A stretch of 64,000 nucleotides of DNA from positions 1-64,000 of the forward strand of contig JACRPE010000006.1 in assembly GCA_016214055.1 (NCBI GenBank), written 5' to 3'. The notes beneath the pieces were generated by a model. The model was not told the DNA's origin. It ran no database searches and was given only the letters and a program-made list of their open reading frames with translations. Below are positions 1-64,000 of this stretch, in pieces. Made by a program: the position numbers and the translations under genes. This DNA comes from Candidatus Roizmanbacteria bacterium (lineage in GTDB: Bacteria; Patescibacteriota; Microgenomatia; UBA1406; GWC2-37-13). The first letter of the stretch is position 1, and each line of letters opens with the position of its first letter.

Positions 1-139
1 GAATAGATTTCATAGTTGCACTATTGTACAGAGGGATGTTTTCAAACAGAGAGAAGATCTTTATGGAGTGATTTGCAATACCTTTTCCCATGAATAAAAT
101 ACATCCCTAAAAGTCTCATATGTATCGTAACTTATTCAG

Positions 140-151
140 TACAATGAAATA
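140..151 (+). promoter_or_regulatory. leaderless-type promoter: TACAAT-N6-ATG
   Basis: -10 ends 6 nt before ATG. Confidence 0.6.
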
Positions 152-1246
152 ATGGGCTCAAAATATCTGAAAATTGTTGCGGCGATGGGAGGAGCATTCC
201 TCATCATATTCGCAATTCCCGGTTTTCTGAAAATGAAGCCCCATATTCCAAGCAAAGACGAGATTGAAGCGTATAAAAAATCCATTTCCGTACGTTTTAC
301 CTTTCCTACAAGAGCACCTGCTCAAATAGTTGCCGAACAAATAACTCCAACCATTACCCAAAATAGTTACTGGGCGCCAACATTCACACCGGCTCCACAA
401 CCATCGGGTTTTCCGAAGATCACTCCACCAATCATCATTACTCAATCAAAAGTCCCTTCGCCAACTGTACGACCCAATATTTCTATAAAACCAACAATCA
501 TACCCACAAAATTTATTCCGTTCCCTACCTCTACCCCAATTCCAACACCAACATTACGACCGACTATTTACATTCCTCCCCCAACTGCTATTCCAACGCC
601 CACAAATGCAATAAGAACGCCCGACTATACTCAAATTCAAAGCATGACTTCAAATCCTCCCGTCATCGGATGCCGTGGGGGAACTACAAGCGGATGTCCG
701 GTCGATCAGCTTTATAACACCCCTCTTGACCGTGGTTTGGGATGGGCCACCTATTATGGAGATGAACAAACCTATGGATACAGTGTGGTTGCCGATGTGA
801 TTCACAATAGAAAAGGAATTTCAATGGATGACGCACATTCTTTCATCAACGAGACGTTTATGGCACGCCAATCTGATTTGACCCCCGAACAAGCGCGGGC
901 AACGGGGAAAGTAATTGCCTATGGGGCAACTCGCGGACCTTCCGACCTTTGGAGTATCAAATATCTTTTCGGCATTGATGATGCGTCAAATCCGCAACCC
1001 CGCTTCATCGGTCGGGTGATGATTATTGATATGGCCGCGCCACTTGACTGGTCGGGAAATCTTGCAAAACTAACGTATAGCTATAAAGGATGGAGCGGGT
1101 TAAATTGGATAGTTGATTTATCAAAAAATGGATTCATCCAAATTCCGACCGGGTATTCGGGTCAACCAGATAACGTTGGGGAGGGAAGACCGGGAGTAGT
1201 CCTTATTGATGAAAGTGTGATTGATCAATACATATATTCTCGATGA
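152..1246 (+). CDS. membrane-anchored/secreted protein: N-terminal TM, Pro/Thr-rich linker, unknown C-terminal domain
   Basis: ORF; N-terminal hydrophobic segment; TPTPTLRPT-type linker; -10 box 6 nt before ATG. Confidence 0.75.
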   Translation: MGSKYLKIVAAMGGAFLIIFAIPGFLKMKPHIPSKDEIEAYKKSISVRFTFPTRAPAQIVAEQITPTITQNSYWAPTFTPAPQPSGFPKITPPIIITQSKVPSPTVRPNISIKPTIIPTKFIPFPTSTPIPTPTLRPTIYIPPPTAIPTPTNAIRTPDYTQIQSMTSNPPVIGCRGGTTSGCPVDQLYNTPLDRGLGWATYYGDEQTYGYSVVADVIHNRKGISMDDAHSFINETFMARQSDLTPEQARATGKVIAYGATRGPSDLWSIKYLFGIDDASNPQPRFIGRVMIIDMAAPLDWSGNLAKLTYSYKGWSGLNWIVDLSKNGFIQIPTGYSGQPDNVGEGRPGVVLIDESVIDQYIYSR

Positions 1247-1313
1247 GTAAGTGGTAGGATAAACAAACATTTTTGTTCAAGTTTGCTATACAGTGGAGAA
1301 AAAGAATTATAGG

Positions 1314-1574
1314 CTATTTTTTAAAAGCGCCAAGCTCTTTGAGCTTCCACATGAAGAGGGCACCTTTACGTCTTGCATGTGAATCGACGACAAAGCGCAA
1401 AGCTTGTTCAAGGACCGGTCGGGGAACGGTTTTAGCCAATTTGATATAGAGACTTTTGCGGGGTTCATCCTGTAATTTTTCGGAAAGATGCACGCCGAAA
1501 GATTGATATTCTCGGGAAACATACTTGTCTTCGAGTGGGTTGAAAGTTTTAAGAATGTCAGCGATGGTTTTCAT
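1314..1574 (-). CDS. small conserved-looking hypothetical protein (86 aa)
   Basis: ORF overlapping by 4 nt with the downstream-operon glycosyltransferase. Confidence 0.6.
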   Translation of the reverse strand: MKTIADILKTFNPLEDKYVSREYQSFGVHLSEKLQDEPRKSLYIKLAKTVPRPVLEQALRFVVDSHARRKGALFMWKLKELGAFKK

Positions 1575-2737
1575 GTCGTCTTTTTTGCCAATATTTCCTT
1601 ATATACTTCCACATACTGGTCAACCATATGCTCAACGGTAAAGTTTTTTTCAACGTGTGCACGGCAGTTAAGTCTCATTTGTTTATATTGATCCTCCGGC
1701 ATTGCATAAATGCGCTCCACTGCCTCACACAAGCCCTCTATGCCGGTTTTCTTTATAATCCAGTCGCCTCGGATGTCATCATCACTCGGATTCACAATAA
1801 ATCCCGTTTCTCCGTCTTTGACAATTTCAGGTATAGATCCTCTCGCATAGGCTACAACCGGCGTTCCACAGGCCATCGATTCAATGAGGGTTAGACCGAA
1901 TGCTTCTTCTGCTTGAACGGGAAATAGAAACAGTTTACTTGTCTGATATTGCTTCGCAAGTTCAATTCGGTCAACGTCAAAGTCAATATATATTTTTAAA
2001 ATTTGGCTAATCGTGCTTCGTTTTTTAATAAATTCGCGATTAAGCCATTCCAAAGACTCTTCTTTTATGATGGGGAATACCTTTGCTTTCCTTTTAACTT
2101 TCTTTATTACCGTTAAAAATACATCTAGACCTTTATCTGGGATTGCACGGCCGGTCCATATTATTTGATCACTACCTATATTGTTAAAATGGAAATGTCT
2201 GTGGATATCTATACCATGATAGATTGTTCTTATGTAATTCAGATCAGGGATAGGCTTTCGTTGAGCATTACAAATGGAGACAAAGTAAACATTAGGCAGT
2301 TTTTTATAAAGAGAGAAAAATTTTTTTTGGAAAATAAAGTTTAAAGGTCCATGAAGGGTTATAATGATGGGTTTTTGTGAAAATAGTTGGGCAAATGGAA
2401 GAATATATTCAGCAATCCCCGTGCTTACGTGAAATAGGTCATACTGCTTATGCATCAGGAATGCTTTCGAAAAAAGAGCAAGCTCAAATAGTGTATGATG
2501 TTTGTTTCCAATGCTTTTATCGTCCATGGATGATCGATAGTTAATCGACTCTATTGGAACCGGTAATTTAGATGTTCCAGAAGCAAATGCGGTAATGCTA
2601 AGATTATCTCTTTTTGCCCTTTTTATTAAAGCATTGATAAGTAAGTATCCGAATATTTCGGTTCCTTTTTTTGTGCCGCTGTATATCTTTACCATGTTCG
2701 AGTTTAAGATAGCAATTCTCATATATTGATAAATCAA
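1571..2737 (-). CDS. GT4-family glycosyltransferase
   Basis: EAFGLTLIESMACGTPVVAYARGSIPEIVKDGETGFIV motif. Confidence 0.9.
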   Translation of the reverse strand: MIYQYMRIAILNSNMVKIYSGTKKGTEIFGYLLINALIKRAKRDNLSITAFASGTSKLPVPIESINYRSSMDDKSIGNKHHTLFELALFSKAFLMHKQYDLFHVSTGIAEYILPFAQLFSQKPIIITLHGPLNFIFQKKFFSLYKKLPNVYFVSICNAQRKPIPDLNYIRTIYHGIDIHRHFHFNNIGSDQIIWTGRAIPDKGLDVFLTVIKKVKRKAKVFPIIKEESLEWLNREFIKKRSTISQILKIYIDFDVDRIELAKQYQTSKLFLFPVQAEEAFGLTLIESMACGTPVVAYARGSIPEIVKDGETGFIVNPSDDDIRGDWIIKKTGIEGLCEAVERIYAMPEDQYKQMRLNCRAHVEKNFTVEHMVDQYVEVYKEILAKKTT

Positions 2738-3954
2738 TTAGTAGATTTAAGATCTAAAATTTTTTTGTAAATTTGCTCATATTGTTCAGTCATTTTGCTT
2801 AATGTAAAGTGTTTTTCAACGTGTGCGAGACAGGATCGTCTCATTTGTTTATAATCCTGGTCTGACATGTTACTCATTCGTTCAATTGCCTCACACAATC
2901 CCTCAATTCCTGTTTTTTTTATGGTCCAATCACCACGAACATCGTTGTCTGATGAGTTCACAATGAAGCCGGTTTTGCCATCCAGCACAATCTCGGGCAC
3001 TGACCCTTTTGCATAGGCTATAATCGGAGTACCACTCGCCATTGATTCTATCATAACGAGCCCAAATGGTTCATCCCAAAGCACTGGTACGAGCGTTGCC
3101 CTTCCTTCTTGATAAAAGGAAAACATTTTCGTTCTCTCTGTTACATCATCAAATTGAATGAGGTGAGTATTTTGAGAAATGATTGGAGCAATTTCGCTAG
3201 TATAATAGTCTTTTTCATTAACTCGTAGAGTGCTTGGGTCAACAGAACCCGTCATAATAAGCTTTCTGTTCGTTTTGATACAAGACATCATGGCATCAAA
3301 TACCCCTTTTTCCTTTACAATGCGACCTGCAAATAGGAATTTACTCCCTCCGTTTACATCAAAAGAAAAATTACTCTGGTCTAGTCCGTTGTGTACTGTG
3401 CCAATAAAAGATGTTGATGGAAATTTTTTCTGTTGAAAATCAGAAATAGAAACAAAAAAATTATTTTTCCTTGTATTGAAAAAATGAAAAAATTGAGAAT
3501 AAACATCTGGGAATTGAGGATATGAATGGAGAGTAAAAACACAAGGAGTTGTTATTTTTGAGAGAGCAGTTAATTCTGAAAGCGGAGTATTAGAGTGGAA
3601 GTGTATAAGGTCAAAATGCTGCATTTTAACAGCTTCAATCAAAGTAAAGTAAATATCAAACCAAAAGGTCAATTCAACCTCTCTCGCAATATTTGACTTT
3701 TGCATAATTTCATTCAACGGCATAACCGCTGATAATGGTTGGTGAGTTGAAAATATTTTCTTTGTTCTTACAGTTGAACCAGGCGGGCATAAAAAATATA
3801 CTTCATAGCCTCGATTTTGTAGCTCTTCAGCAAGAGGAACACTGATATAGGTGTCAGCCCTAATCACGTTAGTTGGTGGAGGAATGAGGTAGTCGCTCAG
3901 ATTTACGAATAGTATCTTCACAATGTTATTATCTTTGATAACTGAGAAATCCAA
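2734..3954 (-). CDS. GT4-family glycosyltransferase (tandem paralogue)
   Basis: EPFGLVMIESMASGTPIIAYAKGSVPEIVLDGKTGFIV; C-terminus nearly matches that of 1571-2737. Confidence 0.9.
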   Translation of the reverse strand: MDFSVIKDNNIVKILFVNLSDYLIPPPTNVIRADTYISVPLAEELQNRGYEVYFLCPPGSTVRTKKIFSTHQPLSAVMPLNEIMQKSNIAREVELTFWFDIYFTLIEAVKMQHFDLIHFHSNTPLSELTALSKITTPCVFTLHSYPQFPDVYSQFFHFFNTRKNNFFVSISDFQQKKFPSTSFIGTVHNGLDQSNFSFDVNGGSKFLFAGRIVKEKGVFDAMMSCIKTNRKLIMTGSVDPSTLRVNEKDYYTSEIAPIISQNTHLIQFDDVTERTKMFSFYQEGRATLVPVLWDEPFGLVMIESMASGTPIIAYAKGSVPEIVLDGKTGFIVNSSDNDVRGDWTIKKTGIEGLCEAIERMSNMSDQDYKQMRRSCLAHVEKHFTLSKMTEQYEQIYKKILDLKSTN

Positions 3955-4994
3955 TATTTAGTGTCTATTATACGTGTTTTTAAAATGTTCTGCTTAAGTA
4001 GTGAAATTTGCTTACCCTGCCGTATATCAGAACCTTTTTCTTTAATGAGCGCAGTGCATTCAACAATGGATCGAGCAATAAGTGAAGCGAAGTAAATAAT
4101 TTTATCCTCTTTTGTTTTAACTACTTTCTGTAGAGCAAAATCAAATATTACTTTTTGTATTTTCCTTTTCCTATAATGAACGATATAGAACTTTACCAGA
4201 TCATAAAATTTGTGATCTATCCCTGAATTGTCCCAATCGACTATTTGTATGAATGTACCCCTGTTAATAAAATTGGTTGGTTGAAAATCATTATGAGATA
4301 AATTATCAGAATTTGTTTTAACAATTTGTTCAAGTTTTTTGTTATAAAAGAGTGAAGATATGAATGAATATTCTCGCGATGAAAACAGCTTTTTATATTC
4401 TATCTCCCTCTCAGTAATTTCCCCCTCCTTATAGATATGAAACATCATATATGGCCAGCCATGAACTTCATAGTCCTTAGGTAAAAGGGAAATGGGGAAT
4501 TCATTAACAGCATTTATTATTTGAAATAAATTGGGTAAATCGTTCATTACGATAAAACTGGGTTGATAATAGTACCTGTTGCCATAATTATTACCCTGGA
4601 CATATTTGTATATCAAATAATCTCCAGTGCCCTCAATTAATGTTGGAGTATAACGATTCAATTTTTGCAATTGATTGTTTCGTAGAGCATCCCCGAGCAC
4701 CTTATTTTTATAAAAATAATTATTGATATATTTATCCTCAAATAGTTTAATTTTTATGAAATATTTCACATTTTTTGCTGAAGTTACCGGCTCAAAATAA
4801 CTAAAACGTGTTCTGTCATTCAAATTATCTAAAATTGGCCGGGGTGGCGTTAATTTTAATGAAGAAAGTATATGCTTGACCTTTTGATGAGCACTTTCAA
4901 TATTTTTTAATGCACGATAATTAACAAAGGGCATATAAAACTGCTCGTCTGGGGATAAACGTTGATTGGGGTTATTCAAAAAGAGTTTTTTCAA
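3918..4994 (-). CDS. aminoglycoside phosphotransferase/choline kinase-like protein
   Basis: LSHNDFQPTNFINRG...QIVDWDNSGIDHKFYDL (HxDxxxxN and D motifs). Confidence 0.75.
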   Translation of the reverse strand: MKKLFLNNPNQRLSPDEQFYMPFVNYRALKNIESAHQKVKHILSSLKLTPPRPILDNLNDRTRFSYFEPVTSAKNVKYFIKIKLFEDKYINNYFYKNKVLGDALRNNQLQKLNRYTPTLIEGTGDYLIYKYVQGNNYGNRYYYQPSFIVMNDLPNLFQIINAVNEFPISLLPKDYEVHGWPYMMFHIYKEGEITEREIEYKKLFSSREYSFISSLFYNKKLEQIVKTNSDNLSHNDFQPTNFINRGTFIQIVDWDNSGIDHKFYDLVKFYIVHYRKRKIQKVIFDFALQKVVKTKEDKIIYFASLIARSIVECTALIKEKGSDIRQGKQISLLKQNILKTRIIDTKYWISQLSKIITL

Positions 4995-6432
4995 TAAAAT
5001 TAATGGCCCATTGGTATATATTTTTTGATTTTAAATCTTCTCGCATTTTCATATTGCGTTCTTTCTTTTCTTTTGAAGGCATGATAAGTGCCTGATAAAT
5101 GGCATCAGCACCCTGTTCAATGTCGTAGGGATTGATGAGGAGTGCGTGGCGCAGGTCGTTTGCCGCACCGGCAAATTTGGAAAGCACAATCATGCCTGAT
5201 TCTTCCTCGCATGACAAGGCGTACTCTTTTGCAACTAAATTAAGGCCATCATCCAGAGGAGTGATGAGGCATAAGTCAGCATTTTTATAATAGGTTATGA
5301 CTTTTTCACGAGACATACCCTCCAGATTGAGTTGAATCGGCTCCCAGTCATTGCGTGAATATTTCCAATTAATTTTATCGCATAGGTCAGTCACTGCCTT
5401 GGCATAGTTTCGATAGACGGGGATATGAATGCGAGAGTAAGGCATGATACCGTAATAGATGAATTTTTCCTGAAATTCGGGGTGCTTTTCTAAAAAGCGG
5501 TCGATCATCTTAAAGCGTTCAATCAATCCTTTGGTGTAGTCTAGACGGTCCACACCCACTGCGAGATATTCAATATTCATTCCCATTTCTCGATTAAACT
5601 GTTTTTTTAATGTTGATGTGGCCTCTTTCTTTATTTCAAGTATTTCTTGATAATCGATACCGGCAGGAAGAGATTCAACTTTTGATATATGATCTTTAAA
5701 CGTGATATGTGATTGGTCAAAATCAATTTGTGCCTCAATCATCCGCTGTACACATTGAATAAAATTTTGTACATGATAACCGCGGTGAAAACCAATAAAA
5801 TCGGAACCTAACATACCGGTCAGGATCTCTTTTCCCCATGGGTTTACGCGAAAAATTTCGTATGTTGCCCAGGGGATGTGCCAAAAAGTGCCGACTTTTA
5901 TATTCTTTCCTGAGTCTTTCAACATCTTGGGAACAAGTGCCAGGTGATAGTCGTTGACCCAGACAAATGCCGGCTTATCACCTATTTCTTCCAAGATTGC
6001 ATCTGCAAATTTTTTATTTACCGCCTGATACGATTTCCACCAAGAAGCATGAAATTCAGGTTTTACAAATACCGCATGAGATAAGGGCCATAATGTCTGA
6101 TTGGAAAAACCATAGTAAAAATTTTCCAGTTCCTTTTTTGAAAGAAAGACGCGCTTAAGCGAATATGATTTAGTTTTTGGAGGTACGGGGACAATATTAT
6201 GTTTATTTACTACACTCTTGTCAGCATTTCCTGAACCATGCGCCACATAGATGGCATTTGAGGCTTGTGCAACGAGATCAAGGAGAGTATGCACACCTCC
6301 TGCCGTTTTGGTAACTTTTACTCCGTCAGGAGTCTTGGTATGAATATACGGCTCCCGGTTGGTAACAATAAAAAAAGTTCGGTCTTTCAAACTTTTCTTT
6401 ATGAACTTTTCAAAGTTTTCTTTACTGATCAT
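4972..6432 (-). CDS. otsA: GT20 trehalose-6-phosphate synthase-like glycosyltransferase
   Basis: VWVNDYHLALVPKML, HIPWATYEIFRVNPWGKEIL, GSDFIGFH, VDRLDYTKGL motifs. Confidence 0.88.
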   Translation of the reverse strand: MISKENFEKFIKKSLKDRTFFIVTNREPYIHTKTPDGVKVTKTAGGVHTLLDLVAQASNAIYVAHGSGNADKSVVNKHNIVPVPPKTKSYSLKRVFLSKKELENFYYGFSNQTLWPLSHAVFVKPEFHASWWKSYQAVNKKFADAILEEIGDKPAFVWVNDYHLALVPKMLKDSGKNIKVGTFWHIPWATYEIFRVNPWGKEILTGMLGSDFIGFHRGYHVQNFIQCVQRMIEAQIDFDQSHITFKDHISKVESLPAGIDYQEILEIKKEATSTLKKQFNREMGMNIEYLAVGVDRLDYTKGLIERFKMIDRFLEKHPEFQEKFIYYGIMPYSRIHIPVYRNYAKAVTDLCDKINWKYSRNDWEPIQLNLEGMSREKVITYYKNADLCLITPLDDGLNLVAKEYALSCEEESGMIVLSKFAGAANDLRHALLINPYDIEQGADAIYQALIMPSKEKKERNMKMREDLKSKNIYQWAINFIEKTLFE

Positions 6433-6434
6433 AT

Positions 6435-7466
6435 TTAAATAGAAATTTTAGCCTGGATTCCCGCCTTCGCGGGAATGACATAATTATACTTATTACTTTT
6501 TATAAACTCAACTATGCTTTTTGGACCTATAGATTGATGGAATGCGACGTCTCCCATTATTATTTTGCGTTTAAGGTTTATCTTCGGGGTATAGTGGAGT
6601 CGTGATCCACCTACAATCAGGCAGGTAATTTTTGCATGGGGCGGAGCTTTTATTTTCAGTCCTGCCTCAAGATCGGGAAAACTATCGCCGATCACGAGAA
6701 TTTCAGTGAGTCGTTTTTGAAGATGAGACATGACATGATTGACGGCATCAATCTTGCCGTTTTTTGGCGTCAGGTAGGCCAAAAATATATTTTTATCCGG
6801 ATTACTGTCATCGGTCAAATATAAACCGTCTATTTTTTTTATTTCACCCGCGAGGCGAAGTAATTCTGACTGAGTAGGGAATGACAGTTGGATGCGATAA
6901 TCTGCAGGAAAAATATCAGTTATTCCTTCTTCATAGTTAGATTCTGAATCAATGGGGGCGTATGAAAAAAGAATGTTCGAGGTCGAAAGAAATGAGGTTA
7001 TTTTCTTTTTCCAAATTATGGGATCGGGAAAATCTGGCGGGTAAAAACCTTGATCCTGCACGTATCCGCCATCCTTTTGCAGTACGTCTACCCGAGCTCC
7101 GGATGCGGAGATGATGATGGGAAGATCGAGTATTTTCCGGGGAACAACATCTTCCGGTTTTACATAGAAGTGCCTGTATTTATTATCAATATTCATGTGA
7201 GGTTGCGGCCGGGTAAATCCAAAATTTTTTTTTGACAGAAAATATTGCGCCTCGCTCATACACATTTCAACCGTTCGTGAAGTATTTAAGACACAGGTGA
7301 ATCCATTTTTTTGAAGTTCGGTGATAGCTTGATTTGTCAGATCTTTATCGAGCAGGTCCTTTTCATTTGTATCTCCGGGATTGGCCGTAAGGGTGCCGTC
7401 AACATCGATAAATGCGAGTTTATTTGAAGCAACGGACCGGACGTACTGATAGATAGATTGGCTCAT
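6435..7466 (-). CDS. HAD-family hydrolase (trehalose-/sugar-phosphate phosphatase-like)
   Basis: FIDVDGTLTANPG motif I; IGDSFPDLEAG motif IV; adjacent to GT20. Confidence 0.75.
   Translation of the reverse strand: MSQSIYQYVRSVASNKLAFIDVDGTLTANPGDTNEKDLLDKDLTNQAITELQKNGFTCVLNTSRTVEMCMSEAQYFLSKKNFGFTRPQPHMNIDNKYRHFYVKPEDVVPRKILDLPIIISASGARVDVLQKDGGYVQDQGFYPPDFPDPIIWKKKITSFLSTSNILFSYAPIDSESNYEEGITDIFPADYRIQLSFPTQSELLRLAGEIKKIDGLYLTDDSNPDKNIFLAYLTPKNGKIDAVNHVMSHLQKRLTEILVIGDSFPDLEAGLKIKAPPHAKITCLIVGGSRLHYTPKINLKRKIIMGDVAFHQSIGPKSIVEFIKSNKYNYVIPAKAGIQAKISI
6452..6479. repeat. CCTGGATTCCCGCCTTCGCGGGAATGAC element at the HAD gene 3' end
   Basis: encodes VIPAKAGIQ tail. Confidence 0.85.
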
Positions 7467-7478
7467 AAAAATATGATA
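7467..7478 (-). promoter_or_regulatory. leaderless-type promoter: TATCAT-N6-ATG
   Basis: minus strand. Confidence 0.55.
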
Positions 7479-7493
7479 CAGTATTAAGTATAT

Positions 7494-8915
7494 ATGGACG
7501 ATTTGCTAAAATTGAGACAATTACTTCTTCAAAAGGTCACCATCGTCGATCAACCCAAAACAAGGGGGGATCTCTATCAATTCTTGGGGAACACCAAAGA
7601 AGAGCGAGTTGCTAATTTAATGAAAAAGATACTAGGAGACATGGGGACTGAAAACAAAAAAAAGATATTTCAATATATCATCGATTTTTGGGAACGATCT
7701 ACGATTGAAGTGCCATACAAAGCCCCAGAATTCAAAGGTGTCAATCTCGCCAAGCGGCCTTTTTTAGCTCCCACCGGATCAAACGACGGAGAACATTTTG
7801 CCTTCGGAGAACAGTACCGTTGGGATACTTTTTTCCAAAATAGGGGGCTCATTCTGGCTGGAGGATTGGATCTGGCATTGGGTCAGCTGTTAAATCTTAC
7901 TGATGTTTTTGAAGAGTTTAAACGTATTCCTAATGCACTGGTAACTCCTTTTTTATCCCGTCCGCAACCACCTTTTGAAATGGCAGGCCTTATGGATTTG
8001 TTATCTGCAGGATTATCTTTTGACGGACAGGTCTCAAACATAGTAAAAGTAGTTGAGGAAGAGTTAGTCACAGAGTGGTTGGATTATAAATCAGGAAAGC
8101 AAAATCACCGCCAATCGCAGGAAATGGTTGAAAAATACGGCATGCTGACCCGTTATGAACCCCACTCAAACCCATTCATGGTAGGGTGCGAGGACGGGAA
8201 GGATCATAATTGGATTACGGCAACATACAGTTATGAATTTTTGCCGGTACAACTCAACGCAATCCTGTATGGTACGTTCACATCGTTGCAACAGTATTAT
8301 TCATCGCCTGTATGGGGAAACAATACCGAAAAAGCCACATTGTACGACTCATTAAGAAAACAAATGCTTGGAGATTTTCAAAAAACCTTTTGGTGCGACA
8401 CCGGCAAGTGGGCAGGATTCAGGGATTATTCTTTATTGAAAGGAAAAGAAGGCCATATTTTGTATGGAGACCTTTCCGCTGAGATTTTTCCGCTGTTTTT
8501 TAAACTTGCCACGCCCGAGCAGGCAGAAAAAACAAAAATTAATCTTGAAACCTTTTACAAAGGTGATATCGGATTATCATCTACAAGTCTGGAACTAAGA
8601 AATGGGGGAAGTATTCCGCAAGAACCGGTGGGGCCCTGGAAGTTCCAGTGGGAGTACCCGAACTGCTGGCCGCCCCTTATGATGATTGCGGTTGAGGGCT
8701 TAAAAAATTATGGTTTCGTAAAAGAAGCCAGGGGATACGAACAGAACTGGATAACGCATGTCGAAAAAGAATTTGAAAACAGGGGTGGATTCGCGGAAAA
8801 GTACCCTTTTTCAACCCAGACAAAGGTTGAACCGGGGTATTATGGCAATATGAAGGGGTTCGGATGGACGATTGCAACTTATTTAAGCTTCATGAAAGAC
8901 CTGACAGGAGTTTGA
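7494..8915 (+). CDS. GH37 trehalase
   Basis: GEQYRWDTFFQNRGLILAGGL and QWEYPNCWPP match GH37 signatures. Confidence 0.88.
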   Translation: MDDLLKLRQLLLQKVTIVDQPKTRGDLYQFLGNTKEERVANLMKKILGDMGTENKKKIFQYIIDFWERSTIEVPYKAPEFKGVNLAKRPFLAPTGSNDGEHFAFGEQYRWDTFFQNRGLILAGGLDLALGQLLNLTDVFEEFKRIPNALVTPFLSRPQPPFEMAGLMDLLSAGLSFDGQVSNIVKVVEEELVTEWLDYKSGKQNHRQSQEMVEKYGMLTRYEPHSNPFMVGCEDGKDHNWITATYSYEFLPVQLNAILYGTFTSLQQYYSSPVWGNNTEKATLYDSLRKQMLGDFQKTFWCDTGKWAGFRDYSLLKGKEGHILYGDLSAEIFPLFFKLATPEQAEKTKINLETFYKGDIGLSSTSLELRNGGSIPQEPVGPWKFQWEYPNCWPPLMMIAVEGLKNYGFVKEARGYEQNWITHVEKEFENRGGFAEKYPFSTQTKVEPGYYGNMKGFGWTIATYLSFMKDLTGV

Positions 8916-10008
8916 TTCCCCCACGGATGCTGTGATGACGGATGGGACTGAACCTAAGTTTCTTAAGTACCTTAAATCTCTCAATGTACTTATGAATAAA
9001 CTCTTTATAATGCCACGCATCCCAATATAAAGCGCCTTCCATCACAAAAGTTAAAGGACCGTGGGTAGTTTGTTGTTTAAATTCAACTATTCCTGCGATT
9101 TGGCATGCGGCAAATGAGGCGGAACGTTCCAGAATAATTTGTGCAAGCTTTGACCCATCACCTTCATTCTTTTCAGCTAATTGTGAAAGTTCTCTAGTTG
9201 ATGAAAGAGGGGAGAATGAAAGGTTGTTTTCTTTTGCAATGATATTAAAGTGTTTAAAAAGATATGCCCCGGCTACCTCCTTATCTGTGATTCCTTTCCC
9301 CGGATATATAGATTCTTTATCTATTATTTTTCCTGATGGGGTTTGAGTAAATGCATTAAAACTTCCACTTTGAAGATTTATAATTTGCTTATTCATACCA
9401 ATGGCATAATTGGTTCCGGTGCCGATAATACCGGCGACGGTAGTATTCCAAGATTGAAGTGTAACGTCAGAAATAAATAAGCAGACCGTATCGTTGGCAA
9501 CGGTAACGTGTACTTTCCGTTTGAGGCGGGTAAAAACAAACTCTTCAATGCTTTCTCCGACTTTTTTGCCAACAAGGCCGTCAAAACGATGTTCTTTTCC
9601 GCCCCGGACAAAGATACCGTCGAGTAAGTTGTCTCGGAAAACGGGATCAAGGGGATATGCCAGGTTTAAACTGAGGTAGGTTACGGTTGGATCAAGATGG
9701 CTCGTGATAAATTCCAAAAATATCCGGTCAGAGCCGAAACGGGGGATCGCATCATCTTTCTCACTCAAAACCACACATTCATTGGGCTGTTTTTTTACTA
9801 ATGCGGACTTAAAAACAGAGCCGCCGATTGTCATAACTTGAAACATTTCCCCGTCTTTAAGAGGAGAAGTTTGGGGGATGGTATGAGGCAAAAAAGAAAC
9901 ACTGCTTTCTTGACCCAGGCTTGCCTTTTGAATTTCATGAATAAAGTTATCTTTGATGATGAGAAGTTCATTGTTTGATAAAAGGAGATGGTCAAAATTG
10001 GCGGGCAT
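8890..10008 (-). CDS. hexokinase family sugar kinase
   Basis: GIIGTGTNYAIGM, SGSFNAFTQTPSGK...; start moved to ATG at 10008 (MPANFDHLL) because TATAAT-N6-ATG lies there. Confidence 0.75.
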   Translation of the reverse strand: MPANFDHLLLSNNELLIIKDNFIHEIQKASLGQESSVSFLPHTIPQTSPLKDGEMFQVMTIGGSVFKSALVKKQPNECVVLSEKDDAIPRFGSDRIFLEFITSHLDPTVTYLSLNLAYPLDPVFRDNLLDGIFVRGGKEHRFDGLVGKKVGESIEEFVFTRLKRKVHVTVANDTVCLFISDVTLQSWNTTVAGIIGTGTNYAIGMNKQIINLQSGSFNAFTQTPSGKIIDKESIYPGKGITDKEVAGAYLFKHFNIIAKENNLSFSPLSSTRELSQLAEKNEGDGSKLAQIILERSASFAACQIAGIVEFKQQTTHGPLTFVMEGALYWDAWHYKEFIHKYIERFKVLKKLRFSPIRHHSIRGGIKLLSGLS

Positions 10009-10020
10009 AAAATCATTATA
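10009..10020 (-). promoter_or_regulatory. leaderless-type promoter: TATAAT-N6-ATG
   Basis: minus strand. Confidence 0.65.
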
Positions 10021-10129
10021 CACCATTCAACCTCGTAGGTTAAAAATATATTGTCACAACAGTTCAAAACAAGCAAATTGTTGTGTATAGTCCCTGGACA
10101 AAAGAAAGAAGATATGAAAAAGTAATATT

Positions 10130-10768
10130 ATGCGCCCAAAACTGGTGAACGGAGAGATATATCATATTTGCAATAAAAGCATTGCAAACTTTGGCATTTT
10201 TAAAAACGAACATAATTGTAAACGATTTCTCAAGGCCGTAGATTTTTACAATAATATTTTCGTATGGTCAAGTTTATCTCAGGCAGTTAAAAGAAAGAAA
10301 TATGTCTCCTCAAACCTTATGGCACTAAAAAATGACGGGTTAATCAAAATTTTAAGTTATTGCATAGTGCCAGACCATTACCATCTCTTATTTAAAGTTC
10401 AGAAAGAGTATCCCATTTCAAAATACATTAATGATATAGAGAATAGTTATACCCGATATTTCAATGTTAAATACAACCGCAAAGGTCCGTTGTGGCAATC
10501 AAGATACCGGTGTGTTTTAATCAAATCCGACGAACAACTTCTTCACACATCTCGCTACATCCATCTTAATCCTTCAACAGGTGGACTTGTGGAACAGCCT
10601 GAAGACTGGATCTATTCATCGTATAGAGATTTGATCTTCAACCCAGATATATTACAGGACCTTAAAGAGATATCTATTCGCGATGGTGAAACATATAGAA
10701 GGTTCGTAGAAGATAATTTAGATTATCAAAAAAACTTAAAACGAATTAAAAATTTGATACTGGATTAA
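10130..10768 (+). CDS. REP-associated tyrosine transposase (Y1_Tnp/RAYT)
   Basis: YCIVPDHYHLLFKV (HUH), HTSRYIHLNP, GPLWQSRYRCVLI motifs. Confidence 0.9.
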   Translation: MRPKLVNGEIYHICNKSIANFGIFKNEHNCKRFLKAVDFYNNIFVWSSLSQAVKRKKYVSSNLMALKNDGLIKILSYCIVPDHYHLLFKVQKEYPISKYINDIENSYTRYFNVKYNRKGPLWQSRYRCVLIKSDEQLLHTSRYIHLNPSTGGLVEQPEDWIYSSYRDLIFNPDILQDLKEISIRDGETYRRFVEDNLDYQKNLKRIKNLILD

Positions 10769-10857
10769 AATCAGGTCATTGTACTGAGCCGTAGTTCAAC
10801 CGCGTCGGTTGGGCAGCGGCACATACTTTTAGTCGCTTCTGTAAGAGGGAGAGCCAA

Positions 10858-11400
10858 TTATTGATTAAGAAGAAAAAGGTTGAAAGCAGCAACAGTTTGT
10901 CCATCTTTAATAATTCCGTCTTTTATTCTTTTTTTTATTTCGGCCAGCGAAAGAGTTCGTATTTTTATCTGACCTTCGGAAGGATCATGGGGTTTCTTTG
11001 GGGCAATGGAGACTTCCTCAGCAAGGTATACATAGAAATGCATATTTGTAAAATTATTACCAATATCCAAACACCCCAATTTAGTAAGTTTGTTTGAGTA
11101 CAGTTGGGCCTCCTCTTGCAATTCTCTTTTTAATGCATCTATAACATTTTCACCTTTTTTTAATCCACCCGCAGGGAATTCAAGAGAGAATTGCTTTATA
11201 GGATATCGATATTGCTCAATCATGCAAAATGAATTAGGTTTGAGTCGAGGGATAACCATGACATATTCTTTTCCCTCAAGTAAACCATAGACACTCTCTT
11301 CACCATTGGGTTGGATGACTTGGTCTTCATGGATCTTAATCCATTGATTTTTATAAACAGTACGTGAAGATAATTTTTTCCAGGCTGAATATGTTGTCAT
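10858..11400 (-). CDS. NUDIX hydrolase (ADP-ribose pyrophosphatase-like)
   Basis: EFPAGGLKKGENVIDALKRELQEEAQ Nudix box. Confidence 0.9.
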   Translation of the reverse strand: MTTYSAWKKLSSRTVYKNQWIKIHEDQVIQPNGEESVYGLLEGKEYVMVIPRLKPNSFCMIEQYRYPIKQFSLEFPAGGLKKGENVIDALKRELQEEAQLYSNKLTKLGCLDIGNNFTNMHFYVYLAEEVSIAPKKPHDPSEGQIKIRTLSLAEIKKRIKDGIIKDGQTVAAFNLFLLNQ

Positions 11401-11495
11401 ATCAATCTAAGTATTATATCAAACAGCATCAAAAAAAACATCTGATATTATTTCACAATTAAGTCTACATCAATACATAATGAAAACAAGGGGAA

Positions 11496-12068
11496 TTATG
11501 ATTTTTTCTTTTTCTTGTGATCGAGAATAAGGTGACGAATGAAAGCTGATTTTGTGATACCCTGCTTGGTCGACTCCTCTTCAAGATACGTCAAGAGTGA
11601 TGGGCTAATAAAAAAATTAAAACGTTTATCTGTCACTTGACGTGCGGCAATGAGGGCTTTCGTAATAACTGCGTTAAGATTGTCGGTTTTATATTCGAAT
11701 ACGAGCAATTTATCACTTTGAATTCCAGATATAAAATGGGGAAGATTATCTTTTAAATACAAAACTATTGTTGGCTTATTATATTCAATTGACTTTTCAA
11801 CTTGAAAACCTATTCCTAAGCTGGGAATGGTGCATTCAAACATCGTCAAATCAGCCAATTTTATTCCACTGATTGTTTTAGCAAAAAAGTCCTCATGAGC
11901 TTTTTTCCCACCTTTATTAAGTGTTTCATAGTAATCATCATCGTTAAGTCTTTCAATAAGATTGTCGATGTTTCTATATCCTAGATCTTTAAGCTGAGAA
12001 TCAACAGCGCGGATATATTTTTCAACTGAATCAATTCCCTGTATTGGCGAACTAAAAAATACTTTCAT
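11496..12068 (-). CDS. nucleoside 2-deoxyribosyltransferase-like domain fused to C-terminal ribbon-helix-helix
   Basis: LADLTMFECTIPSLGIGFQVEKSIEYNKPTIVLY; FFISPSLLTYLEEESTKQGITKSAFIRHLI. Confidence 0.65.
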   Translation of the reverse strand: MKVFFSSPIQGIDSVEKYIRAVDSQLKDLGYRNIDNLIERLNDDDYYETLNKGGKKAHEDFFAKTISGIKLADLTMFECTIPSLGIGFQVEKSIEYNKPTIVLYLKDNLPHFISGIQSDKLLVFEYKTDNLNAVITKALIAARQVTDKRFNFFISPSLLTYLEEESTKQGITKSAFIRHLILDHKKKKKS

Positions 12069-12080
12069 ATGGTGATTATA
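12069..12080 (-). promoter_or_regulatory. leaderless-type promoter: TATAAT-N6-ATG
   Basis: minus strand. Confidence 0.65.
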
Positions 12081-12095
12081 TCATATACATACATT

Positions 12096-12590
12096 TTATA
12101 AAAGTATGTATTTTTCTGCCTTCATCAACTCAACTATCTGAGGAAATATGTCTAAAACCATTTTCCCCTCCCTCTCCTCAAAATCCCGCAACACATACTC
12201 AATTCCGGGAATCCGGTTTTCGGGGGTTCGATTATCCACCCCGATTCGAACTCGCAAGAAATCCTTTGTCCCGAGTTTTTCTTCAATTGAGTCAATTCCA
12301 TTATGGAGTTTGGGGCCGTAGCCTTTCACAATTCTGAACTTGCTGAGGGGAATATCGAGATCGTCGTGGACGATGATGAGATCCTCGAGTTTGGCGTGAT
12401 GTTTTTGCATGAGGGCCTGGACGGATTTACCTGATAGATTCATGTAGGTGGCCGTTTTGGCAAGAAGCAACCCGTTAACCCGTGAACCCGTTAACTCTTT
12501 AATCATAAAATCCACAAACATATGTCCGACGTTATGGCGGTTATTTTGATATTTCGTATCGGGATTTCCCAAACCTATTATTAGTTTCAT
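12096..12590 (-). CDS. pth: peptidyl-tRNA hydrolase
   Basis: MKLIIGLGNPDTKYQNNRHNVGHMFVD; DDLDIP. The listed ORF extends N-terminally into a repeat element. Confidence 0.9.
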   Translation of the reverse strand: MKLIIGLGNPDTKYQNNRHNVGHMFVDFMIKELTGSRVNGLLLAKTATYMNLSGKSVQALMQKHHAKLEDLIIVHDDLDIPLSKFRIVKGYGPKLHNGIDSIEEKLGTKDFLRVRIGVDNRTPENRIPGIEYVLRDFEEREGKMVLDIFPQIVELMKAEKYILL

Positions 12591-12676
12591 AATGATAAAG
12601 AGAGTCCTCGGCTCCGCTCGGAATGACAAGAAATGTCATCCCGACCAAGTCCTCCGAATCGGAGGGCGGGAATGAC
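12591..12676. repeat. tandem pair of interspersed repeats upstream of pth
   Basis: ...CGGCTCCGCTCGGAATGAC and GTCATCCCGACC..CCTCCGAATCGGAGG..CGGGAATGAC. Confidence 0.75.
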
Positions 12677-12717
12677 AGTGAATTTTATTATACCTTTTAT
12701 TTTGTAATATTTTTCTT

Positions 12718-12729
12718 TATACTGATTTT
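12718..12729 (+). promoter_or_regulatory. leaderless-type promoter: TATACT-N6-ATG
   Basis: galT. Confidence 0.65.
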
Positions 12730-13608
12730 ATGTCCAAGTATGTTCCCGACGTCCTCACTCATCGATGGGTAATCATCGCCTCATCGCGTCTTGATAGACC
12801 GGATAATTTCAACGCAAAGAATAGATCCCACAAAGTATGCCCGTTTTGTCCGGGCAATGAGCACATCACTCCAGGGGAAGTGTTTCGCATCGGAAAAGGA
12901 GAGAAGGATAAAAAAGGATGGGCTGTGCGGGTCATTTCCAATAAATTTCCGATCACTGACTATCATGAGATCATTATCCACTCACCCCACAACAGCCGGG
13001 AAATCGAGCATCTTCCCGAAGCCCATGTAGAGTTAATTTTAAAGACATATCGAGAACGGTTCAATTATTACCGCAAAAAAGGACAAGTCATCATCTTTTG
13101 TAATCACGGAGAGGATTCTGGAGCCTCAATCAAACACCCCCATTCCCAACTCGTAGTTATCCCCGGGCAGATTAATCTAGATACCCTCACGCGGGAACCC
13201 TTGAATAATATCGTTGAAAACAATAAATATTTCTATACGTATTGTCCGGATTTCTCTCAGTGGCCGTATGAAATCTGGATTGCGCCGAAGGCGGAAGGGG
13301 CACACTTCGGTGACCTGACCGATCAACATCTGGGCGATCTCGCAAGTTTATTGAAAAAAACATTAAAACAGCTTGAACACATATACAAAAAAAATAAATT
13401 CGGCAATATGTCCTTCGGCTACAACTACTATATTTACCCTCATTCAAACTGGTACCTTCGCATCATTCCACGCTTTGTCCATCGTGCAGGATTTGAGCTG
13501 GGGACGGGGTTAAACGTAAACATCGTGGATCCCACGACAGCGGCCTTAGAATATCGAGGCATGGAGATGAGGATGGTGAATGTGTTGAATAAACTCAAAT
13601 CTTTTTAG
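12730..13608 (+). CDS. galT: galactose-1-phosphate uridylyltransferase (GalT/HIT fold)
   Basis: CPFCPGNE, GASIKHPHSQLVVIP motifs. Confidence 0.88.
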   Translation: MSKYVPDVLTHRWVIIASSRLDRPDNFNAKNRSHKVCPFCPGNEHITPGEVFRIGKGEKDKKGWAVRVISNKFPITDYHEIIIHSPHNSREIEHLPEAHVELILKTYRERFNYYRKKGQVIIFCNHGEDSGASIKHPHSQLVVIPGQINLDTLTREPLNNIVENNKYFYTYCPDFSQWPYEIWIAPKAEGAHFGDLTDQHLGDLASLLKKTLKQLEHIYKKNKFGNMSFGYNYYIYPHSNWYLRIIPRFVHRAGFELGTGLNVNIVDPTTAALEYRGMEMRMVNVLNKLKSF

Positions 13609-14428
13609 TTTTTTTAGATTTTTCGATTCGTTTTCCTTCTGCTATGTAGTCCTTAGCCACATCCCAAAACTTCCAAAATATTTGTTTATACATATCGACA
13701 AAAGGGGAGTTTTCAATTTCAACACCCACCTTAACTCCATCAGTCCAGCTCAAGATAGAGATGGTATCATTGTAAATCACTTGATACTGTTGAATATCAA
13801 GGATTTTCGGTGGAATATATCTGGATTGATAATATGTTCCCCAATTGGGTACACCCGTATACCAATAATCACCCTGGTCTGTAGCGTTTTCGATCTCAAT
13901 TTTAGTTATCTTTCGTTCAACTTGTTCCCACCGTATTTTTTCGGCAAAAGATTTTCCTGCGATATTGTTTCTGTTCTCAAACCCAAACACCAGTAATTCC
14001 CTTTTTGCAGATAAATGGTTCCACAACATTTGTTTTAACCCTTCCTCACCATGATAGTGCTTAATTTCGATATTTTTAGGGTGATTGGTCGGCAAAACAG
14101 TCAATTCCTTAATCATACTGGTCAGATTATCACGCTGAATTTTAAGTTCTTGTTCTTTTTCCAAGACCAAAAGTTCGAGATTGTTGGGGCTTGAAGCTTT
14201 CAAAACTATTCCTCGGCCTAGATTTACCTCTTCTATAAGTTTTTTAGCCTTCAGGCGGTCTAAATAACGGTAAATACGTGACCTATTCACGCTTGTTTCA
14301 CGGGAGAGATCAAGCGGGGTTTTAGGTCCGTTTTCGATGAGATGGATATAAAGAGTAATCTCTACCTCATCAAGTCCGAACTGTTTTAATTGAGTCAAAA
14401 TTATTTGTTTGTTCATATGACCGAACAA
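13595..14428 (-). CDS. TrmB-family transcriptional regulator (start TTG 14428 or ATG 14416)
   Basis: N-terminal HTH (FGLDEVEITLYIHLIENGPKTPLDLSRETSVNRSRIYRYLDRLKAKKLI). Confidence 0.85.
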   Translation of the reverse strand: MFGHMNKQIILTQLKQFGLDEVEITLYIHLIENGPKTPLDLSRETSVNRSRIYRYLDRLKAKKLIEEVNLGRGIVLKASSPNNLELLVLEKEQELKIQRDNLTSMIKELTVLPTNHPKNIEIKHYHGEEGLKQMLWNHLSAKRELLVFGFENRNNIAGKSFAEKIRWEQVERKITKIEIENATDQGDYWYTGVPNWGTYYQSRYIPPKILDIQQYQVIYNDTISILSWTDGVKVGVEIENSPFVDMYKQIFWKFWDVAKDYIAEGKRIEKSKKTKKI

Positions 14429-14430
14429 AT
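14409..14430. promoter_or_regulatory. inverted repeat TTTGTTC-N8-GAACAAA over the TrmB-gene start
   Basis: 7 bp perfect arms. Confidence 0.6.
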
Positions 14431-14491
14431 GGTTGCAATCTAGTATACATGACCTATAATATAATTGTCAAGGGGAATTGCAATTTACTAT

Positions 14492-15898
14492 ATGCTTACA
14501 GAAATTCAAACTAAATTAAGACAAGGAGTCAGTGCGAGATTAGGCTCGTGGAACTTTCTTGTACAAAAAGATGTTCCAAGGAATCCAGAACCAGATTTTG
14601 CACGTTTTACCATGAAAATAGAAGCAACTGCTTTACCTGGAATAAAGATAGATGCTCCTTTTGTTAAAAAATGTTTTGACGGACTTATCAAGGTGGCAGA
14701 TATGCAAGCATTCGGGGAGATGCAGTGTATCAGTCCTGATCATTTTAAACCCAGCGATATAATAGCTGATTACAGTGTCCCAAAACATGTTAATGCTTTT
14801 CAGTTTATAACGACATCTAACGTCTCATTTTATTTTTTTATTGATTCAAAAACGAGACTAATTAGCATTCTTATTGATACTTGTAAGGAATCTGAAAAGA
14901 AAAAAATACTTGATTATGTGTATGCATTTATCAAACCAGATAATATGCGTTTTCAATTAATTCATTCTGCAAAACCCCTATCTGGTTGGGAAGAATATAG
15001 AGGAGAGAATGGGCAAGACCTGCATCCTGAGAGAAAATATCTAAACCTACTTATGGACATTTTGAATTATAAAAGCCTGACAGAAAGAAAAGATGTTTTA
15101 GCAAGGGGGGCGGCTCTTGAACAGATTGTACTTGCCGCAAAATCTGAATGTAACGGGAGACTTCTAGCTTGTTTGACTCCAGAAGAACAAAAAAGATCAC
15201 AGGATCTATACGGAGAATATGAATTAATACTTGAAAGAGATCATGCTCATGGCATATTAGATGGATCCATTCCAATCAGTCAGCCATTTATTTTTCATGA
15301 TCGGTACATGCAAATAAATAGAAAGGAAGCAGAAGCATTGAGCATCCAACCAGGTCAAACAGTTGGTATGATTGGGGCCGGATATAACGGAGAAACAGCA
15401 TTTAATATAGTTGATATTTCCGGTGCTCATGTCATTGCCTATGAAAAAGAAAAAGAGAGGGCGGATATTCTTCGTCAACTTATTGCAAAGAAGGGTTACA
15501 ATCAAAAGATTACGGTGATTACCGGTAAAGTCGGGAGAATAGTAGGTGAACCATTTCATTCATCCGACTATGATGTATATTCGTCTTTACGTAAATGTGA
15601 CGGGGGGTACATCATAGCCGCATTAGCAAGGGGAAAGCCATATATATACGATGAACTTATGGGCGCATCTTATAAATATGAATGTACTGTTGTGAGAACG
15701 ACAGAAGATGATCGAGGGCTTTTGTATAGACCAACAAATACAAATTTATTTAACACTGACTATTATCAGCTTGAATCAAAGAAAAAGTATGTAAACGTTG
15801 ATCCAAACGGTATTCTTTCTTTCTCATTAGTACAAAGAATTCTCAATTCTCCTCTCTATTCCATAATACACGAGCCTGAAGAATGGAAAGAAGAATAA
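14492..15898 (+). CDS. possible AdoMet decarboxylase (SpeD)-like N-domain fused to Rossmann methyltransferase/nicotianamine-synthase-like C-domain
   Basis: FQFITTSNVSFYFFIDS...LISILIDTCKES resembles the SpeD core strand; GQTVGMIGAGYNGETAFNIVDISGAHVIAYEKE SAM-binding motif. Confidence 0.45.
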   Translation: MLTEIQTKLRQGVSARLGSWNFLVQKDVPRNPEPDFARFTMKIEATALPGIKIDAPFVKKCFDGLIKVADMQAFGEMQCISPDHFKPSDIIADYSVPKHVNAFQFITTSNVSFYFFIDSKTRLISILIDTCKESEKKKILDYVYAFIKPDNMRFQLIHSAKPLSGWEEYRGENGQDLHPERKYLNLLMDILNYKSLTERKDVLARGAALEQIVLAAKSECNGRLLACLTPEEQKRSQDLYGEYELILERDHAHGILDGSIPISQPFIFHDRYMQINRKEAEALSIQPGQTVGMIGAGYNGETAFNIVDISGAHVIAYEKEKERADILRQLIAKKGYNQKITVITGKVGRIVGEPFHSSDYDVYSSLRKCDGGYIIAALARGKPYIYDELMGASYKYECTVVRTTEDDRGLLYRPTNTNLFNTDYYQLESKKKYVNVDPNGILSFSLVQRILNSPLYSIIHEPEEWKEE

Positions 15899-15899
15899 T

Positions 15900-16640
15900 T
15901 TACTTTAACTCCAACTTCTTCTCTACCGTAGGCTTTGCATTATTTCCCAGGAAGATTTGATAGGTAATATCATGGGAAAGGTCAAGGTCGCTTGTGATCA
16001 AGTGGTGGACTTTTTTTGGTTCTGTGGATACTTTTTTAATGACCTGTTTCCCTGTCGTTTTATCATTAAACCGGACTTCGGATGTGAGGGCGGATTCGGT
16101 GATAAAATCGAAGAAAAGATAGTGTTTTTTATCATCTGACACGATCACAACTTTTTTGATCGCTTCATCTGCTTTGGAGCCGGTGGAGAAGTTCTTTGAT
16201 ATTGCACCATAGTTCATCATGACGCCTACAGACAGAACGGCAAACAGAGAAAGCATAAAGATTGTCTTCGGTGCGGGTAATAGTTTCATAGAGAGAGGGG
16301 AGAGAGGTGCAAGTTCGCGCACACCTTTATATTTTAGCAAATCATCAGGATATGCGAACACACCGTGGCAGGTGGAACATTCCAAAAGTATTGTGTTTGC
16401 GGGAAGTGCCGGGTCATCCATCTTTTGTGCCAGTTCGGTATGATCTTTCGGGCAGAGTTTTTTATTTCCGAGCACATAGTGACCCTGTGCATCTTCGGCT
16501 ATCTTTCGCGCTGAAGATTGGGAGATATGTTTGATTCCATTTAGGTCAAAAAAACTGGAGCCGCAGGTGGCGCAATGGAGGACGATTTCGTTATCGAAGT
16601 TTGCTACCTTCATCGGTTGACCGCAGTTTGGGCAGTTCAT
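15900..16640 (-). CDS. zinc-ribbon (zf-TFIIB-like) membrane protein
   Basis: CPNCGQPM..CATCG, CPKDH..CSTCHG; TM segment. Confidence 0.7.
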   Translation of the reverse strand: MNCPNCGQPMKVANFDNEIVLHCATCGSSFFDLNGIKHISQSSARKIAEDAQGHYVLGNKKLCPKDHTELAQKMDDPALPANTILLECSTCHGVFAYPDDLLKYKGVRELAPLSPLSMKLLPAPKTIFMLSLFAVLSVGVMMNYGAISKNFSTGSKADEAIKKVVIVSDDKKHYLFFDFITESALTSEVRFNDKTTGKQVIKKVSTEPKKVHHLITSDLDLSHDITYQIFLGNNAKPTVEKKLELK

Positions 16641-16729
16641 AGGTAAGTCGTTAGCTATTAGCTGATAGCTTTTAGCAATTAGTGATTAGTATAAGTTATT
16701 TGAGAGAAAGGTCAAGTGATAAATGCCCC

Positions 16730-16764
16730 TTGCAAATTAATACACGATAGTACATATTTATAAT
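16730..16764 (+). promoter_or_regulatory. TTGCAA-N17-CATATT-N6-ATG
   Basis: CCCTTGCAAA box. Confidence 0.55.
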
Positions 16765-17118
16765 ATGGCGCAGGACAATCAAGTCACTGATGAGCAATTG
16801 GTTCAAATGAAGAATAAGTTATACGATGATTTGGCAGAGACACTTTTGCAAGGCATTGTAAATCAAAGTATCAGTACGGAACTTTCTCAAACAATTGCGC
16901 AGACGATCTTCCAGCGCTTAGATGCAGTGAAAACGCGTGATGAACTGTTAGAATTTTTACATAATCTCGCGACTCAATGGAGTGCCTACAATCCTTTTTA
17001 TATCAAGATGAAGTATGAAGATGAGCAGAAAAAAGATGATCAAAAGCTAAAAGACGTACAGTCGAAGTTACAACAATTTATGGACAACACCTATGGTAGC
17101 AGGACTCGGATCACCTGA
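16765..17118 (+). CDS. small helical protein (117 aa), unit A1
   Basis: ORF with TTGCAA-N17-(-10)-N6-ATG promoter. Confidence 0.65.
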   Translation: MAQDNQVTDEQLVQMKNKLYDDLAETLLQGIVNQSISTELSQTIAQTIFQRLDAVKTRDELLEFLHNLATQWSAYNPFYIKMKYEDEQKKDDQKLKDVQSKLQQFMDNTYGSRTRIT

Positions 17119-19114
17119 TGCAGGGCGTGCGCCCGTTGCGCGTGCCGAAGTAGTTGCATCTTTTGGAAAAGTAGTGGTAGGAACCCCCGTTGATGCGGCT
17201 CGTGTGGCTGAGGCAAACAGACTTCTCTTACTTCGGAGTACTCAACCCCAAGAACAAGGGAATTGGGGTCGCAATGCCGTTGATCGAATTAGTGCACAAA
17301 GAAATGGTGAAAGATGGTCGGTTAATATGGCTGATGAAGATAAGAAGGCTTTTAAAGACAAAACTACGTCAAAAGAGGCAACCGCCAAGATTGAACAAGC
17401 GAAAATTACTATGGCCGCACTTGAAATTTTCAATTTACCAGCAGGTGCTCAAAGAAATGCAAGACTAATTGAAATGCAAAAGAATGGGTCCATACTTAAA
17501 ACGATGACAGCGCCACAACTGGAAAAAGCGGCAGTCACAATCCTTGCGACTGACCCCTATATTGCGGAAATGTTTCAAGATATACCGGTATCTGATCGTC
17601 AAGATTTTATAAAGGCTACCCTATTATCAGGTAATATCTCTCAAGAACTCCAAAGATCTTTGGCTCAAAGAATGGGAGAGGCGCATGCCTTGATCTTAGG
17701 ACTCCCTCAAACACAGACCGAGTCGGAAGAGTTACAAACGCAGTTGGATCAGGCAAAAAGCTTAAGAAAAGTAGCGCAAGAAAGGTGTGAAAAGATTATT
17801 GAACAAAGAAAAGGTCCTCCTAAGTTAACATCTGCGCAAAAGACGAGACTCGATATGGCATTGCAGACGCAAGACGCTTCAAGAAGGTGGTATGACGTAT
17901 CAGGCGCAATTGGTGAAGCGTTGGGAATACCTCAAGCGAATATAATTAAAGTTAATGAACATGTTAGTAACGAAGATCGTGTGAAGCAACTAGACGCAGA
18001 CATGCTTGCACTTAACAATAAGAGCGCTGAATATAAAGCAAAAAATACAGAAAAGACAAAATTAGTTGCACGAAATGTTGTTTTAGCATGTACTCCAGCA
18101 GATATACCTCTATACAGACAGGCCGTACAAATGACGAAAGAAGCAGGTTTCAAGGCGGCTGAGGCGACCTATGTTGCACAAAATACGCAAATAAATACCC
18201 TTGAACTGCAAGTTTTGGCAAGTGCGGGATCACAGATTTCGTATGAACGGTTTAGTGCGGAAAATGAAGCTTTAGGAAAATTAGATTCCGTATTTGGTGA
18301 GGCGATGGCTGACGTCATGCAGGTGCAAGAGGATAAAATTAGAGAGGCGAAAGTCATCGAACAACAAGCCAAAGAAAAGGCGGCTGAGGGACAGAATAAA
18401 ACTGACCTCATGCAATTGCATGCAACTGAAAATAAGAGGTGGATTGAGGGCAGTCTCGATAAGCGAAATGATGTTGTCCATTTGGATAACATATCAAATG
18501 ACAGTCGTTTCCTTGCCTATCATGGTGAACAAGGAGAGCGCATATTGATAGCAAGGGATGCGGGCATTCTCACTCCTGCCGACTTTACTGCATTTCTTGC
18601 AAGTGGTCAAACACCTGAACAATTTTTAGCGGTTAAATTTGCGGCTACCCCCGGTCTTGAAAGTCGTTTTAACGCGATCTATACTCCCGAACAAGCAAAG
18701 GAATACCGTGAGAATCTTATGTCAAAATATTTCACCGCGGAGCGATTTATAAAGCAGGGTGGTATTGCTCGACTTGGACGAGGGGTTAAATTAGAAGGTA
18801 ATAAGGGGTCCTTTAAATTACGAGAAAACGAATGGGCGAGATTATATACTCATTTTGAAGGTGAGGTAAATGATGCACTTGGTAAATCAAACGAAGCAAA
18901 ACAATTCCTAGACTCCTTAAAAGCTCAAGGCATCGTAGCGGAACCAAAACTTAAGTGGTTATTGTATGCGTTACTTATACTTCTTGGAATTGGTGGGGGG
19001 TTAACCTCTGGAGGTCTTGCTATTCCTGCACTTGGAGTCGGAGGTGCCGCACTAGCTGGAGGAGGAGTTGGAACTGCACTTACAGGCGCAGGCCTAGGAA
19101 TATCTAATAGTTGA
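17093..19114 (+). CDS. large coiled-coil protein with C-terminal hydrophobic Gly/Ala tail, unit B1
   Basis: ORF; LLYALLILLGIGGGLTSGGLAIPALGVGGAALAGGG tail. Confidence 0.7.
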   Translation: MVAGLGSPDAGRAPVARAEVVASFGKVVVGTPVDAARVAEANRLLLLRSTQPQEQGNWGRNAVDRISAQRNGERWSVNMADEDKKAFKDKTTSKEATAKIEQAKITMAALEIFNLPAGAQRNARLIEMQKNGSILKTMTAPQLEKAAVTILATDPYIAEMFQDIPVSDRQDFIKATLLSGNISQELQRSLAQRMGEAHALILGLPQTQTESEELQTQLDQAKSLRKVAQERCEKIIEQRKGPPKLTSAQKTRLDMALQTQDASRRWYDVSGAIGEALGIPQANIIKVNEHVSNEDRVKQLDADMLALNNKSAEYKAKNTEKTKLVARNVVLACTPADIPLYRQAVQMTKEAGFKAAEATYVAQNTQINTLELQVLASAGSQISYERFSAENEALGKLDSVFGEAMADVMQVQEDKIREAKVIEQQAKEKAAEGQNKTDLMQLHATENKRWIEGSLDKRNDVVHLDNISNDSRFLAYHGEQGERILIARDAGILTPADFTAFLASGQTPEQFLAVKFAATPGLESRFNAIYTPEQAKEYRENLMSKYFTAERFIKQGGIARLGRGVKLEGNKGSFKLRENEWARLYTHFEGEVNDALGKSNEAKQFLDSLKAQGIVAEPKLKWLLYALLILLGIGGGLTSGGLAIPALGVGGAALAGGGVGTALTGAGLGISNS

Positions 19115-19148
19115 TTTATGGTATATTTAAATTTATTGAATTAATGAT

Positions 19149-19454
19149 ATGCAAAAACACCTAACCGAAGAAGATAAGAAAAGAATATATGACATCCTCG
19201 CCGAGGCGTATATTGACCTGATCAGTAAACAACTCATCGGTCCCTATGAGCGAAAGGTGTTATCATATAAGATATTGCAAAATGTAGGAAAAGCCGAGTC
19301 GTTTGAGGAAGTATCGGAATTTGTCAGTGGTCTTTTAGCAAGTTATCCCGTATTTCAGAATGCGTCGGTTCGGATCGCAAGTCAGATAGGAAAGTTACAT
19401 GAAGAACAATTGATTGGAAGATTACAGTCATTTATACGGCAAGCAACAGTTTAA
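19149..19454 (+). CDS. small helical protein (101 aa), unit A2
   Basis: ORF in same relative position as A1. Confidence 0.65.
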   Translation: MQKHLTEEDKKRIYDILAEAYIDLISKQLIGPYERKVLSYKILQNVGKAESFEEVSEFVSGLLASYPVFQNASVRIASQIGKLHEEQLIGRLQSFIRQATV

Positions 19455-19472
19455 TAATTATATTTTTAATCT

Positions 19473-21575
19473 ATGGTAGCAATCGGAGCGGCAGAAAAAA
19501 CAAATTTGGAAGTACAACATATTGCGGCGGCTTTAGGTCCTGAAAAAGGACGGGCTCCTGCTTTGAATAAAGATTTGGCGGATCTTACCGAACGGATGAA
19601 AAAAGCGGGAGGAAAGTCTGTTTTTGAAGCTGAAATAGCAGAAAATCCGGATGATAAGTTTGTAAACTTCGACGAGATGCGAAGGGTACTTGAGGATGAA
19701 AATAAGCGGGTTGCGTCCGAATCGGACAGACACAAAAAGGCAGACATGCAAAAAAGATATGATCGTTTATCTCGACGTTACAGCGTATATGATAAACTTC
19801 TTAATAATGAAGGGTTTGGTACCATGAATGTGGCCGAACAACGAGAAATGATGAGCGTGATGGCCGATCTTCCCGGTTTCTGTGAATCGATTGCCCTTGC
19901 TACGAATAATACATTAACCATAGAACAAGCTCGGCAGATCATGATGGGCAAAGGGGGAGTAGCCCTAAGTCCCGATCAACGCAAAGTGATAAGCGAAATG
20001 ATTCTCCAGTTTGCCAATGACGGCAAGCTTCATAATCGGATTTCGAAAGGATTATCCGAATTAGTAGTTGATAAACAAGACGCGGTGTTATCACATGAAA
20101 TAGACACATTAAAAGATGGATTAAAAGATGAGGCCCTTAAAAAAGCCGCACTTGCTAAAGTTGACACAACTCTTGCAGGGTTTGATGCTCGAACCGAACC
20201 GGAAAAAGATCGCATTTTAAAAATGGCAGAAATTTCAACGAGATACTTAGCGGCGATTGATGATGCGAATAAGCCGGCTATTATGACAAAAGTAGGGGTT
20301 GACACAATGACGAGTCAATTAAAGAGTAAAAAAGACGCCGCAGAGAAAAAATTAAATGCGGCTATTACCGCAAAAAAAGCAGATACGAGTAGTTTGGAAA
20401 ATGCATTCAATAACTTAGAAAATCAGCATACTGCCGCATCTGCTCTTCAAACATTATTTTCAGCTCCGAATGCAGAGGCAGATTATAATGAGTCTATTAA
20501 GGTCATGGACGCACAGACAAAAAAAACCTCACTTGCAGCAGATTTGAAAAAAATAAACGATAACAAAGCTGATATTACGGCAAAAGAAGGGGAACGCAGT
20601 AAATACGCCGATAAATATAAACGGAAAATGGAAGTAACTCTTTCCGAAGAAATGAAACGGTATTGGAATGAAGTAAAACTTTCTCAAGCCCAAAACGCCG
20701 CCGAAGGCGAAGCACAGAAAAAAGCCGAAGAAAAACAAAAACTTGAAACTGAAAAAGCGAAGCGTGAAGCTCTTGCAAAGACTATACTGGATAAATATTT
20801 ACATCTTTCGTTCATTAAGTATAAAGGAAATAAGGCGGTTGGAATGGATGATAAAGCATTGAAGGATTTTGTGAAGAAAGATATGCTGTCAAAGAGCCCG
20901 GCTCAACTTGCGAAAGATTTCCTCGGGCGAATCGATTCTGGCCGGTATGTTATGCCGCCTGAATATGCAAAAGAAATAAAAAAAATGTATTCGGAAGCGG
21001 GGATTGGTGTGGGGACGCCTCCTCTCACTTTGAGAAAAGCAATGGAGGAAATAGGGAATGATAAATGGGAAGCGTGGGCGGCTGAAAAGGTACCCGATGT
21101 ATTGGGATATGCATATGACCGTAAATACTATTTTGACCGACTCAAATTATCCAGAGCACAAGGTGAATTCTTGAAGCGGGCGTATATTGATACCGACTTT
21201 TTCCAAAAAGCACAAGAGGCAAAAGATAAATATATGAAAGAAACAGAATCCATGCTTGGAACAGAGTTTGTCAATGGAAAAAACTGGGAAGCGTTTAAAA
21301 AAGCCATGGGAGGAGATTGGGTCGGCGGTTCAAAACGTGCTATGAAAACCCTGGCGGTGGCCGGAGCAATTGGCGCGGGTGCATATACTTTGGGAGGAGG
21401 ATTTTCCGCTGGATTATTATTACCGACGCCGCATAACGTTCTCGCGACAGGTGTGAACGTCTTAAGCGCCGGTAATGCTGCGCTTGGTGCCACAAGTAGG
21501 GTAGGCGAAGTGGGTATTAATGCTGTGTCCACAACGGCAACCGATTTGTTTCGGAGAGTTCTCCGAAGGCCATGA
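19473..21575 (+). CDS. large coiled-coil protein with C-terminal hydrophobic Gly/Ala tail, unit B2
   Basis: ORF; AVAGAIGAGAYTLGGGFSAGLLL tail; N-terminus MVA..GPEKGRAPA resembles B1 (MVAGLGSPDAGRAPVA). Confidence 0.7.
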   Translation: MVAIGAAEKTNLEVQHIAAALGPEKGRAPALNKDLADLTERMKKAGGKSVFEAEIAENPDDKFVNFDEMRRVLEDENKRVASESDRHKKADMQKRYDRLSRRYSVYDKLLNNEGFGTMNVAEQREMMSVMADLPGFCESIALATNNTLTIEQARQIMMGKGGVALSPDQRKVISEMILQFANDGKLHNRISKGLSELVVDKQDAVLSHEIDTLKDGLKDEALKKAALAKVDTTLAGFDARTEPEKDRILKMAEISTRYLAAIDDANKPAIMTKVGVDTMTSQLKSKKDAAEKKLNAAITAKKADTSSLENAFNNLENQHTAASALQTLFSAPNAEADYNESIKVMDAQTKKTSLAADLKKINDNKADITAKEGERSKYADKYKRKMEVTLSEEMKRYWNEVKLSQAQNAAEGEAQKKAEEKQKLETEKAKREALAKTILDKYLHLSFIKYKGNKAVGMDDKALKDFVKKDMLSKSPAQLAKDFLGRIDSGRYVMPPEYAKEIKKMYSEAGIGVGTPPLTLRKAMEEIGNDKWEAWAAEKVPDVLGYAYDRKYYFDRLKLSRAQGEFLKRAYIDTDFFQKAQEAKDKYMKETESMLGTEFVNGKNWEAFKKAMGGDWVGGSKRAMKTLAVAGAIGAGAYTLGGGFSAGLLLPTPHNVLATGVNVLSAGNAALGATSRVGEVGINAVSTTATDLFRRVLRRP

Positions 21576-21600
21576 TATATAATAATCTTTTTGACTATGT

Positions 21601-22230
21601 ATGGGACTAGGATCAGCAGAAGCAGTAATGCCGCCAATTACCACAACTCCTTCTCGGAGAGAAGCTCCTCGTGCGGCGACTACTCCACCCCCTCCTCCAA
21701 ATCATTCGACGCCTTCTTCGCAAGAAGATAGGTTAAAAATAAGAGAGACGGAAGAGGCGGCTATTGAGGCCACAAACAGAGAAATAGCAGAAGCAAAAGA
21801 GAGAAACAAAAGCAAAACTGAGGCTCCCGAAACAAAAGCACCAATTAAAACTGCTCCACCACCATCCGCTTCAGAAGTGGAGCCACAGCTTCCCCCAGGA
21901 GTTACACCTGCCGATATTGCTCGTCTTCGACAAAATGTAACCGATAAGGTTATGACTCAGCAACAGGCTGAAGCAGAATTAGAAAGACTTGTAACCCAAG
22001 CAACAGGGGCGCCTTCTGAAACACATACACCACCTCCAGTTTCACAAAAAAAAGTTGCTCAAAAGGAAGTTGTATCAACTCCTTCAAAAGCTTCCTCAAG
22101 CCCACCAACACCTCCCGTAGAGCATAAAGCAGAAAATTCTTTCCTTTCAAAAATAAAAAATATTGTGGAGAAAGTATTCAGCATTCCTGCGGCAATCTGG
22201 CACTATCTGACTGGATGGATTATGAAGTAA
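21601..22230 (+). CDS. Pro/Ser/Thr-rich protein with C-terminal hydrophobic segment
   Basis: ORF. Confidence 0.6.
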   Translation: MGLGSAEAVMPPITTTPSRREAPRAATTPPPPPNHSTPSSQEDRLKIRETEEAAIEATNREIAEAKERNKSKTEAPETKAPIKTAPPPSASEVEPQLPPGVTPADIARLRQNVTDKVMTQQQAEAELERLVTQATGAPSETHTPPPVSQKKVAQKEVVSTPSKASSSPPTPPVEHKAENSFLSKIKNIVEKVFSIPAAIWHYLTGWIMK

Positions 22231-22232
22231 AA

Positions 22233-22496
22233 TTATGTTGTTTCAACTATCTCTCCTAAGAGTTTTAAGACAACGCTTTTTTTATATCTTCGATCTCCTC
22301 GTGAATTTATTCGTATGGCGGGAAGCTTTCCTTTTTTGCCCCAACGTTTGACGGTAAGAGTACTGACTCGAAGGAGTCCTGCCACTTCACGAATCGTCAA
22401 TAAATCGGGGAGGTCTTGCAGTGATACCTTTGGTATGAGTTTGTTTTTAAGTGACATAGTATGCCCCATTATAGAAACCCCTTTTGAAAATATCAA
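22233..22496 (-). CDS. MerR/excisionase-type helix-turn-helix protein
   Basis: LLTIREVAGLLRVSTLTVKRWGKKGKLPAIRINSRGDRRYKKS. Confidence 0.8.
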   Translation of the reverse strand: MIFSKGVSIMGHTMSLKNKLIPKVSLQDLPDLLTIREVAGLLRVSTLTVKRWGKKGKLPAIRINSRGDRRYKKSVVLKLLGEIVETT

Positions 22497-22511
22497 GGGG
22501 AATTAAAAACA

Positions 22512-24242
22512 TTGCTTTTCTTTTACATTTACGATATTCTTATGATTAAGATGAAACGTCTGCATGAAAAAGGAGAAGTCGCAACCATACTCGCAATATC
22601 CGCCATCATTGTAATTGGTATCTCCATGATCGGTTCAGTTTTTTTTGGCGGGAAAAAACAATCCACGAGTTCAAAGGCGAATGATGTATGTGATTTTTAC
22701 GATAACCTAACTTGTTCAGACCTCACTTGTAGCTCCTGTACTGAAAATAGTAGAGGAGCAAGGTGTTGTAAACAAGTTGCCGATACTTTTGCACCAACCG
22801 CGGAACCTCAAGGTGCGGGCCTACCTGCTCCCGATAAAACAGTAACTGACATTCCTGCGACACAGGCAACTACTGCGCCAACAACAGTTCAGGCCACTGG
22901 TGACAATATCTGTCCCCGAGGAAATCAAGCGTGCACGAACGATTGTGGCGGAGGGAATGATTGTGTGAAATATTTACAATCCGTTACGGTGCCAGGAGTG
23001 AGCGATGGGGGCGTTATCAATTCCGATACATTTGGATGCGATATCGTGACAAAGAATGTTGCGGGTGCTAATTCGGATAAAGACAATATTTGCGGTATAA
23101 AAGTAAACGACCAATGGCCTGCTTGGTGCCCGTGGGATGGAGTTGGGCAGTATATGTGTGGATCGACTATTACTTCTCATGCAAACTGTGATCTGAAATC
23201 GTCTCACTTTAGTGCGACTCCCGTTAAACCAGGAGATAAGCTTCAAGTCGTTGCGGCGCGTAAAACGGGAAGTTGTGGAAATATTCCCTGGAATACGGGG
23301 GGAAGTTTCATCACGGGGCAAACTTTTTATTATAAACAAAAGGGGGCAGGGGGAAGTACCAATACCACTCCGCAAGCCACGACTGCACCTCAAACGCCTC
23401 GTGCTACTACTGCACCACAACAACCGCAACCGACTACTGCATCCCAGGCAGGAACAACCCCAAAACCTACGGAACAAGTAGGGCCTGGTGGCGCCACACC
23501 TGCGAAAGAACCTTCAATAACGCCAATAGTAAGTGCAAAAGATTGCAACACAGCCCTTGGGCCAAATAAAAGCTTACTTGTCATTCCTGAAGGCAAAACT
23601 ATTTGTATTGATACATCATTATTTGGAGGGACTCTTGGCTATGCCCTCTATAAATGTAATGGCGGTACACCGACTAATACAACTTATAATGGTTCATGCG
23701 CAAAATGTAATGCGACGGGTGATGGGTGTGAAGTTGGATCAACTGGCAGTACGTGTATCGACACAACATGTGATGATGTATGTAATCAAAAGTATAGTGT
23801 AAAAAGCCTAAAAGGAAGCAAAACTATTTCGTACAATGGTCTAATTACTTCTTCGTACACATATTTCAATGGCTCCCAAAAGTGCTCTGATATTTCTTCC
23901 AAGATAGACGAGATAAAAATTGGATGTGGTTGCACTAGTAATAAAAACTTTACCACCGTTAAGGTTATTAATGGATGTAATGTTCCACTAAATATTGATA
24001 AATTTTCGTACAGTACTTTCCTAACCATCGATACTTATTACACAAATATTGCCACGCAACTTTCTCCAGGAGCAAATCTGATGCAGGGAGTTTATGAAGC
24101 GTGCCCAGAATCAGGTGCAGCATGGGTAAAATATACATCAACAAGAACAGCCGGAACAGATAAATACTTAGCATTTCCTTGGAACTGTAATGGCACATCA
24201 GAAGTGACAATAGGAGGAATAGGCAATTGTCCAAGAATATAA
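22512..24242 (+). CDS. secreted Cys-rich surface protein, TM-anchored, Thr/Pro/Gln linker (start probably 22542 or 22551)
   Basis: N-terminal TM VATILAISAIIVIGISMIG; CDFYDNLTCSDLTCSSC; TTAPQTPRATTAPQQ linker. Confidence 0.7.
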   Translation: MLFFYIYDILMIKMKRLHEKGEVATILAISAIIVIGISMIGSVFFGGKKQSTSSKANDVCDFYDNLTCSDLTCSSCTENSRGARCCKQVADTFAPTAEPQGAGLPAPDKTVTDIPATQATTAPTTVQATGDNICPRGNQACTNDCGGGNDCVKYLQSVTVPGVSDGGVINSDTFGCDIVTKNVAGANSDKDNICGIKVNDQWPAWCPWDGVGQYMCGSTITSHANCDLKSSHFSATPVKPGDKLQVVAARKTGSCGNIPWNTGGSFITGQTFYYKQKGAGGSTNTTPQATTAPQTPRATTAPQQPQPTTASQAGTTPKPTEQVGPGGATPAKEPSITPIVSAKDCNTALGPNKSLLVIPEGKTICIDTSLFGGTLGYALYKCNGGTPTNTTYNGSCAKCNATGDGCEVGSTGSTCIDTTCDDVCNQKYSVKSLKGSKTISYNGLITSSYTYFNGSQKCSDISSKIDEIKIGCGCTSNKNFTTVKVINGCNVPLNIDKFSYSTFLTIDTYYTNIATQLSPGANLMQGVYEACPESGAAWVKYTSTRTAGTDKYLAFPWNCNGTSEVTIGGIGNCPRI

Positions 24243-24853
24243 ATATGTCAAAACTTAAATCATATACAAAAATATTATTTATCCTTCTAATAAGTGCATT
24301 TGTATCTCAAATGTTACTTGTGTTATTTGTGAACAACTCGCCGACTGTTCAACCCCACTTAGGGGCATATTTAGCCCAAAAATTTAAGAAAACACAAGCT
24401 GATATTATTGCAAAACTTCCTAAATTCCAAATTAAGCAATCAGGTTCGGAGGGCATGATCGCGAAGGAAGAGCCTATTCAGGCTTCCCCAACAGAAATAG
24501 TAAGTACCGTAGCTCAGACTTCATCAGGGAAGGAAAAAATAGTTACCCCAACGCAAATACGAACAAAACCAACGTTAAAAGAGATTGCTGTTGCGTCTCA
24601 AGACGAAGTAAGTAAACAAATCGAATCTATTAAAACTGCACTTATTGATGCGCCAACGAAAATGATTACAAAAGGTGTCTATGCTAAAAGTGATAATGGA
24701 GTTATTATGACAACTATCAATACGGGAGAAGTCGAGAGTAATCAGTACACCTTTATGATTGATGGGAAAGAAGCGAGTATAACAATTCCGAAATATTTAA
24801 TGGAGAAAAATAGATGGACTGAATCGGATATTAAAAAGCAAATGGGATTATGA
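24227..24853 (+). CDS. membrane-anchored hypothetical protein
   Basis: N-terminal TM ILFILLISAFVSQMLLVLFV. Confidence 0.65.
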   Translation: MSKNINMSKLKSYTKILFILLISAFVSQMLLVLFVNNSPTVQPHLGAYLAQKFKKTQADIIAKLPKFQIKQSGSEGMIAKEEPIQASPTEIVSTVAQTSSGKEKIVTPTQIRTKPTLKEIAVASQDEVSKQIESIKTALIDAPTKMITKGVYAKSDNGVIMTTINTGEVESNQYTFMIDGKEASITIPKYLMEKNRWTESDIKKQMGL

Positions 24854-24860
24854 TTTTCCC

Positions 24861-24895
24861 TTGCAAACGGCTATTATTTTCTTTAACATAAATCT
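24861..24895 (+). promoter_or_regulatory. TTGCAA-N17-TAACAT-N6-ATG
   Basis: CCCTTGCAAA box. Confidence 0.6.
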
Positions 24896-25192
24896 ATGTA
24901 CCTAGGTCCATTTTATTTTGATACCAAAGAAATTTTTCTCATACTAGCCTCATTGTTAATTGGCCTGGCCATGTTTTTTGGCTGGCCGCTCATATGGTTC
25001 AATCCGAAGATCTTATTAACCCTCATCATTCTCATGTTAGTCACCAAGGGCCTCCTTCCCGCCATCCACAACGAAGCCTTTTTCATCCTGGCCATTGTCA
25101 CCATATTTCTGACGTTATATCTTCCCTTTTTCCAGATTGTCCTGTTCTACTTTATCTCATTTGCTCTTTTCAGACTCCTGAGAGTAATCTGA
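24896..25192 (+). CDS. small membrane protein (98 aa)
   Basis: hydrophobic ORF; TTGCAA-N17-TAACAT-N6-ATG. Confidence 0.6.
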   Translation: MYLGPFYFDTKEIFLILASLLIGLAMFFGWPLIWFNPKILLTLIILMLVTKGLLPAIHNEAFFILAIVTIFLTLYLPFFQIVLFYFISFALFRLLRVI

Positions 25193-25279
25193 CAAAGAGT
25201 ACTTTCAATAAAAAAATCCTTTCCCCACGCCCCAAAAACATACTTTTGTAGCATATACACCCTTGTACTCTCTGAAAGG

Positions 25280-25313
25280 AGGTGTTTCAATTAATCAATT
25301 AATTGAAATACCT
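25280..25313. repeat. palindrome P1-left upstream of TrpR-like #1
   Basis: TTTCAATTAAT CA ATTAATTGAAA (25285-25308), extended to 16 bp arms with one G.U. Confidence 0.9.
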
Positions 25314-25316
25314 ATT

Positions 25317-25760
25317 ATGACGCGCATATCGAAGTATCAACTTTCCACAAAAGCATCAGAGCGAATATTTGAATTATTTTTTCAGGTCATGATTCGTGCG
25401 CGGACCAAAGATCAGTTTTCAGCCGTAATCCAAGAGATATTATCAAAGACCGAAAGAATCATGATTGCCAAGAGAATCGCCATACTTTACCTTCTGGCAA
25501 AGTCTGTTGGTCAAAGAAGCATATCAATGGCAGTCAAAGTATCGACCGGAACGGTGAGTCATTTTGCCAGGTATATGTATGATGAAAATGGAGAAATAAA
25601 GAGATTTATCAAGGATATGATTCATGACGAACAAATACTTCATCTGTTTGAAGATGTTTTTGCGGATATTTTTATCCAACCAGGCGTTAAATTAGGCCAT
25701 TGGGACGCCTTTGTAAAACATAAGATAAGACAAGAAGACCGCGCACTTCTCGATGCGTGA
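25317..25760 (+). CDS. TrpR/YerC-like DNA-binding regulator #1
   Basis: RTKDQFSAVIQEILSKTERIMIAKRIAILYLLAKSVGQRSISMAVKVSTGTVS; listed TTG start (25263) would translate the palindrome. Confidence 0.8.
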   Translation: MTRISKYQLSTKASERIFELFFQVMIRARTKDQFSAVIQEILSKTERIMIAKRIAILYLLAKSVGQRSISMAVKVSTGTVSHFARYMYDENGEIKRFIKDMIHDEQILHLFEDVFADIFIQPGVKLGHWDAFVKHKIRQEDRALLDA

Positions 25761-25761
25761 G

Positions 25762-25791
25762 GTGACTCAATTAATCAATTAATTGAGTCAC
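25762..25791. repeat. palindrome P1-right downstream of TrpR-like #1
   Basis: GTGACTCAATTAAT CA ATTAATTGAGTCAC perfect 14 bp arms. Confidence 0.92.
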
Positions 25792-25849
25792 TAGAGAGAT
25801 GGGGGATTTATCCGGAAAGTCGGAAAAAAGAATGGTATGATAGTTAACA

Positions 25850-27304
25850 ATGAAAAGAAGTTTTTCAATCATATTCTTTAGCATCATTGTTCTTCTAGTT
25901 TCCTACTTCACCTACTTCCGCAACTACCAATATCCTGCTAAGCTTTTCTGGGATGAGAATTACCACATTGCGTCTGCCCAAAAATACCTGAAAGGAGTAT
26001 TTTTCATGGAGCCGCATCCTCCGCTCGGTAAACTTTTTATTGCCTTAGGCGAATATCTCATTCATCCAAATAGTGAGATAAATACTCAGTCATTTCTCAC
26101 CACCGATTACATCAAAGGTGTTCCGAAAGGGTACTCGTTTTCAGGGGTACGGTTTTTCCCCACTTTGCTCGCAACTTTGTCAGCAGTGTTGATTTATCTT
26201 ATTCTATATACATTATCAGGGAGGCCTATACTATCATTCTTGTTCACATCATTATATTTATTCGAAAATGCAATTATAGTACACAGTCGGGGAGCGATGC
26301 TTGAACCGATACAGATGTTTTTTGTTCTTTTGTTTATATTATTTTTTATTTATTTTGTGAATAAAATTAATGCGTCATTCCGAGCAACGCCGAGGGATCC
26401 AAAGAATGACATATTGGGAATACCAGCATATATTATTCTCGGGTTGCTCTATGGGTTAGCGGTGTCTGTTAAGCTAAACAGCGTGCCTTTAGGAATTCTC
26501 CTGATTATATTATTAGGGAAAGAATATTATCGTCCCACACACCCCTTCCCCTCTCGAGAGGGGATCAGAGGGGTGTGTTTCAAATCCTCTGTATTTATCC
26601 TGTCTGCACTCAGTATTTTCGTTGGCGTCTATTATATACATATATATCTTGGAAAGAGCGTTTTGGACAAAAAATATATTGGGGCTCCAGGACAGAATAA
26701 AACATTAAGAAAACAACTCGAATATATAGCTCATTATGAAAAGGGGGTGCCGAAGTATGATGTGTGTAAAGTCGGGGAGAATGGGAGTCTGCCCGTGACC
26801 TGGCCTTTTGGAAATAAGTCAATTAATTACAGGTGGGAAAAGAGCGGAATGGGAGTCCGCTATTTATACCTTCAGGGAAATCCTACGATATGGCTTTTGG
26901 GGCTCGGGGGCTTGTTTTTTTCGGTTAATTTGATTGTTTCAGTCCTATTTTTTAAAACCAAAATTGCGAATAAAAGATTGTATTTTTTTATTACCACTTT
27001 TTTTATTCTTTACGTAACGTATATGGCAAGTATGCTGATGGTTGAGCGTGTATTGTACCTCTATCATTATTTTATTCCGCTCATATTTTCGTTGATTTTG
27101 AGTTTCTTGATGTTTTTATATCTGTTTGAGGAGGGGCTGAAAAAGAAAGATATAAAAGTTATAACGATTATAACGGCTATAATCATTATAATCGTTATAA
27201 CTTTTCTCTTTTTCAGCCCGCTTACGTATTATCAACCCTTAACTTATGCACAATTTGAACTGCGCAACTGGTTTTCATTTTGGGGGTTAAAACCGGTAAA
27301 TTAA
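25850..27304 (+). CDS. dolichyl-phosphate-mannose-protein mannosyltransferase-like (PMT/GT39)
   Basis: WDENYHIASAQKYLKGVFFMEPHPPLGKL; multi-TM. Confidence 0.82.
   Translation: MKRSFSIIFFSIIVLLVSYFTYFRNYQYPAKLFWDENYHIASAQKYLKGVFFMEPHPPLGKLFIALGEYLIHPNSEINTQSFLTTDYIKGVPKGYSFSGVRFFPTLLATLSAVLIYLILYTLSGRPILSFLFTSLYLFENAIIVHSRGAMLEPIQMFFVLLFILFFIYFVNKINASFRATPRDPKNDILGIPAYIILGLLYGLAVSVKLNSVPLGILLIILLGKEYYRPTHPFPSREGIRGVCFKSSVFILSALSIFVGVYYIHIYLGKSVLDKKYIGAPGQNKTLRKQLEYIAHYEKGVPKYDVCKVGENGSLPVTWPFGNKSINYRWEKSGMGVRYLYLQGNPTIWLLGLGGLFFSVNLIVSVLFFKTKIANKRLYFFITTFFILYVTYMASMLMVERVLYLYHYFIPLIFSLILSFLMFLYLFEEGLKKKDIKVITIITAIIIIIVITFLFFSPLTYYQPLTYAQFELRNWFSFWGLKPVN
26374..26410. repeat. interspersed repeat (GTCATTC...GAATGAC) in frame in the PMT gene
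   Basis: terminal inverted repeats, in-frame translation FRATPRDPKND. Confidence 0.7.
26537..26578. repeat. CTCGAG-core palindromic element copy 1, in frame in the PMT gene
   Basis: ACACACCCC...CCCCTCTCGAGAGGGG...GGGGTGTGT. Confidence 0.92.
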
Positions 27305-27318
27305 CTCGCCAAAATCCC

Positions 27319-27353
27319 TTGCAAATTACCCACAGCTTCTTTATGATTGAACT
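27319..27353 (+). promoter_or_regulatory. TTGCAA-N17-TATGAT-N6-ATG
   Basis: CCCTTGCAAA box, first gene of cohesin/dockerin locus. Confidence 0.65.
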
Positions 27354-28766
27354 ATGCTACCTACTTTGAAGCGGTTATCTCTTGTATTTATCATCGTCCT
27401 GAGCCTCGCTTTTTTCGGATACTTAGTTTATACGGGAATGGGTGCAAAAACGAAGGCGAGTATTAGTAGTAATGTTGCCGGCAATGGAGAGGTTCCTTTT
27501 TCAACCGATGGATTACTCGCGGTATGGAATTTTAACGAAACCAATGGGACCATGGCCCGTTCGGAAGGGTCTTGTGGAAAGCAGTGTGACGGACAGCTTG
27601 TAAACTTTGCTTATACGGGCTCTCAAGATGCCGCACTCGGTACGGGGTGGACGGCAAAAAATAAATTATGGGGCACCGGAGCGCTTATGTTTGATGGAGT
27701 GAATGACGAAGTCAAAGTCAATAATTTTCAACTCCTCAATGCTAATTTTACCTATGAAGCATGGATTAAGATTGAAGGAGGGACCGGAATTGAATCGTTT
27801 GGCACCCTCGGTCCCGATCCAACTCATACATGGAACTTCGCCTATGACATGAAAAATAAACGTTGGGATCTTTGGGATAAATCAAATGGAAGTTGGTATA
27901 CCAACCATGACATCGGACCGGCATGGCACCATGTGGCAGTTGTATATGACGGGCCAACTCAATATTTATATGTTGATGGTACACTCAAAAATTCTCGTTC
28001 TATTACTAGTCCGATAGCAGACGGAGGAGGAAGAACTCTCCAAATTGGAAATACACCCAATCCTCAACCATTAAACGGAATATTGGATGCAGTTCGCATC
28101 TATTCGCGCGCGCTCACTGATAAGGAAATCTTTGCCAATTTCCAGGCACAAAATGGACCTACTCCTATTCAGCAATCCCTTACCGCAACCCCCGTCCCGA
28201 GCGGCACACCAGATGCGTCAGGAATAATTTTCAAAGTCCTTATGCCGGATGTTTCCCAAGCTGTGGGAACGGTCAAAGATGTGAAAGTTCTGATTACAAG
28301 CAAACCGGGGACGCTCTATGATTTTACCGTCGATTTACAACGGGTTCAGGGAACGGATTTTTTCATCGCAAACCCCATCGAGCTTGATATTCCTGACGGA
28401 TCTTATATTTTTAACATTAAGCAGGCAAAATCATTAAGCCGCACATTCACCGTTCACCTTTCCAAGGGAAAAACACTTGACTGTTCAAGAAAAGATTCTG
28501 ATGTGTCATGTGAAAGTCTGGGAAAACCCGAATTGGCACCTCTTTACTCAGGAGATAGCGACGGTCTGATTGATACTAAAATAAATAACGGAGTCCGTGC
28601 GAATAGCTATAATGTGGTTGATTCTGCCGATTTACAGAAAGTCGTTGCAGGATATGGGGCAACATCTTTGCCACCTGAACCGAATGGCGACTTTAATTTG
28701 GATGGAAAGATTGACGTGCAGGATTTGGGCATTTTAGGTAAAAATTTTGGAAAAAGAGGGGATTGA
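27354..28766 (+). CDS. secreted LamG/concanavalin-like protein with C-terminal type I dockerin-like repeats
   Basis: LLAVWNFNETNG...YEAWIKIEG...ILDAVRIYSRALTDKEI; NGDFNLDGKIDVQDLGILGKNFG. Confidence 0.8.
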   Translation: MLPTLKRLSLVFIIVLSLAFFGYLVYTGMGAKTKASISSNVAGNGEVPFSTDGLLAVWNFNETNGTMARSEGSCGKQCDGQLVNFAYTGSQDAALGTGWTAKNKLWGTGALMFDGVNDEVKVNNFQLLNANFTYEAWIKIEGGTGIESFGTLGPDPTHTWNFAYDMKNKRWDLWDKSNGSWYTNHDIGPAWHHVAVVYDGPTQYLYVDGTLKNSRSITSPIADGGGRTLQIGNTPNPQPLNGILDAVRIYSRALTDKEIFANFQAQNGPTPIQQSLTATPVPSGTPDASGIIFKVLMPDVSQAVGTVKDVKVLITSKPGTLYDFTVDLQRVQGTDFFIANPIELDIPDGSYIFNIKQAKSLSRTFTVHLSKGKTLDCSRKDSDVSCESLGKPELAPLYSGDSDGLIDTKINNGVRANSYNVVDSADLQKVVAGYGATSLPPEPNGDFNLDGKIDVQDLGILGKNFGKRGD

Positions 28767-28767
28767 T

Positions 28768-30333
28768 ATGAAAAAATTATTTATTGCCATTTTACTCATC
28801 GTCTTTACGGTAGCTGGCTTTTATTATTTCTCGGAAGGTCTTCGCAAAAAATCAAAAGCCGCGCCAACCGGAACTCCTGAAGTAATATTGGAAGCTGTTG
28901 ACAGTCCTCCTATGCAAACGGACAACGGGATAAAAGTTGCCGTTAAGTTAAATCCAAATGGAATCACGCAAGAGCTTTATTCATTTGATGTGGAAGTAAA
29001 ATTTGATACCGCCAAAATTGATTTTAAAAATGCAGGAGGAGTGGATGCAAACGTTTCTTTGGCACAAGGATTATTAAAACAACAAGTTGTGATGGTGGGT
29101 TCAGACATCATCCATATCGTCGGAACCCGGGTCGGAACTCCTTTTTCTCCCACAAGCCAAAGCATTGCCGAGATTACTTTCAAAATGAAAACGGGGTCTA
29201 CTTTCCCGGTTGAGTTTGGATGGGGGAATGTGGCTTTGCAATCAACTAATTTTGTGAAAGTACCTTTGTCATTGGCAAGTAACACATCGTCTTCATCCTC
29301 ATCTTCGCAGGCAAACGAAGGAGTCAAACTTTCATTTCTCGCGTCCAAACCCACGTATCGGGTGGGGGATACCGTCAGCCTTGAAGTGTTGGTGGGTACG
29401 GCAAACCAGCAGATCGGCTCTGTGGGAGTAAATATCACATTTGACCCAGCCCTATTAGATTATGTGAGTACCGCAGTTGACACCAATACATTCGATCAGA
29501 CCGCCCTCACTCCGACTACAAACACAAGCCCACTCATCATCAGCGCCGCGCGCAAGACCGGCATTTCGGGAAATATGAAAATTGCCACCATGAAGTTCAC
29601 CGCTAAGGCAGCCGGAACCGCTAATTTTACTTTTGATAAAGCCAAATCTACCGTCTACACCTTCAGCCAGCCAGCCCAAAATATTTTAAATACCGTAACG
29701 CCTTACTCCATAACCGTCGCAGACGTGAGCTCTTCCTCCTCGTCGAGCACAGGTTCATCTCTCACTCCGACTCCCTTACCCGTGGGAGAAGAAGTGGAAA
29801 GCAACGGAGACTTGTTAAATGTGAACGCGGTTACCTTCGACCAAGCTCCATTACGCTATGAACAGACGGTGAAGCTTGATTCCGGACGTTATACTTTATC
29901 AGGAAGTGCGTATGTTTACACGACGCGCGGACGGGGAGTATTATTAGTATTAACTTGCGGTGAGGGGAACTGTGGAAACGGAAAAAAACTGAATGATATT
30001 CTCGTCAAAACACCTCTTTTTCCCGTGGCTCCCCAGTTTCAACAACAGGAGGCGGATGTGATCATTCCCGACGCGGGGAAGGATAAAAAATACAAGGTCC
30101 GCATATACGTTGAGGACGGTTCGGAGGCGGATTTTGACTTTGTATCTTTGCAGAATATATGGGGAGGGGAACAGCTTACAAACCCTCATTTTGCCGATGT
30201 GGCAGGAGTTGTCAGCCCGCGAAAATATCCGGAATTTTGGGACATTGATACCGCGGGTCTTATTTTCGGCACCGTTGATAAAATGAAAGTTAAGGCCGGA
30301 GCGTTATTTATAAACAGTTCCTCAAGACAATGA
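28768..30333 (+). CDS. surface protein with two cohesin-like domains plus C-terminal accessory beta-domain
   Basis: LYSFDVEVKFDTAKIDF..., IGSVGVNITFDPALLDYV...; Ser-rich linkers. Confidence 0.75.
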   Translation: MKKLFIAILLIVFTVAGFYYFSEGLRKKSKAAPTGTPEVILEAVDSPPMQTDNGIKVAVKLNPNGITQELYSFDVEVKFDTAKIDFKNAGGVDANVSLAQGLLKQQVVMVGSDIIHIVGTRVGTPFSPTSQSIAEITFKMKTGSTFPVEFGWGNVALQSTNFVKVPLSLASNTSSSSSSSQANEGVKLSFLASKPTYRVGDTVSLEVLVGTANQQIGSVGVNITFDPALLDYVSTAVDTNTFDQTALTPTTNTSPLIISAARKTGISGNMKIATMKFTAKAAGTANFTFDKAKSTVYTFSQPAQNILNTVTPYSITVADVSSSSSSSTGSSLTPTPLPVGEEVESNGDLLNVNAVTFDQAPLRYEQTVKLDSGRYTLSGSAYVYTTRGRGVLLVLTCGEGNCGNGKKLNDILVKTPLFPVAPQFQQQEADVIIPDAGKDKKYKVRIYVEDGSEADFDFVSLQNIWGGEQLTNPHFADVAGVVSPRKYPEFWDIDTAGLIFGTVDKMKVKAGALFINSSSRQ

Positions 30334-32159
30334 AAAAAATAATAAATATGTCATTGCGAGTCCCGACTTCAGTCGTGGACGAAGCAATCTATTCAAACAA
30401 TGAGATTGCCACGTCGTCCGGCTCCGCCGAGACTCCTCGCAATGACATAAAATTAGGTTTTAAGTTAATCTCTTTTCTATTTCTGCTCATTATTGCATTA
30501 TTTCTTGTAAAAGGGAAAGTGTATGCCGCATGTTCTGGAAGGTCCGATGGTACAAATTATTGTACAAGACCAGGATCAAATACAAATTGTGTCAATGGAA
30601 GACTTATGAAGCATTCTTGGTCTGGATACGATAGTTGTTCGCCCGATTGTTTTTGTGATGTGGGTTGTAAAGAGGTTTCAGCTGGCGCCGATCAGGATAT
30701 TGGTCCTTGTGGCACTACGGGAGGTGGTGGAGGCGGCGGAGGTGGGGGTGGAGGAGGAGGCGGTGGTGGAGGTGGTGGAGCTCCTCCTGCGGCAACTTGT
30801 AATACAAAGACGGCAACTTCGGCAAGTATTGAACCCGATATTGTCATGCCTTGGCGTGATGTCATTGTACGTTGCGGATATGGAGAAGATTTGGACTGCG
30901 TGGGCGTCACGGGTGGCGGCTTGACGAACTGTACGGTGCGCGCTTACGCAAGTGGCGAGACCATATTTGCCTGTAAAGCGGGAGGAAGCCCCGGAGTCTA
31001 TACGGATGCAAAGTGTGTTCTTTCCGAAGGTACTGCCGGCAAATGTTGCAAGGGAGAGCGTGCGGTGGGGCAATACAATGTGCTTTCAACAGCCGCTCAT
31101 TTTGCGCAACGGATGCGGCTTCCCGCCGGCACTTACTCCCTTTCCGTAACCGAGCAGACATCCATCACCAAAGGCAACGGAGCTTTTGTTGACGTCCTTT
31201 GTGCTGCTCCTGATTGTGGAGGAGGAAAGAAGGAAAATGACTCCCTCGTGGTCATCCCTTTCACGGTAAATAAAGATTTTGAGACAAAAACGGCCAGTGT
31301 CACCATACCTGCCGAAGGAAATAACAAAGACTACAAGCTTCGCATCGTGGCAGGTGAGGGAAGTGAGCTGTATGTGTCAAATATCAGCTTATCCGGCGGG
31401 GGAAAAGAGTATGTGTTAAACGGAGACTTCAAATCCATACGTCAGTCACCGAATACGGTAAAGATCTTTCAGCCCAATGCCTGGACTGATGCGAGCAACC
31501 GTCTTGGTTATTATTACGGCATGGCGATAAATACGAACGTTCCGGTTTCAGATTCAGGGACAGGGGCAGGGGGGCAAACCTCCTCATCTGGCACCACCAC
31601 AACTACCGGAGGCGCTACCAAAGTTACTTTTAAATTAAAACTGCAGGGCGTTGCAAAGAAGCCCATCAAGGCAGACCCGATTAGCTTTAAGGTAAAGTTG
31701 GTTGGCAAACAAGCCGGAGCCGCCGCGGAAAGTAAATCTATCTCCTTTTCAGTTGCAGACGATGGTACCTGGACTGGTACAGGAGATTTTTCTCAAGCCG
31801 GCGACGGATTCACTCTATTTGTCAAAGGACCAAAGCATTTACAGAAAAAAGTGTGTGATATAGCCCCGACTGAGGCCACGGGCGGAGCATATCATTGCAC
31901 TGACGGCAAAATCACTCTGAAGGCGGGAGACAACACGATTGATATGACAAAAATCATTTTGCTCGTGGGAGATTTACCGGAAAAAGGAGTCCAAAATGGC
32001 ATTATCGATTCGTATGATACCTCATACATACGTCAACATCTGCAAAGTACGAAGCCGGATGAGTTGGCAGTGGGAGATGTAAATTATGATGGTGTTATCG
32101 ATACCCAGGATTTTTCCCTCAGCCTTGCCGCTTTATCAATTAAATATGACGAAGAATGA
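30330..32159 (+). CDS. surface protein: poly-Gly linker, accessory beta-domain, C-terminal dockerin
   Basis: [14 protein letters not shown]...[22 protein letters not shown] dockerin-like. Confidence 0.75.
   Translation: [609 protein letters not shown]
30350..30446. repeat. GTCATTGCGAG...CTCGCAATGAC element within the N-terminus of the dockerin gene
   Basis: 11 bp perfect terminal IR, nested GCAATCT/AGATTGC. Confidence 0.88.
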
Positions 32160-32758
32160 TAGATCAAATGCAACCAATTCAAGAAGTTAAAGGGCGTAGC
32201 CCGGTCATGGCAATAATCGCGTTTATTTTGTTGGTGGTGTTAGGCGCATTTGTATATTTTTCCACACAAAAAAATACTTCAGCGCCTATCAGGCCAAACC
32301 GCGTAACATCCACCGTTCCTACCGTCACACCCCGTCCGGTGATTGGAACTATGACCATTTCTTCAAGCGGGGGAGCCCGTTTTTCAAAAAGCTCACCCGT
32401 TACCCTGCAAGTCCAGGCAAGTTCACAGGGGCGGCAGGTGGTCGGATACGACGTGGTGGTGACGTATGATAAGGCGGGATTTGATTTTGTTAAAGCAACT
32501 TCGCTTATGGAAGATTTTAAAATTTATTCATACGACCGGCCGACCTATGTATCTCTTTCGGCCATCAAGTCACTTCAGGATAATAAAGTTGCAACGTGGA
32601 CCAATCAGGCTTTGGTTGATTTGACTTTCCAGCCAAAAAAAGCCGGGACTTTTTCTTTTTCTCTCGCCCCGGTCGGAAAAGAAGCGAGCAAATTGGTTGA
32701 TGAAAAAGCTGAAGGGATCTATCCGTCAACCGGCCAACTGCAACTTGAAGTTTTTTAA
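32156..32758 (+). CDS. membrane-anchored cohesin-like protein
   Basis: N-terminal TM; VVGYDVVVTYDKAGFDFVKA...ALVDLTFQPKKAGTFSF. Confidence 0.7.
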   Translation: MIDQMQPIQEVKGRSPVMAIIAFILLVVLGAFVYFSTQKNTSAPIRPNRVTSTVPTVTPRPVIGTMTISSSGGARFSKSSPVTLQVQASSQGRQVVGYDVVVTYDKAGFDFVKATSLMEDFKIYSYDRPTYVSLSAIKSLQDNKVATWTNQALVDLTFQPKKAGTFSFSLAPVGKEASKLVDEKAEGIYPSTGQLQLEVF

Positions 32759-32771
32759 AAAATAGGTAATA

Positions 32772-33470
32772 ATGAAGAAATTGAGTAATATGAAACATCT
32801 TTCGTTGAAAATTATTGCATTTGTTTTGGTTTTGACGTTGTATTTATCCTTTCACCAAGCCTCCTTTGCCGCCTTTCTCAAACTTGATAAAACGACTGTC
32901 TCATCCCAAGCTACCCAGACATTTACCGTCGATGTTACGGTTGACGCGGGTACCGATCAGATTACTTCAACCGATATTTGGGTGGTGTACGACCCCGCCT
33001 ATCTTGAAGCACAGACGGTGACCAACGGCACTTTCTTTCCTGCAGTGACCAGCAACATAACTTCGGGAAAAGTTTCAATCACGGGGCTTATTGTGGACCC
33101 GGGGACCTATAAGACGGGGACCGGAGTAGTTGCAACAGTGACCTTTAAATCTCTCTTAAACGGGACAAGCAACATTACCTTTGACTGCCGGACCGATGTC
33201 AGCAACTCTTCAAAGATTATAAAAAATGATGTGAATGCGACCAACCTCATCGAATGTAGTAAAAATACAGGGGCAACCGTCACAATAGGGGGCACTGCGA
33301 CGTCTTCGACAGCTTCGACAGGTACATATGCCACTCCTACCGTCTCATCAGTACAACCGACCGTTGCAACCTCCCTTCCTCAATCTGGAATTGTTGAAAA
33401 CATCACTCGTTTTGCTTTGCCGGGAATAGTGCTGTTGATGATTGGCGTGATGTTACGATTTGCATTGTAA
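32772..33470 (+). CDS. cohesin-like protein with signal peptide, C-terminal LPQSG and TM
   Basis: ITSTDIWVVYDPAYLEA...GVVATVTFKSLLNGTSNITF; SLPQSGIVENITRFALPGIVLLMIGVMLRFAL. Confidence 0.75.
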   Translation: MKKLSNMKHLSLKIIAFVLVLTLYLSFHQASFAAFLKLDKTTVSSQATQTFTVDVTVDAGTDQITSTDIWVVYDPAYLEAQTVTNGTFFPAVTSNITSGKVSITGLIVDPGTYKTGTGVVATVTFKSLLNGTSNITFDCRTDVSNSSKIIKNDVNATNLIECSKNTGATVTIGGTATSSTASTGTYATPTVSSVQPTVATSLPQSGIVENITRFALPGIVLLMIGVMLRFAL

Positions 33471-33482
33471 AGGTGACTTGTC

Positions 33483-34283
33483 ATGAAACTTGATAAACCA
33501 AAATTAACAAAAATTCTCTCCATTTCAATCGGTGTTCTATTGGCTGGAGTACTTATTTTTGTTGGTTTTAAATTGTTGCAGGGGGTTTTTACCAAAGCCT
33601 CAGACACGGCGCCTCGTGATGTTATCATAACCGGCAGCACCCAAAGCGCGAGCCACATCGGATGGACCACCGACCAGGAGACGCAGGGAGTCATCGAGTA
33701 CGGAAGCTCTCCCACGAGCCTGAATTTTTTTGCCCCCGAGGCACAAAAAGGGAAAAAACACAGCGTTGATATCACCCTTCTTTCCCCCGGCACCACCTAT
33801 TATTTTCAAATCCGCGTGGGTGATCAAAAATATGATAACGGCGGAGTTCCCTGGACTTTTGTCACAAAAGCAAAAGGGGCAGCAACAGACGCAACCCCAA
33901 CGGCAACTCCGACTGCGACCGTGGTTCCCACCCCTGTGGTGACAGCTGGTGCTCTCATAAGACCAACGACATCGCTATCATTCAAACTACCCCCCACACC
34001 GATACCGCTTCCCACATTGAGTTCATTTGTTTGCGGAGAGACAAGTTGTATCACTATTTGCCAAAAATTAAACCGGACCTGTAGCAGTCGCGAGTGGATG
34101 ACATCCGGATGCGTGGGAAAAGTAAATCCTTTGACCTGTGTGCAGATTGTTCCAACCAATACTCCGGCACCAACTGCAACGGGAGCTCCAACTGCGACTT
34201 TGACACCTCAGGCAACAGCTACTCCAACAACTATCCTAACCAGTACTCCGACCGCTACTCCAAGTGCAACGACGGCACCGTAA
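33483..34283 (+). CDS. membrane-anchored fibronectin type III-like protein with Thr/Pro tail
   Basis: ASHIGWTTDQETQGVIEYG...LSPGTTYYFQIRV. Confidence 0.75.
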   Translation: MKLDKPKLTKILSISIGVLLAGVLIFVGFKLLQGVFTKASDTAPRDVIITGSTQSASHIGWTTDQETQGVIEYGSSPTSLNFFAPEAQKGKKHSVDITLLSPGTTYYFQIRVGDQKYDNGGVPWTFVTKAKGAATDATPTATPTATVVPTPVVTAGALIRPTTSLSFKLPPTPIPLPTLSSFVCGETSCITICQKLNRTCSSREWMTSGCVGKVNPLTCVQIVPTNTPAPTATGAPTATLTPQATATPTTILTSTPTATPSATTAP

Positions 34284-34322
34284 ATCATACTTAATTTCCA
34301 ATACTACCAATCAATCAATTCC

Positions 34323-34418
34323 CAATGACCAATTTACAATATCCAATAATTGGAAATTGAGATTTGGAAATTGGAGATTGGCTAATTGGGATTTGGATAT
34401 TGGTAATATTGGTCATTG
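34323..34418. repeat. AT-rich cruciform-forming intergenic repeat
   Basis: CAATGACCAAT/ATTGGTCATTG and CAATATCCAA/TTGGATATTG nested inverted repeats. Confidence 0.8.
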
Positions 34419-34468
34419 ATAAATTAAATTTATGGTATATTGATAGTATTACCATTTATTTTTAATGT

Positions 34469-34900
34469 ATGGCAGACGACCAAAAATCATCAAAATTCGG
34501 AGTCGGAGTATTAATCGGAACTTTATTGGGTGGCTTGGCCGCTTTATTTCTTTCTCCCACTTCAGGCGAAGAGAACCGTGAGATAGTTGCAAAAAAAGTC
34601 AAACAACTTGAAAAATTACTTGAAGAAGCGGAGCTTGATAAGAAGCTAAAAAGCATTTTTGGCGAGACTACAGAGGAAGTCAAAGAAATTTATTTACAGG
34701 CAAAAAAAGAGGTCATCAAAAAATTGGCCGCATTGAAAGAGGCTGTCGAGTCCATTGACAAAGCCAAGTATGAAAAAGTAGTCCACGAGACGGTCAATCT
34801 TCTCAAAAAGGAAGCCAAGCGTGAAGCCGGCGTGATGGAAAAGCTCAAAGAAGAACTTCTTAAAGAGTGGAAAAAGCTTGAGCCGAAGAAGAAGAAATAA
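34469..34900 (+). CDS. YtxH-like protein
   Basis: GVLIGTLLGGLAALFLSPTSGEENR. Confidence 0.7.
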   Translation: MADDQKSSKFGVGVLIGTLLGGLAALFLSPTSGEENREIVAKKVKQLEKLLEEAELDKKLKSIFGETTEEVKEIYLQAKKEVIKKLAALKEAVESIDKAKYEKVVHETVNLLKKEAKREAGVMEKLKEELLKEWKKLEPKKKK

Positions 34901-35026
34901 GGTAATCGGTTCATCGCTCAATCTGTTGTTTTCAACCTTTTTATCTGCCTTTATTTGTACAATCACTTCATCAAGTGCCTATGTTTATGAATTGGTAATT
35001 ATCCACAATTCATGTGGATAGCTTGA

Positions 35027-35050
35027 TCCAGTGAAGTGTTTCACTGGAAT
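35027..35050. repeat. palindrome P2-left upstream of TrpR-like #2
   Basis: TCCAGTGAAGTGTTTCACTGGAAT. Confidence 0.9.
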
Positions 35051-35176
35051 CACTTTCAGAGTAAAAAAAGAAGGAGTACTATCACTTTTTTTATGCTACT
35101 TCAACGGTCTAAAGTTGGAGAATTGTAGCATATAGTCCCTGGACAAATGCGTTGCGCCTGATTATCATCGAGACAT

Positions 35177-35614
35177 ATGCCTCAAATTTCTCAGAGAAAG
35201 CTTAAAAATGGACTCGCAAACAAACTATTTGATATCTATTTTCAAATTGTATACTCAGTTCAAAATCAAAAGGACTTTTCAGCAGTATTCCTTGACCTGT
35301 TTTCCGCTACTGAGCGCCTCATGATAGCCAAACGCATTGCGATCATGCTTTTAATCATCAAAGATATTGATTACAGAAGTATCTGCAAAGTACTTAAGGT
35401 TTCGATAACTACGGTATGCAAATACCGCATGTTAATTGACCATAATGAGGCAATCAAGCAAAAGCTAACCAATATACAGCAAAATGAAAAAATAGTGGAC
35501 GCAATCTCACAAATATATCTCCTTTTCCGGCCTCCAGGAGGTCTTCATGTCAACTGGAAGGCGGCTTGGCAATTAAAGAATGAACTTGAAAGAAAAAAAG
35601 AAGAAGGGATATGA
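35177..35614 (+). CDS. TrpR/YerC-like DNA-binding regulator #2
   Basis: QKDFSAVFLDLFSATERLMIAKRIAIMLLIIKDIDYRSICKVLKVSITTVCKY. Confidence 0.8.
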   Translation: MPQISQRKLKNGLANKLFDIYFQIVYSVQNQKDFSAVFLDLFSATERLMIAKRIAIMLLIIKDIDYRSICKVLKVSITTVCKYRMLIDHNEAIKQKLTNIQQNEKIVDAISQIYLLFRPPGGLHVNWKAAWQLKNELERKKEEGI

Positions 35615-35626
35615 TCGCCCCATATA

Positions 35627-35848
35627 TTATTTTATTCCACGAAGTAAATAACTCAGGCTGATCTTTAATTTACGCGAAAGACTCAATAGGGTCCAAAATG
35701 AAGGATTCAACTCTCCTCGTTCCAATCGTGCGATATGCGTCCTATGCAGACAGGTAATTCCTGAAAGATCTTCCTGGGTAAATCCTCGTTTTTTTCGTGC
35801 CTTTGACACACACTTTCCCAAGCGACCGTAGATATAGTTACCTCTCAT
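35627..35848 (-). CDS. XRE-family HTH protein
   Basis: CVSKARKKRGFTQEDLSGITCLHRTHIARLERGELNPSFWTLLSLS. Confidence 0.85.
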   Translation of the reverse strand: MRGNYIYGRLGKCVSKARKKRGFTQEDLSGITCLHRTHIARLERGELNPSFWTLLSLSRKLKISLSYLLRGIK

Positions 35849-35976
35849 ATATATGTTGACAGGCTATTATATATGAGGTTCAAAATCGAGAGCTTCCGTG
35901 ATACAAAAATTAATTTTAGATTGTTATAGCAATCTATTTAATTCGATATATATTATACTTTTTTTGACGAATTTAT

Positions 35977-36004
35977 CATTCCAGTGAAGTGTTTCACTGG
36001 AATG
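35977..36004. repeat. palindrome P2-right
   Basis: CATTCCAGTGAA GTGT TTCACTGGAATG perfect 12 bp arms; 24 nt identical to P2-left. Confidence 0.92.
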
Positions 36005-36014
36005 GAGAAAATGA

Positions 36015-39000
36015 TTATCGTTTATTAAACAATCGAATAAGCAATATAGCGCAAAACATGCATAAGAAACTAATACCTATGAGTGAAATCACTTCGGGAA
36101 TATATATAATCGCAATATTTGTTGAGTTATTTGTCTGCCACAAATTAGCCCAATTATTATATCTCAAGTGATTTAATAGTCTGAAGTTATTGTCTATTGC
36201 TATCCATAAATCATCATAAGACTGATTAATTCCTACAAAACAGCTAGTTGTTTGACACTTTAGATTGACGGAATAAAAAAAGTTTTGGAAAGGTACGACT
36301 TTAATCTCTTTTACCGGATTATCCATGGGTTTATTAGCACCATTTTTTCTAATTCCTATTTGGCTTATTCTATCAATCTGAAAAGGAATAATCTTAATAC
36401 TATCTAATTCATTTATACTCGTTTTTCCAAACGATCTCGTTTCCCAATTAGTTGTATAGACCGATTTATTATTCGACTTGAGGGGAAGTAAATTGAGAGT
36501 TGTATTATAGAGACCTTCAGGCATGAGATATTCATCTGTAATGGTATTTTCCATTTCATAATTTGCAAAAAACTTAATACTTCTTCCCAATATATTTTTT
36601 CCAGATATATGCATGAGATAGGGATAATCGATTAAGGCTTCATTAAAGGCATAGTGGTTACAATTTACTCCACTTTCCTCAGCCCGATACAGTATATGAT
36701 TATCAGGAAAGGTATCCGTGTGTATATTTCCCTGATTATACTGATCACAGTTTTCGGACTTATTCTTTCCGAAATCTGCTGAAATCATCTGAAATGCAGT
36801 TTGTATTTTAATACTACTCGTATTGGGAGATGTGATATTTATGTCATTATTTAATTGTTTCCAAACAGCACTGTAATATCGTGAGGTTTTAACAATTTCA
36901 ACATTATCTTTAGTATTATCGCCGATAAAGAGTTCAAGTGGCTTATCAATTTGGACTGATATAACAGCATAAATAGTTTGATTCCGTATTAATGTGTAAC
37001 TCCGGCTGTTGAACCAGACAATAATTGAGTCATAATCCTTGTCGATGTCTAGAAATATATTTTCTAACTGTGGGAGCTTGGTCGAAGTGGAATTAGTAAT
37101 AATGGTTGTTTCGGGGAACTTGATTTGTATTTGACGATTTTTATAACTTACCGTGGCTATAGTCGTATATATATTATCTTTAGATCCAGGAATACCAATC
37201 TGGTAATTATTAGGAGCAACCTCTTTATTTAGAGTTGCTTTATTATTTTCAAACACTACATCGTTCGATTGTAATTTGGTTAACCCCATAAATGGATACA
37301 TCACATCTGCCTTCTTTTCCTCAGAAGTTACATAATCACCAACACTTTCATATACATAATCCCTTCTCACTCTATCCAAATCTGCATGTATTTTGGTTAT
37401 TTGGCTTGGCACGATAAGCTTACTTTCGTTTTGAGTAAACGGTTTTTCATATATGCTTATTAAGTTCTTATGCCAGGCCACGGTATATCCAATAGAAGAC
37501 AGTGCTTGATGAACTGCTTCATAATTATATTTTTGCTTATACTTATCGATAGCCGCTTCATCTACGAGTACGAGATCAATTTTGTATTTATTAAATATTG
37601 ATCTTAATTGATGTGTATCTTTATTGTTCAACGCATACTTAAGTTCCGAATAAAAAAAGTCAGTTGTCTCTGACCAGCGACCAAAATCAGGAGTTATCAG
37701 TGGTTGAGGAAAGCCAAAGAAGTAAAATCCTACCCCTTGGTATCCATTCGCATTTCCATTTTGGGACCAATTAAAGGTTACCCAACCATCTTGAGTAAAA
37801 AATGGTAATTCTAAGACCCGCAAGTTTTGAGGCCTTGTATTAAGATAATTAAACATTTCCGAATATTCTGAAGGGTAGGAAATCTTTAATTTATCACTTA
37901 TGAAGTTACCTTGGAAAGAAGGAAGGGCGATATAAATGATTGATAATATTGAAGAAAAAAATATTACTACAGAAATAATTAAAGAGAATCTCCTTGAAAA
38001 CACCCTCTTTATTTTTTCAATTACAATCTCATAGAAATGACTTAAAAAAACAGTGAATGCAAATGTGAAAATAATTGAAAACTTAGTGAAAGGATTTCTA
38101 AATATTTCCTGGACTGTTTTAGAACGGTAGATATAATCTACTAAAGATGGGGGAAGGAAGACGCCCATCCATATAGCTACAGCTGACACAATGCCCATTA
38201 AGACCATGCCCCATCTCTTCGATCCTTTTTTTGGCTTAAATATCGTCAAAACAAAGCCAATTATGGCAAATAAGGTGAACGATACAAGTAAAAGTTGAGC
38301 CAGGTATTGAGTCAAGTGCGGAATCCACACCCCAAAAATATATTCATGTTGGAGTGATCCAAAATTAAAAACTTTCCATGAAAAAAGATAATGAATTCCG
38401 GTTAAAAAACTTTTCAAGTCTCCCGCTTGACGTATACTCCAAATTGATTCCATTCCAAATAATTGGTTTGCAACGCTCTGTGTTACATACTTACTATCAT
38501 GAAAAAGATAATATAGGTTTGGAAGAATCCAATATGAATTAGCAATAAACGTCAAAACCCCAACAATCATCATCATTTTCAAAGCGAGAAAAAAGCCACT
38601 TACACCACGCCGAAAACTTAAAAAGAAGCTATATATGAGGGAAAAAACCGCCCCAAGATAGAATAAAGTGGGAGTATGGGCACTTGGAGCAATGAGGAGT
38701 TGTACTAATATAAATAAGAGTGCATTTTTTGAGGAAATGCGTGTATGTAATGCATGGATAGAGAGGAGTAAAAAGGGGAGAAAGGCAAACTGCACGGTGA
38801 ACATCTCAAAGCTGATGTAAAACTGTTGTAAAGTAATAATATTCAGAAGATAGAATATCGCACAAAGACAAGCAATCCATTTACTTCGGATGGCAGAATC
38901 CTTTTTCAACCATGCTTGGACAAGGTAGAAGTACATTCCAATACCTCCGGTAAGAAACATGAGGAATATAAAAAAATATCTGTTGAGATTATCTGGGACG

Positions 39001-39275
39001 ATTAGCTTCAAAATAGCGATGATAGGTAATCGTGGGATTTCAGCCAGATGACCCTGAGCGGCTGGTGCTCCCATCCCTTGATATTCCAACCATGCACCAA
39101 AAAAAACTCGTTTGGCATATTGAGACAAGTTAAACTCAGGATGCACATTATCCCAACCTGAATAATAGGTATGAATGTCAATATTTTGAAACGCTATTAC
39201 TACTGCAACAAGGACGACAAAGAAGAGAGGGAGAGTGCTTGACCTTATAAATCTGGTTATTATTTTTTTGAGCAT
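36015..39275 (-). CDS. large multi-TM GT-C-like membrane protein (1086 aa)
   Basis: multiple TM segments then large extracytoplasmic region and C-terminal TM. Confidence 0.7.
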   Translation of the reverse strand: MLKKIITRFIRSSTLPLFFVVLVAVVIAFQNIDIHTYYSGWDNVHPEFNLSQYAKRVFFGAWLEYQGMGAPAAQGHLAEIPRLPIIAILKLIVPDNLNRYFFIFLMFLTGGIGMYFYLVQAWLKKDSAIRSKWIACLCAIFYLLNIITLQQFYISFEMFTVQFAFLPFLLLSIHALHTRISSKNALLFILVQLLIAPSAHTPTLFYLGAVFSLIYSFFLSFRRGVSGFFLALKMMMIVGVLTFIANSYWILPNLYYLFHDSKYVTQSVANQLFGMESIWSIRQAGDLKSFLTGIHYLFSWKVFNFGSLQHEYIFGVWIPHLTQYLAQLLLVSFTLFAIIGFVLTIFKPKKGSKRWGMVLMGIVSAVAIWMGVFLPPSLVDYIYRSKTVQEIFRNPFTKFSIIFTFAFTVFLSHFYEIVIEKIKRVFSRRFSLIISVVIFFSSILSIIYIALPSFQGNFISDKLKISYPSEYSEMFNYLNTRPQNLRVLELPFFTQDGWVTFNWSQNGNANGYQGVGFYFFGFPQPLITPDFGRWSETTDFFYSELKYALNNKDTHQLRSIFNKYKIDLVLVDEAAIDKYKQKYNYEAVHQALSSIGYTVAWHKNLISIYEKPFTQNESKLIVPSQITKIHADLDRVRRDYVYESVGDYVTSEEKKADVMYPFMGLTKLQSNDVVFENNKATLNKEVAPNNYQIGIPGSKDNIYTTIATVSYKNRQIQIKFPETTIITNSTSTKLPQLENIFLDIDKDYDSIIVWFNSRSYTLIRNQTIYAVISVQIDKPLELFIGDNTKDNVEIVKTSRYYSAVWKQLNNDINITSPNTSSIKIQTAFQMISADFGKNKSENCDQYNQGNIHTDTFPDNHILYRAEESGVNCNHYAFNEALIDYPYLMHISGKNILGRSIKFFANYEMENTITDEYLMPEGLYNTTLNLLPLKSNNKSVYTTNWETRSFGKTSINELDSIKIIPFQIDRISQIGIRKNGANKPMDNPVKEIKVVPFQNFFYSVNLKCQTTSCFVGINQSYDDLWIAIDNNFRLLNHLRYNNWANLWQTNNSTNIAIIYIPEVISLIGISFLCMFCAILLIRLFNKR

Positions 39276-39307
39276 GTTTGTATATTTATTATAGCGTTTT
39301 AACCCAT

Positions 39308-39344
39308 AAAAAAAGACAGTACTTTTTAAAGGTACTGTCTTTTT
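39308..39344 (-). terminator. terminator hairpin between two minus-strand genes
   Basis: AAAAAGACAGTAC...GTACTGTCTTTTT. Confidence 0.75.
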
Positions 39345-39364
39345 CGTAATAATCTTTTAGGTTC

Positions 39365-40507
39365 TTATTTGATGTTCGATTGTACAAGTTTCCATGGTCC
39401 GTTAAGCTCAGTTTGCTCAATTATGGTAAAAGCTCCTGTATTTCGATCGATAAAAATAGCGGTAACTTTTTTACATCCATCTGCTCCGCATGCGTTACCT
39501 GGAGCATTAGTTGACAGGGTTGCGGTATGACCTGAGGCTACATTCTGCTTAAAATGACCTTCAGATATCATTTGACCTGGAGGATATTTGGTTGCAATAG
39601 TATTTCCGGCATGGTAACCAGAGAAAACGACATCACTATTACCGTCTTTAGGCGTACTTCCATCGCGATTATCATTTTTAATATCGACAAGGTATACATT
39701 ATCAGGTATGGCTGGTAAGTCAAGAGTGACAGCTGTGCCGTCGATAAGAGTGAATTCAATTTTGCCATAGCCAAGTGACGATGTTAGTGCTCCACCTTCA
39801 GGATTTTGAACAATTGAAGGACCAACAGTGTTAAAAGAACTTTGGACATCTGGACCTAATAAGGATGCGCTTGGTCCTACCATATTTGGATCTTGAACAA
39901 CCAATGTTCCAGGTTCCCCTATAAATATTTCAGTACCAAATCCTACTGTATTTTTATGATCTACTCCATCTGCATCTGGCCCATTATTTGTGTTAATGTG
40001 GAGATCAGACTGATTGACCTTATCTGGCACACCTTTTAAGGTGATGCTTGAACCAGAAGGAGTCTGTTCCGATGATCGTGCGAGTCCAGGAGTACCAGAA
40101 GGTGTACGATCAGGGACCACCGTTCTTGTTGCTCCAAGAGGTCTTGCAGTGCCTGTAGCCGTTGCTGAAAAAGTTGGGCTAAAGGTAGGTGTAGCCGATG
40201 GATTAGGGGTAGAAGATACCACAGCTATAGGAGTATATGCACGACCTGATTCGGCAAGGGTTGATTGTAATGAATTAAGTGTCGCTCCTAAATCAGGACC
40301 TTTAGTGGGTGATGGTGTGGAAGTTGCCGAAGGAAGTACAGCTCTAGTTAGCGCTAAAGATTGTGCGTTCATCGCAGTAGCAACACTTGCATCTACAGTT
40401 CCGTGTATATCAACAGGAGCAGGAGAAGAATTAAGCGAAGAACAAGCCATAGTTGCGCTAACTAACACAGCAGGTCCAACATATTTGAGAACATCTATTC
40501 TAGTCAT
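39365..40507 (-). CDS. putative lipoprotein with Ser/Thr/Pro linker
   Basis: LVSATMACSS lipobox-like; PSATPTFSPTFSATATGT. Confidence 0.65.
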   Translation of the reverse strand: MTRIDVLKYVGPAVLVSATMACSSLNSSPAPVDIHGTVDASVATAMNAQSLALTRAVLPSATSTPSPTKGPDLGATLNSLQSTLAESGRAYTPIAVVSSTPNPSATPTFSPTFSATATGTARPLGATRTVVPDRTPSGTPGLARSSEQTPSGSSITLKGVPDKVNQSDLHINTNNGPDADGVDHKNTVGFGTEIFIGEPGTLVVQDPNMVGPSASLLGPDVQSSFNTVGPSIVQNPEGGALTSSLGYGKIEFTLIDGTAVTLDLPAIPDNVYLVDIKNDNRDGSTPKDGNSDVVFSGYHAGNTIATKYPPGQMISEGHFKQNVASGHTATLSTNAPGNACGADGCKKVTAIFIDRNTGAFTIIEQTELNGPWKLVQSNIK

Positions 40508-40647
40508 ATTAAAAAAATTAATTTATATCTCCTATAGTATAACAGATATACACGGTTTGTCAAGTGAAGTATTAAAATACTAATACCTATAATATAACTT
40601 AATAAACCAGTATCTTATCATTCACGAGGGTAAGTGTGGTATTTTGA

Positions 40648-40659
40648 TACAATGGATGC
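40648..40659 (+). promoter_or_regulatory. TACAAT-N6-ATG
   Basis: SecA-like gene. Confidence 0.55.
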
Positions 40660-43600
40660 ATGGATATGGGTGAACATGCAAAATATAGAGTGATGTCAGA
40701 CGCCATGCGTGAGGCTCCTGAGATTATGGCCGGTGCCAAAGCTGAAATGAAGCCAGTTTTAGATAAATTAGCCTCATTTACGCATCAAACCAAAGATGCT
40801 TTTCGACGAAATATCACTGAAAAGAGTATCTATAGACAGGCAGAAACGATAAGGAAACTTACGGATGTTTTTATTAAAGATCCTGAAATAGCTAAACAAA
40901 GCATAAAGGCCGCCTATGAAATATATTCGGGAGAACATAAATCAGAAGAAGGTTGGAACATATTACAGATGACCAAACTTGGAAAAGCCCATGGAGCTCC
41001 CAATCAGATAGATGATGTGAGGCAAAAAGAAGGCTTTCAGACGGTGTTTTCAGCCTATCTTTTTGCTGAAAATAGGCGTCTGTTTCAGCAGTCCAAAGAC
41101 GTAGCAACTTATGATGTAAAAAAGGAAGCGCGTCAGATAGAGTCGGTCGTGCGCGCATTAGCAGGCCAACATGGTCAAATCGGGACAGGTGAGGGGAAAA
41201 CCTCGGTTATCTTACCCATAACCGCTTTAGTCCAGGCATATTCGACGGAAGGCAAAAAAGCTGTTTTTTCGGCTGATTCGACTTTGCGTACCCAAGAATT
41301 TGTGAAAAACATAACTCCCTATAAACAAATTGTAGAGCAGGCCGGATTGACTCCTCTTGATATTGCTCAAGCGCCGGATCCAAACAGAATTAATAGTGAT
41401 GAAGTGCGGGAATTACGCAATAGAATGGAGCGTGAAGCCTTATTTTCAACAAACACTAGATATTCACTTGAAACGAGGGATTTACTAAAAAAACAGTACT
41501 GGCAGTCATATTTTGAAGCACAAATACAAAAAAATGAACTGATGGAACAAAAAGCAACAGCTTCTAAATCAGTTAAAATTGAACTCAGCACCCACGACAA
41601 CCTCGTTTGGCAATATATGGAAGATGAAAATGAGTTTAAAAATAGTAGAACTCCCATCATCATGGATGAAGCCCATGCCCCAGCAGACCGAGGGACGCCC
41701 TATCAACGAGTATCTGAGTCGTTATCTCAATCACCTGAGGAGATACGCCGGGCCGCAAGTGAATGGCTCTTACATTATGTGGTTGGAAAGACGATGAGTG
41801 CCGATGATATTCAATATGCAAAAGGAGTGGGAGAACTGAAGAAAGGTGATAATAGGCTTAAAAAAATAAAACTGAGTAGCTTTGAACAGACTGGATCACC
41901 GCTTGGCAGGATATTTGAAGATGGAGTTGAGAAGATAGCCCATCATTATAATATAAAAGGAAAAAACGATATAAAAATTCTCAAGCGTACACTGCTCACA
42001 GAAGCAAAATCATTATTTATCAGGAAAGGCACATATAAACCAGTTAAGCAATTTGAAGATTATGTTTCAAGTATTGGTAATAGCATTGCCCAAATATATT
42101 TTGATCAAAACGAAGCATTCACTACCGCTCCAGATGGAGGACTCATTATACGGGACGGATATCAAGACGAACTTCTATCTTCCCACGAATATACTCGGGA
42201 GATGGCTTTAGCAACTTTAGGACTAATGGGTTCATATAAAGCGGTTTCTATGAAACGAGCTTCCGGCTCTCTGAAATATGCATCATTTATTCATGGGGCA
42301 GCAGATCGACTAGTATGTTTTTCAGGGACATTAAAAGATGATGAAAAGGAAACTCCTTTTGGTCACTTTCTGGAGAAGGAAACGGGGAGAAAAATATTTG
42401 TCATGGAAAAACCGGAAAAGAAACGGTTTCCCAGACCTCGCTTAGATGAAACTGCATCTTTAGCAGTTCAAAGCCTCCTGGATGCGATGAAAAAAGACGA
42501 CAGGAATATGCTCATCATCGATAGTACCAACATTGATGATGCCAAAAAAACAGCCGACGTGTTCAAGAGAAAGTATGGAGAAGATAAGGTTGTGTTCATC
42601 GGTTCGAAAGAGTCAGGAGAAGTAACAACCGAAGCGAAATACGAACGATGGGTAGAGCAATGTCTTGGGGATTTAGCTGAAGGGAAGATTAAGGCGATAG
42701 TATCTACCGGATCAATTGGGACAGGTATGAATATTGTGAAGAGTGATGGTGGATATCCGGATATAAAAATAGGTATTCTGGGCATTCCTCAATCAAAGCT
42801 TCAGATAAAGCAAATCATCGGCCGCAGACGCGCAATAGATAGCGTAGACAAAGAGGACTATTTTTGGTATTTAGGAAAAGACAGATTAACAAAACATCTC
42901 TCTAACTATAAAAACCAACTGGCGTTCAGTTTTAAAAGTCCCATTTCTATACCCGGAAGAGAACATATCTCAATTGGCGGCACATCTCAACAGGCAAAAC
43001 TTGACGAAGTTCTGAAGGCGGAACATAATCCAGAAGCTTTATTGCCGGTGATGCTAGACATCATTAGAAATACACAAAATAAAAAAAATATCGACACTCA
43101 ATTTGACATAGAATATGACGATTTATTCAAAGACATTTTGAGGTCAAGTAGTACGTATGTGAGAAATAACCTAAGAGAAAAACTCTATCCAGGTATAAGC
43201 GAGAAAGACTTAACAGAGAAGGAGAAATACACACTTGCTCAAACGATAGGCGTTTTAGGTATACCAAGTTCACTTTATTGGGACGTGCAAACAAATTATG
43301 AGTCTCTTGGAATCCCGCCGACGGGAGGCTCTCCCTCTTTTACAGCAAATCATTCTGAGAGAAATGAATCGCTCAAGCGGGCAATGGCACAGTCACCTTT
43401 TCTCAAAAATAGATTAGATGACTGGATATCTGAGACTTACGATAGCTCCCGAAGTTATTATGAAACAGTGTTTGGCGACCTGCTTGACGTGTTTATTCAA
43501 AGCGGATTTTCACCACCTGTGTTAACTTATCTTAAGCAAGTTACAGGAATAACAGATGAACATAATGAACAAGATATATTGTTTCAACCTATTGCAGAGG

Positions 43601-43884
43601 AAAGTAATATGCTTTCCCCCTATATCGCATATGATAGGCAACCGGGACCGATGAATCCAGTATATATGAGCACCCAATCATTATTAAATGAAGAAATAGC
43701 TTACCAAGTTCGCGCAATGAATGGAGGAGGACAATTATTTTTAAGCCAAGAAGCTAAATATAAATATGGAGTATTTCCCATAATCCCGAAGAGTGGTTTT
43801 CCGATCTTTACTTTCTATATCCAGAATGCAACAATACCACAATTATCTACGGAGCGATCAACTCCTGGAATATCTTCAGCATAG
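40660..43884 (+). CDS. divergent SecA-like DEAD/DEAH ATPase (1074 aa)
   Basis: GQIGTGEGKTSVILP (Walker A), IMDEAHAPADRGTPY, STGSIGTGMNIV, QIIGRRRAID. Confidence 0.75.
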   Translation: MDMGEHAKYRVMSDAMREAPEIMAGAKAEMKPVLDKLASFTHQTKDAFRRNITEKSIYRQAETIRKLTDVFIKDPEIAKQSIKAAYEIYSGEHKSEEGWNILQMTKLGKAHGAPNQIDDVRQKEGFQTVFSAYLFAENRRLFQQSKDVATYDVKKEARQIESVVRALAGQHGQIGTGEGKTSVILPITALVQAYSTEGKKAVFSADSTLRTQEFVKNITPYKQIVEQAGLTPLDIAQAPDPNRINSDEVRELRNRMEREALFSTNTRYSLETRDLLKKQYWQSYFEAQIQKNELMEQKATASKSVKIELSTHDNLVWQYMEDENEFKNSRTPIIMDEAHAPADRGTPYQRVSESLSQSPEEIRRAASEWLLHYVVGKTMSADDIQYAKGVGELKKGDNRLKKIKLSSFEQTGSPLGRIFEDGVEKIAHHYNIKGKNDIKILKRTLLTEAKSLFIRKGTYKPVKQFEDYVSSIGNSIAQIYFDQNEAFTTAPDGGLIIRDGYQDELLSSHEYTREMALATLGLMGSYKAVSMKRASGSLKYASFIHGAADRLVCFSGTLKDDEKETPFGHFLEKETGRKIFVMEKPEKKRFPRPRLDETASLAVQSLLDAMKKDDRNMLIIDSTNIDDAKKTADVFKRKYGEDKVVFIGSKESGEVTTEAKYERWVEQCLGDLAEGKIKAIVSTGSIGTGMNIVKSDGGYPDIKIGILGIPQSKLQIKQIIGRRRAIDSVDKEDYFWYLGKDRLTKHLSNYKNQLAFSFKSPISIPGREHISIGGTSQQAKLDEVLKAEHNPEALLPVMLDIIRNTQNKKNIDTQFDIEYDDLFKDILRSSSTYVRNNLREKLYPGISEKDLTEKEKYTLAQTIGVLGIPSSLYWDVQTNYESLGIPPTGGSPSFTANHSERNESLKRAMAQSPFLKNRLDDWISETYDSSRSYYETVFGDLLDVFIQSGFSPPVLTYLKQVTGITDEHNEQDILFQPIAEESNMLSPYIAYDRQPGPMNPVYMSTQSLLNEEIAYQVRAMNGGGQLFLSQEAKYKYGVFPIIPKSGFPIFTFYIQNATIPQLSTERSTPGISSA

Positions 43885-44671
43885 TATAGAGGAGGAGATT
43901 GTGGTGGTGACTGCTTTTGCGGATCTCCCAGAGGAGGAAGGTCCCGATGTCAAAAATCTCATCTTTAGCCATGTTTTTGAGCGACTCCAAAAGGCTTATT
44001 TTCACCCTTCCCGGCAGGAACATGGAGTTGCGGATAGCCTTGACTGCGGCCATCTGAGCCTCCTCTTCCATGTACACAGCCTCAGGTTGGGCACGGACAA
44101 ATACCTGTTCAGCCTCGGCGATGTCCTGCATGACCTTTTCAAGGCTCTGAGTGAGGATGGGCCGGGGGCGCGACTCAGGCATGATATCAACCTTGAGCCA
44201 GTTTACGACCCGTTTAACTACTTCATCATCGAGCTTCTTCCGGTCAGCCGGGGTATAGGAGGGGTAATTGCGGATAAAGTCTACGATAGGCGAAACCATT
44301 GCCAGGCCGTTTGCTCCGAGGGCATTGAATCTACTGCAGGTGGTAAGGGTGGCTTTATTGTATTTCTTGAGCGTTTCAGGCTCGACTCGTGCCTGGATGG
44401 TATAGGTTTCATAGAAGTAGGGCAGGCAGGCGATGTGGGCTCCATTCCAGAGCTCAGCCTCGATTTTGCGGGTGAGATCGGTTTCCTCCAAAAGAAGGTC
44501 TCGTTGAATCCCAAGCTCGGTTGTTGCCTTACTTCCTTCAATTGCCGCAATCTCCTGGAGAATGACTTTGTCAGCCTGAGTTGAGGCTGTTTCATCATGC
44601 TCAACATCTTTTTCCGCTTCTTTGAGAAGTGCATCAAGCGTCTCTTCTTTCGGTAGGGGAGGGGTGTCCAT
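43847..44671 (-). CDS. hypothetical helical protein
   Basis: ORF; 3' overlap with the SecA-like gene. Confidence 0.65.
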   Translation of the reverse strand: MDTPPLPKEETLDALLKEAEKDVEHDETASTQADKVILQEIAAIEGSKATTELGIQRDLLLEETDLTRKIEAELWNGAHIACLPYFYETYTIQARVEPETLKKYNKATLTTCSRFNALGANGLAMVSPIVDFIRNYPSYTPADRKKLDDEVVKRVVNWLKVDIMPESRPRPILTQSLEKVMQDIAEAEQVFVRAQPEAVYMEEEAQMAAVKAIRNSMFLPGRVKISLLESLKNMAKDEIFDIGTFLLWEIRKSSHHHNLLLYTMLKIFQELIAP

Positions 44672-44681
44672 GTTGACTCAA

Positions 44682-44903
44682 TTATACAACTAACTCGATG
44701 GTGTCCAGCAGTAGTTTTGCCCGTTTGAGGATGGCGTCTTTATCTTTTAAAAGGAGTTCGCGTTCCTGGGCCAACAGCTTGCCCAAAGCGTCAATTTGTG
44801 CGGAAGGAAGCTTGTCCAGCTGTTTAAGAATAGCCACCTTAGCCTTGTCAGGCACGATGAAGCTGTTTTCAAGCAGGATGATTAAAGCTGTTTTTTTATC
44901 CAT
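44682..44903 (-). CDS. small helical protein (73 aa)
   Basis: ORF, tightly spaced operon. Confidence 0.6.
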   Translation of the reverse strand: MDKKTALIILLENSFIVPDKAKVAILKQLDKLPSAQIDALGKLLAQERELLLKDKDAILKRAKLLLDTIELVV

Positions 44904-44905
44904 AG

Positions 44906-45679
44906 TTATCTGAAAGCCTGGGCGGCTTGTGCGGCGCGGGGACTTGCGGCGCCGTTCAGCCTGGCTCCCAATGATGTTAATACTGACGACCCGAACTCCT
45001 TCATGCGTCGGACCTCAGGGCTCTTCAGGATGATTTTGCCTGCCTGAAAGGCGGTCTCTGCGGCCAATTTTACGGATTTGAATTCATTGACCAGTATTTG
45101 CGCCGCGGAAGGTATCGCGGCCGCGCCATGAACCCCGACCAGTTCTGCGCCACCTGATACTAAGGGGATGATGGGGTGGAGATCAGGGTAGGGATCTACG
45201 GCTTTCAACACTTTGTTTAACCGTTTTGCACCTTCTACTCCTATGACTTTTGAAAGGGGATAGGCGACTTCAGCGCCAGCCGTGACCTGGGCTCCTTTAG
45301 CCAAAGCCTCTGCTTGTTCAACCGAAACTCCCTCAAGTACTGCCGCCTCGGCGAGCTCGGTTGCGGCGATTGCGCCTCCCTCAGCCTCTCCAAGCACGGG
45401 TACGAGGGCAAGACCGGCGAGTACAACATTTTCAATATTGTTGAGAGCGATTTTTGCCTCTCCTTTTGCGGCATTCTTGAAAAGGAGCTTGAGCTCACCC
45501 ACGGTGGTCAATTGACCGGCCTTATCTGCGGCTTTTTCAACAGGAGAATTGAGGCGGAGGTGTATCTTTTTGATAAGCTCAATGGCCATCTTTTCGGCCT
45601 TTTTCAAAGTAGATTCCACGGATTTGGGGAAGGAAGGGTCGATTTCTTTCTCTTTTTGTTGTTTCATAAGGTTAGTCAT
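44906..45679 (-). CDS. hypothetical protein with Ala/Gly-rich hydrophobic centre
   Basis: ORF; VVLAGLALVPVLGEAEGGAIAATELAEAA. Confidence 0.6.
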   Translation of the reverse strand: MTNLMKQQKEKEIDPSFPKSVESTLKKAEKMAIELIKKIHLRLNSPVEKAADKAGQLTTVGELKLLFKNAAKGEAKIALNNIENVVLAGLALVPVLGEAEGGAIAATELAEAAVLEGVSVEQAEALAKGAQVTAGAEVAYPLSKVIGVEGAKRLNKVLKAVDPYPDLHPIIPLVSGGAELVGVHGAAAIPSAAQILVNEFKSVKLAAETAFQAGKIILKSPEVRRMKEFGSSVLTSLGARLNGAASPRAAQAAQAFR

Positions 45680-45689
45680 ATCATACCAT

Positions 45690-45721
45690 AAAAAAACCAG
45701 GCATTTGGGCCTGGTCTTTTT
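45690..45721 (-). terminator. intrinsic terminator hairpin
   Basis: minus strand AAAAAGACCAGGCCCAAATGCCTGGTTTTTTT, downstream of 45737-46405. Confidence 0.75.
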
Positions 45722-45736
45722 ACCTTATATTGTTTA

Positions 45737-46405
45737 TTATTTCTGCTCGGTCAGCTTTTTGAGGCTATAACCGACTCCCATCAGGATTCCTTGAGCTCCC
45801 AGAAGCAGGATTCCCGCTTCAGGTCCGGCCTTAGGGGCGGTTGTGACTCCTACGACTGCCTTTTCCACACAGAACTGAGCAGAATCGTCATCTGAGGCAT
45901 ATCCGTTATAGACTTGACCTTTATTGGTAAGGCAGAACAGACCCTTGTTTGCAGGCATCTTGTCCTGGCTGACCAGCTTCATTTTGATGAAGTAGGTCTT
46001 TTCCTCACCGGGTGCAAAAGAACCCGCATCCCAAGCAATCACACGGCTATTGGCATCATACGTTCCCGGTCCCTCAACTGGGTCGATATAGGCGGGAACA
46101 TAGTCCTTTACCGTAACATTATTCAAAGTTATATTTGAGGTATTTTTTACTTTCAGTTTAAACATAACCTCCTGACCCGGTGAAAAGCGGGGATCTGAAG
46201 GGGTAAGATTGTCAACATATTGGATGTTAACGACGCCACCTTTTGTGGGTATATATGGCTTAGATACCATTTTATCAATAAGAATAGTCTGGGCTGGGGT
46301 TGGCTGGACGAACTGTCCATACTGGGCCATAGTAGGGGAGGCGAACATCATATAGACAGAACTTAAAACCAAAAGTGTTGCTGAAAAAGAATAAACTTTT
46401 TTCAT
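45737..46405 (-). CDS. secreted DUF11-like repeat protein with C-terminal TM
   Basis: VMFKLKVKNTSNITLNNVTVKDYVPAYID; start reset to MKKVYSF (TATAAT-N7-ATG). Confidence 0.75.
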   Translation of the reverse strand: MKKVYSFSATLLVLSSVYMMFASPTMAQYGQFVQPTPAQTILIDKMVSKPYIPTKGGVVNIQYVDNLTPSDPRFSPGQEVMFKLKVKNTSNITLNNVTVKDYVPAYIDPVEGPGTYDANSRVIAWDAGSFAPGEEKTYFIKMKLVSQDKMPANKGLFCLTNKGQVYNGYASDDDSAQFCVEKAVVGVTTAPKAGPEAGILLLGAQGILMGVGYSLKKLTEQK

Positions 46406-46463
46406 ATCAGATATTATACTACAGGTTACTTCGTTTGTCAACTATAGGTTACTAATCCAATCA

Positions 46464-46565
46464 GTCATCTCGAACGAAGTGAGAGATCCAGCGAGGGAAA
46501 CGAGCGTTTATAATTTTATACGCTTCGCTAGATTTCTCAATCTGCTTCGCAGAGTTCGAAATGAC
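46464..46565. repeat. GTCATCTCGAACGAAG... element copy C
   Basis: same family as copy D (reverse orientation). Confidence 0.8.
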
Positions 46566-46588
46566 AAGATAGAATGTTATAATTCTCT

Positions 46589-47152
46589 ATGAAACTAAAC
46601 GCCAAGGAGCTTCGTACCGTGGATGAGGACGATATTCAAGAAGAGGCTAAAAACCTCAAAAGACATCCGATCTACTTCATTCTCGAGAATGTCTATGATA
46701 CCTATAACATCGGAGGCCTTTTCAGGCTGGCTGACGCTATTGGAGTGTCTAAAATGTATCTATGTGGGCAAATGGAGATCCCTCCTAACTCCAAGATAAA
46801 AAAGGCTTCAATAGGGACATATAAGATAGTACCGTGGGAGTATAAAAAAACTGCTAAGGAGGCTATTGAGGAGTTGAAAACACACCCCTCAAATTCCCCT
46901 CTCGAGAGGGGAGGCAAGGGGTGTGTACAAATAATCGCAGTTGAACAAAATGAAAAGTCGATTCCATATACTCAAATCAACTACTCTTTCCCCGTAGCGC
47001 TTATTTTAGGCAATGAAACTTTTGGAGTGACCAAAGAAACCCTTGCGCTTGCCGATCATATTGCAGAAATTCCGATGTGGGGGATAAATAAAAGCTTAAA
47101 CGTGATCGTTTCTGCTGCAATCGTGAGCTATCATGTGATGGGGAAGAAATGA
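46589..47152 (+). CDS. SpoU/TrmH-family RNA 2'-O-methyltransferase
   Basis: NVYDTYNIGGLFRLADAIGV; ALILGNETFGVTKETLALADHIAEIPMWGINKSLNVIVSAAIVSY. Confidence 0.9.
   Translation: MKLNAKELRTVDEDDIQEEAKNLKRHPIYFILENVYDTYNIGGLFRLADAIGVSKMYLCGQMEIPPNSKIKKASIGTYKIVPWEYKKTAKEAIEELKTHPSNSPLERGGKGCVQIIAVEQNEKSIPYTQINYSFPVALILGNETFGVTKETLALADHIAEIPMWGINKSLNVIVSAAIVSYHVMGKK
46880..46926. repeat. CTCGAG-core palindromic element copy 2, in frame in the SpoU gene
   Basis: ACACACCCC...CCCCTCTCGAGAGGGG...GGGGTGTGT. Confidence 0.92.
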
Positions 47153-47223
47153 GCCTTGAGTGGGAATCGGACCCACACTCTAGCCCTTACCAAGGGCTTG
47201 TTTTACCACTAAACTATCAAGGC
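47153..47223 (-). tRNA. tRNA-Thr(GGT)
   Basis: GCCTTGA/TCAAGGC acceptor, AGCCC TTGGTAA GGGCT anticodon arm (GGT), GTGGG TCCGATT CCCAC T arm; no encoded CCA. Confidence 0.93.
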
Positions 47224-47248
47224 GTTTAAGCTACAAAATATGATTATA

Positions 47249-47905
47249 TCACAGAATTCCAGCCGATCTGCTCACGGGAATTAACAGATTCGTCACGAAT
47301 CTTACCAGCGGATGAAGAAATGTATCAAGCATGGAGCCATTCCCCAACGGGATGATTAAAAGAATCAGGAAAATCATACCATACCTTCTCAATCCTTCCC
47401 ACTCAATGGATTTCTCCCGGGGAAGTAAACCACTCACGATTGCAAATCCGTCAAGAGGATGGATGGGGATCAGATTAAAAAGCCCGAGGATGACGTTCAT
47501 AGAAATGAGAGGAACGAAAAGAATTGACCCTATAATAAAAAAATTAGAAAGATTAAAAAAGATGAACAATCTGAGTACTATAGACAGTATTAACGCCAAT
47601 GACAAGTTTGAAGCTGGGCCGGCTAAAGAGATAAGGGCTCCGTCTTTTCGTGGGTTTTTTAAGTTGAAGGGATCAAACTGCACCGGTTTACCCCAACCAA
47701 AGCCGAAAAAGAGGAGAAACATCGCTCCGTACAGATCAATATGCACGAGTGGGTTTAAAGATATCCTGCCCTGAAGCCTCGCAGTAGGGTCACCCAGCCG
47801 GTCTGCTACCCATGCGTGGGATGCTTCATGAATCGTAAGTGCCACAAGGAGTGCGAAGATGTAAAACGCAAAGCCGAGAGGGTTGGAGAAAAGTTGAGAT
47901 ATCAA
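47249..47905 (-). CDS. site-2 protease family (M50) membrane metalloprotease, TTG start
   Basis: LTIHEASHAWVADRLGDPTARLQGRISLNPLVHIDLYG; NLIPIHPLDG. Confidence 0.9.
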   Translation of the reverse strand: MISQLFSNPLGFAFYIFALLVALTIHEASHAWVADRLGDPTARLQGRISLNPLVHIDLYGAMFLLFFGFGWGKPVQFDPFNLKNPRKDGALISLAGPASNLSLALILSIVLRLFIFFNLSNFFIIGSILFVPLISMNVILGLFNLIPIHPLDGFAIVSGLLPREKSIEWEGLRRYGMIFLILLIIPLGNGSMLDTFLHPLVRFVTNLLIPVSRSAGIL

Positions 47906-47917
47906 ATTAAAATTATA
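47906..47917 (-). promoter_or_regulatory. TATAAT-N6-TTG
   Basis: M50 protease. Confidence 0.6.
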
Positions 47918-47955
47918 ATTGATTTATAACTCCAACTATGATATCATAAATCCTT

Positions 47956-48297
47956 ATGAACTGTTATCACTGCGGTAAAGGAGTCCTTATGGGACGCACC
48001 CACACTCACCATAGGGGAGTTGCGGGAGGTCGCTGGAAAAAAAGAGCTCCCAAGGTACAACGCATCTTCTATGCAAATCTTCAGGTTGCCAACATCTTAG
48101 TGGCAGGTAAGATTAAAAGAGTAAAGCTTTGCACACGCTGTTTAAAAAGAGTGAAGAAAGATATCGCCGATGGAGTCAAACCTTTTGTCCAATTGGTGGT
48201 AAATGAGCCGAAGGTTGAAGTCAAGAAAGTCGAAGCAAGGAAAACCGAAGTCAAAAAGGTAGTTGAAAAGAAAACTGCGAAGAAAATATCAAAGTAA
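47956..48297 (+). CDS. rpmB: 50S ribosomal protein L28
   Basis: NCYHCGKGVLMGRTHTHHRGVAGGRWKKRAPKVQ. Confidence 0.85.
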   Translation: MNCYHCGKGVLMGRTHTHHRGVAGGRWKKRAPKVQRIFYANLQVANILVAGKIKRVKLCTRCLKRVKKDIADGVKPFVQLVVNEPKVEVKKVEARKTEVKKVVEKKTAKKISK

Positions 48298-48325
48298 TTT
48301 CAAATTTCAAACTTCGAATTTCAAA

Positions 48326-48901
48326 TTAATATTTCATCTTCTCCAGCTCTCCATCCTTTTCCTCATAAAGCGTAGTTTTTTGTTCAAGTGCCCGCTGGGT
48401 GAATAGTATGCCCTGCAAATGATCGACTTCATGTTGCACTATCGTAGCTTTAAACCCCGTAAACCACTTGCTGTGTTTTTCACCGTTCAAATCCTGATAC
48501 TCCATAAGTACTTTTTGGGGCCGTTTGACGGGTCCCCAGATGCGGGGGATGGAGAGACAACCCTCGAGCTTCTTATTGTCTTCGGTCGCCTGTCGTTGGT
48601 CGTCAGTCTGCAGACTGTTTTTTTGATGACCGACATCTGAAGACTGATGACTTTTTTCAACTTTCAGTATTTTAGGATTTATACACACCTCCGTTCTCGC
48701 TTTAGGGGAGGGCTTCATGATAAATATGGCCAAGCCATATCCGACTTGTGTTGCGGCTAGACCGACTCCCTGGGGATCAACCTGGGCTACGAGCGTCTCT
48801 TCCATGTCATACACGAGCTTTTTGATTTTCTCGTCAATCACGTCCACTTGTTTGGTGGGGCTGGTCAACACTTTGTGGGGGACTTGGACGATTTTGAGCA
48901 T
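48326..48901 (-). CDS. def: peptide deformylase
   Basis: GVGLAATQVG, EGCLSIP, QHEVDHLQGILF. Confidence 0.93.
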   Translation of the reverse strand: MLKIVQVPHKVLTSPTKQVDVIDEKIKKLVYDMEETLVAQVDPQGVGLAATQVGYGLAIFIMKPSPKARTEVCINPKILKVEKSHQSSDVGHQKNSLQTDDQRQATEDNKKLEGCLSIPRIWGPVKRPQKVLMEYQDLNGEKHSKWFTGFKATIVQHEVDHLQGILFTQRALEQKTTLYEEKDGELEKMKY

Positions 48902-48913
48902 AGGGATATTATA
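48902..48913 (-). promoter_or_regulatory. TATAAT-N6-ATG
   Basis: def. Confidence 0.65.
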
Positions 48914-48951
48914 TAATAGAATGAGAATAAGTCAAAATATATCGTTGTAGT

Positions 48952-49063
48952 GTCATTTCGAAAGAGTCCTCCGATTCGGAGGACGACTGAGAAATCTAGC
49001 AAAGCGTATAAAATAATATACACTCCCTTCGGTCGCTAGATCTCTCACTGCGTTCGAGATGAC
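48952..49063. repeat. GTCATTTCGAA...TTCGAGATGAC element copy D
   Basis: shares GAGAAATCTAGC, AAGCGTATAAAAT and CTAGATCTCTCACT..CGTTCGAGATGAC with copy C. Confidence 0.8.
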
Positions 49064-49976
49064 ATACATGAAACGAAACAATACAATTATGCAACTATCC
49101 TTAGCACTCGCAACTCACAACGAAGAGGCCAATATTGAGGCATGTATAACCTCGTGCAAGGGTTTAGTTGATGAAGTGATAGTAGTGGACGGGTCATCGA
49201 CTGATAAAACGGCCGAACTCGCCCATAAATTGGGTGCACGCGTCCTCATAACCTCCAATCCCTCGATGTTCCATATCAATAAGCAAAAGGCTATCGACGC
49301 CGCAACCGGGGAGTGGATTTTACAGCTTGATGCGGATGAAAGAGTGAGCCCTGAGCTGGCGGAGGAAATAAAAAAAGTAATAAAGATGAGTGAGGGGGAG
49401 TTGGAGGCGTATGAAAAGAATTTGCCGGAAAAGGAATTGTTTGAAAGGCATGAAAATATTGTTATTTCTTCGCAAAACGGAGGCCTGTCTCATCATCTTC
49501 CTTGCCAGGGTTCCTATAATGCTTTTTTCATCCCTCGCCTCAATTTTTTCCTTGGAAAATATTTGCGTTATGGGGGAGTCTATCCCGACGGAGTAATTCG
49601 TCTCTTTAAAAAGGGAAAAGCTCATTTGCCATGTAAAGACGTACATGAAATCATGGAAGTTGAAGGGCGAGTGGGGTGGTTACAGAATCCGTTAAGACAT
49701 ATTGATTCTCCCACATTTAAGCGCTATTTAGAAAGAAATTCCCGTTATATTACTCTTATGGCAGAAGAATTAAGGAATTGTCATCCCGACCGAAGTGGAG
49801 GGATCTCTAACATAAGATTATTTTTCGATTATATGTTTTTAAAGCCCTTCTCCTGGTTTTTCATGACAACCTTTCGTCATAAGGGGATTTTAGATGGTTG
49901 GCAGGGAGTAGTATTCTCATTCTTTTCTGCATTGAGATTCCCGAGAGCTTATTGGAGATCTACGCGCCGATCTTGA
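49059..49976 (+). CDS. GT2-family glycosyltransferase (start probably 49068 or 49089)
   Basis: LSLALATHNEEANIEACITSCKGLVDEVIVVDGSSTDKTAELA. Confidence 0.9.
   Translation: MTYMKRNNTIMQLSLALATHNEEANIEACITSCKGLVDEVIVVDGSSTDKTAELAHKLGARVLITSNPSMFHINKQKAIDAATGEWILQLDADERVSPELAEEIKKVIKMSEGELEAYEKNLPEKELFERHENIVISSQNGGLSHHLPCQGSYNAFFIPRLNFFLGKYLRYGGVYPDGVIRLFKKGKAHLPCKDVHEIMEVEGRVGWLQNPLRHIDSPTFKRYLERNSRYITLMAEELRNCHPDRSGGISNIRLFFDYMFLKPFSWFFMTTFRHKGILDGWQGVVFSFFSALRFPRAYWRSTRRS
49780..49808. repeat. partial GTCATCCCGACCGAAGTGGAGGGATCTCT element in the GT2 gene
   Basis: in-frame CHPDRSGGIS. Confidence 0.7.
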
Positions 49977-51045
49977 ACTCAACCACGTCACCATCCTTCA
50001 TCACATAATCTTTCCCTGCGCTCACCACTTTTCCCACTTCACGGGCTTTGACCCATCCTTCACACTTCACAAAATCATCGTAAGTCACGATGTCTGCTTT
50101 TATAAATTTCTTTTCAAAATCGGTATGAATCGTCCCTGCCGCCTGTGGTGCCGCCCAACCTTTTTGTATGGTCCAAGCTCGAGCTTCAAGCGTCCCCGCG
50201 GTTAAAAATGAAATAAGCCCGAGAGCTTCATACGACTCTTTTATCAGGCGGTTGAGCCCTGTATCGGAAAGTTTATATTGATCCAAGTATTCCTTTTGTT
50301 CGACGGGGGAGAGGGCGAGAATGTCATTCTCAAGCTTTGCGTTAAAGTATAACCAGTTGCCGACCGAAGGGAGGGATTCAATTTGTTTTTTTGTCTCTTC
50401 CTGATTTTCCAGTTGGGATTCGGAGACGTTAAAGGCGTAAATAACCGGTTTAATAGTCAAAAGATTCAAGTCGCGGATGAGTAGGCGTTCCTCATCGGTA
50501 AAAGTCATATTGCGTGCGGATTTGCCTTTATTTAGTTCCTCTTTCAATCGTTTGACGGTTTCCCAACGGGCAAGTTCATCTTTCTCTGCATTCATTCTTG
50601 GCTCTTTCTGCTTGCTCAATGTCTCCAGATCTGCCAAGATGAGTTCAGACTCAATTATCTCAATATCACTTTTCGGGTCGACTTTATTTGCAACATGGAT
50701 GACATTATCATCAATAAAAAGTCGCACTACATGGACGATTGCAGAAACTTCCCGGATATGGGAAAGAAATTTATTCCCCAGTCCTTCGCCGACTGATGCA
50801 CCCTTCACAATCCCAGCAATATCATAAAATTCAACCGCCGCAGGCACGATTTTATCCGTTTTAACAATTTTTGCCAGGACTGGAAGTCGTTCATCCGGAA
50901 CTTCCACGATGCCAATGTTTGGTTCTATGGTGCAAAAGGGATAGTTCGCCGCGTCCGCAACCTGTTTTTTCAGAAGCGCGTTAAACAGCGTTGACTTTCC
51001 AACATTTGGAAGACCGACGATGCCAATTGATAGAACTCTGCCCAT
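49960..51045 (-). CDS. ychF: redox-regulated ATPase/GTP-binding protein YchF, chimeric N-terminus
   Basis: LSIGIVGLPNVGKSTLFNALL, canonical YchF; first codons are element-derived. Confidence 0.95.
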   Translation of the reverse strand: MGRVLSIGIVGLPNVGKSTLFNALLKKQVADAANYPFCTIEPNIGIVEVPDERLPVLAKIVKTDKIVPAAVEFYDIAGIVKGASVGEGLGNKFLSHIREVSAIVHVVRLFIDDNVIHVANKVDPKSDIEIIESELILADLETLSKQKEPRMNAEKDELARWETVKRLKEELNKGKSARNMTFTDEERLLIRDLNLLTIKPVIYAFNVSESQLENQEETKKQIESLPSVGNWLYFNAKLENDILALSPVEQKEYLDQYKLSDTGLNRLIKESYEALGLISFLTAGTLEARAWTIQKGWAAPQAAGTIHTDFEKKFIKADIVTYDDFVKCEGWVKAREVGKVVSAGKDYVMKDGDVVEFKIGA

Positions 51046-52618
51046 AATTGTTTTTTGTGTTTTCTTCTGGAATAACTAACGGTATAGAGCCTTCAACCGA
51101 AGCAATCGCTCCATCCGTGACAACGGTATCAACCAGTTGTCTAACTACATACTGCCGTTCCTTGAAATTCAATTCTTTAATTTCAGCCTTCATTGTATCA
51201 CAGAACTGTCTCAAATCCGGAAGAATTATAGACTTTTGTGCAGGAGGATTGTTGTTTCGGGATGTAGCTAATTTGCTCATAATCTGGCTTTTTTTGAGCT
51301 TAATTTCCATAAACTGTGATTGTAACTGTTCAAGACTAATAACCTTGGCTCCATAAGCTTTAACGAAGCGTTCTTCCTGTTCTTTTAGTTCATTCAGTTC
51401 TTTTTTTAATTTTTCTACATCAATGTAGTCATTGTTATTTTGAATAGTTGCTATTCGCATATTCCACCGGCTATATTGTTTTTCAATTTGTTTGGGGTCA
51501 GTGAGCAAATTATATATTTCATTCCAAACCTTAGTATCAAGAATAGTGGCGCTTACTCCGGGGACGAAGCATTCTTTAGGTAGGGGAAAGCGATTCACTC
51601 GATCGGTGCAACGATAGTACAAATGACTTTTCACTCCTTCACCGGCTCGGGTATTTCCACAGGTACACTTGACGAGTGTTGATAATAAATATTCATGTAC
51701 TTTGTTTCTCATGCAGAATTGAGAGTTTGTTTTTAGTTGTTGTTGAGCCCTAATGAATGTGTCTTCATCAATAATTGTTGGTACTGAAATTGGGCACCAT
51801 TCTTCCGGTGGTCTATTTTTTCTGCTCGTTTTTTTTATTTTTCTATACCCATCTTTTTTACGAGGATTAATAGATTCTACAGCAACTCTTTTGTTGAAGT
51901 AGGTTTTTCCAATGTACGTTTCATCCCGAAGTAATCTTGAAAGAGTGCTGGTTGACCAATAACCTTTTTTATTTTTTCTTGGTAATATTTTCTGTTCAAA
52001 TAATCTCGATATAACTTTACGAATTGTCATCTGCTCATCAACAAACCACTTGAAAATCATTTTTACAATTTCCGCTTCTTCTTTGACAACTTCAAAAGAT
52101 CCAGGGATAGTTTTTTTATCTCCTTTGATATATCTATATCCGTAGGGAGCATTCCAGCCAAATAAAATACCATTCCTTGCTTTATATAACTTTCCTCTCC
52201 GAAATCTTTCGGCAATTTTTATTCGTTCATAATCATGAAAAAGCCCCATTACATTTTGGGCAAATCCGGACTCTGGGGTTTCGTTGTTGATATCATGGAG
52301 CGATACTATCTTAATGCCAGCGTCTTCAATTTCTTTTTTTAAAATTAACTGATTGAGAAAGTCACGAGAAAGACGGCCTAAGTCATAAACATATAAAACT
52401 TGGAATAATTTGCTTTTAACAGCGTCCCTTAATCGGTCTAATTCCGGTCTGGCAAGGACACTTCCGGTCCAGCCTTCATCACCGAAGGAAAGGTTATTTC
52501 CGAGCATCAAACCATCTTTTGAAATGCGTTCTTTTATCTCGGCAACTTGAGAAAGAATGGTTTCCTGTTTCTCCTGATTTCCTGTTGAAACGCGGGCGTA
52601 TAAAGCGGCTATTTTCAC
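50981..52618 (-). CDS. large serine recombinase/integrase
   Basis: LYARVSTGNQEKQ, YVYDLGRLSRD, recombinase and zinc-ribbon domains; 3' end runs into ychF. Confidence 0.93.
   Translation of the reverse strand: MKIAALYARVSTGNQEKQETILSQVAEIKERISKDGLMLGNNLSFGDEGWTGSVLARPELDRLRDAVKSKLFQVLYVYDLGRLSRDFLNQLILKKEIEDAGIKIVSLHDINNETPESGFAQNVMGLFHDYERIKIAERFRRGKLYKARNGILFGWNAPYGYRYIKGDKKTIPGSFEVVKEEAEIVKMIFKWFVDEQMTIRKVISRLFEQKILPRKNKKGYWSTSTLSRLLRDETYIGKTYFNKRVAVESINPRKKDGYRKIKKTSRKNRPPEEWCPISVPTIIDEDTFIRAQQQLKTNSQFCMRNKVHEYLLSTLVKCTCGNTRAGEGVKSHLYYRCTDRVNRFPLPKECFVPGVSATILDTKVWNEIYNLLTDPKQIEKQYSRWNMRIATIQNNNDYIDVEKLKKELNELKEQEERFVKAYGAKVISLEQLQSQFMEIKLKKSQIMSKLATSRNNNPPAQKSIILPDLRQFCDTMKAEIKELNFKERQYVVRQLVDTVVTDGAIASVEGSIPLVIPEENTKNNYGQSSINWHRRSSKCWKVNAV
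51013..51045 (-). other. left attachment junction
   Basis: minus: ATGGGCAGAGTTCTATCAATTGG|CATCGTCGG. Confidence 0.75.
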
Positions 52619-52830
52619 GGCTTCACCCTCCTATCGTTCAAAAACTTTTCGAACTCGCTTTTCTTGACTCTGTACTCTTTACCGAGCGAGTATGCCGGTA
52701 ATTTTCCTTTGATTACCCAACGCCGAACTGTGAGTATATGTACCCTTAAAATTGAAGCTATTTCTTTTAATAACATATATTTTTCCATATCTTTACATTT
52801 TATTATAGATAACAATAAATAACATAGCAA
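52615..52830 (-). CDS. excisionase-like HTH protein
   Basis: LLKEIASILRVHILTVRRWVIKGKLPAYSLGKEYRVKKSEFEKFL. Confidence 0.85.
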   Translation of the reverse strand: MLCYLLLSIIKCKDMEKYMLLKEIASILRVHILTVRRWVIKGKLPAYSLGKEYRVKKSEFEKFLNDRRVKP

Positions 52831-52842
52831 GAGTTATTTCAT

Positions 52843-53106
52843 TTATTCTCTCTTTACAATTTCCCTGACAATGGAATCGATTTCAGCTTGTGGTAATAAT
52901 CTAAATTTATCCGTTGTCGTAATCGAATCAAATTTGAACTGGACGATATAAGACTTATTAACACAATTGCCATCCTCAAGCTCAATAAACTGACTTTTCG
53001 ACATTAAGATATTCTTTTTTGTTTCTCCGTTAACAAGATGTTCCCATTTATTAGACAAAACAAGAAAATAATATTTATATCTCTCCGGTAGTTCCGTTGG
53101 GTTCAT
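52843..53106 (-). CDS. hypothetical protein
   Basis: ORF in element operon. Confidence 0.6.
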   Translation of the reverse strand: MNPTELPERYKYYFLVLSNKWEHLVNGETKKNILMSKSQFIELEDGNCVNKSYIVQFKFDSITTTDKFRLLPQAEIDSIVREIVKRE

Positions 53107-53879
53107 ACTTTTGTAACACCTCCTTTTTGATCCTTGTTTTCTTCCTGCTTTAAATAAAGAAGCAGCTTTCCCATTTTTAGTTCTAATTCATATGGCGTGG
53201 TTATCCGGGGAGCATAGGGTCTGCTAACTATTTCGTGCAGATGGCTTATAAGGTTAAACATCCTATCTTCCCCATACCTGGCAATCATTCGCTCAAGGGC
53301 GGCTCTTTCCGTCATATTGGCAAATAAGCGCTCGTAAGAAGGATTAACTTTTGAAAATAAATAAAGCAATTTATTTATAGAGGGTTCACTCTTTATTATT
53401 TCTTTATTAACTGTATTGTCTTTATCCTTATATGTCTTTCTGCTGCTTTTCTGTTGTATAGTCTGGTGTAAGGTTTGCTGTTCATTATTTTGAAGTAGTT
53501 CCTTTATTTTGCCCATATTGACAATCTGAAGTATTGTTCTTCTGTTGTCCATCGTGATGATTAAAATTGATTGTTTTTTCTCTAGAACATTTATAAAGTT
53601 TTTTACCCAGGCCCTGCTTCTTTTCCATTTTCTTGCGAGAGTGACGACTGAAGTAAGGATCTGGGCATATTTAATTGGGATAAGTTCATCCCTATTCCAT
53701 ATTTCTTCTGTTTCGGTCCCGTATCGTGCCATAAAGAGAAGATCGATCCATGCTTCTGCCCGGGAATACTTTCTTCTTTCCGTCCAAAAAGAATCCTGCT
53801 GGAATTTCCGAAGTAGGGGAATAGCTCCGCCAAATTTATATTTTGTTTGATTTTGTTTGTACTCGTCCTCCATGTTCAT
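53103..53879 (-). CDS. phage replisome-organizer/DnaD-like protein
   Basis: RKYSRAEAWIDLLFMARY...ARKWKRSRAWVKNFINVLEKKQ wHTH-like arrangement. Confidence 0.5.
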   Translation of the reverse strand: MNMEDEYKQNQTKYKFGGAIPLLRKFQQDSFWTERRKYSRAEAWIDLLFMARYGTETEEIWNRDELIPIKYAQILTSVVTLARKWKRSRAWVKNFINVLEKKQSILIITMDNRRTILQIVNMGKIKELLQNNEQQTLHQTIQQKSSRKTYKDKDNTVNKEIIKSEPSINKLLYLFSKVNPSYERLFANMTERAALERMIARYGEDRMFNLISHLHEIVSRPYAPRITTPYELELKMGKLLLYLKQEENKDQKGGVTKV

Positions 53880-53997
53880 TTAGTTTTTTTATAACTTTAT
53901 CAAAAATCATGTCATATACTCGGTTGAGTCTTTCCGTCTCATTTTTACCGTTCCATTTATAGGAAACCTCTAAAATGGTACGGACTTTTCTTGCCAT
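53836..53997 (-). CDS. small protein (53 aa)
   Basis: MARKVRTILEVSYKWNGKNETERLNRVYDMIFDKVIKKLNEHGG...; overlaps the start of the next gene. Confidence 0.45.
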   Translation of the reverse strand: MARKVRTILEVSYKWNGKNETERLNRVYDMIFDKVIKKLNEHGGRVQTKSNKI

Positions 53998-53998
53998 A

Positions 53999-54235
53999 TT
54001 AGATTCCCGAATGTATTCTTGTTTTAAGCTGATTTATTGCTTCAACAAGTTCTAAACTAATAACTTTTAATTCTTTGTTCCAGTGTTTTTGAATAGTTGT
54101 TTCGGCAATTTGGTCGGGATTTGCGAATACGAACGTAACTTTTCCGTTACTGTTGCGGATGAGATTTTGTAATTGAAGTCCGGCTGATTTTAGAACACAG
54201 GAAATGTAAAAGTCTTGGGTGGAAAATGTGTTCAT
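53999..54235 (-). CDS. small hypothetical (DUF5659-like)
   Basis: FSTQDFYISCVLKSAGLQLQNLIRNSNGKVTFVFAN. Confidence 0.5.
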   Translation of the reverse strand: MNTFSTQDFYISCVLKSAGLQLQNLIRNSNGKVTFVFANPDQIAETTIQKHWNKELKVISLELVEAINQLKTRIHSGI

Positions 54236-54236
54236 A

Positions 54237-54461
54237 TTATTTTTTAACTACATAAAGATCAGGATTTTTTTGTTTCAATTTTTCGATAAGAACGTATAGG
54301 CCTTCTAGTTTTTTTGGCCTTAAATTCCATAAAGGGCAACCGGGGATTTCGCAAAGGAGAATTTCTTTAGACTGACAACAGGTGCAGTCCAGGCATTTCA
54401 TGAAAATAGATTGGCGGAGACTTTTCATTTCCTTTTTAAGAGCGATCTTTTGAGTTTTCAT
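54237..54461 (-). CDS. small Cys-cluster protein
   Basis: CLDCTCCQSKEILLCEIPGCPLWNLRP. Confidence 0.6.
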   Translation of the reverse strand: MKTQKIALKKEMKSLRQSIFMKCLDCTCCQSKEILLCEIPGCPLWNLRPKKLEGLYVLIEKLKQKNPDLYVVKK

Positions 54462-54579
54462 AGATTTTTATATTTTTTCATCTTTTTAGTTTTCACTTTA
54501 GGCGATTAAATTAGAGCCTTTCAATAGAGGAAAGTAAGGGGCTAATTGTGGGAGTTGTTAGGGGAAGTATTGCGGGAGT

Positions 54580-55677
54580 TTATGAAGAGATTGTTAATAC
54601 AAGATATTCTTTCGTATTAATGCGAATTTGTCTTATCTTTTTATTTTTAAAATTTTCTTTAAGTTTATTGATGGTTCGTCTGACGCCGGCATTTGTTTCC
54701 CAGCGTTTCGGATTAGTTCTGTCTTTGATTTCACTGCCAACTTTGTACATTTCCTCGTAGGCTATCTTTTTGCCGTAATTTTTGCATAGGTGCTTAAAAT
54801 ATAAATAGGTGTTGGAAGTCATACGGGAAAAAGTAAAAAGATTTTTATTGCCATGATAAATGTAAGCTTTATATTCTTTTTCCACTAAACGCCAATTTTT
54901 AGTGATAGAAATTATTTTTGTTGCTCCGCTTATATTATTCTCATCTATCTGCTTATTTTCTTTTTTGTTATCCAAAAGCTCTATTTCTACATGGCAATGC
55001 TCGGCCGGGTAATAATAATCGTCGTAGATTGGATTGATATCATTATAATCTGAAGAAACGGTTTTAAAGAATTTTCTATTGGCATCAAAGTTAAAATCAA
55101 GGCCGAGAATTTTAATAAACTTTTCCCGTTCGAGCTGAAATAGGGTTGTCATGAACTTAATGTGAAGATCAGGATTATCATCATAAGAATAATGTTCGAC
55201 GTCGATTGGTTTGGCAATAAAAGTGCCAAGATCTCTTTCCGATAGTTCAAGTTCGCGGGACCTGGAATTTTGTACTTTCTCAATAATTATTTTCCGAACA
55301 ATCTTTTCCTGTTGGATTGATCCATAAGGTTCTTTAGCTTCAAAGTCATGATAAAAGCCGGCAAAGTTATGGAGTTTTGTCCAGTCAACCGAGACAGTAA
55401 AGTCATGTAAACACCAGGCAGGCCGACTCATATTCATCCGGTCTTCATCAGTAATAGTTAAGGCACCATATTTAACAAATTTATCAATCGTAGATAATTT
55501 TTCAATGCCACAAAAACATTCCTGGGATTCGACAAATGCCCGGGCATATTCCGAATCGGTATGGGCTATATTGATGACGTTAACAGGATAAGCAAATCCG
55601 CCATATATTTGGCTTAATAAACCAATCTCATCTTTTATTCCTAAATCCGCCCAAGAGGAACTGATTTTTATTTTCAT
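54580..55677 (-). CDS. hypothetical element protein, possible replication initiator-like
   Basis: ORF 365 aa; operon position. Confidence 0.5.
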   Translation of the reverse strand: MKIKISSSWADLGIKDEIGLLSQIYGGFAYPVNVINIAHTDSEYARAFVESQECFCGIEKLSTIDKFVKYGALTITDEDRMNMSRPAWCLHDFTVSVDWTKLHNFAGFYHDFEAKEPYGSIQQEKIVRKIIIEKVQNSRSRELELSERDLGTFIAKPIDVEHYSYDDNPDLHIKFMTTLFQLEREKFIKILGLDFNFDANRKFFKTVSSDYNDINPIYDDYYYPAEHCHVEIELLDNKKENKQIDENNISGATKIISITKNWRLVEKEYKAYIYHGNKNLFTFSRMTSNTYLYFKHLCKNYGKKIAYEEMYKVGSEIKDRTNPKRWETNAGVRRTINKLKENFKNKKIRQIRINTKEYLVLTISS

Positions 55678-55712
55678 ATTAATTTACATCTTTAAATTCA
55701 TTTTATCAGAGA

Positions 55713-55931
55713 TTAGATACTCTTTAAAAGCCGCCAAAGTTCAAGATTTAATCCCCGGCTTATTTTTAACAACACTTTTAAGCTGGGATTAGTTTTTCCC
55801 TCCTCTATTTCTGCCATGTATGAACGGTCAATATTGGCTTCAAATGCTAAATTCTCTTGTGATAGATCTCTCTCCTTTCTTATTCTTGATATTTCCCTTC
55901 CTAACCTTCTGAAAATGTATTGGTATTTCAT
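55713..55931 (-). CDS. XRE-family HTH regulator
   Basis: REISRIRKERDLSQENLAFEANIDRSYMAEIEEGKTNPSLKVLLKIS. Confidence 0.88.
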   Translation of the reverse strand: MKYQYIFRRLGREISRIRKERDLSQENLAFEANIDRSYMAEIEEGKTNPSLKVLLKISRGLNLELWRLLKSI

Positions 55932-56773
55932 ATGGAGAGAAAGGGTAGAAGAAGATCAGATAAAACACAATGAAATCAAATTCAACCAACCGCGAAACCT
56001 ATTCAATCCAAATCCTGCCACACCTTGACAACACCAACACAATAACAAAACTGTCAACCGGTAAGAAAACCAATCAAGAATGAAAAGGCTGTCAAAAAAC
56101 AACTTTATGAACAAACAACCAAAATCGAAAGAGAAGGATCAATAAAGAACCATAAATTTGAAATAATCTACATTTCTTACGCACACAAAATGAAGAAATT
56201 CTTTGAGAACTATAAAAGCAGTACCTTCCATCGGAAAAAGAATAAAGTCATTAAATTTTGACAGTATTACTCTTGAGAAAATATCAAGTTTATAGAAAAA
56301 AATATCAATCAGAATAATTGTTGCAAAAGTCAACCGCCAACTATTGCCCCTCGTAAAGTTGGGTAATGATTTCAAAGGCTATCTGTCGGGGTGTTAAAGA
56401 AAAAATAACTAATGAGCCCAAATGCCCGTGTTTGAATGGCTTAAACGGTGTGATCAAATGAACCCGGGCCTCACCTTCGGTCAATACCAAAAACAAATCA
56501 TTCCGCTACATTCACCAATGTTGCAAGCCCATCACTGCCGTGCCTTCTTAAGGTTGGTCAATAATAAGAAAAGCCACACTACATTGTCTTTTTCTTCTAA
56601 TAGGCTATCGTCTGTGTGCTTGATTGCGAGCAATCTTCCCTTCGGGTTTGTTCGGGCAAGTAGTCAGCCCTCCGCTCAAAACGGAGTCCTCCTTCACCAT
56701 CTCCTCCATTTTTCGCTTCGGGCTGTTTTCTCTCGGAACGTAGGGAAAAAAAAGGTACAAGACAGATATAATC

Positions 56774-57043
56774 GGTCATCGTAAAAAGATTTTTTACGAC
56801 GCTCAATATTGTTTTTTCCCTACTGGTCATCGCAAAATAGCTAATTTTACGACGCCCTCCTTCGAGAAAAGGAAGTCAGTTTCTGCTCCTCATTCTTCGG
56901 AGCAGACTTGCCCTCACAATATAAGTGATTTTTTGATAAGCAAAAAATCACTTGCGGTTATCTGCGTTTCCACTAATAAGAGAATTCCGTTCACGATTTT
57001 ATAATTCGTTTGTCGAGCCTTCGTGAACGGTGTGGAAACGCAG
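56774..57043. other. hairpin-dense non-coding region (element core)
   Basis: several perfect inverted repeats, listed in findings. Confidence 0.7.
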
Positions 57044-57501
57044 CACCGCACTAACCGGCCACGATCAAAAAGCGACCAAAAAGCAAACAAATTACAAAAC
57101 AAAAAACAAGGGAGAAATACGTTCGGTTTTACAGTCGGCAGCCTTCTTAGGGTTTATTTGTTCTGTCCTTGATTCCAATTATAAGGGCAAAAAAGGTTTG
57201 TCAAAAGGTGGGTATTTAGCCTGTAGAAATATCCTCGTATTGAACATTTTAATAAACAAACCATTTCTCGGATATTTCTGACAGGCGTAAATATCCTTTT
57301 TTCTTTCTCTATACTTCGGAAAAAACTTTTGACAATCGGAAAATCTTTTAAATGAACACCTTAATTTTTTTTCAAAAAATATAGACGATTTTCCTACCTT
57401 TTTTTAGCCCTTTACCCATTGTAACCGCTTTATCAGTCTCGGAGATTGTCTATCTGCACGAAGTCACTTAATAAAAATCGAAGGACAGAACAAATTATCC
57501 A

Positions 57502-57732
57502 TTGATTATCAGTTTTCTGTTTTTCAAAAGACTTATGTTCAAGACTTTTTTGGCTGACTTGATCATGATTCCGGCAATGATTTTCATTGTTTCCAGATTT
57601 TCACACAAGAAGAAAGAACCGGAATGGGTTGAACTGAATCGCTTTCGAGCTTACTTAAGGACACCTGAATTTATGAAGAGACGAGACAAGTTATTCGAAA
57701 CCAGTTTGAAAGGAGGTGATAACCATGACTAA
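57502..57732 (+). CDS. small membrane protein
   Basis: hydrophobic ORF. Confidence 0.45.
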   Translation: MIISFLFFKRLMFKTFLADLIMIPAMIFIVSRFSHKKKEPEWVELNRFRAYLRTPEFMKRRDKLFETSLKGGDNHD

Positions 57733-57871
57733 GCTACAAAAAGCGTTAAAAGAGATTGATGAAGTTTTATCCTCTCCTTCAACAGTCACTGATGAAGAAA
57801 TTGCAAAGTATCAGGAGGACGTTGAAGCATATTACGCTGAAAATTACGAACTTGCTTCTGAAACTTGTTAA
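57725..57871 (+). CDS. small acidic protein (48 aa)
   Basis: AGGAGGTGATAACC-ATG strong SD; MTKLQKALKEIDEVLSSPSTVTDEEIAKYQEDVEAYYAENYELASETC; terminator follows. Confidence 0.6.
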   Translation: MTKLQKALKEIDEVLSSPSTVTDEEIAKYQEDVEAYYAENYELASETC

Positions 57872-57887
57872 TGGTTGGTTACGTTTA

Positions 57888-57917
57888 AATAGGCTCGGGA
57901 AACCGGGCCTATTTTTT
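57888..57917 (+). terminator. intrinsic terminator
   Basis: AATAGGCTCGG gaaa CCGGGCCTATT TTTT. Confidence 0.75.
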
Positions 57918-57942
57918 ATTAGTTTCATTACTTTTTAATCTT

Positions 57943-58359
57943 ATGATTATTCATTTGAAGGATTTAACCAAGATTGTTTCCGAGCCAAAGGCGATTTGGA
58001 ATATAATCAAAGATCTTTTGGAAGCAGAAGATGAAATTGATCGAGACAAAGAGCATCTCTGGGTTTTTCATCTCAATTCGAGAAACCAGATCAAGTTGAT
58101 AGAATTGGTTAGCCTGGGAATTTTAAATTCTTCACTGATTCATCCTCGGGAAGTGTTTACTCGAGCAGTCGGGGAGAGAGCAGCTCAGATTATCATTGCT
58201 CATAACCATCCGTCAGGTGAAGTAACGCCTTCGGAAGATGATCTTGTCATCACTAAAAGACTGGTTAAGGCGGGTGAGATATTAGGGATCGAGTTGATCG
58301 ATCATCTGGTAGTTACTACCAATGGTTTTACCAGTTTCAAGAAAAATGGCTTAATCTGA
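57943..58359 (+). CDS. RadC-like JAB domain protein
   Basis: AQIIIAHNHPSGEVTPSEDDLVITKRLVKAGEILGIELIDHLVV. Confidence 0.92.
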   Translation: MIIHLKDLTKIVSEPKAIWNIIKDLLEAEDEIDRDKEHLWVFHLNSRNQIKLIELVSLGILNSSLIHPREVFTRAVGERAAQIIIAHNHPSGEVTPSEDDLVITKRLVKAGEILGIELIDHLVVTTNGFTSFKKNGLI

Positions 58360-58378
58360 TTATTATAAATTTTAAACT

Positions 58379-58423
58379 AGCCGTTGGAGTGAGTTTTCTA
58401 AACTTGCTCCGGCGGCTTTTTTT
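58379..58423 (+). terminator. intrinsic terminator
   Basis: AGCCGTTGGAG...CTCCGGCGGCTTTTTTT. Confidence 0.75.
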
Positions 58424-58514
58424 ATAGTCCTTAGTTTTTTAATTAGGTTTAATTAAAGGCCGGTTCATTAGTCTACGTGGTATTAGAAACTTCATTTTGC
58501 TATACTGAAATGGA

Positions 58515-58991
58515 ATGAGTAATGATACAAAAAGTAAAAATAATTCCTGGTTTAGTTGGTTTTTGTGGTGGAAAATTGACTCCAGCACCTTAGAAAAACA
58601 GATTCAACAATATAAGTCGCTCAAAATATATGAATCCTACAGGGGTATAGCCGCACTTCTTATTACAAGTAGAATATTATTATCAGGACTAGTTTTCTTA
58701 ATACAGTGGGTACCCAATAACAACTTTATAATCAGTTTTCTCCGTAGAGATTTTGGCTTGGGTGGCCTGCTCTTTTATCTGTTTTTGGCACTTTTCGTTT
58801 TTAAGGGTAAAAAATGGGCATTACTTATCATGATGGTTATAGAAACTATCAATAGTGGATTTTCCCTTTTTCGTTCATCATCTTTGGAAGGTGCTTTTTG
58901 GTTAATGATTATCTTTTGGTGGGTTCTATTTATGAAATATCTTTATGGTGCTTATATCGTAGAGCAGAAACTAAATAAGAATGAAAAGTAA
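58515..58991 (+). CDS. membrane protein
   Basis: 3-4 TM segments. Confidence 0.65.
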   Translation: MSNDTKSKNNSWFSWFLWWKIDSSTLEKQIQQYKSLKIYESYRGIAALLITSRILLSGLVFLIQWVPNNNFIISFLRRDFGLGGLLFYLFLALFVFKGKKWALLIMMVIETINSGFSLFRSSSLEGAFWLMIIFWWVLFMKYLYGAYIVEQKLNKNEK

Positions 58992-59496
58992 GAATATTAA
59001 AGATGGACACGAAATCTCAACATGTAAGCGATTCCTATCTCTTTACAACAATAAAGACAATAAAAGTCTTAATTCAATAAGACAGGGAGATCCTCAAAAT
59101 AAAGAACCCGATTGCATCTGTGGTGAAGATTTAGCAATTGAATTAGTAGGAGTATACGATAACAAGTATCAAGCAGAAAAAATGTGGTCTACGGCACGTA
59201 ATAAAACTGTTTCTCGACAACCTGATTTGCAACTTCTTACACTTAAGAATTTAGAAAACGAAATAGGAAAAAAATTACAAAAATTAAATTTAGGAAATTA
59301 CAATGGTTTTTCTGGTAAACTAATTCTAGTATGTAATCTGTTAAGTCCGCTTATTGATAGCGAAGAGGTAGAGCAATACATTAAAAATTATGTTCCCTTT
59401 CGCAGTGATGGACATTTTGATAAATATTTTTATGAGATTTGGATTTCTTGGCAACCTAATGGTGAAACAAATTGGAAAATTAAAAAGTTGAAATAA
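58981..59496 (+). CDS. hypothetical protein, possibly PD-(D/E)xK-like
   Basis: KEPDCICGEDLAIELVGVYDNKYQAEKMW. Confidence 0.55.
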   Translation: MKSKNIKDGHEISTCKRFLSLYNNKDNKSLNSIRQGDPQNKEPDCICGEDLAIELVGVYDNKYQAEKMWSTARNKTVSRQPDLQLLTLKNLENEIGKKLQKLNLGNYNGFSGKLILVCNLLSPLIDSEEVEQYIKNYVPFRSDGHFDKYFYEIWISWQPNGETNWKIKKLK

Positions 59497-59502
59497 ATAA
59501 AT

Positions 59503-59868
59503 ATGTTACTAAAAAAAACTTACCAGTTTTTACAGTCAAAACTTGGGCTAATTATAATCGTTGTCTTATTTTTTATACTGGCTATTCCATTAACAACTTC
59601 AGTAAATACCATATTGGGAGCAGTAGGAGAGCAAATAGGTAAATTAATTTCTCCTCTGGTAATCGTTCTTGTTCTATCGCGATTTTACAAATGGAGTCGA
59701 AATCAAAAGATATTGCATATTTTCTTTATAGCTTTTGTGTTTGGATTTATGATGTCACAAAAGTCTCTTATGCCTATAGTCAATTTTGTTTCAATACTTG
59801 CTCTACTCACTTTAATAGTCCAAATTATTCTCGAGGCATTCAAGAAGAAACCAGCTAAAGATAAATGA
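59503..59868 (+). CDS. small membrane protein
   Basis: hydrophobic ORF. Confidence 0.55.
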   Translation: MLLKKTYQFLQSKLGLIIIVVLFFILAIPLTTSVNTILGAVGEQIGKLISPLVIVLVLSRFYKWSRNQKILHIFFIAFVFGFMMSQKSLMPIVNFVSILALLTLIVQIILEAFKKKPAKDK

Positions 59869-59991
59869 TATGTAATTCTATTGGCGTCTTACGATTTTTA
59901 TTGCATTATCAACCATTAATTTGTCGTTTAAAAGAAGTATTCCTTTAAGAAATCGTTTTTAAATAAAAAAAGACATCTAAAAATATTTTGT

Positions 59992-60003
59992 TATACTATT
60001 TCT
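59992..60003 (+). promoter_or_regulatory. TATACT-N6-ATG
   Basis: element cargo gene. Confidence 0.55.
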
Positions 60004-60687
60004 ATGACAACGGATAACTCAAAGAAAGAAACATCATCATATTCATACGAAGATCCAACATCTGGAGCAAATATTTTTACTGGCTCAATAACTGACCCAG
60101 AAGAGGCTGATAAGTGGGATAAAGCATTTTTTGGGGGAAAATTGAATTTAAAAAAAGAAATGGAAGAAGAAAATAGACCTAAAAACTTCTTTGAAAAATA
60201 TTCCATATTTTTCTTTTTATTAGGGGGAATGGCTTTAATTTTTATTTTATTTTACGGCATGAGTGCGGCGGCGTGGAAAGAAGGAAACTGCTTACTCCTT
60301 GTTCCATATTTTTCCCATTCAACGAATCAAACATGTTCGGGATTAAATAGTGTTTTTTCAAATGCTATATATTTATTTATAGTTTTTTTTATATGGGTTT
60401 TTTTCAGTTCTTTAAGGCAACCAAAAAAAATACTTGATTTCATGGATAATAAAACATTTAATTTGCTCAAGAAAGAGTTTTATGAAACTGAAAGTTCCAC
60501 TTTGGGAGAAGCACAAAAAAAATATTCAGTTGAAAACATACCCTCTGATACTCCGGAATATAAACAACAGTTTGATAAACAAACACAGTATAGGAATCAA
60601 TTAAGAGGAAAATCTGCAACGGAACTGAGAGCTAAATATAAACTAACAATTGAGGAGTGGAAGAAATTTCTGGGTAAGGCGATATAA
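60004..60687 (+). CDS. membrane protein
   Basis: two TM segments; TATACT-N6-ATG. Confidence 0.65.
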   Translation: MTTDNSKKETSSYSYEDPTSGANIFTGSITDPEEADKWDKAFFGGKLNLKKEMEEENRPKNFFEKYSIFFFLLGGMALIFILFYGMSAAAWKEGNCLLLVPYFSHSTNQTCSGLNSVFSNAIYLFIVFFIWVFFSSLRQPKKILDFMDNKTFNLLKKEFYETESSTLGEAQKKYSVENIPSDTPEYKQQFDKQTQYRNQLRGKSATELRAKYKLTIEEWKKFLGKAI

Positions 60688-60719
60688 ATATAGATAATAT
60701 TAGATGTAATTTCTTACAT

Positions 60720-61325
60720 ATGAATAAATCAATAATAATAACCATAATAATCACTGCATTAATTTCAAGTTTAATAACATTTACTTTTACAAAAAAATCA
60801 ATTCAAAAAGGCAAATTGTGGACTAATACACAATCAAAGAATGATTATAAAAGTGCTATTACTATAACACCGACAGAAAAGCCTATTCTAAAATATTCAG
60901 TCACTATACTTAATACTCCAGTAATTAATGGAATCTTTAATCTTAAAGCTGATATAAAAAATATCTCTGTGAACCCTTTTATGACTGGGATCTACTTCAG
61001 GGAATGTAAATTCATTGATGAAAAAGGTAACGAATATAAGGGTAATTTAGATTCTCCTATGGGTGGTTATGGTATTGAGTCTAATTTCTCGAAATCCCTT
61101 CTCCCTGGTGAGAATCGTACTGTGGATTTTAATAATCTTAATATAGAGGTACTTGGCGGTGGTGGTATTGATCGTTCCGGAAGTATCAAAGATAGATGCG
61201 ATTATAATAATCAAGGTAATAAAGTATGCAATCCAATTAATGGACTTAAAATAAAAGAATGTACTACTTATACTTCAACAGGCATTAAACATGAAGATCA
61301 ATTACCTCTGGTGGTTAGTTTTTGA
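60720..61325 (+). CDS. membrane-anchored extracytoplasmic protein
   Basis: N-terminal TM; beta-rich remainder. Confidence 0.6.
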   Translation: MNKSIIITIIITALISSLITFTFTKKSIQKGKLWTNTQSKNDYKSAITITPTEKPILKYSVTILNTPVINGIFNLKADIKNISVNPFMTGIYFRECKFIDEKGNEYKGNLDSPMGGYGIESNFSKSLLPGENRTVDFNNLNIEVLGGGGIDRSGSIKDRCDYNNQGNKVCNPINGLKIKECTTYTSTGIKHEDQLPLVVSF

Positions 61326-61539
61326 CAATGATCAAATATAATATCAATCCTTGCGGGTATAGATTCATAAAGGTTGAGCGTAAATAATCCTTCCTAAATT
61401 GTTTCTCTCTAATATTTTTCTTGCTTTTCTGGGGTGGGGGAAGTGTGTCTAAAATGGAATCATTAATTGATGAATTCTTAACTACTTGCAATTGTTTTCA
61501 CTATTTAGTATACTTTCACTGTTTAGTGAAAATACCTAT

Positions 61540-62607
61540 ATGAGTGAAAATACGCTAATAAATCAGCTTCCAGGCAGCATTCCCGAGGGTTTAACCCTTG
61601 AGGGTCTTAACGTGCTTCCAATGGGTAAATCCGGACCGGACCTCCAGGGAATTCTTAAAACCCCAAATGGAGAGTTTCCAATCGCTATTGAAGTTAAAAA
61701 TACCGGTGGAACAGCCACTTTTAGAGAAGCTGCCCGCCAAGTTAAAGCATATGCCTCTCAAGGCGGAGCTGTACCATTTGTAGCAGGACAATTTTTTGGT
61801 AAAGCAGCTCGACAAGTTGCCAAGGAAGAAGGCGTAGGAATAATGGATTTGGCCGGTAATTTCTACCTCAAGAAAGATGATGTGTATATTGAAAAAATTG
61901 TTGAGAAAAATCCTTTTGTTCAAAAAATCCCTCTTAAAAACCTTTTTGCCCCTATTTCGAGTAGGATCACCCGCGTTCTTCTTGTTCAACCTAAAAAAAC
62001 TTGGTTACTAGGGGAGTTGTCTAAAGAAGCCAATGTTAGTTTGGGACAAACATACAAAACCATTGACCGAATGATTGAAGAAGAGATAGTTGAGCGGAAT
62101 CAGAAAAATAAGCTCGTCTTAAAGAGTCCTAGTAAACTCCTGGAAGCATGGAAAAATATATATCCCTCGTATGCTCAGCAAAAGTTCACCTTTTTTAGCT
62201 TTGAACAAAATACCACAACGCTTCTTACTTCTGCCTTGGAAAAGGCGGAAGATTTACCTTTTGCCTTATCGTTCTTTAGTGGAGCCGATCTGGTTGCGCC
62301 ATTTATAAGAGGCGTTACAAAATTACAGTTTTATATAAAGCAACTAAGTGATTTAGATCGCTGGAAAAAGCTTTTAGATCTTAAAGAGGTTGTAGACGGA
62401 GCTAATGTTGAACTTTATATTCCTTATGATGAAGGCGTATTTTACCAGATGCAAAAAATTTCCACCTCTTTTGCAAAAGCCTTGCCTGCCGGCAGGCAGG
62501 AAGTTCCGGTTGTATCGAACATTCAACTTTATATGGATTTGTTTAATAATCCTGCTCGTGGGGCGGAACAAGCAGAACACTTACGAGAAATAAAGTTGGG
62601 TTTTTAA
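61540..62607 (+). CDS. AbiEi-like type IV antitoxin (nuclease-like N-domain plus wHTH)
   Basis: FPIAIEVKNTGGTATFREAARQVKAYA; KKTWLLGELSKEANVSLGQTYKTIDRMIEEEIV; followed by NTase. Confidence 0.65.
   Translation: MSENTLINQLPGSIPEGLTLEGLNVLPMGKSGPDLQGILKTPNGEFPIAIEVKNTGGTATFREAARQVKAYASQGGAVPFVAGQFFGKAARQVAKEEGVGIMDLAGNFYLKKDDVYIEKIVEKNPFVQKIPLKNLFAPISSRITRVLLVQPKKTWLLGELSKEANVSLGQTYKTIDRMIEEEIVERNQKNKLVLKSPSKLLEAWKNIYPSYAQQKFTFFSFEQNTTTLLTSALEKAEDLPFALSFFSGADLVAPFIRGVTKLQFYIKQLSDLDRWKKLLDLKEVVDGANVELYIPYDEGVFYQMQKISTSFAKALPAGRQEVPVVSNIQLYMDLFNNPARGAEQAEHLREIKLGF
62481..62500. repeat. TGCCTGCCGGCAGGCA palindrome in frame in the AbiEi gene
   Basis: encodes LPAGRQ. Confidence 0.85.
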
Positions 62608-62616
62608 CGTTCAACT

Positions 62617-63528
62617 ATGACGCAAACCAAATATGATCGAACCAAAACCACGTTTGTCTCAAATATAGCCGACGTTTCATTGTCGTATCTGCTTGAACTC
62701 ATGATTGCCCTTGGGTCATATCGTGAAGGATTAGTGCTGGTTGGTGGTTGGGTTCCTTATCTTTTGCTCAAACAATACCAGCCGGCCGGTGTAGCTTTTC
62801 GGCATGTTGGCTCAAAAGATATTGATATTGCCGTTAATCCCAAACTAATTGACAAACAGGGCTATTCTTCAATTTTGGAAATACTTAAGGAGCGAGGTTA
62901 TGAACCAAAACTGGATGTAAAAGGAAAACCAATCCAATACTCATTTGTGAAAAATGTAACAACAAGTAAAGGAAAAGAACAAATCCAAATTGATTTTCTG
63001 GGACCTGAATATGGTGGGACACAAAAAAGCAAACGTCATCAGCGTATTCAGGAAGATTTTCTTGTCAGAAAAGCCAGAGGGGCTGATGTGATGTTTGACC
63101 ACGCTATTGACATTACTCTTAAGGGAAAGTTACCGGATGGAGCTGAAGGCAAAACCAATATCAAGATGGCGGACATTGTGGGGATTATGACGATGAAGGG
63201 GATTGTGATAGGTTCTCGTTATAGACAAAAAGATGCCTATGACATTCACAGTTTAGTGTTGTATTACAAATCCGGTCCTTATACGGTCGCCGAAGAAATC
63301 CGTCCTTTTCGAGAACATGGTTTGATCAAGGAAGCAATTGAATCGATCCATGATAAGTTTCGTTCGCGAGAAGCTGAGGGGCCGGGTTGGGTAGCTGATT
63401 TTCAAGAGGCAGTCGGTGAACTTAGGGAACAGATCAAGACCCAGGCTTACCTCCAAGTTCAGCGATTCCTTACCGCTTTATACGAACCTCCTAAATCTCC
63501 TAAGAAAGAGATAAAAATTAACCACTAA
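62617..63528 (+). CDS. AbiEii-like nucleotidyltransferase toxin
   Basis: LVLVGGWVPYLL...VGSKDIDIAVNPKL NTase motif. Confidence 0.65.
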   Translation: MTQTKYDRTKTTFVSNIADVSLSYLLELMIALGSYREGLVLVGGWVPYLLLKQYQPAGVAFRHVGSKDIDIAVNPKLIDKQGYSSILEILKERGYEPKLDVKGKPIQYSFVKNVTTSKGKEQIQIDFLGPEYGGTQKSKRHQRIQEDFLVRKARGADVMFDHAIDITLKGKLPDGAEGKTNIKMADIVGIMTMKGIVIGSRYRQKDAYDIHSLVLYYKSGPYTVAEEIRPFREHGLIKEAIESIHDKFRSREAEGPGWVADFQEAVGELREQIKTQAYLQVQRFLTALYEPPKSPKKEIKINH

Positions 63529-63660
63529 TTATAGTTGGATTTGAGGAGGTTTTGAATGTACTATCTCTCCGGCAATATTTCTTTCAGTAATGATTCTTGC
63601 CTTTCTGGGGTGGGGAAGTGCTATTTTTATGAGGAATGGGAGGCTATTGTTATGTGTTGA

Positions 63661-63701
63661 GTTCCACCTGTACCTATTGAGAGTTTCATAAGGGTATTAT
63701 A
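63661..63701 (-). other. right attachment junction with stranded native ychF promoter and first codons
   Basis: minus: TATAATACCCTTATGAAACTCTCAATAGG|TACAGGTGGAAC. Confidence 0.8.
63690..63701 (-). promoter_or_regulatory. stranded native ychF promoter: TATAAT-N6-ATG
   Basis: followed by MKLSIG codons. Confidence 0.75.
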
Positions 63702-64000
63702 GCAGTAAACAGGTGTGAAAAAGAAACAGCATATCAGGATTTTAATTTGATAATCTATACTTATTGAATCTGAAGATCTGCAACAAATGCATCAATACGT
63801 TCCTTGGTAACTGGCTGCATGACGAGAATATGAGCAAACTTTTCCGAAACGGCGAGTTGCCATTTTTTAACTAATTGGTACCACACTATATTTCATAGAA
63901 CCGATTTCCGCTTGACTTTTTCCTAAAATAAATTAAGATAAAGATCTAGTATGTCAAAATTGATATCGAACAGTTCAGTCATGATGATGCCTCAGCCCTT

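Follow-up and report, generated by a model that had tools for sequence, protein, structure and literature searches.

How can a mobile element integrate into a conserved protein-coding gene and yet not destroy it? The question is raised by the ychF locus of the window (the whole stretch of 64,000 nucleotides analysed here), where the gene is intact yet begins with MGRVLSIG. We are highly confident that the best explanation is insertion, in a Roizmanbacteria-like Patescibacterium, of a serine-integrase element at the GG of the Gly6 codon of ychF, with an attP in three roles, ychF rebuilt and the tail of the integrase lost. The attP would be the recombination site, would also encode part of the integrase and, in another reading frame, would hold a ychF start followed by YchF-like codons. 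The initial annotation had not seen the generality of the replacement start, the location of attP inside the integrase gene, or the family extending across Patescibacteria.

Junctions, att sites and the family

The features at the two ends of the element are as follows.
49960..51045, minus strand: ychF, intact, start MGRVLSIG with the first seven codons element-supplied (TIGR00092, E = 4.4e-131)
51023..51024, minus strand: GG core of attR at the integrase/ychF junction, bases 1-2 of the ychF Gly codon
51025..63674, minus strand: integrated element, 12,650 bp with a single GG copy counted, defined by both junctions
63673..63674, minus strand: GG core of attL at the far junction
63673..63701, minus strand: stranded native 5' end of ychF (TATAAT, 6 nt, ATGAAACTCTCAATA, GG), with an identical layout in element-free relatives

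Read base by base, the minus strand gives TATAATACCCTTATGAAACTCTCAATAGG and then TACAGGTGGAACTC at the far junction (63701-63673), and ATGGGCAGAGTTCTATCAATTGG and then CATCGTCGGTCTTCC at the integrase/ychF junction (51045-51013). Both junctions agree at every base with the initial annotation, which had proposed a 12.65-kb insertion in codon 6 of ychF. The codon number is correct (M1 K2 L3 S4 I5 G6), and the GG-to-GG span is 12,650 bp; the interval given earlier, 51023-63674, includes both GG copies. As far as sequence can tell, 12.65 kb of mobile DNA inserted in the start of ychF and bounded by GG and GG in the Gly6 codon is confirmed. The pattern of promoter plus MKLSIG matches once in the window at ≤3 mismatches and in 0 of 100 shuffles. 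The G+C content is 29-40% in the element interior and 42-51% in the left flank.

The predicted empty site (attB) is ATGAAACTCTCAATA-GG-CATCGTCGG, and the predicted circle junction is GAGTTCTATCAATTGGTACAGGTGGAAC, with the halves GAGTTCTATCAATT-GG-TACAGGTGGAACTC; the latter is inferred, and no circle has been observed. The earlier reconstruction of attB and attP is supported; the outer halves joined give a normal YchF start. In the reconstructed attP, the best dyad lies exactly at GG with 15 of 25 positions (runner-up 11; shuffle p = 0.001), as had been claimed. The dyad is core-centered in most sites, though non-significant in 5 of 17.

Two observations that would have refuted the insertion were looked for and not found. 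MGRVLSIG is not a native start in relatives: in those without the element, a TATAAT box precedes a YchF that begins MKLSIG or MNLSIG, and the window start is therefore non-native. The region 52-63.6 kb is not conserved backbone, its genes being absent there in element-free relatives; the genes downstream of ychF are syntenic with these relatives. ychF is single-copy in the genome, the sole other match, on contig 4, being partial (39%) and likely to represent a related GTPase.

Homologous large serine integrases lie directly upstream of ychF and overlap it in 51 of the 58 rows of the integrase clade (SH-aLRT 98), across the ultra-small Patescibacteria. Both ends are readable in 14 elements (5.2-14.4 kb); GG occupies the same codon in all of them, and the joined outer halves rebuild a normal YchF start in each. 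Searched over 320 kb, the far-junction pattern gives 14 matches on the expected strand, none on the other and 0.6 in shuffles. The GG core proposed earlier is shared, in position and codon, by independent elements in other Patescibacteria. Two loci, L107 and L113, hold a continuous unintegrated attP whose dyad is also centered on GG or its equivalent. L107 was considered as a free plasmid or phage, and this was rejected: the ends of its contig do not overlap, and its chromosomal genes include tRNA synthetase and pilus genes, so that L107 is regarded as chromosomal with an intact attP. The intact attP of L113 sits in a genome of 4.2 Mb that is named Bacteroidetes. The contigs are without exception assemblies, most of them from metagenomes, and no reads, PCR or expression data stand behind the claims on the element; the boundaries, the GG core, its recurrence through the family, the replacement start and the in-frame conserved tail are all read from sequence.

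The integrase, its detachable tail and the cargo

Within the element, the following features were identified.
50981..52618, minus strand: large serine integrase, 545 aa when integrated, last 13 codons inside ychF in another frame
52615..52788, minus strand: excisionase-family helix-turn-helix (HTH) protein (MEKYMLLKEIASIL...; TIGR01764 above cut-off; phrog_66 excisionase)
52802..52830, minus strand: promoter-like TTGCTA-17-TATAAT ahead of the HTH-int-ychF run, consensus match only
53103..53879, minus strand: DnaD-like helicase loader, replication protein (phrog_2514, E = 9.3e-12)
53999..54235, minus strand: DUF5659 protein
54580..55677, minus strand: 365-aa protein of no family, with relatives in a few genomes of the order
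55713..55931, minus strand: XRE-type regulator (HTH_3)
57943..58359, plus strand: RadC-like JAB protein (PF04002, E = 3.4e-38)
61365..61445, minus strand: second, relic integrase tail (HFPHPRKARKILERNNLGRIIYAQPL*; tail profile E = 2.8e-8)
61486..62607, plus strand: AbiEi-like antitoxin/regulator (PF09952 above cut-off)
62617..63528, plus strand: nucleotidyltransferase, candidate AbiEii partner (PF12281, E = 6.7e-4, below cut-off), 3' end adjoining the integrase tail
63529..63672, minus strand: integrase C-terminal tail, detached (47 codons plus TAA), in the integrase frame once the GG ends are joined

The integrase has the Resolvase (PF00239, E = 3.3e-26) and Recombinase (PF07508, E = 3.9e-21) domains in this order, which bears out the earlier assignment to the serine integrases. 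The Recombinase domain is followed by zinc-ribbon cysteines (C318, C320, C337, and C350) invariant in seven relatives. The GTG start overlaps the stop of the preceding gene, that of the HTH protein, by 4 bp; the HTH gene also adjoins int in relatives, and its product is a candidate directionality factor, without functional data. No relaxase or conjugation family was found among the 17 scanned proteins of the element, nor any above-threshold Pfam structural gene (capsid, portal, or terminase), the PHROGs scan having covered only 10 proteins. Relatives of the 365-aa protein were not found in viral contigs.

It is unlikely, though a possibility to be kept in mind, that the element is a dead remnant, accreted from several insertions and no longer mobile. 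The relic tail suggests that an earlier element had been stacked at this very site, and several relatives (L065, L067, and L074) are decayed. However, the integrase is full-length with its serine-recombinase motifs intact, and the HTH partner, the replication gene and the outer att sites are all intact. The integrase is inferred to be active, in the absence of a recombination assay.

The position of attP should be noted. It lies inside the integrase coding sequence: the reconstructed circle reads the integrase in frame through GG into a conserved tail, giving a full-length protein of about 579 aa. After integration, the tail sits 12.6 kb away, and the integrase ends on out-of-frame ychF codons. 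The catalytic domain spans residues 4-150 and the core comes after residue 532, so integration would remove the conserved C-terminal tail from the integrase and leave the catalytic domain whole. That the tail loss lowers or changes the activity after integration is a guess, inferred only.

The tail might instead not belong to the integrase: the far end of the element could hold a separate small gene, or an open frame that arose by chance. The stretch from the core to the conserved tail motif is variable in sequence, a Pfam search with the tail gives no family, and two elements lack a full in-frame tail: the integrase of L066 stops 42 bp short of the core, with a tail present at the far end, and L091 has only a short tail. 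We regard this as very improbable, since 12 of 14 reconstructed circles keep the tail in the frame of the integrase, and in L107 a single continuous integrase frame includes the tail that L136 had led us to predict (76% identity over 41 aa). Furthermore, the integrase frame, always the identical one, runs across the core without a stop in 34 of 37 cases, and the differences in the tail are concentrated at third positions (51/39/79 when pooled by codon position, p = 6e-4).

The replacement start of ychF

With the tail assigned to the integrase, the other half of the exchange concerns ychF. Integration would strand codons 1-5 of ychF, together with the promoter of the gene, at the far end of the element, and ychF would be rebuilt on the start of the element (MGRVL-SIG). 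An element-supplied in-frame ychF start is found at 38 of 38 loci. The integrase-side attP half carries an in-frame start with YchF-like codons in 17 of 17 sites, against 1 of 17 for the mirrored far half-site (p = 1.5e-8; related elements are counted as independent).

The start lies 24, 21, 15 or 12 nt from GG depending on the element, a variation that might be expected if the codons were made by mutation or repair at the junction after insertion and not brought in attP. This origin is hardly tenable and was rejected on the unintegrated attP sites, which already code for MLSIG (L107) and MSNCSLTVG (L113); it is also opposed by L085 and L086, related elements in different genomes with the common start MSSSNLSIG. 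Because the unintegrated sites carry both the start and YchF-like codons, we conclude that the element imports the replacement start.

A resident, non-mobile integrase gene that shares a host operon with ychF has virtually nothing left to support it beyond an integrase-ychF order conserved over very distant Patescibacteria, since most genomes lack the integrase (present in 22 of 380 genomes of the phylum sample at E ≤ 1e-40), cargo varies among elements, identity between genomes is higher on the element side than on the ychF side (92% versus 79% for L085/L086, 83% versus 75% for the window and G012), and it is rejected by the element-free relatives together with the native ychF start and promoter stranded at the far end of the insert.

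With the gene rebuilt by an imported start, ychF would most likely come to stand last in an HTH-integrase-ychF transcription unit, whose transcripts would run from the HTH gene to ychF and not begin just before ATGGGCAGA. Expression of ychF from the element promoter is inferred, without expression data. A consensus scan, the only method used, found no terminator-like site on the minus strand from the 52802..52830 promoter to ychF; in such a scan, promoter consensus sites are about as frequent in shuffles as in the sequence. The leaderless-type layout is not peculiar to ychF, since 4 of 42 long ORFs of the window have an in-frame ATG preceded at 5-9 nt by an exact TATAAT (0 in the control).

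Known systems and a possible switch

The element resembles large serine integrase elements of the TP901-1, phiC31 and Bxb1 type (PHROG 95) in the Resolvase and Recombinase domains, the 2-bp core centering the attP dyad and the little sequence common to attB and attP. It differs from them in having attP within the gene of the integrase itself and in providing, from attP, a replacement start for the target gene. According to a 2021 review, only archaea have recombinases that break up the gene encoding them, and these are of the tyrosine type (PMC8371274). Like these archaeal 'suicidal' SSV-type integrases (SSV1, pTN3, and pT26-2; PMC8371274), the window integrase holds the recombination site in its own gene, which is split by integration. 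Contrarily, it is a serine enzyme of bacterial hosts, and only its C-terminal tail is severed with the catalytic domain unbroken. As a bacterial, serine-type counterpart, the family makes the question of why integrases hold recombination sites in their own genes testable outside archaea. For Patescibacteria, in which genetic tools are scarce, it also provides base-level att sites of a large serine-integrase family, and it illustrates how a conserved protein-coding gene can serve as a site undestroyed, the missing start being carried in attP.

The layout may further act as a switch, with the full-length integrase in the circle, a tail-swapped form of different activity when integrated, and ychF moved from a leaderless-type promoter into the transcription unit of the element; this is speculative, and we would not expect it to hold. 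YchF inhibits leaderless mRNA translation in Escherichia coli (PMC8138138), so that, if the switch were true, host translation would come within reach of the element.

The SpyCI islands of Streptococcus pyogenes, which occupy mutL, likewise enter a housekeeping gene at its 5' end and part it from its promoter (PMC3430984). In islands of this class, excision tied to growth acts as a switch of the gene. Normal SpyCI strains have the gene switched off, whereas the ychF elements supply a new start codon every time; in one decayed island, the gene is driven by a promoter inside int (PMC3430984). A pneumococcal prophage between dnaN and ychF likewise has its integrase gene immediately upstream of ychF, and its integration alters ychF expression; however, its att is a direct repeat upstream of ychF and not within the coding sequence, and the integration site is unrelated (PMC6375853). 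The nearest recorded phage integrases by sequence are the recombinases of Wolbachia phage WO, which differ from the window integrase in their hosts and in a low identity of 31-37%.

The ychF insertion and its family

The element lies in the Gly6 codon of ychF on the minus strand, and both junctions match exactly the sequences given in the initial annotation, which had proposed a 12.65-kb serine-integrase element in codon 6 with a GG core. The GG-to-GG distance is 12,650 bp, and the best dyad of the joined attP sits at GG (15/25 positions, p=0.001 by shuffling). The stranded TATAAT-ATG-MKLSI-GG sequence occurs once in the window and in none of 100 shuffles, and G+C is 29-40% in the insert versus 42-51% in the ychF-side flank. 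The interrupted ychF is complete (TIGR00092) and is the sole copy in the genome, represented by a 1.2-Mb assembly. The named nearest relatives of the integrase are Candidatus Roizmanbacteria.

Cargo of the window element
DnaD-like loader
RadC
AbiE-like pair

The annotation would have failed if MGRVLSIG were a native YchF start without the element, or if the insert were conserved backbone. Integrase-free relatives start with MKLSIG, MNLSIG or similar, never with MGRVLSIG, and have the same genes 3' of ychF as the window (for a glycosyltransferase and a peptide deformylase) but lack the insert. In L068, a ychF locus of genome G020, the 5' end of the gene is doubled (7773 and 7915), with a promoter and MKLSIGIVGLPNVG fragment 142 bp upstream of the full gene.

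Genes are well-documented insertion targets of serine integrases. Many Patescibacteria have a relative of the window integrase immediately upstream of ychF, and one 58-row clade of the integrase tree (SH-aLRT 98) contains all 51 ychF-adjacent rows, some rows being one genome drawn from two collections. The integrase is detected at E<=1e-40 in 22 of 380 genomes of a phylum sample; the assemblies examined are mostly metagenomic. Both ends were located for 14 elements (5.2-14.4 kb), and joining the outer halves restores a normal YchF start in all 14. Scans for the far-junction pattern gave 14 matches on the expected strand and none on the opposite one, against 0.6 in shuffles. Within close pairs, sequences on the integrase side resemble each other more than those on the ychF side (92% versus 79% identity for L085/L086, 83% versus 75% for the window and G012), the pattern that movement of elements between hosts should leave. 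Cargo differs among elements; replication proteins are common, while single elements carry Shedu, reverse transcriptase, cation efflux, VKOR or other genes. A gene target common to several integrase lineages has been noted in surveys (PMC10083194).

Same-clade integrases are also present at non-ychF sites (L109/L114, L111/L163), possibly reflecting changed target specificity. The window genome holds a second large serine integrase (L002 / L080, contig 10, 1292-1558), close to a contig end.

The ychF start in attP

At the ychF-side junction, the half contributed by the element supplies an in-frame ATG or GTG in all 38 loci, 24, 21, 15 or 12 nt 5' of GG; the codons after it specify YchF-like residues, for example L-S-I-G. 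The far half of the same attP, which is dyad-matched and not used for coding, served as the control: a start with the hydrophobic pattern is found in 17/17 near halves versus 1/17 far halves (p=1.5e-8), with the reservation that related elements are not fully independent. Whole attP sites away from ychF, at L107 and L113, already encode such starts (MLSIG and MSNCSLTVG, respectively); judged from sequence, the ychF start is thus imported with the element and is not a later acquisition. The decayed elements L065 and L067 retain it.

All that is left of the element in L065 (G012) is a 3' piece of the integrase gene, next to a RadC gene, yet ychF still has the element-supplied start MSRVLSIG. L107, on a chromosomal contig, has two attP-like sites ~80 bp apart (~11580-11690), one with GC for GG; another copy in that genome sits in ychF (L104). 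The intact attP of L113 (near 11570-11630), in a genome named Bacteroidetes, has a near-perfect dyad (20/25) and lies beside a same-clade integrase.

The position of attP in the integrase gene

In 34/37 elements the reading frame of the integrase runs open across GG, and its register relative to ychF never varies. The overlap in the integrated state is weak proof by itself, since ychF is itself conserved. Unlike this overlap, the reconstructed circle places attP inside the integrase gene, although no circular junction has been observed. When near and far halves are joined, the integrase gains 30-76 residues, a tail whose shared motif is PF.x.K..LP.PRK.R.I.ERD.LGRI for one group of elements; a second group has LPFELK..MP.TDRG.RGYSDEY. 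The integrase of L107 is one continuous frame of 603 aa, and its tail agrees with the L136 prediction (76% over 41 aa). Tail profiles also match further copies beside ychF-like starts in L066, L021 and L123, loci outside profile building. Counted by codon position, the tails of four independent pairs show 51/39/79 differences (p=6e-4), a bias indicating that the predicted tail is selected as protein. With attP within the gene, integration would strand the tail, located at 63672-63529 in the window, and the integrated integrase ends on 13 codons taken from ychF in a different frame. Exceptions are L066, with an integrase stop 42 bp ahead of GG, and L091, with a short tail.

Self-gene-disrupting recombinases were described as exclusively archaeal in a 2021 review (PMC8371274). 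In one collection of open-access papers, we found no description of the Patescibacteria ychF-integrase family, of an attP that provides its target gene's start, or of an attP lying within the coding sequence of a serine integrase; priority for these is not established, because subscription papers and preprints were outside this scope.

Inferred expression of integrated ychF and possible stacked insertions

The HTH gene and the integrase overlap by 4 bp and form, with ychF, an unbroken same-strand run behind a TATAAT-type promoter; no terminator-like site was found between this promoter and ychF. A TATAAT-like -10 box (at most one mismatch) lies just 5' of only 1/38 element-supplied starts versus 22/24 native starts of integrase-free relatives, where it is 5-9 nt ahead of ATG, the layout expected, by inference, of a leaderless mRNA. 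Integrated ychF is probably transcribed together with the integrase, an inference made without expression data. Serine integrases lacking a directionality factor are generally one-way, so steady co-expression with ychF need not destabilise the insert; activity data are lacking. Islands that separate mutL from its promoter are known (PMC3430984), and pneumococcal prophages just upstream of ychF change its expression (PMC6375853).

Two tails are found in the window element, where the AbiE-like pair lies between them, and two or three in each of four other loci; several tails of the latter are preceded by a promoter and start-like sequence.

Additional tails in the window and tails in multi-tail loci
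Window, 61445-61365, minus strand: relic integrase tail inside the element
L116: tails at 1138, 3925, 4769
L101: tails at 1065, 1836
L067: tails at 8481, 12052
L102: tails at 808, 2723

From these tails, ychF codon 6 looks like a pile-up site for repeated insertions, and some of the 12.65 kb, with the AbiE-like pair, may derive from a second element. At L021 (G023), position 621, a small remnant survives ~0.9 kb ahead of ychF: the integrase is gone, and a tail follows a promoter and an MANLSVG start.
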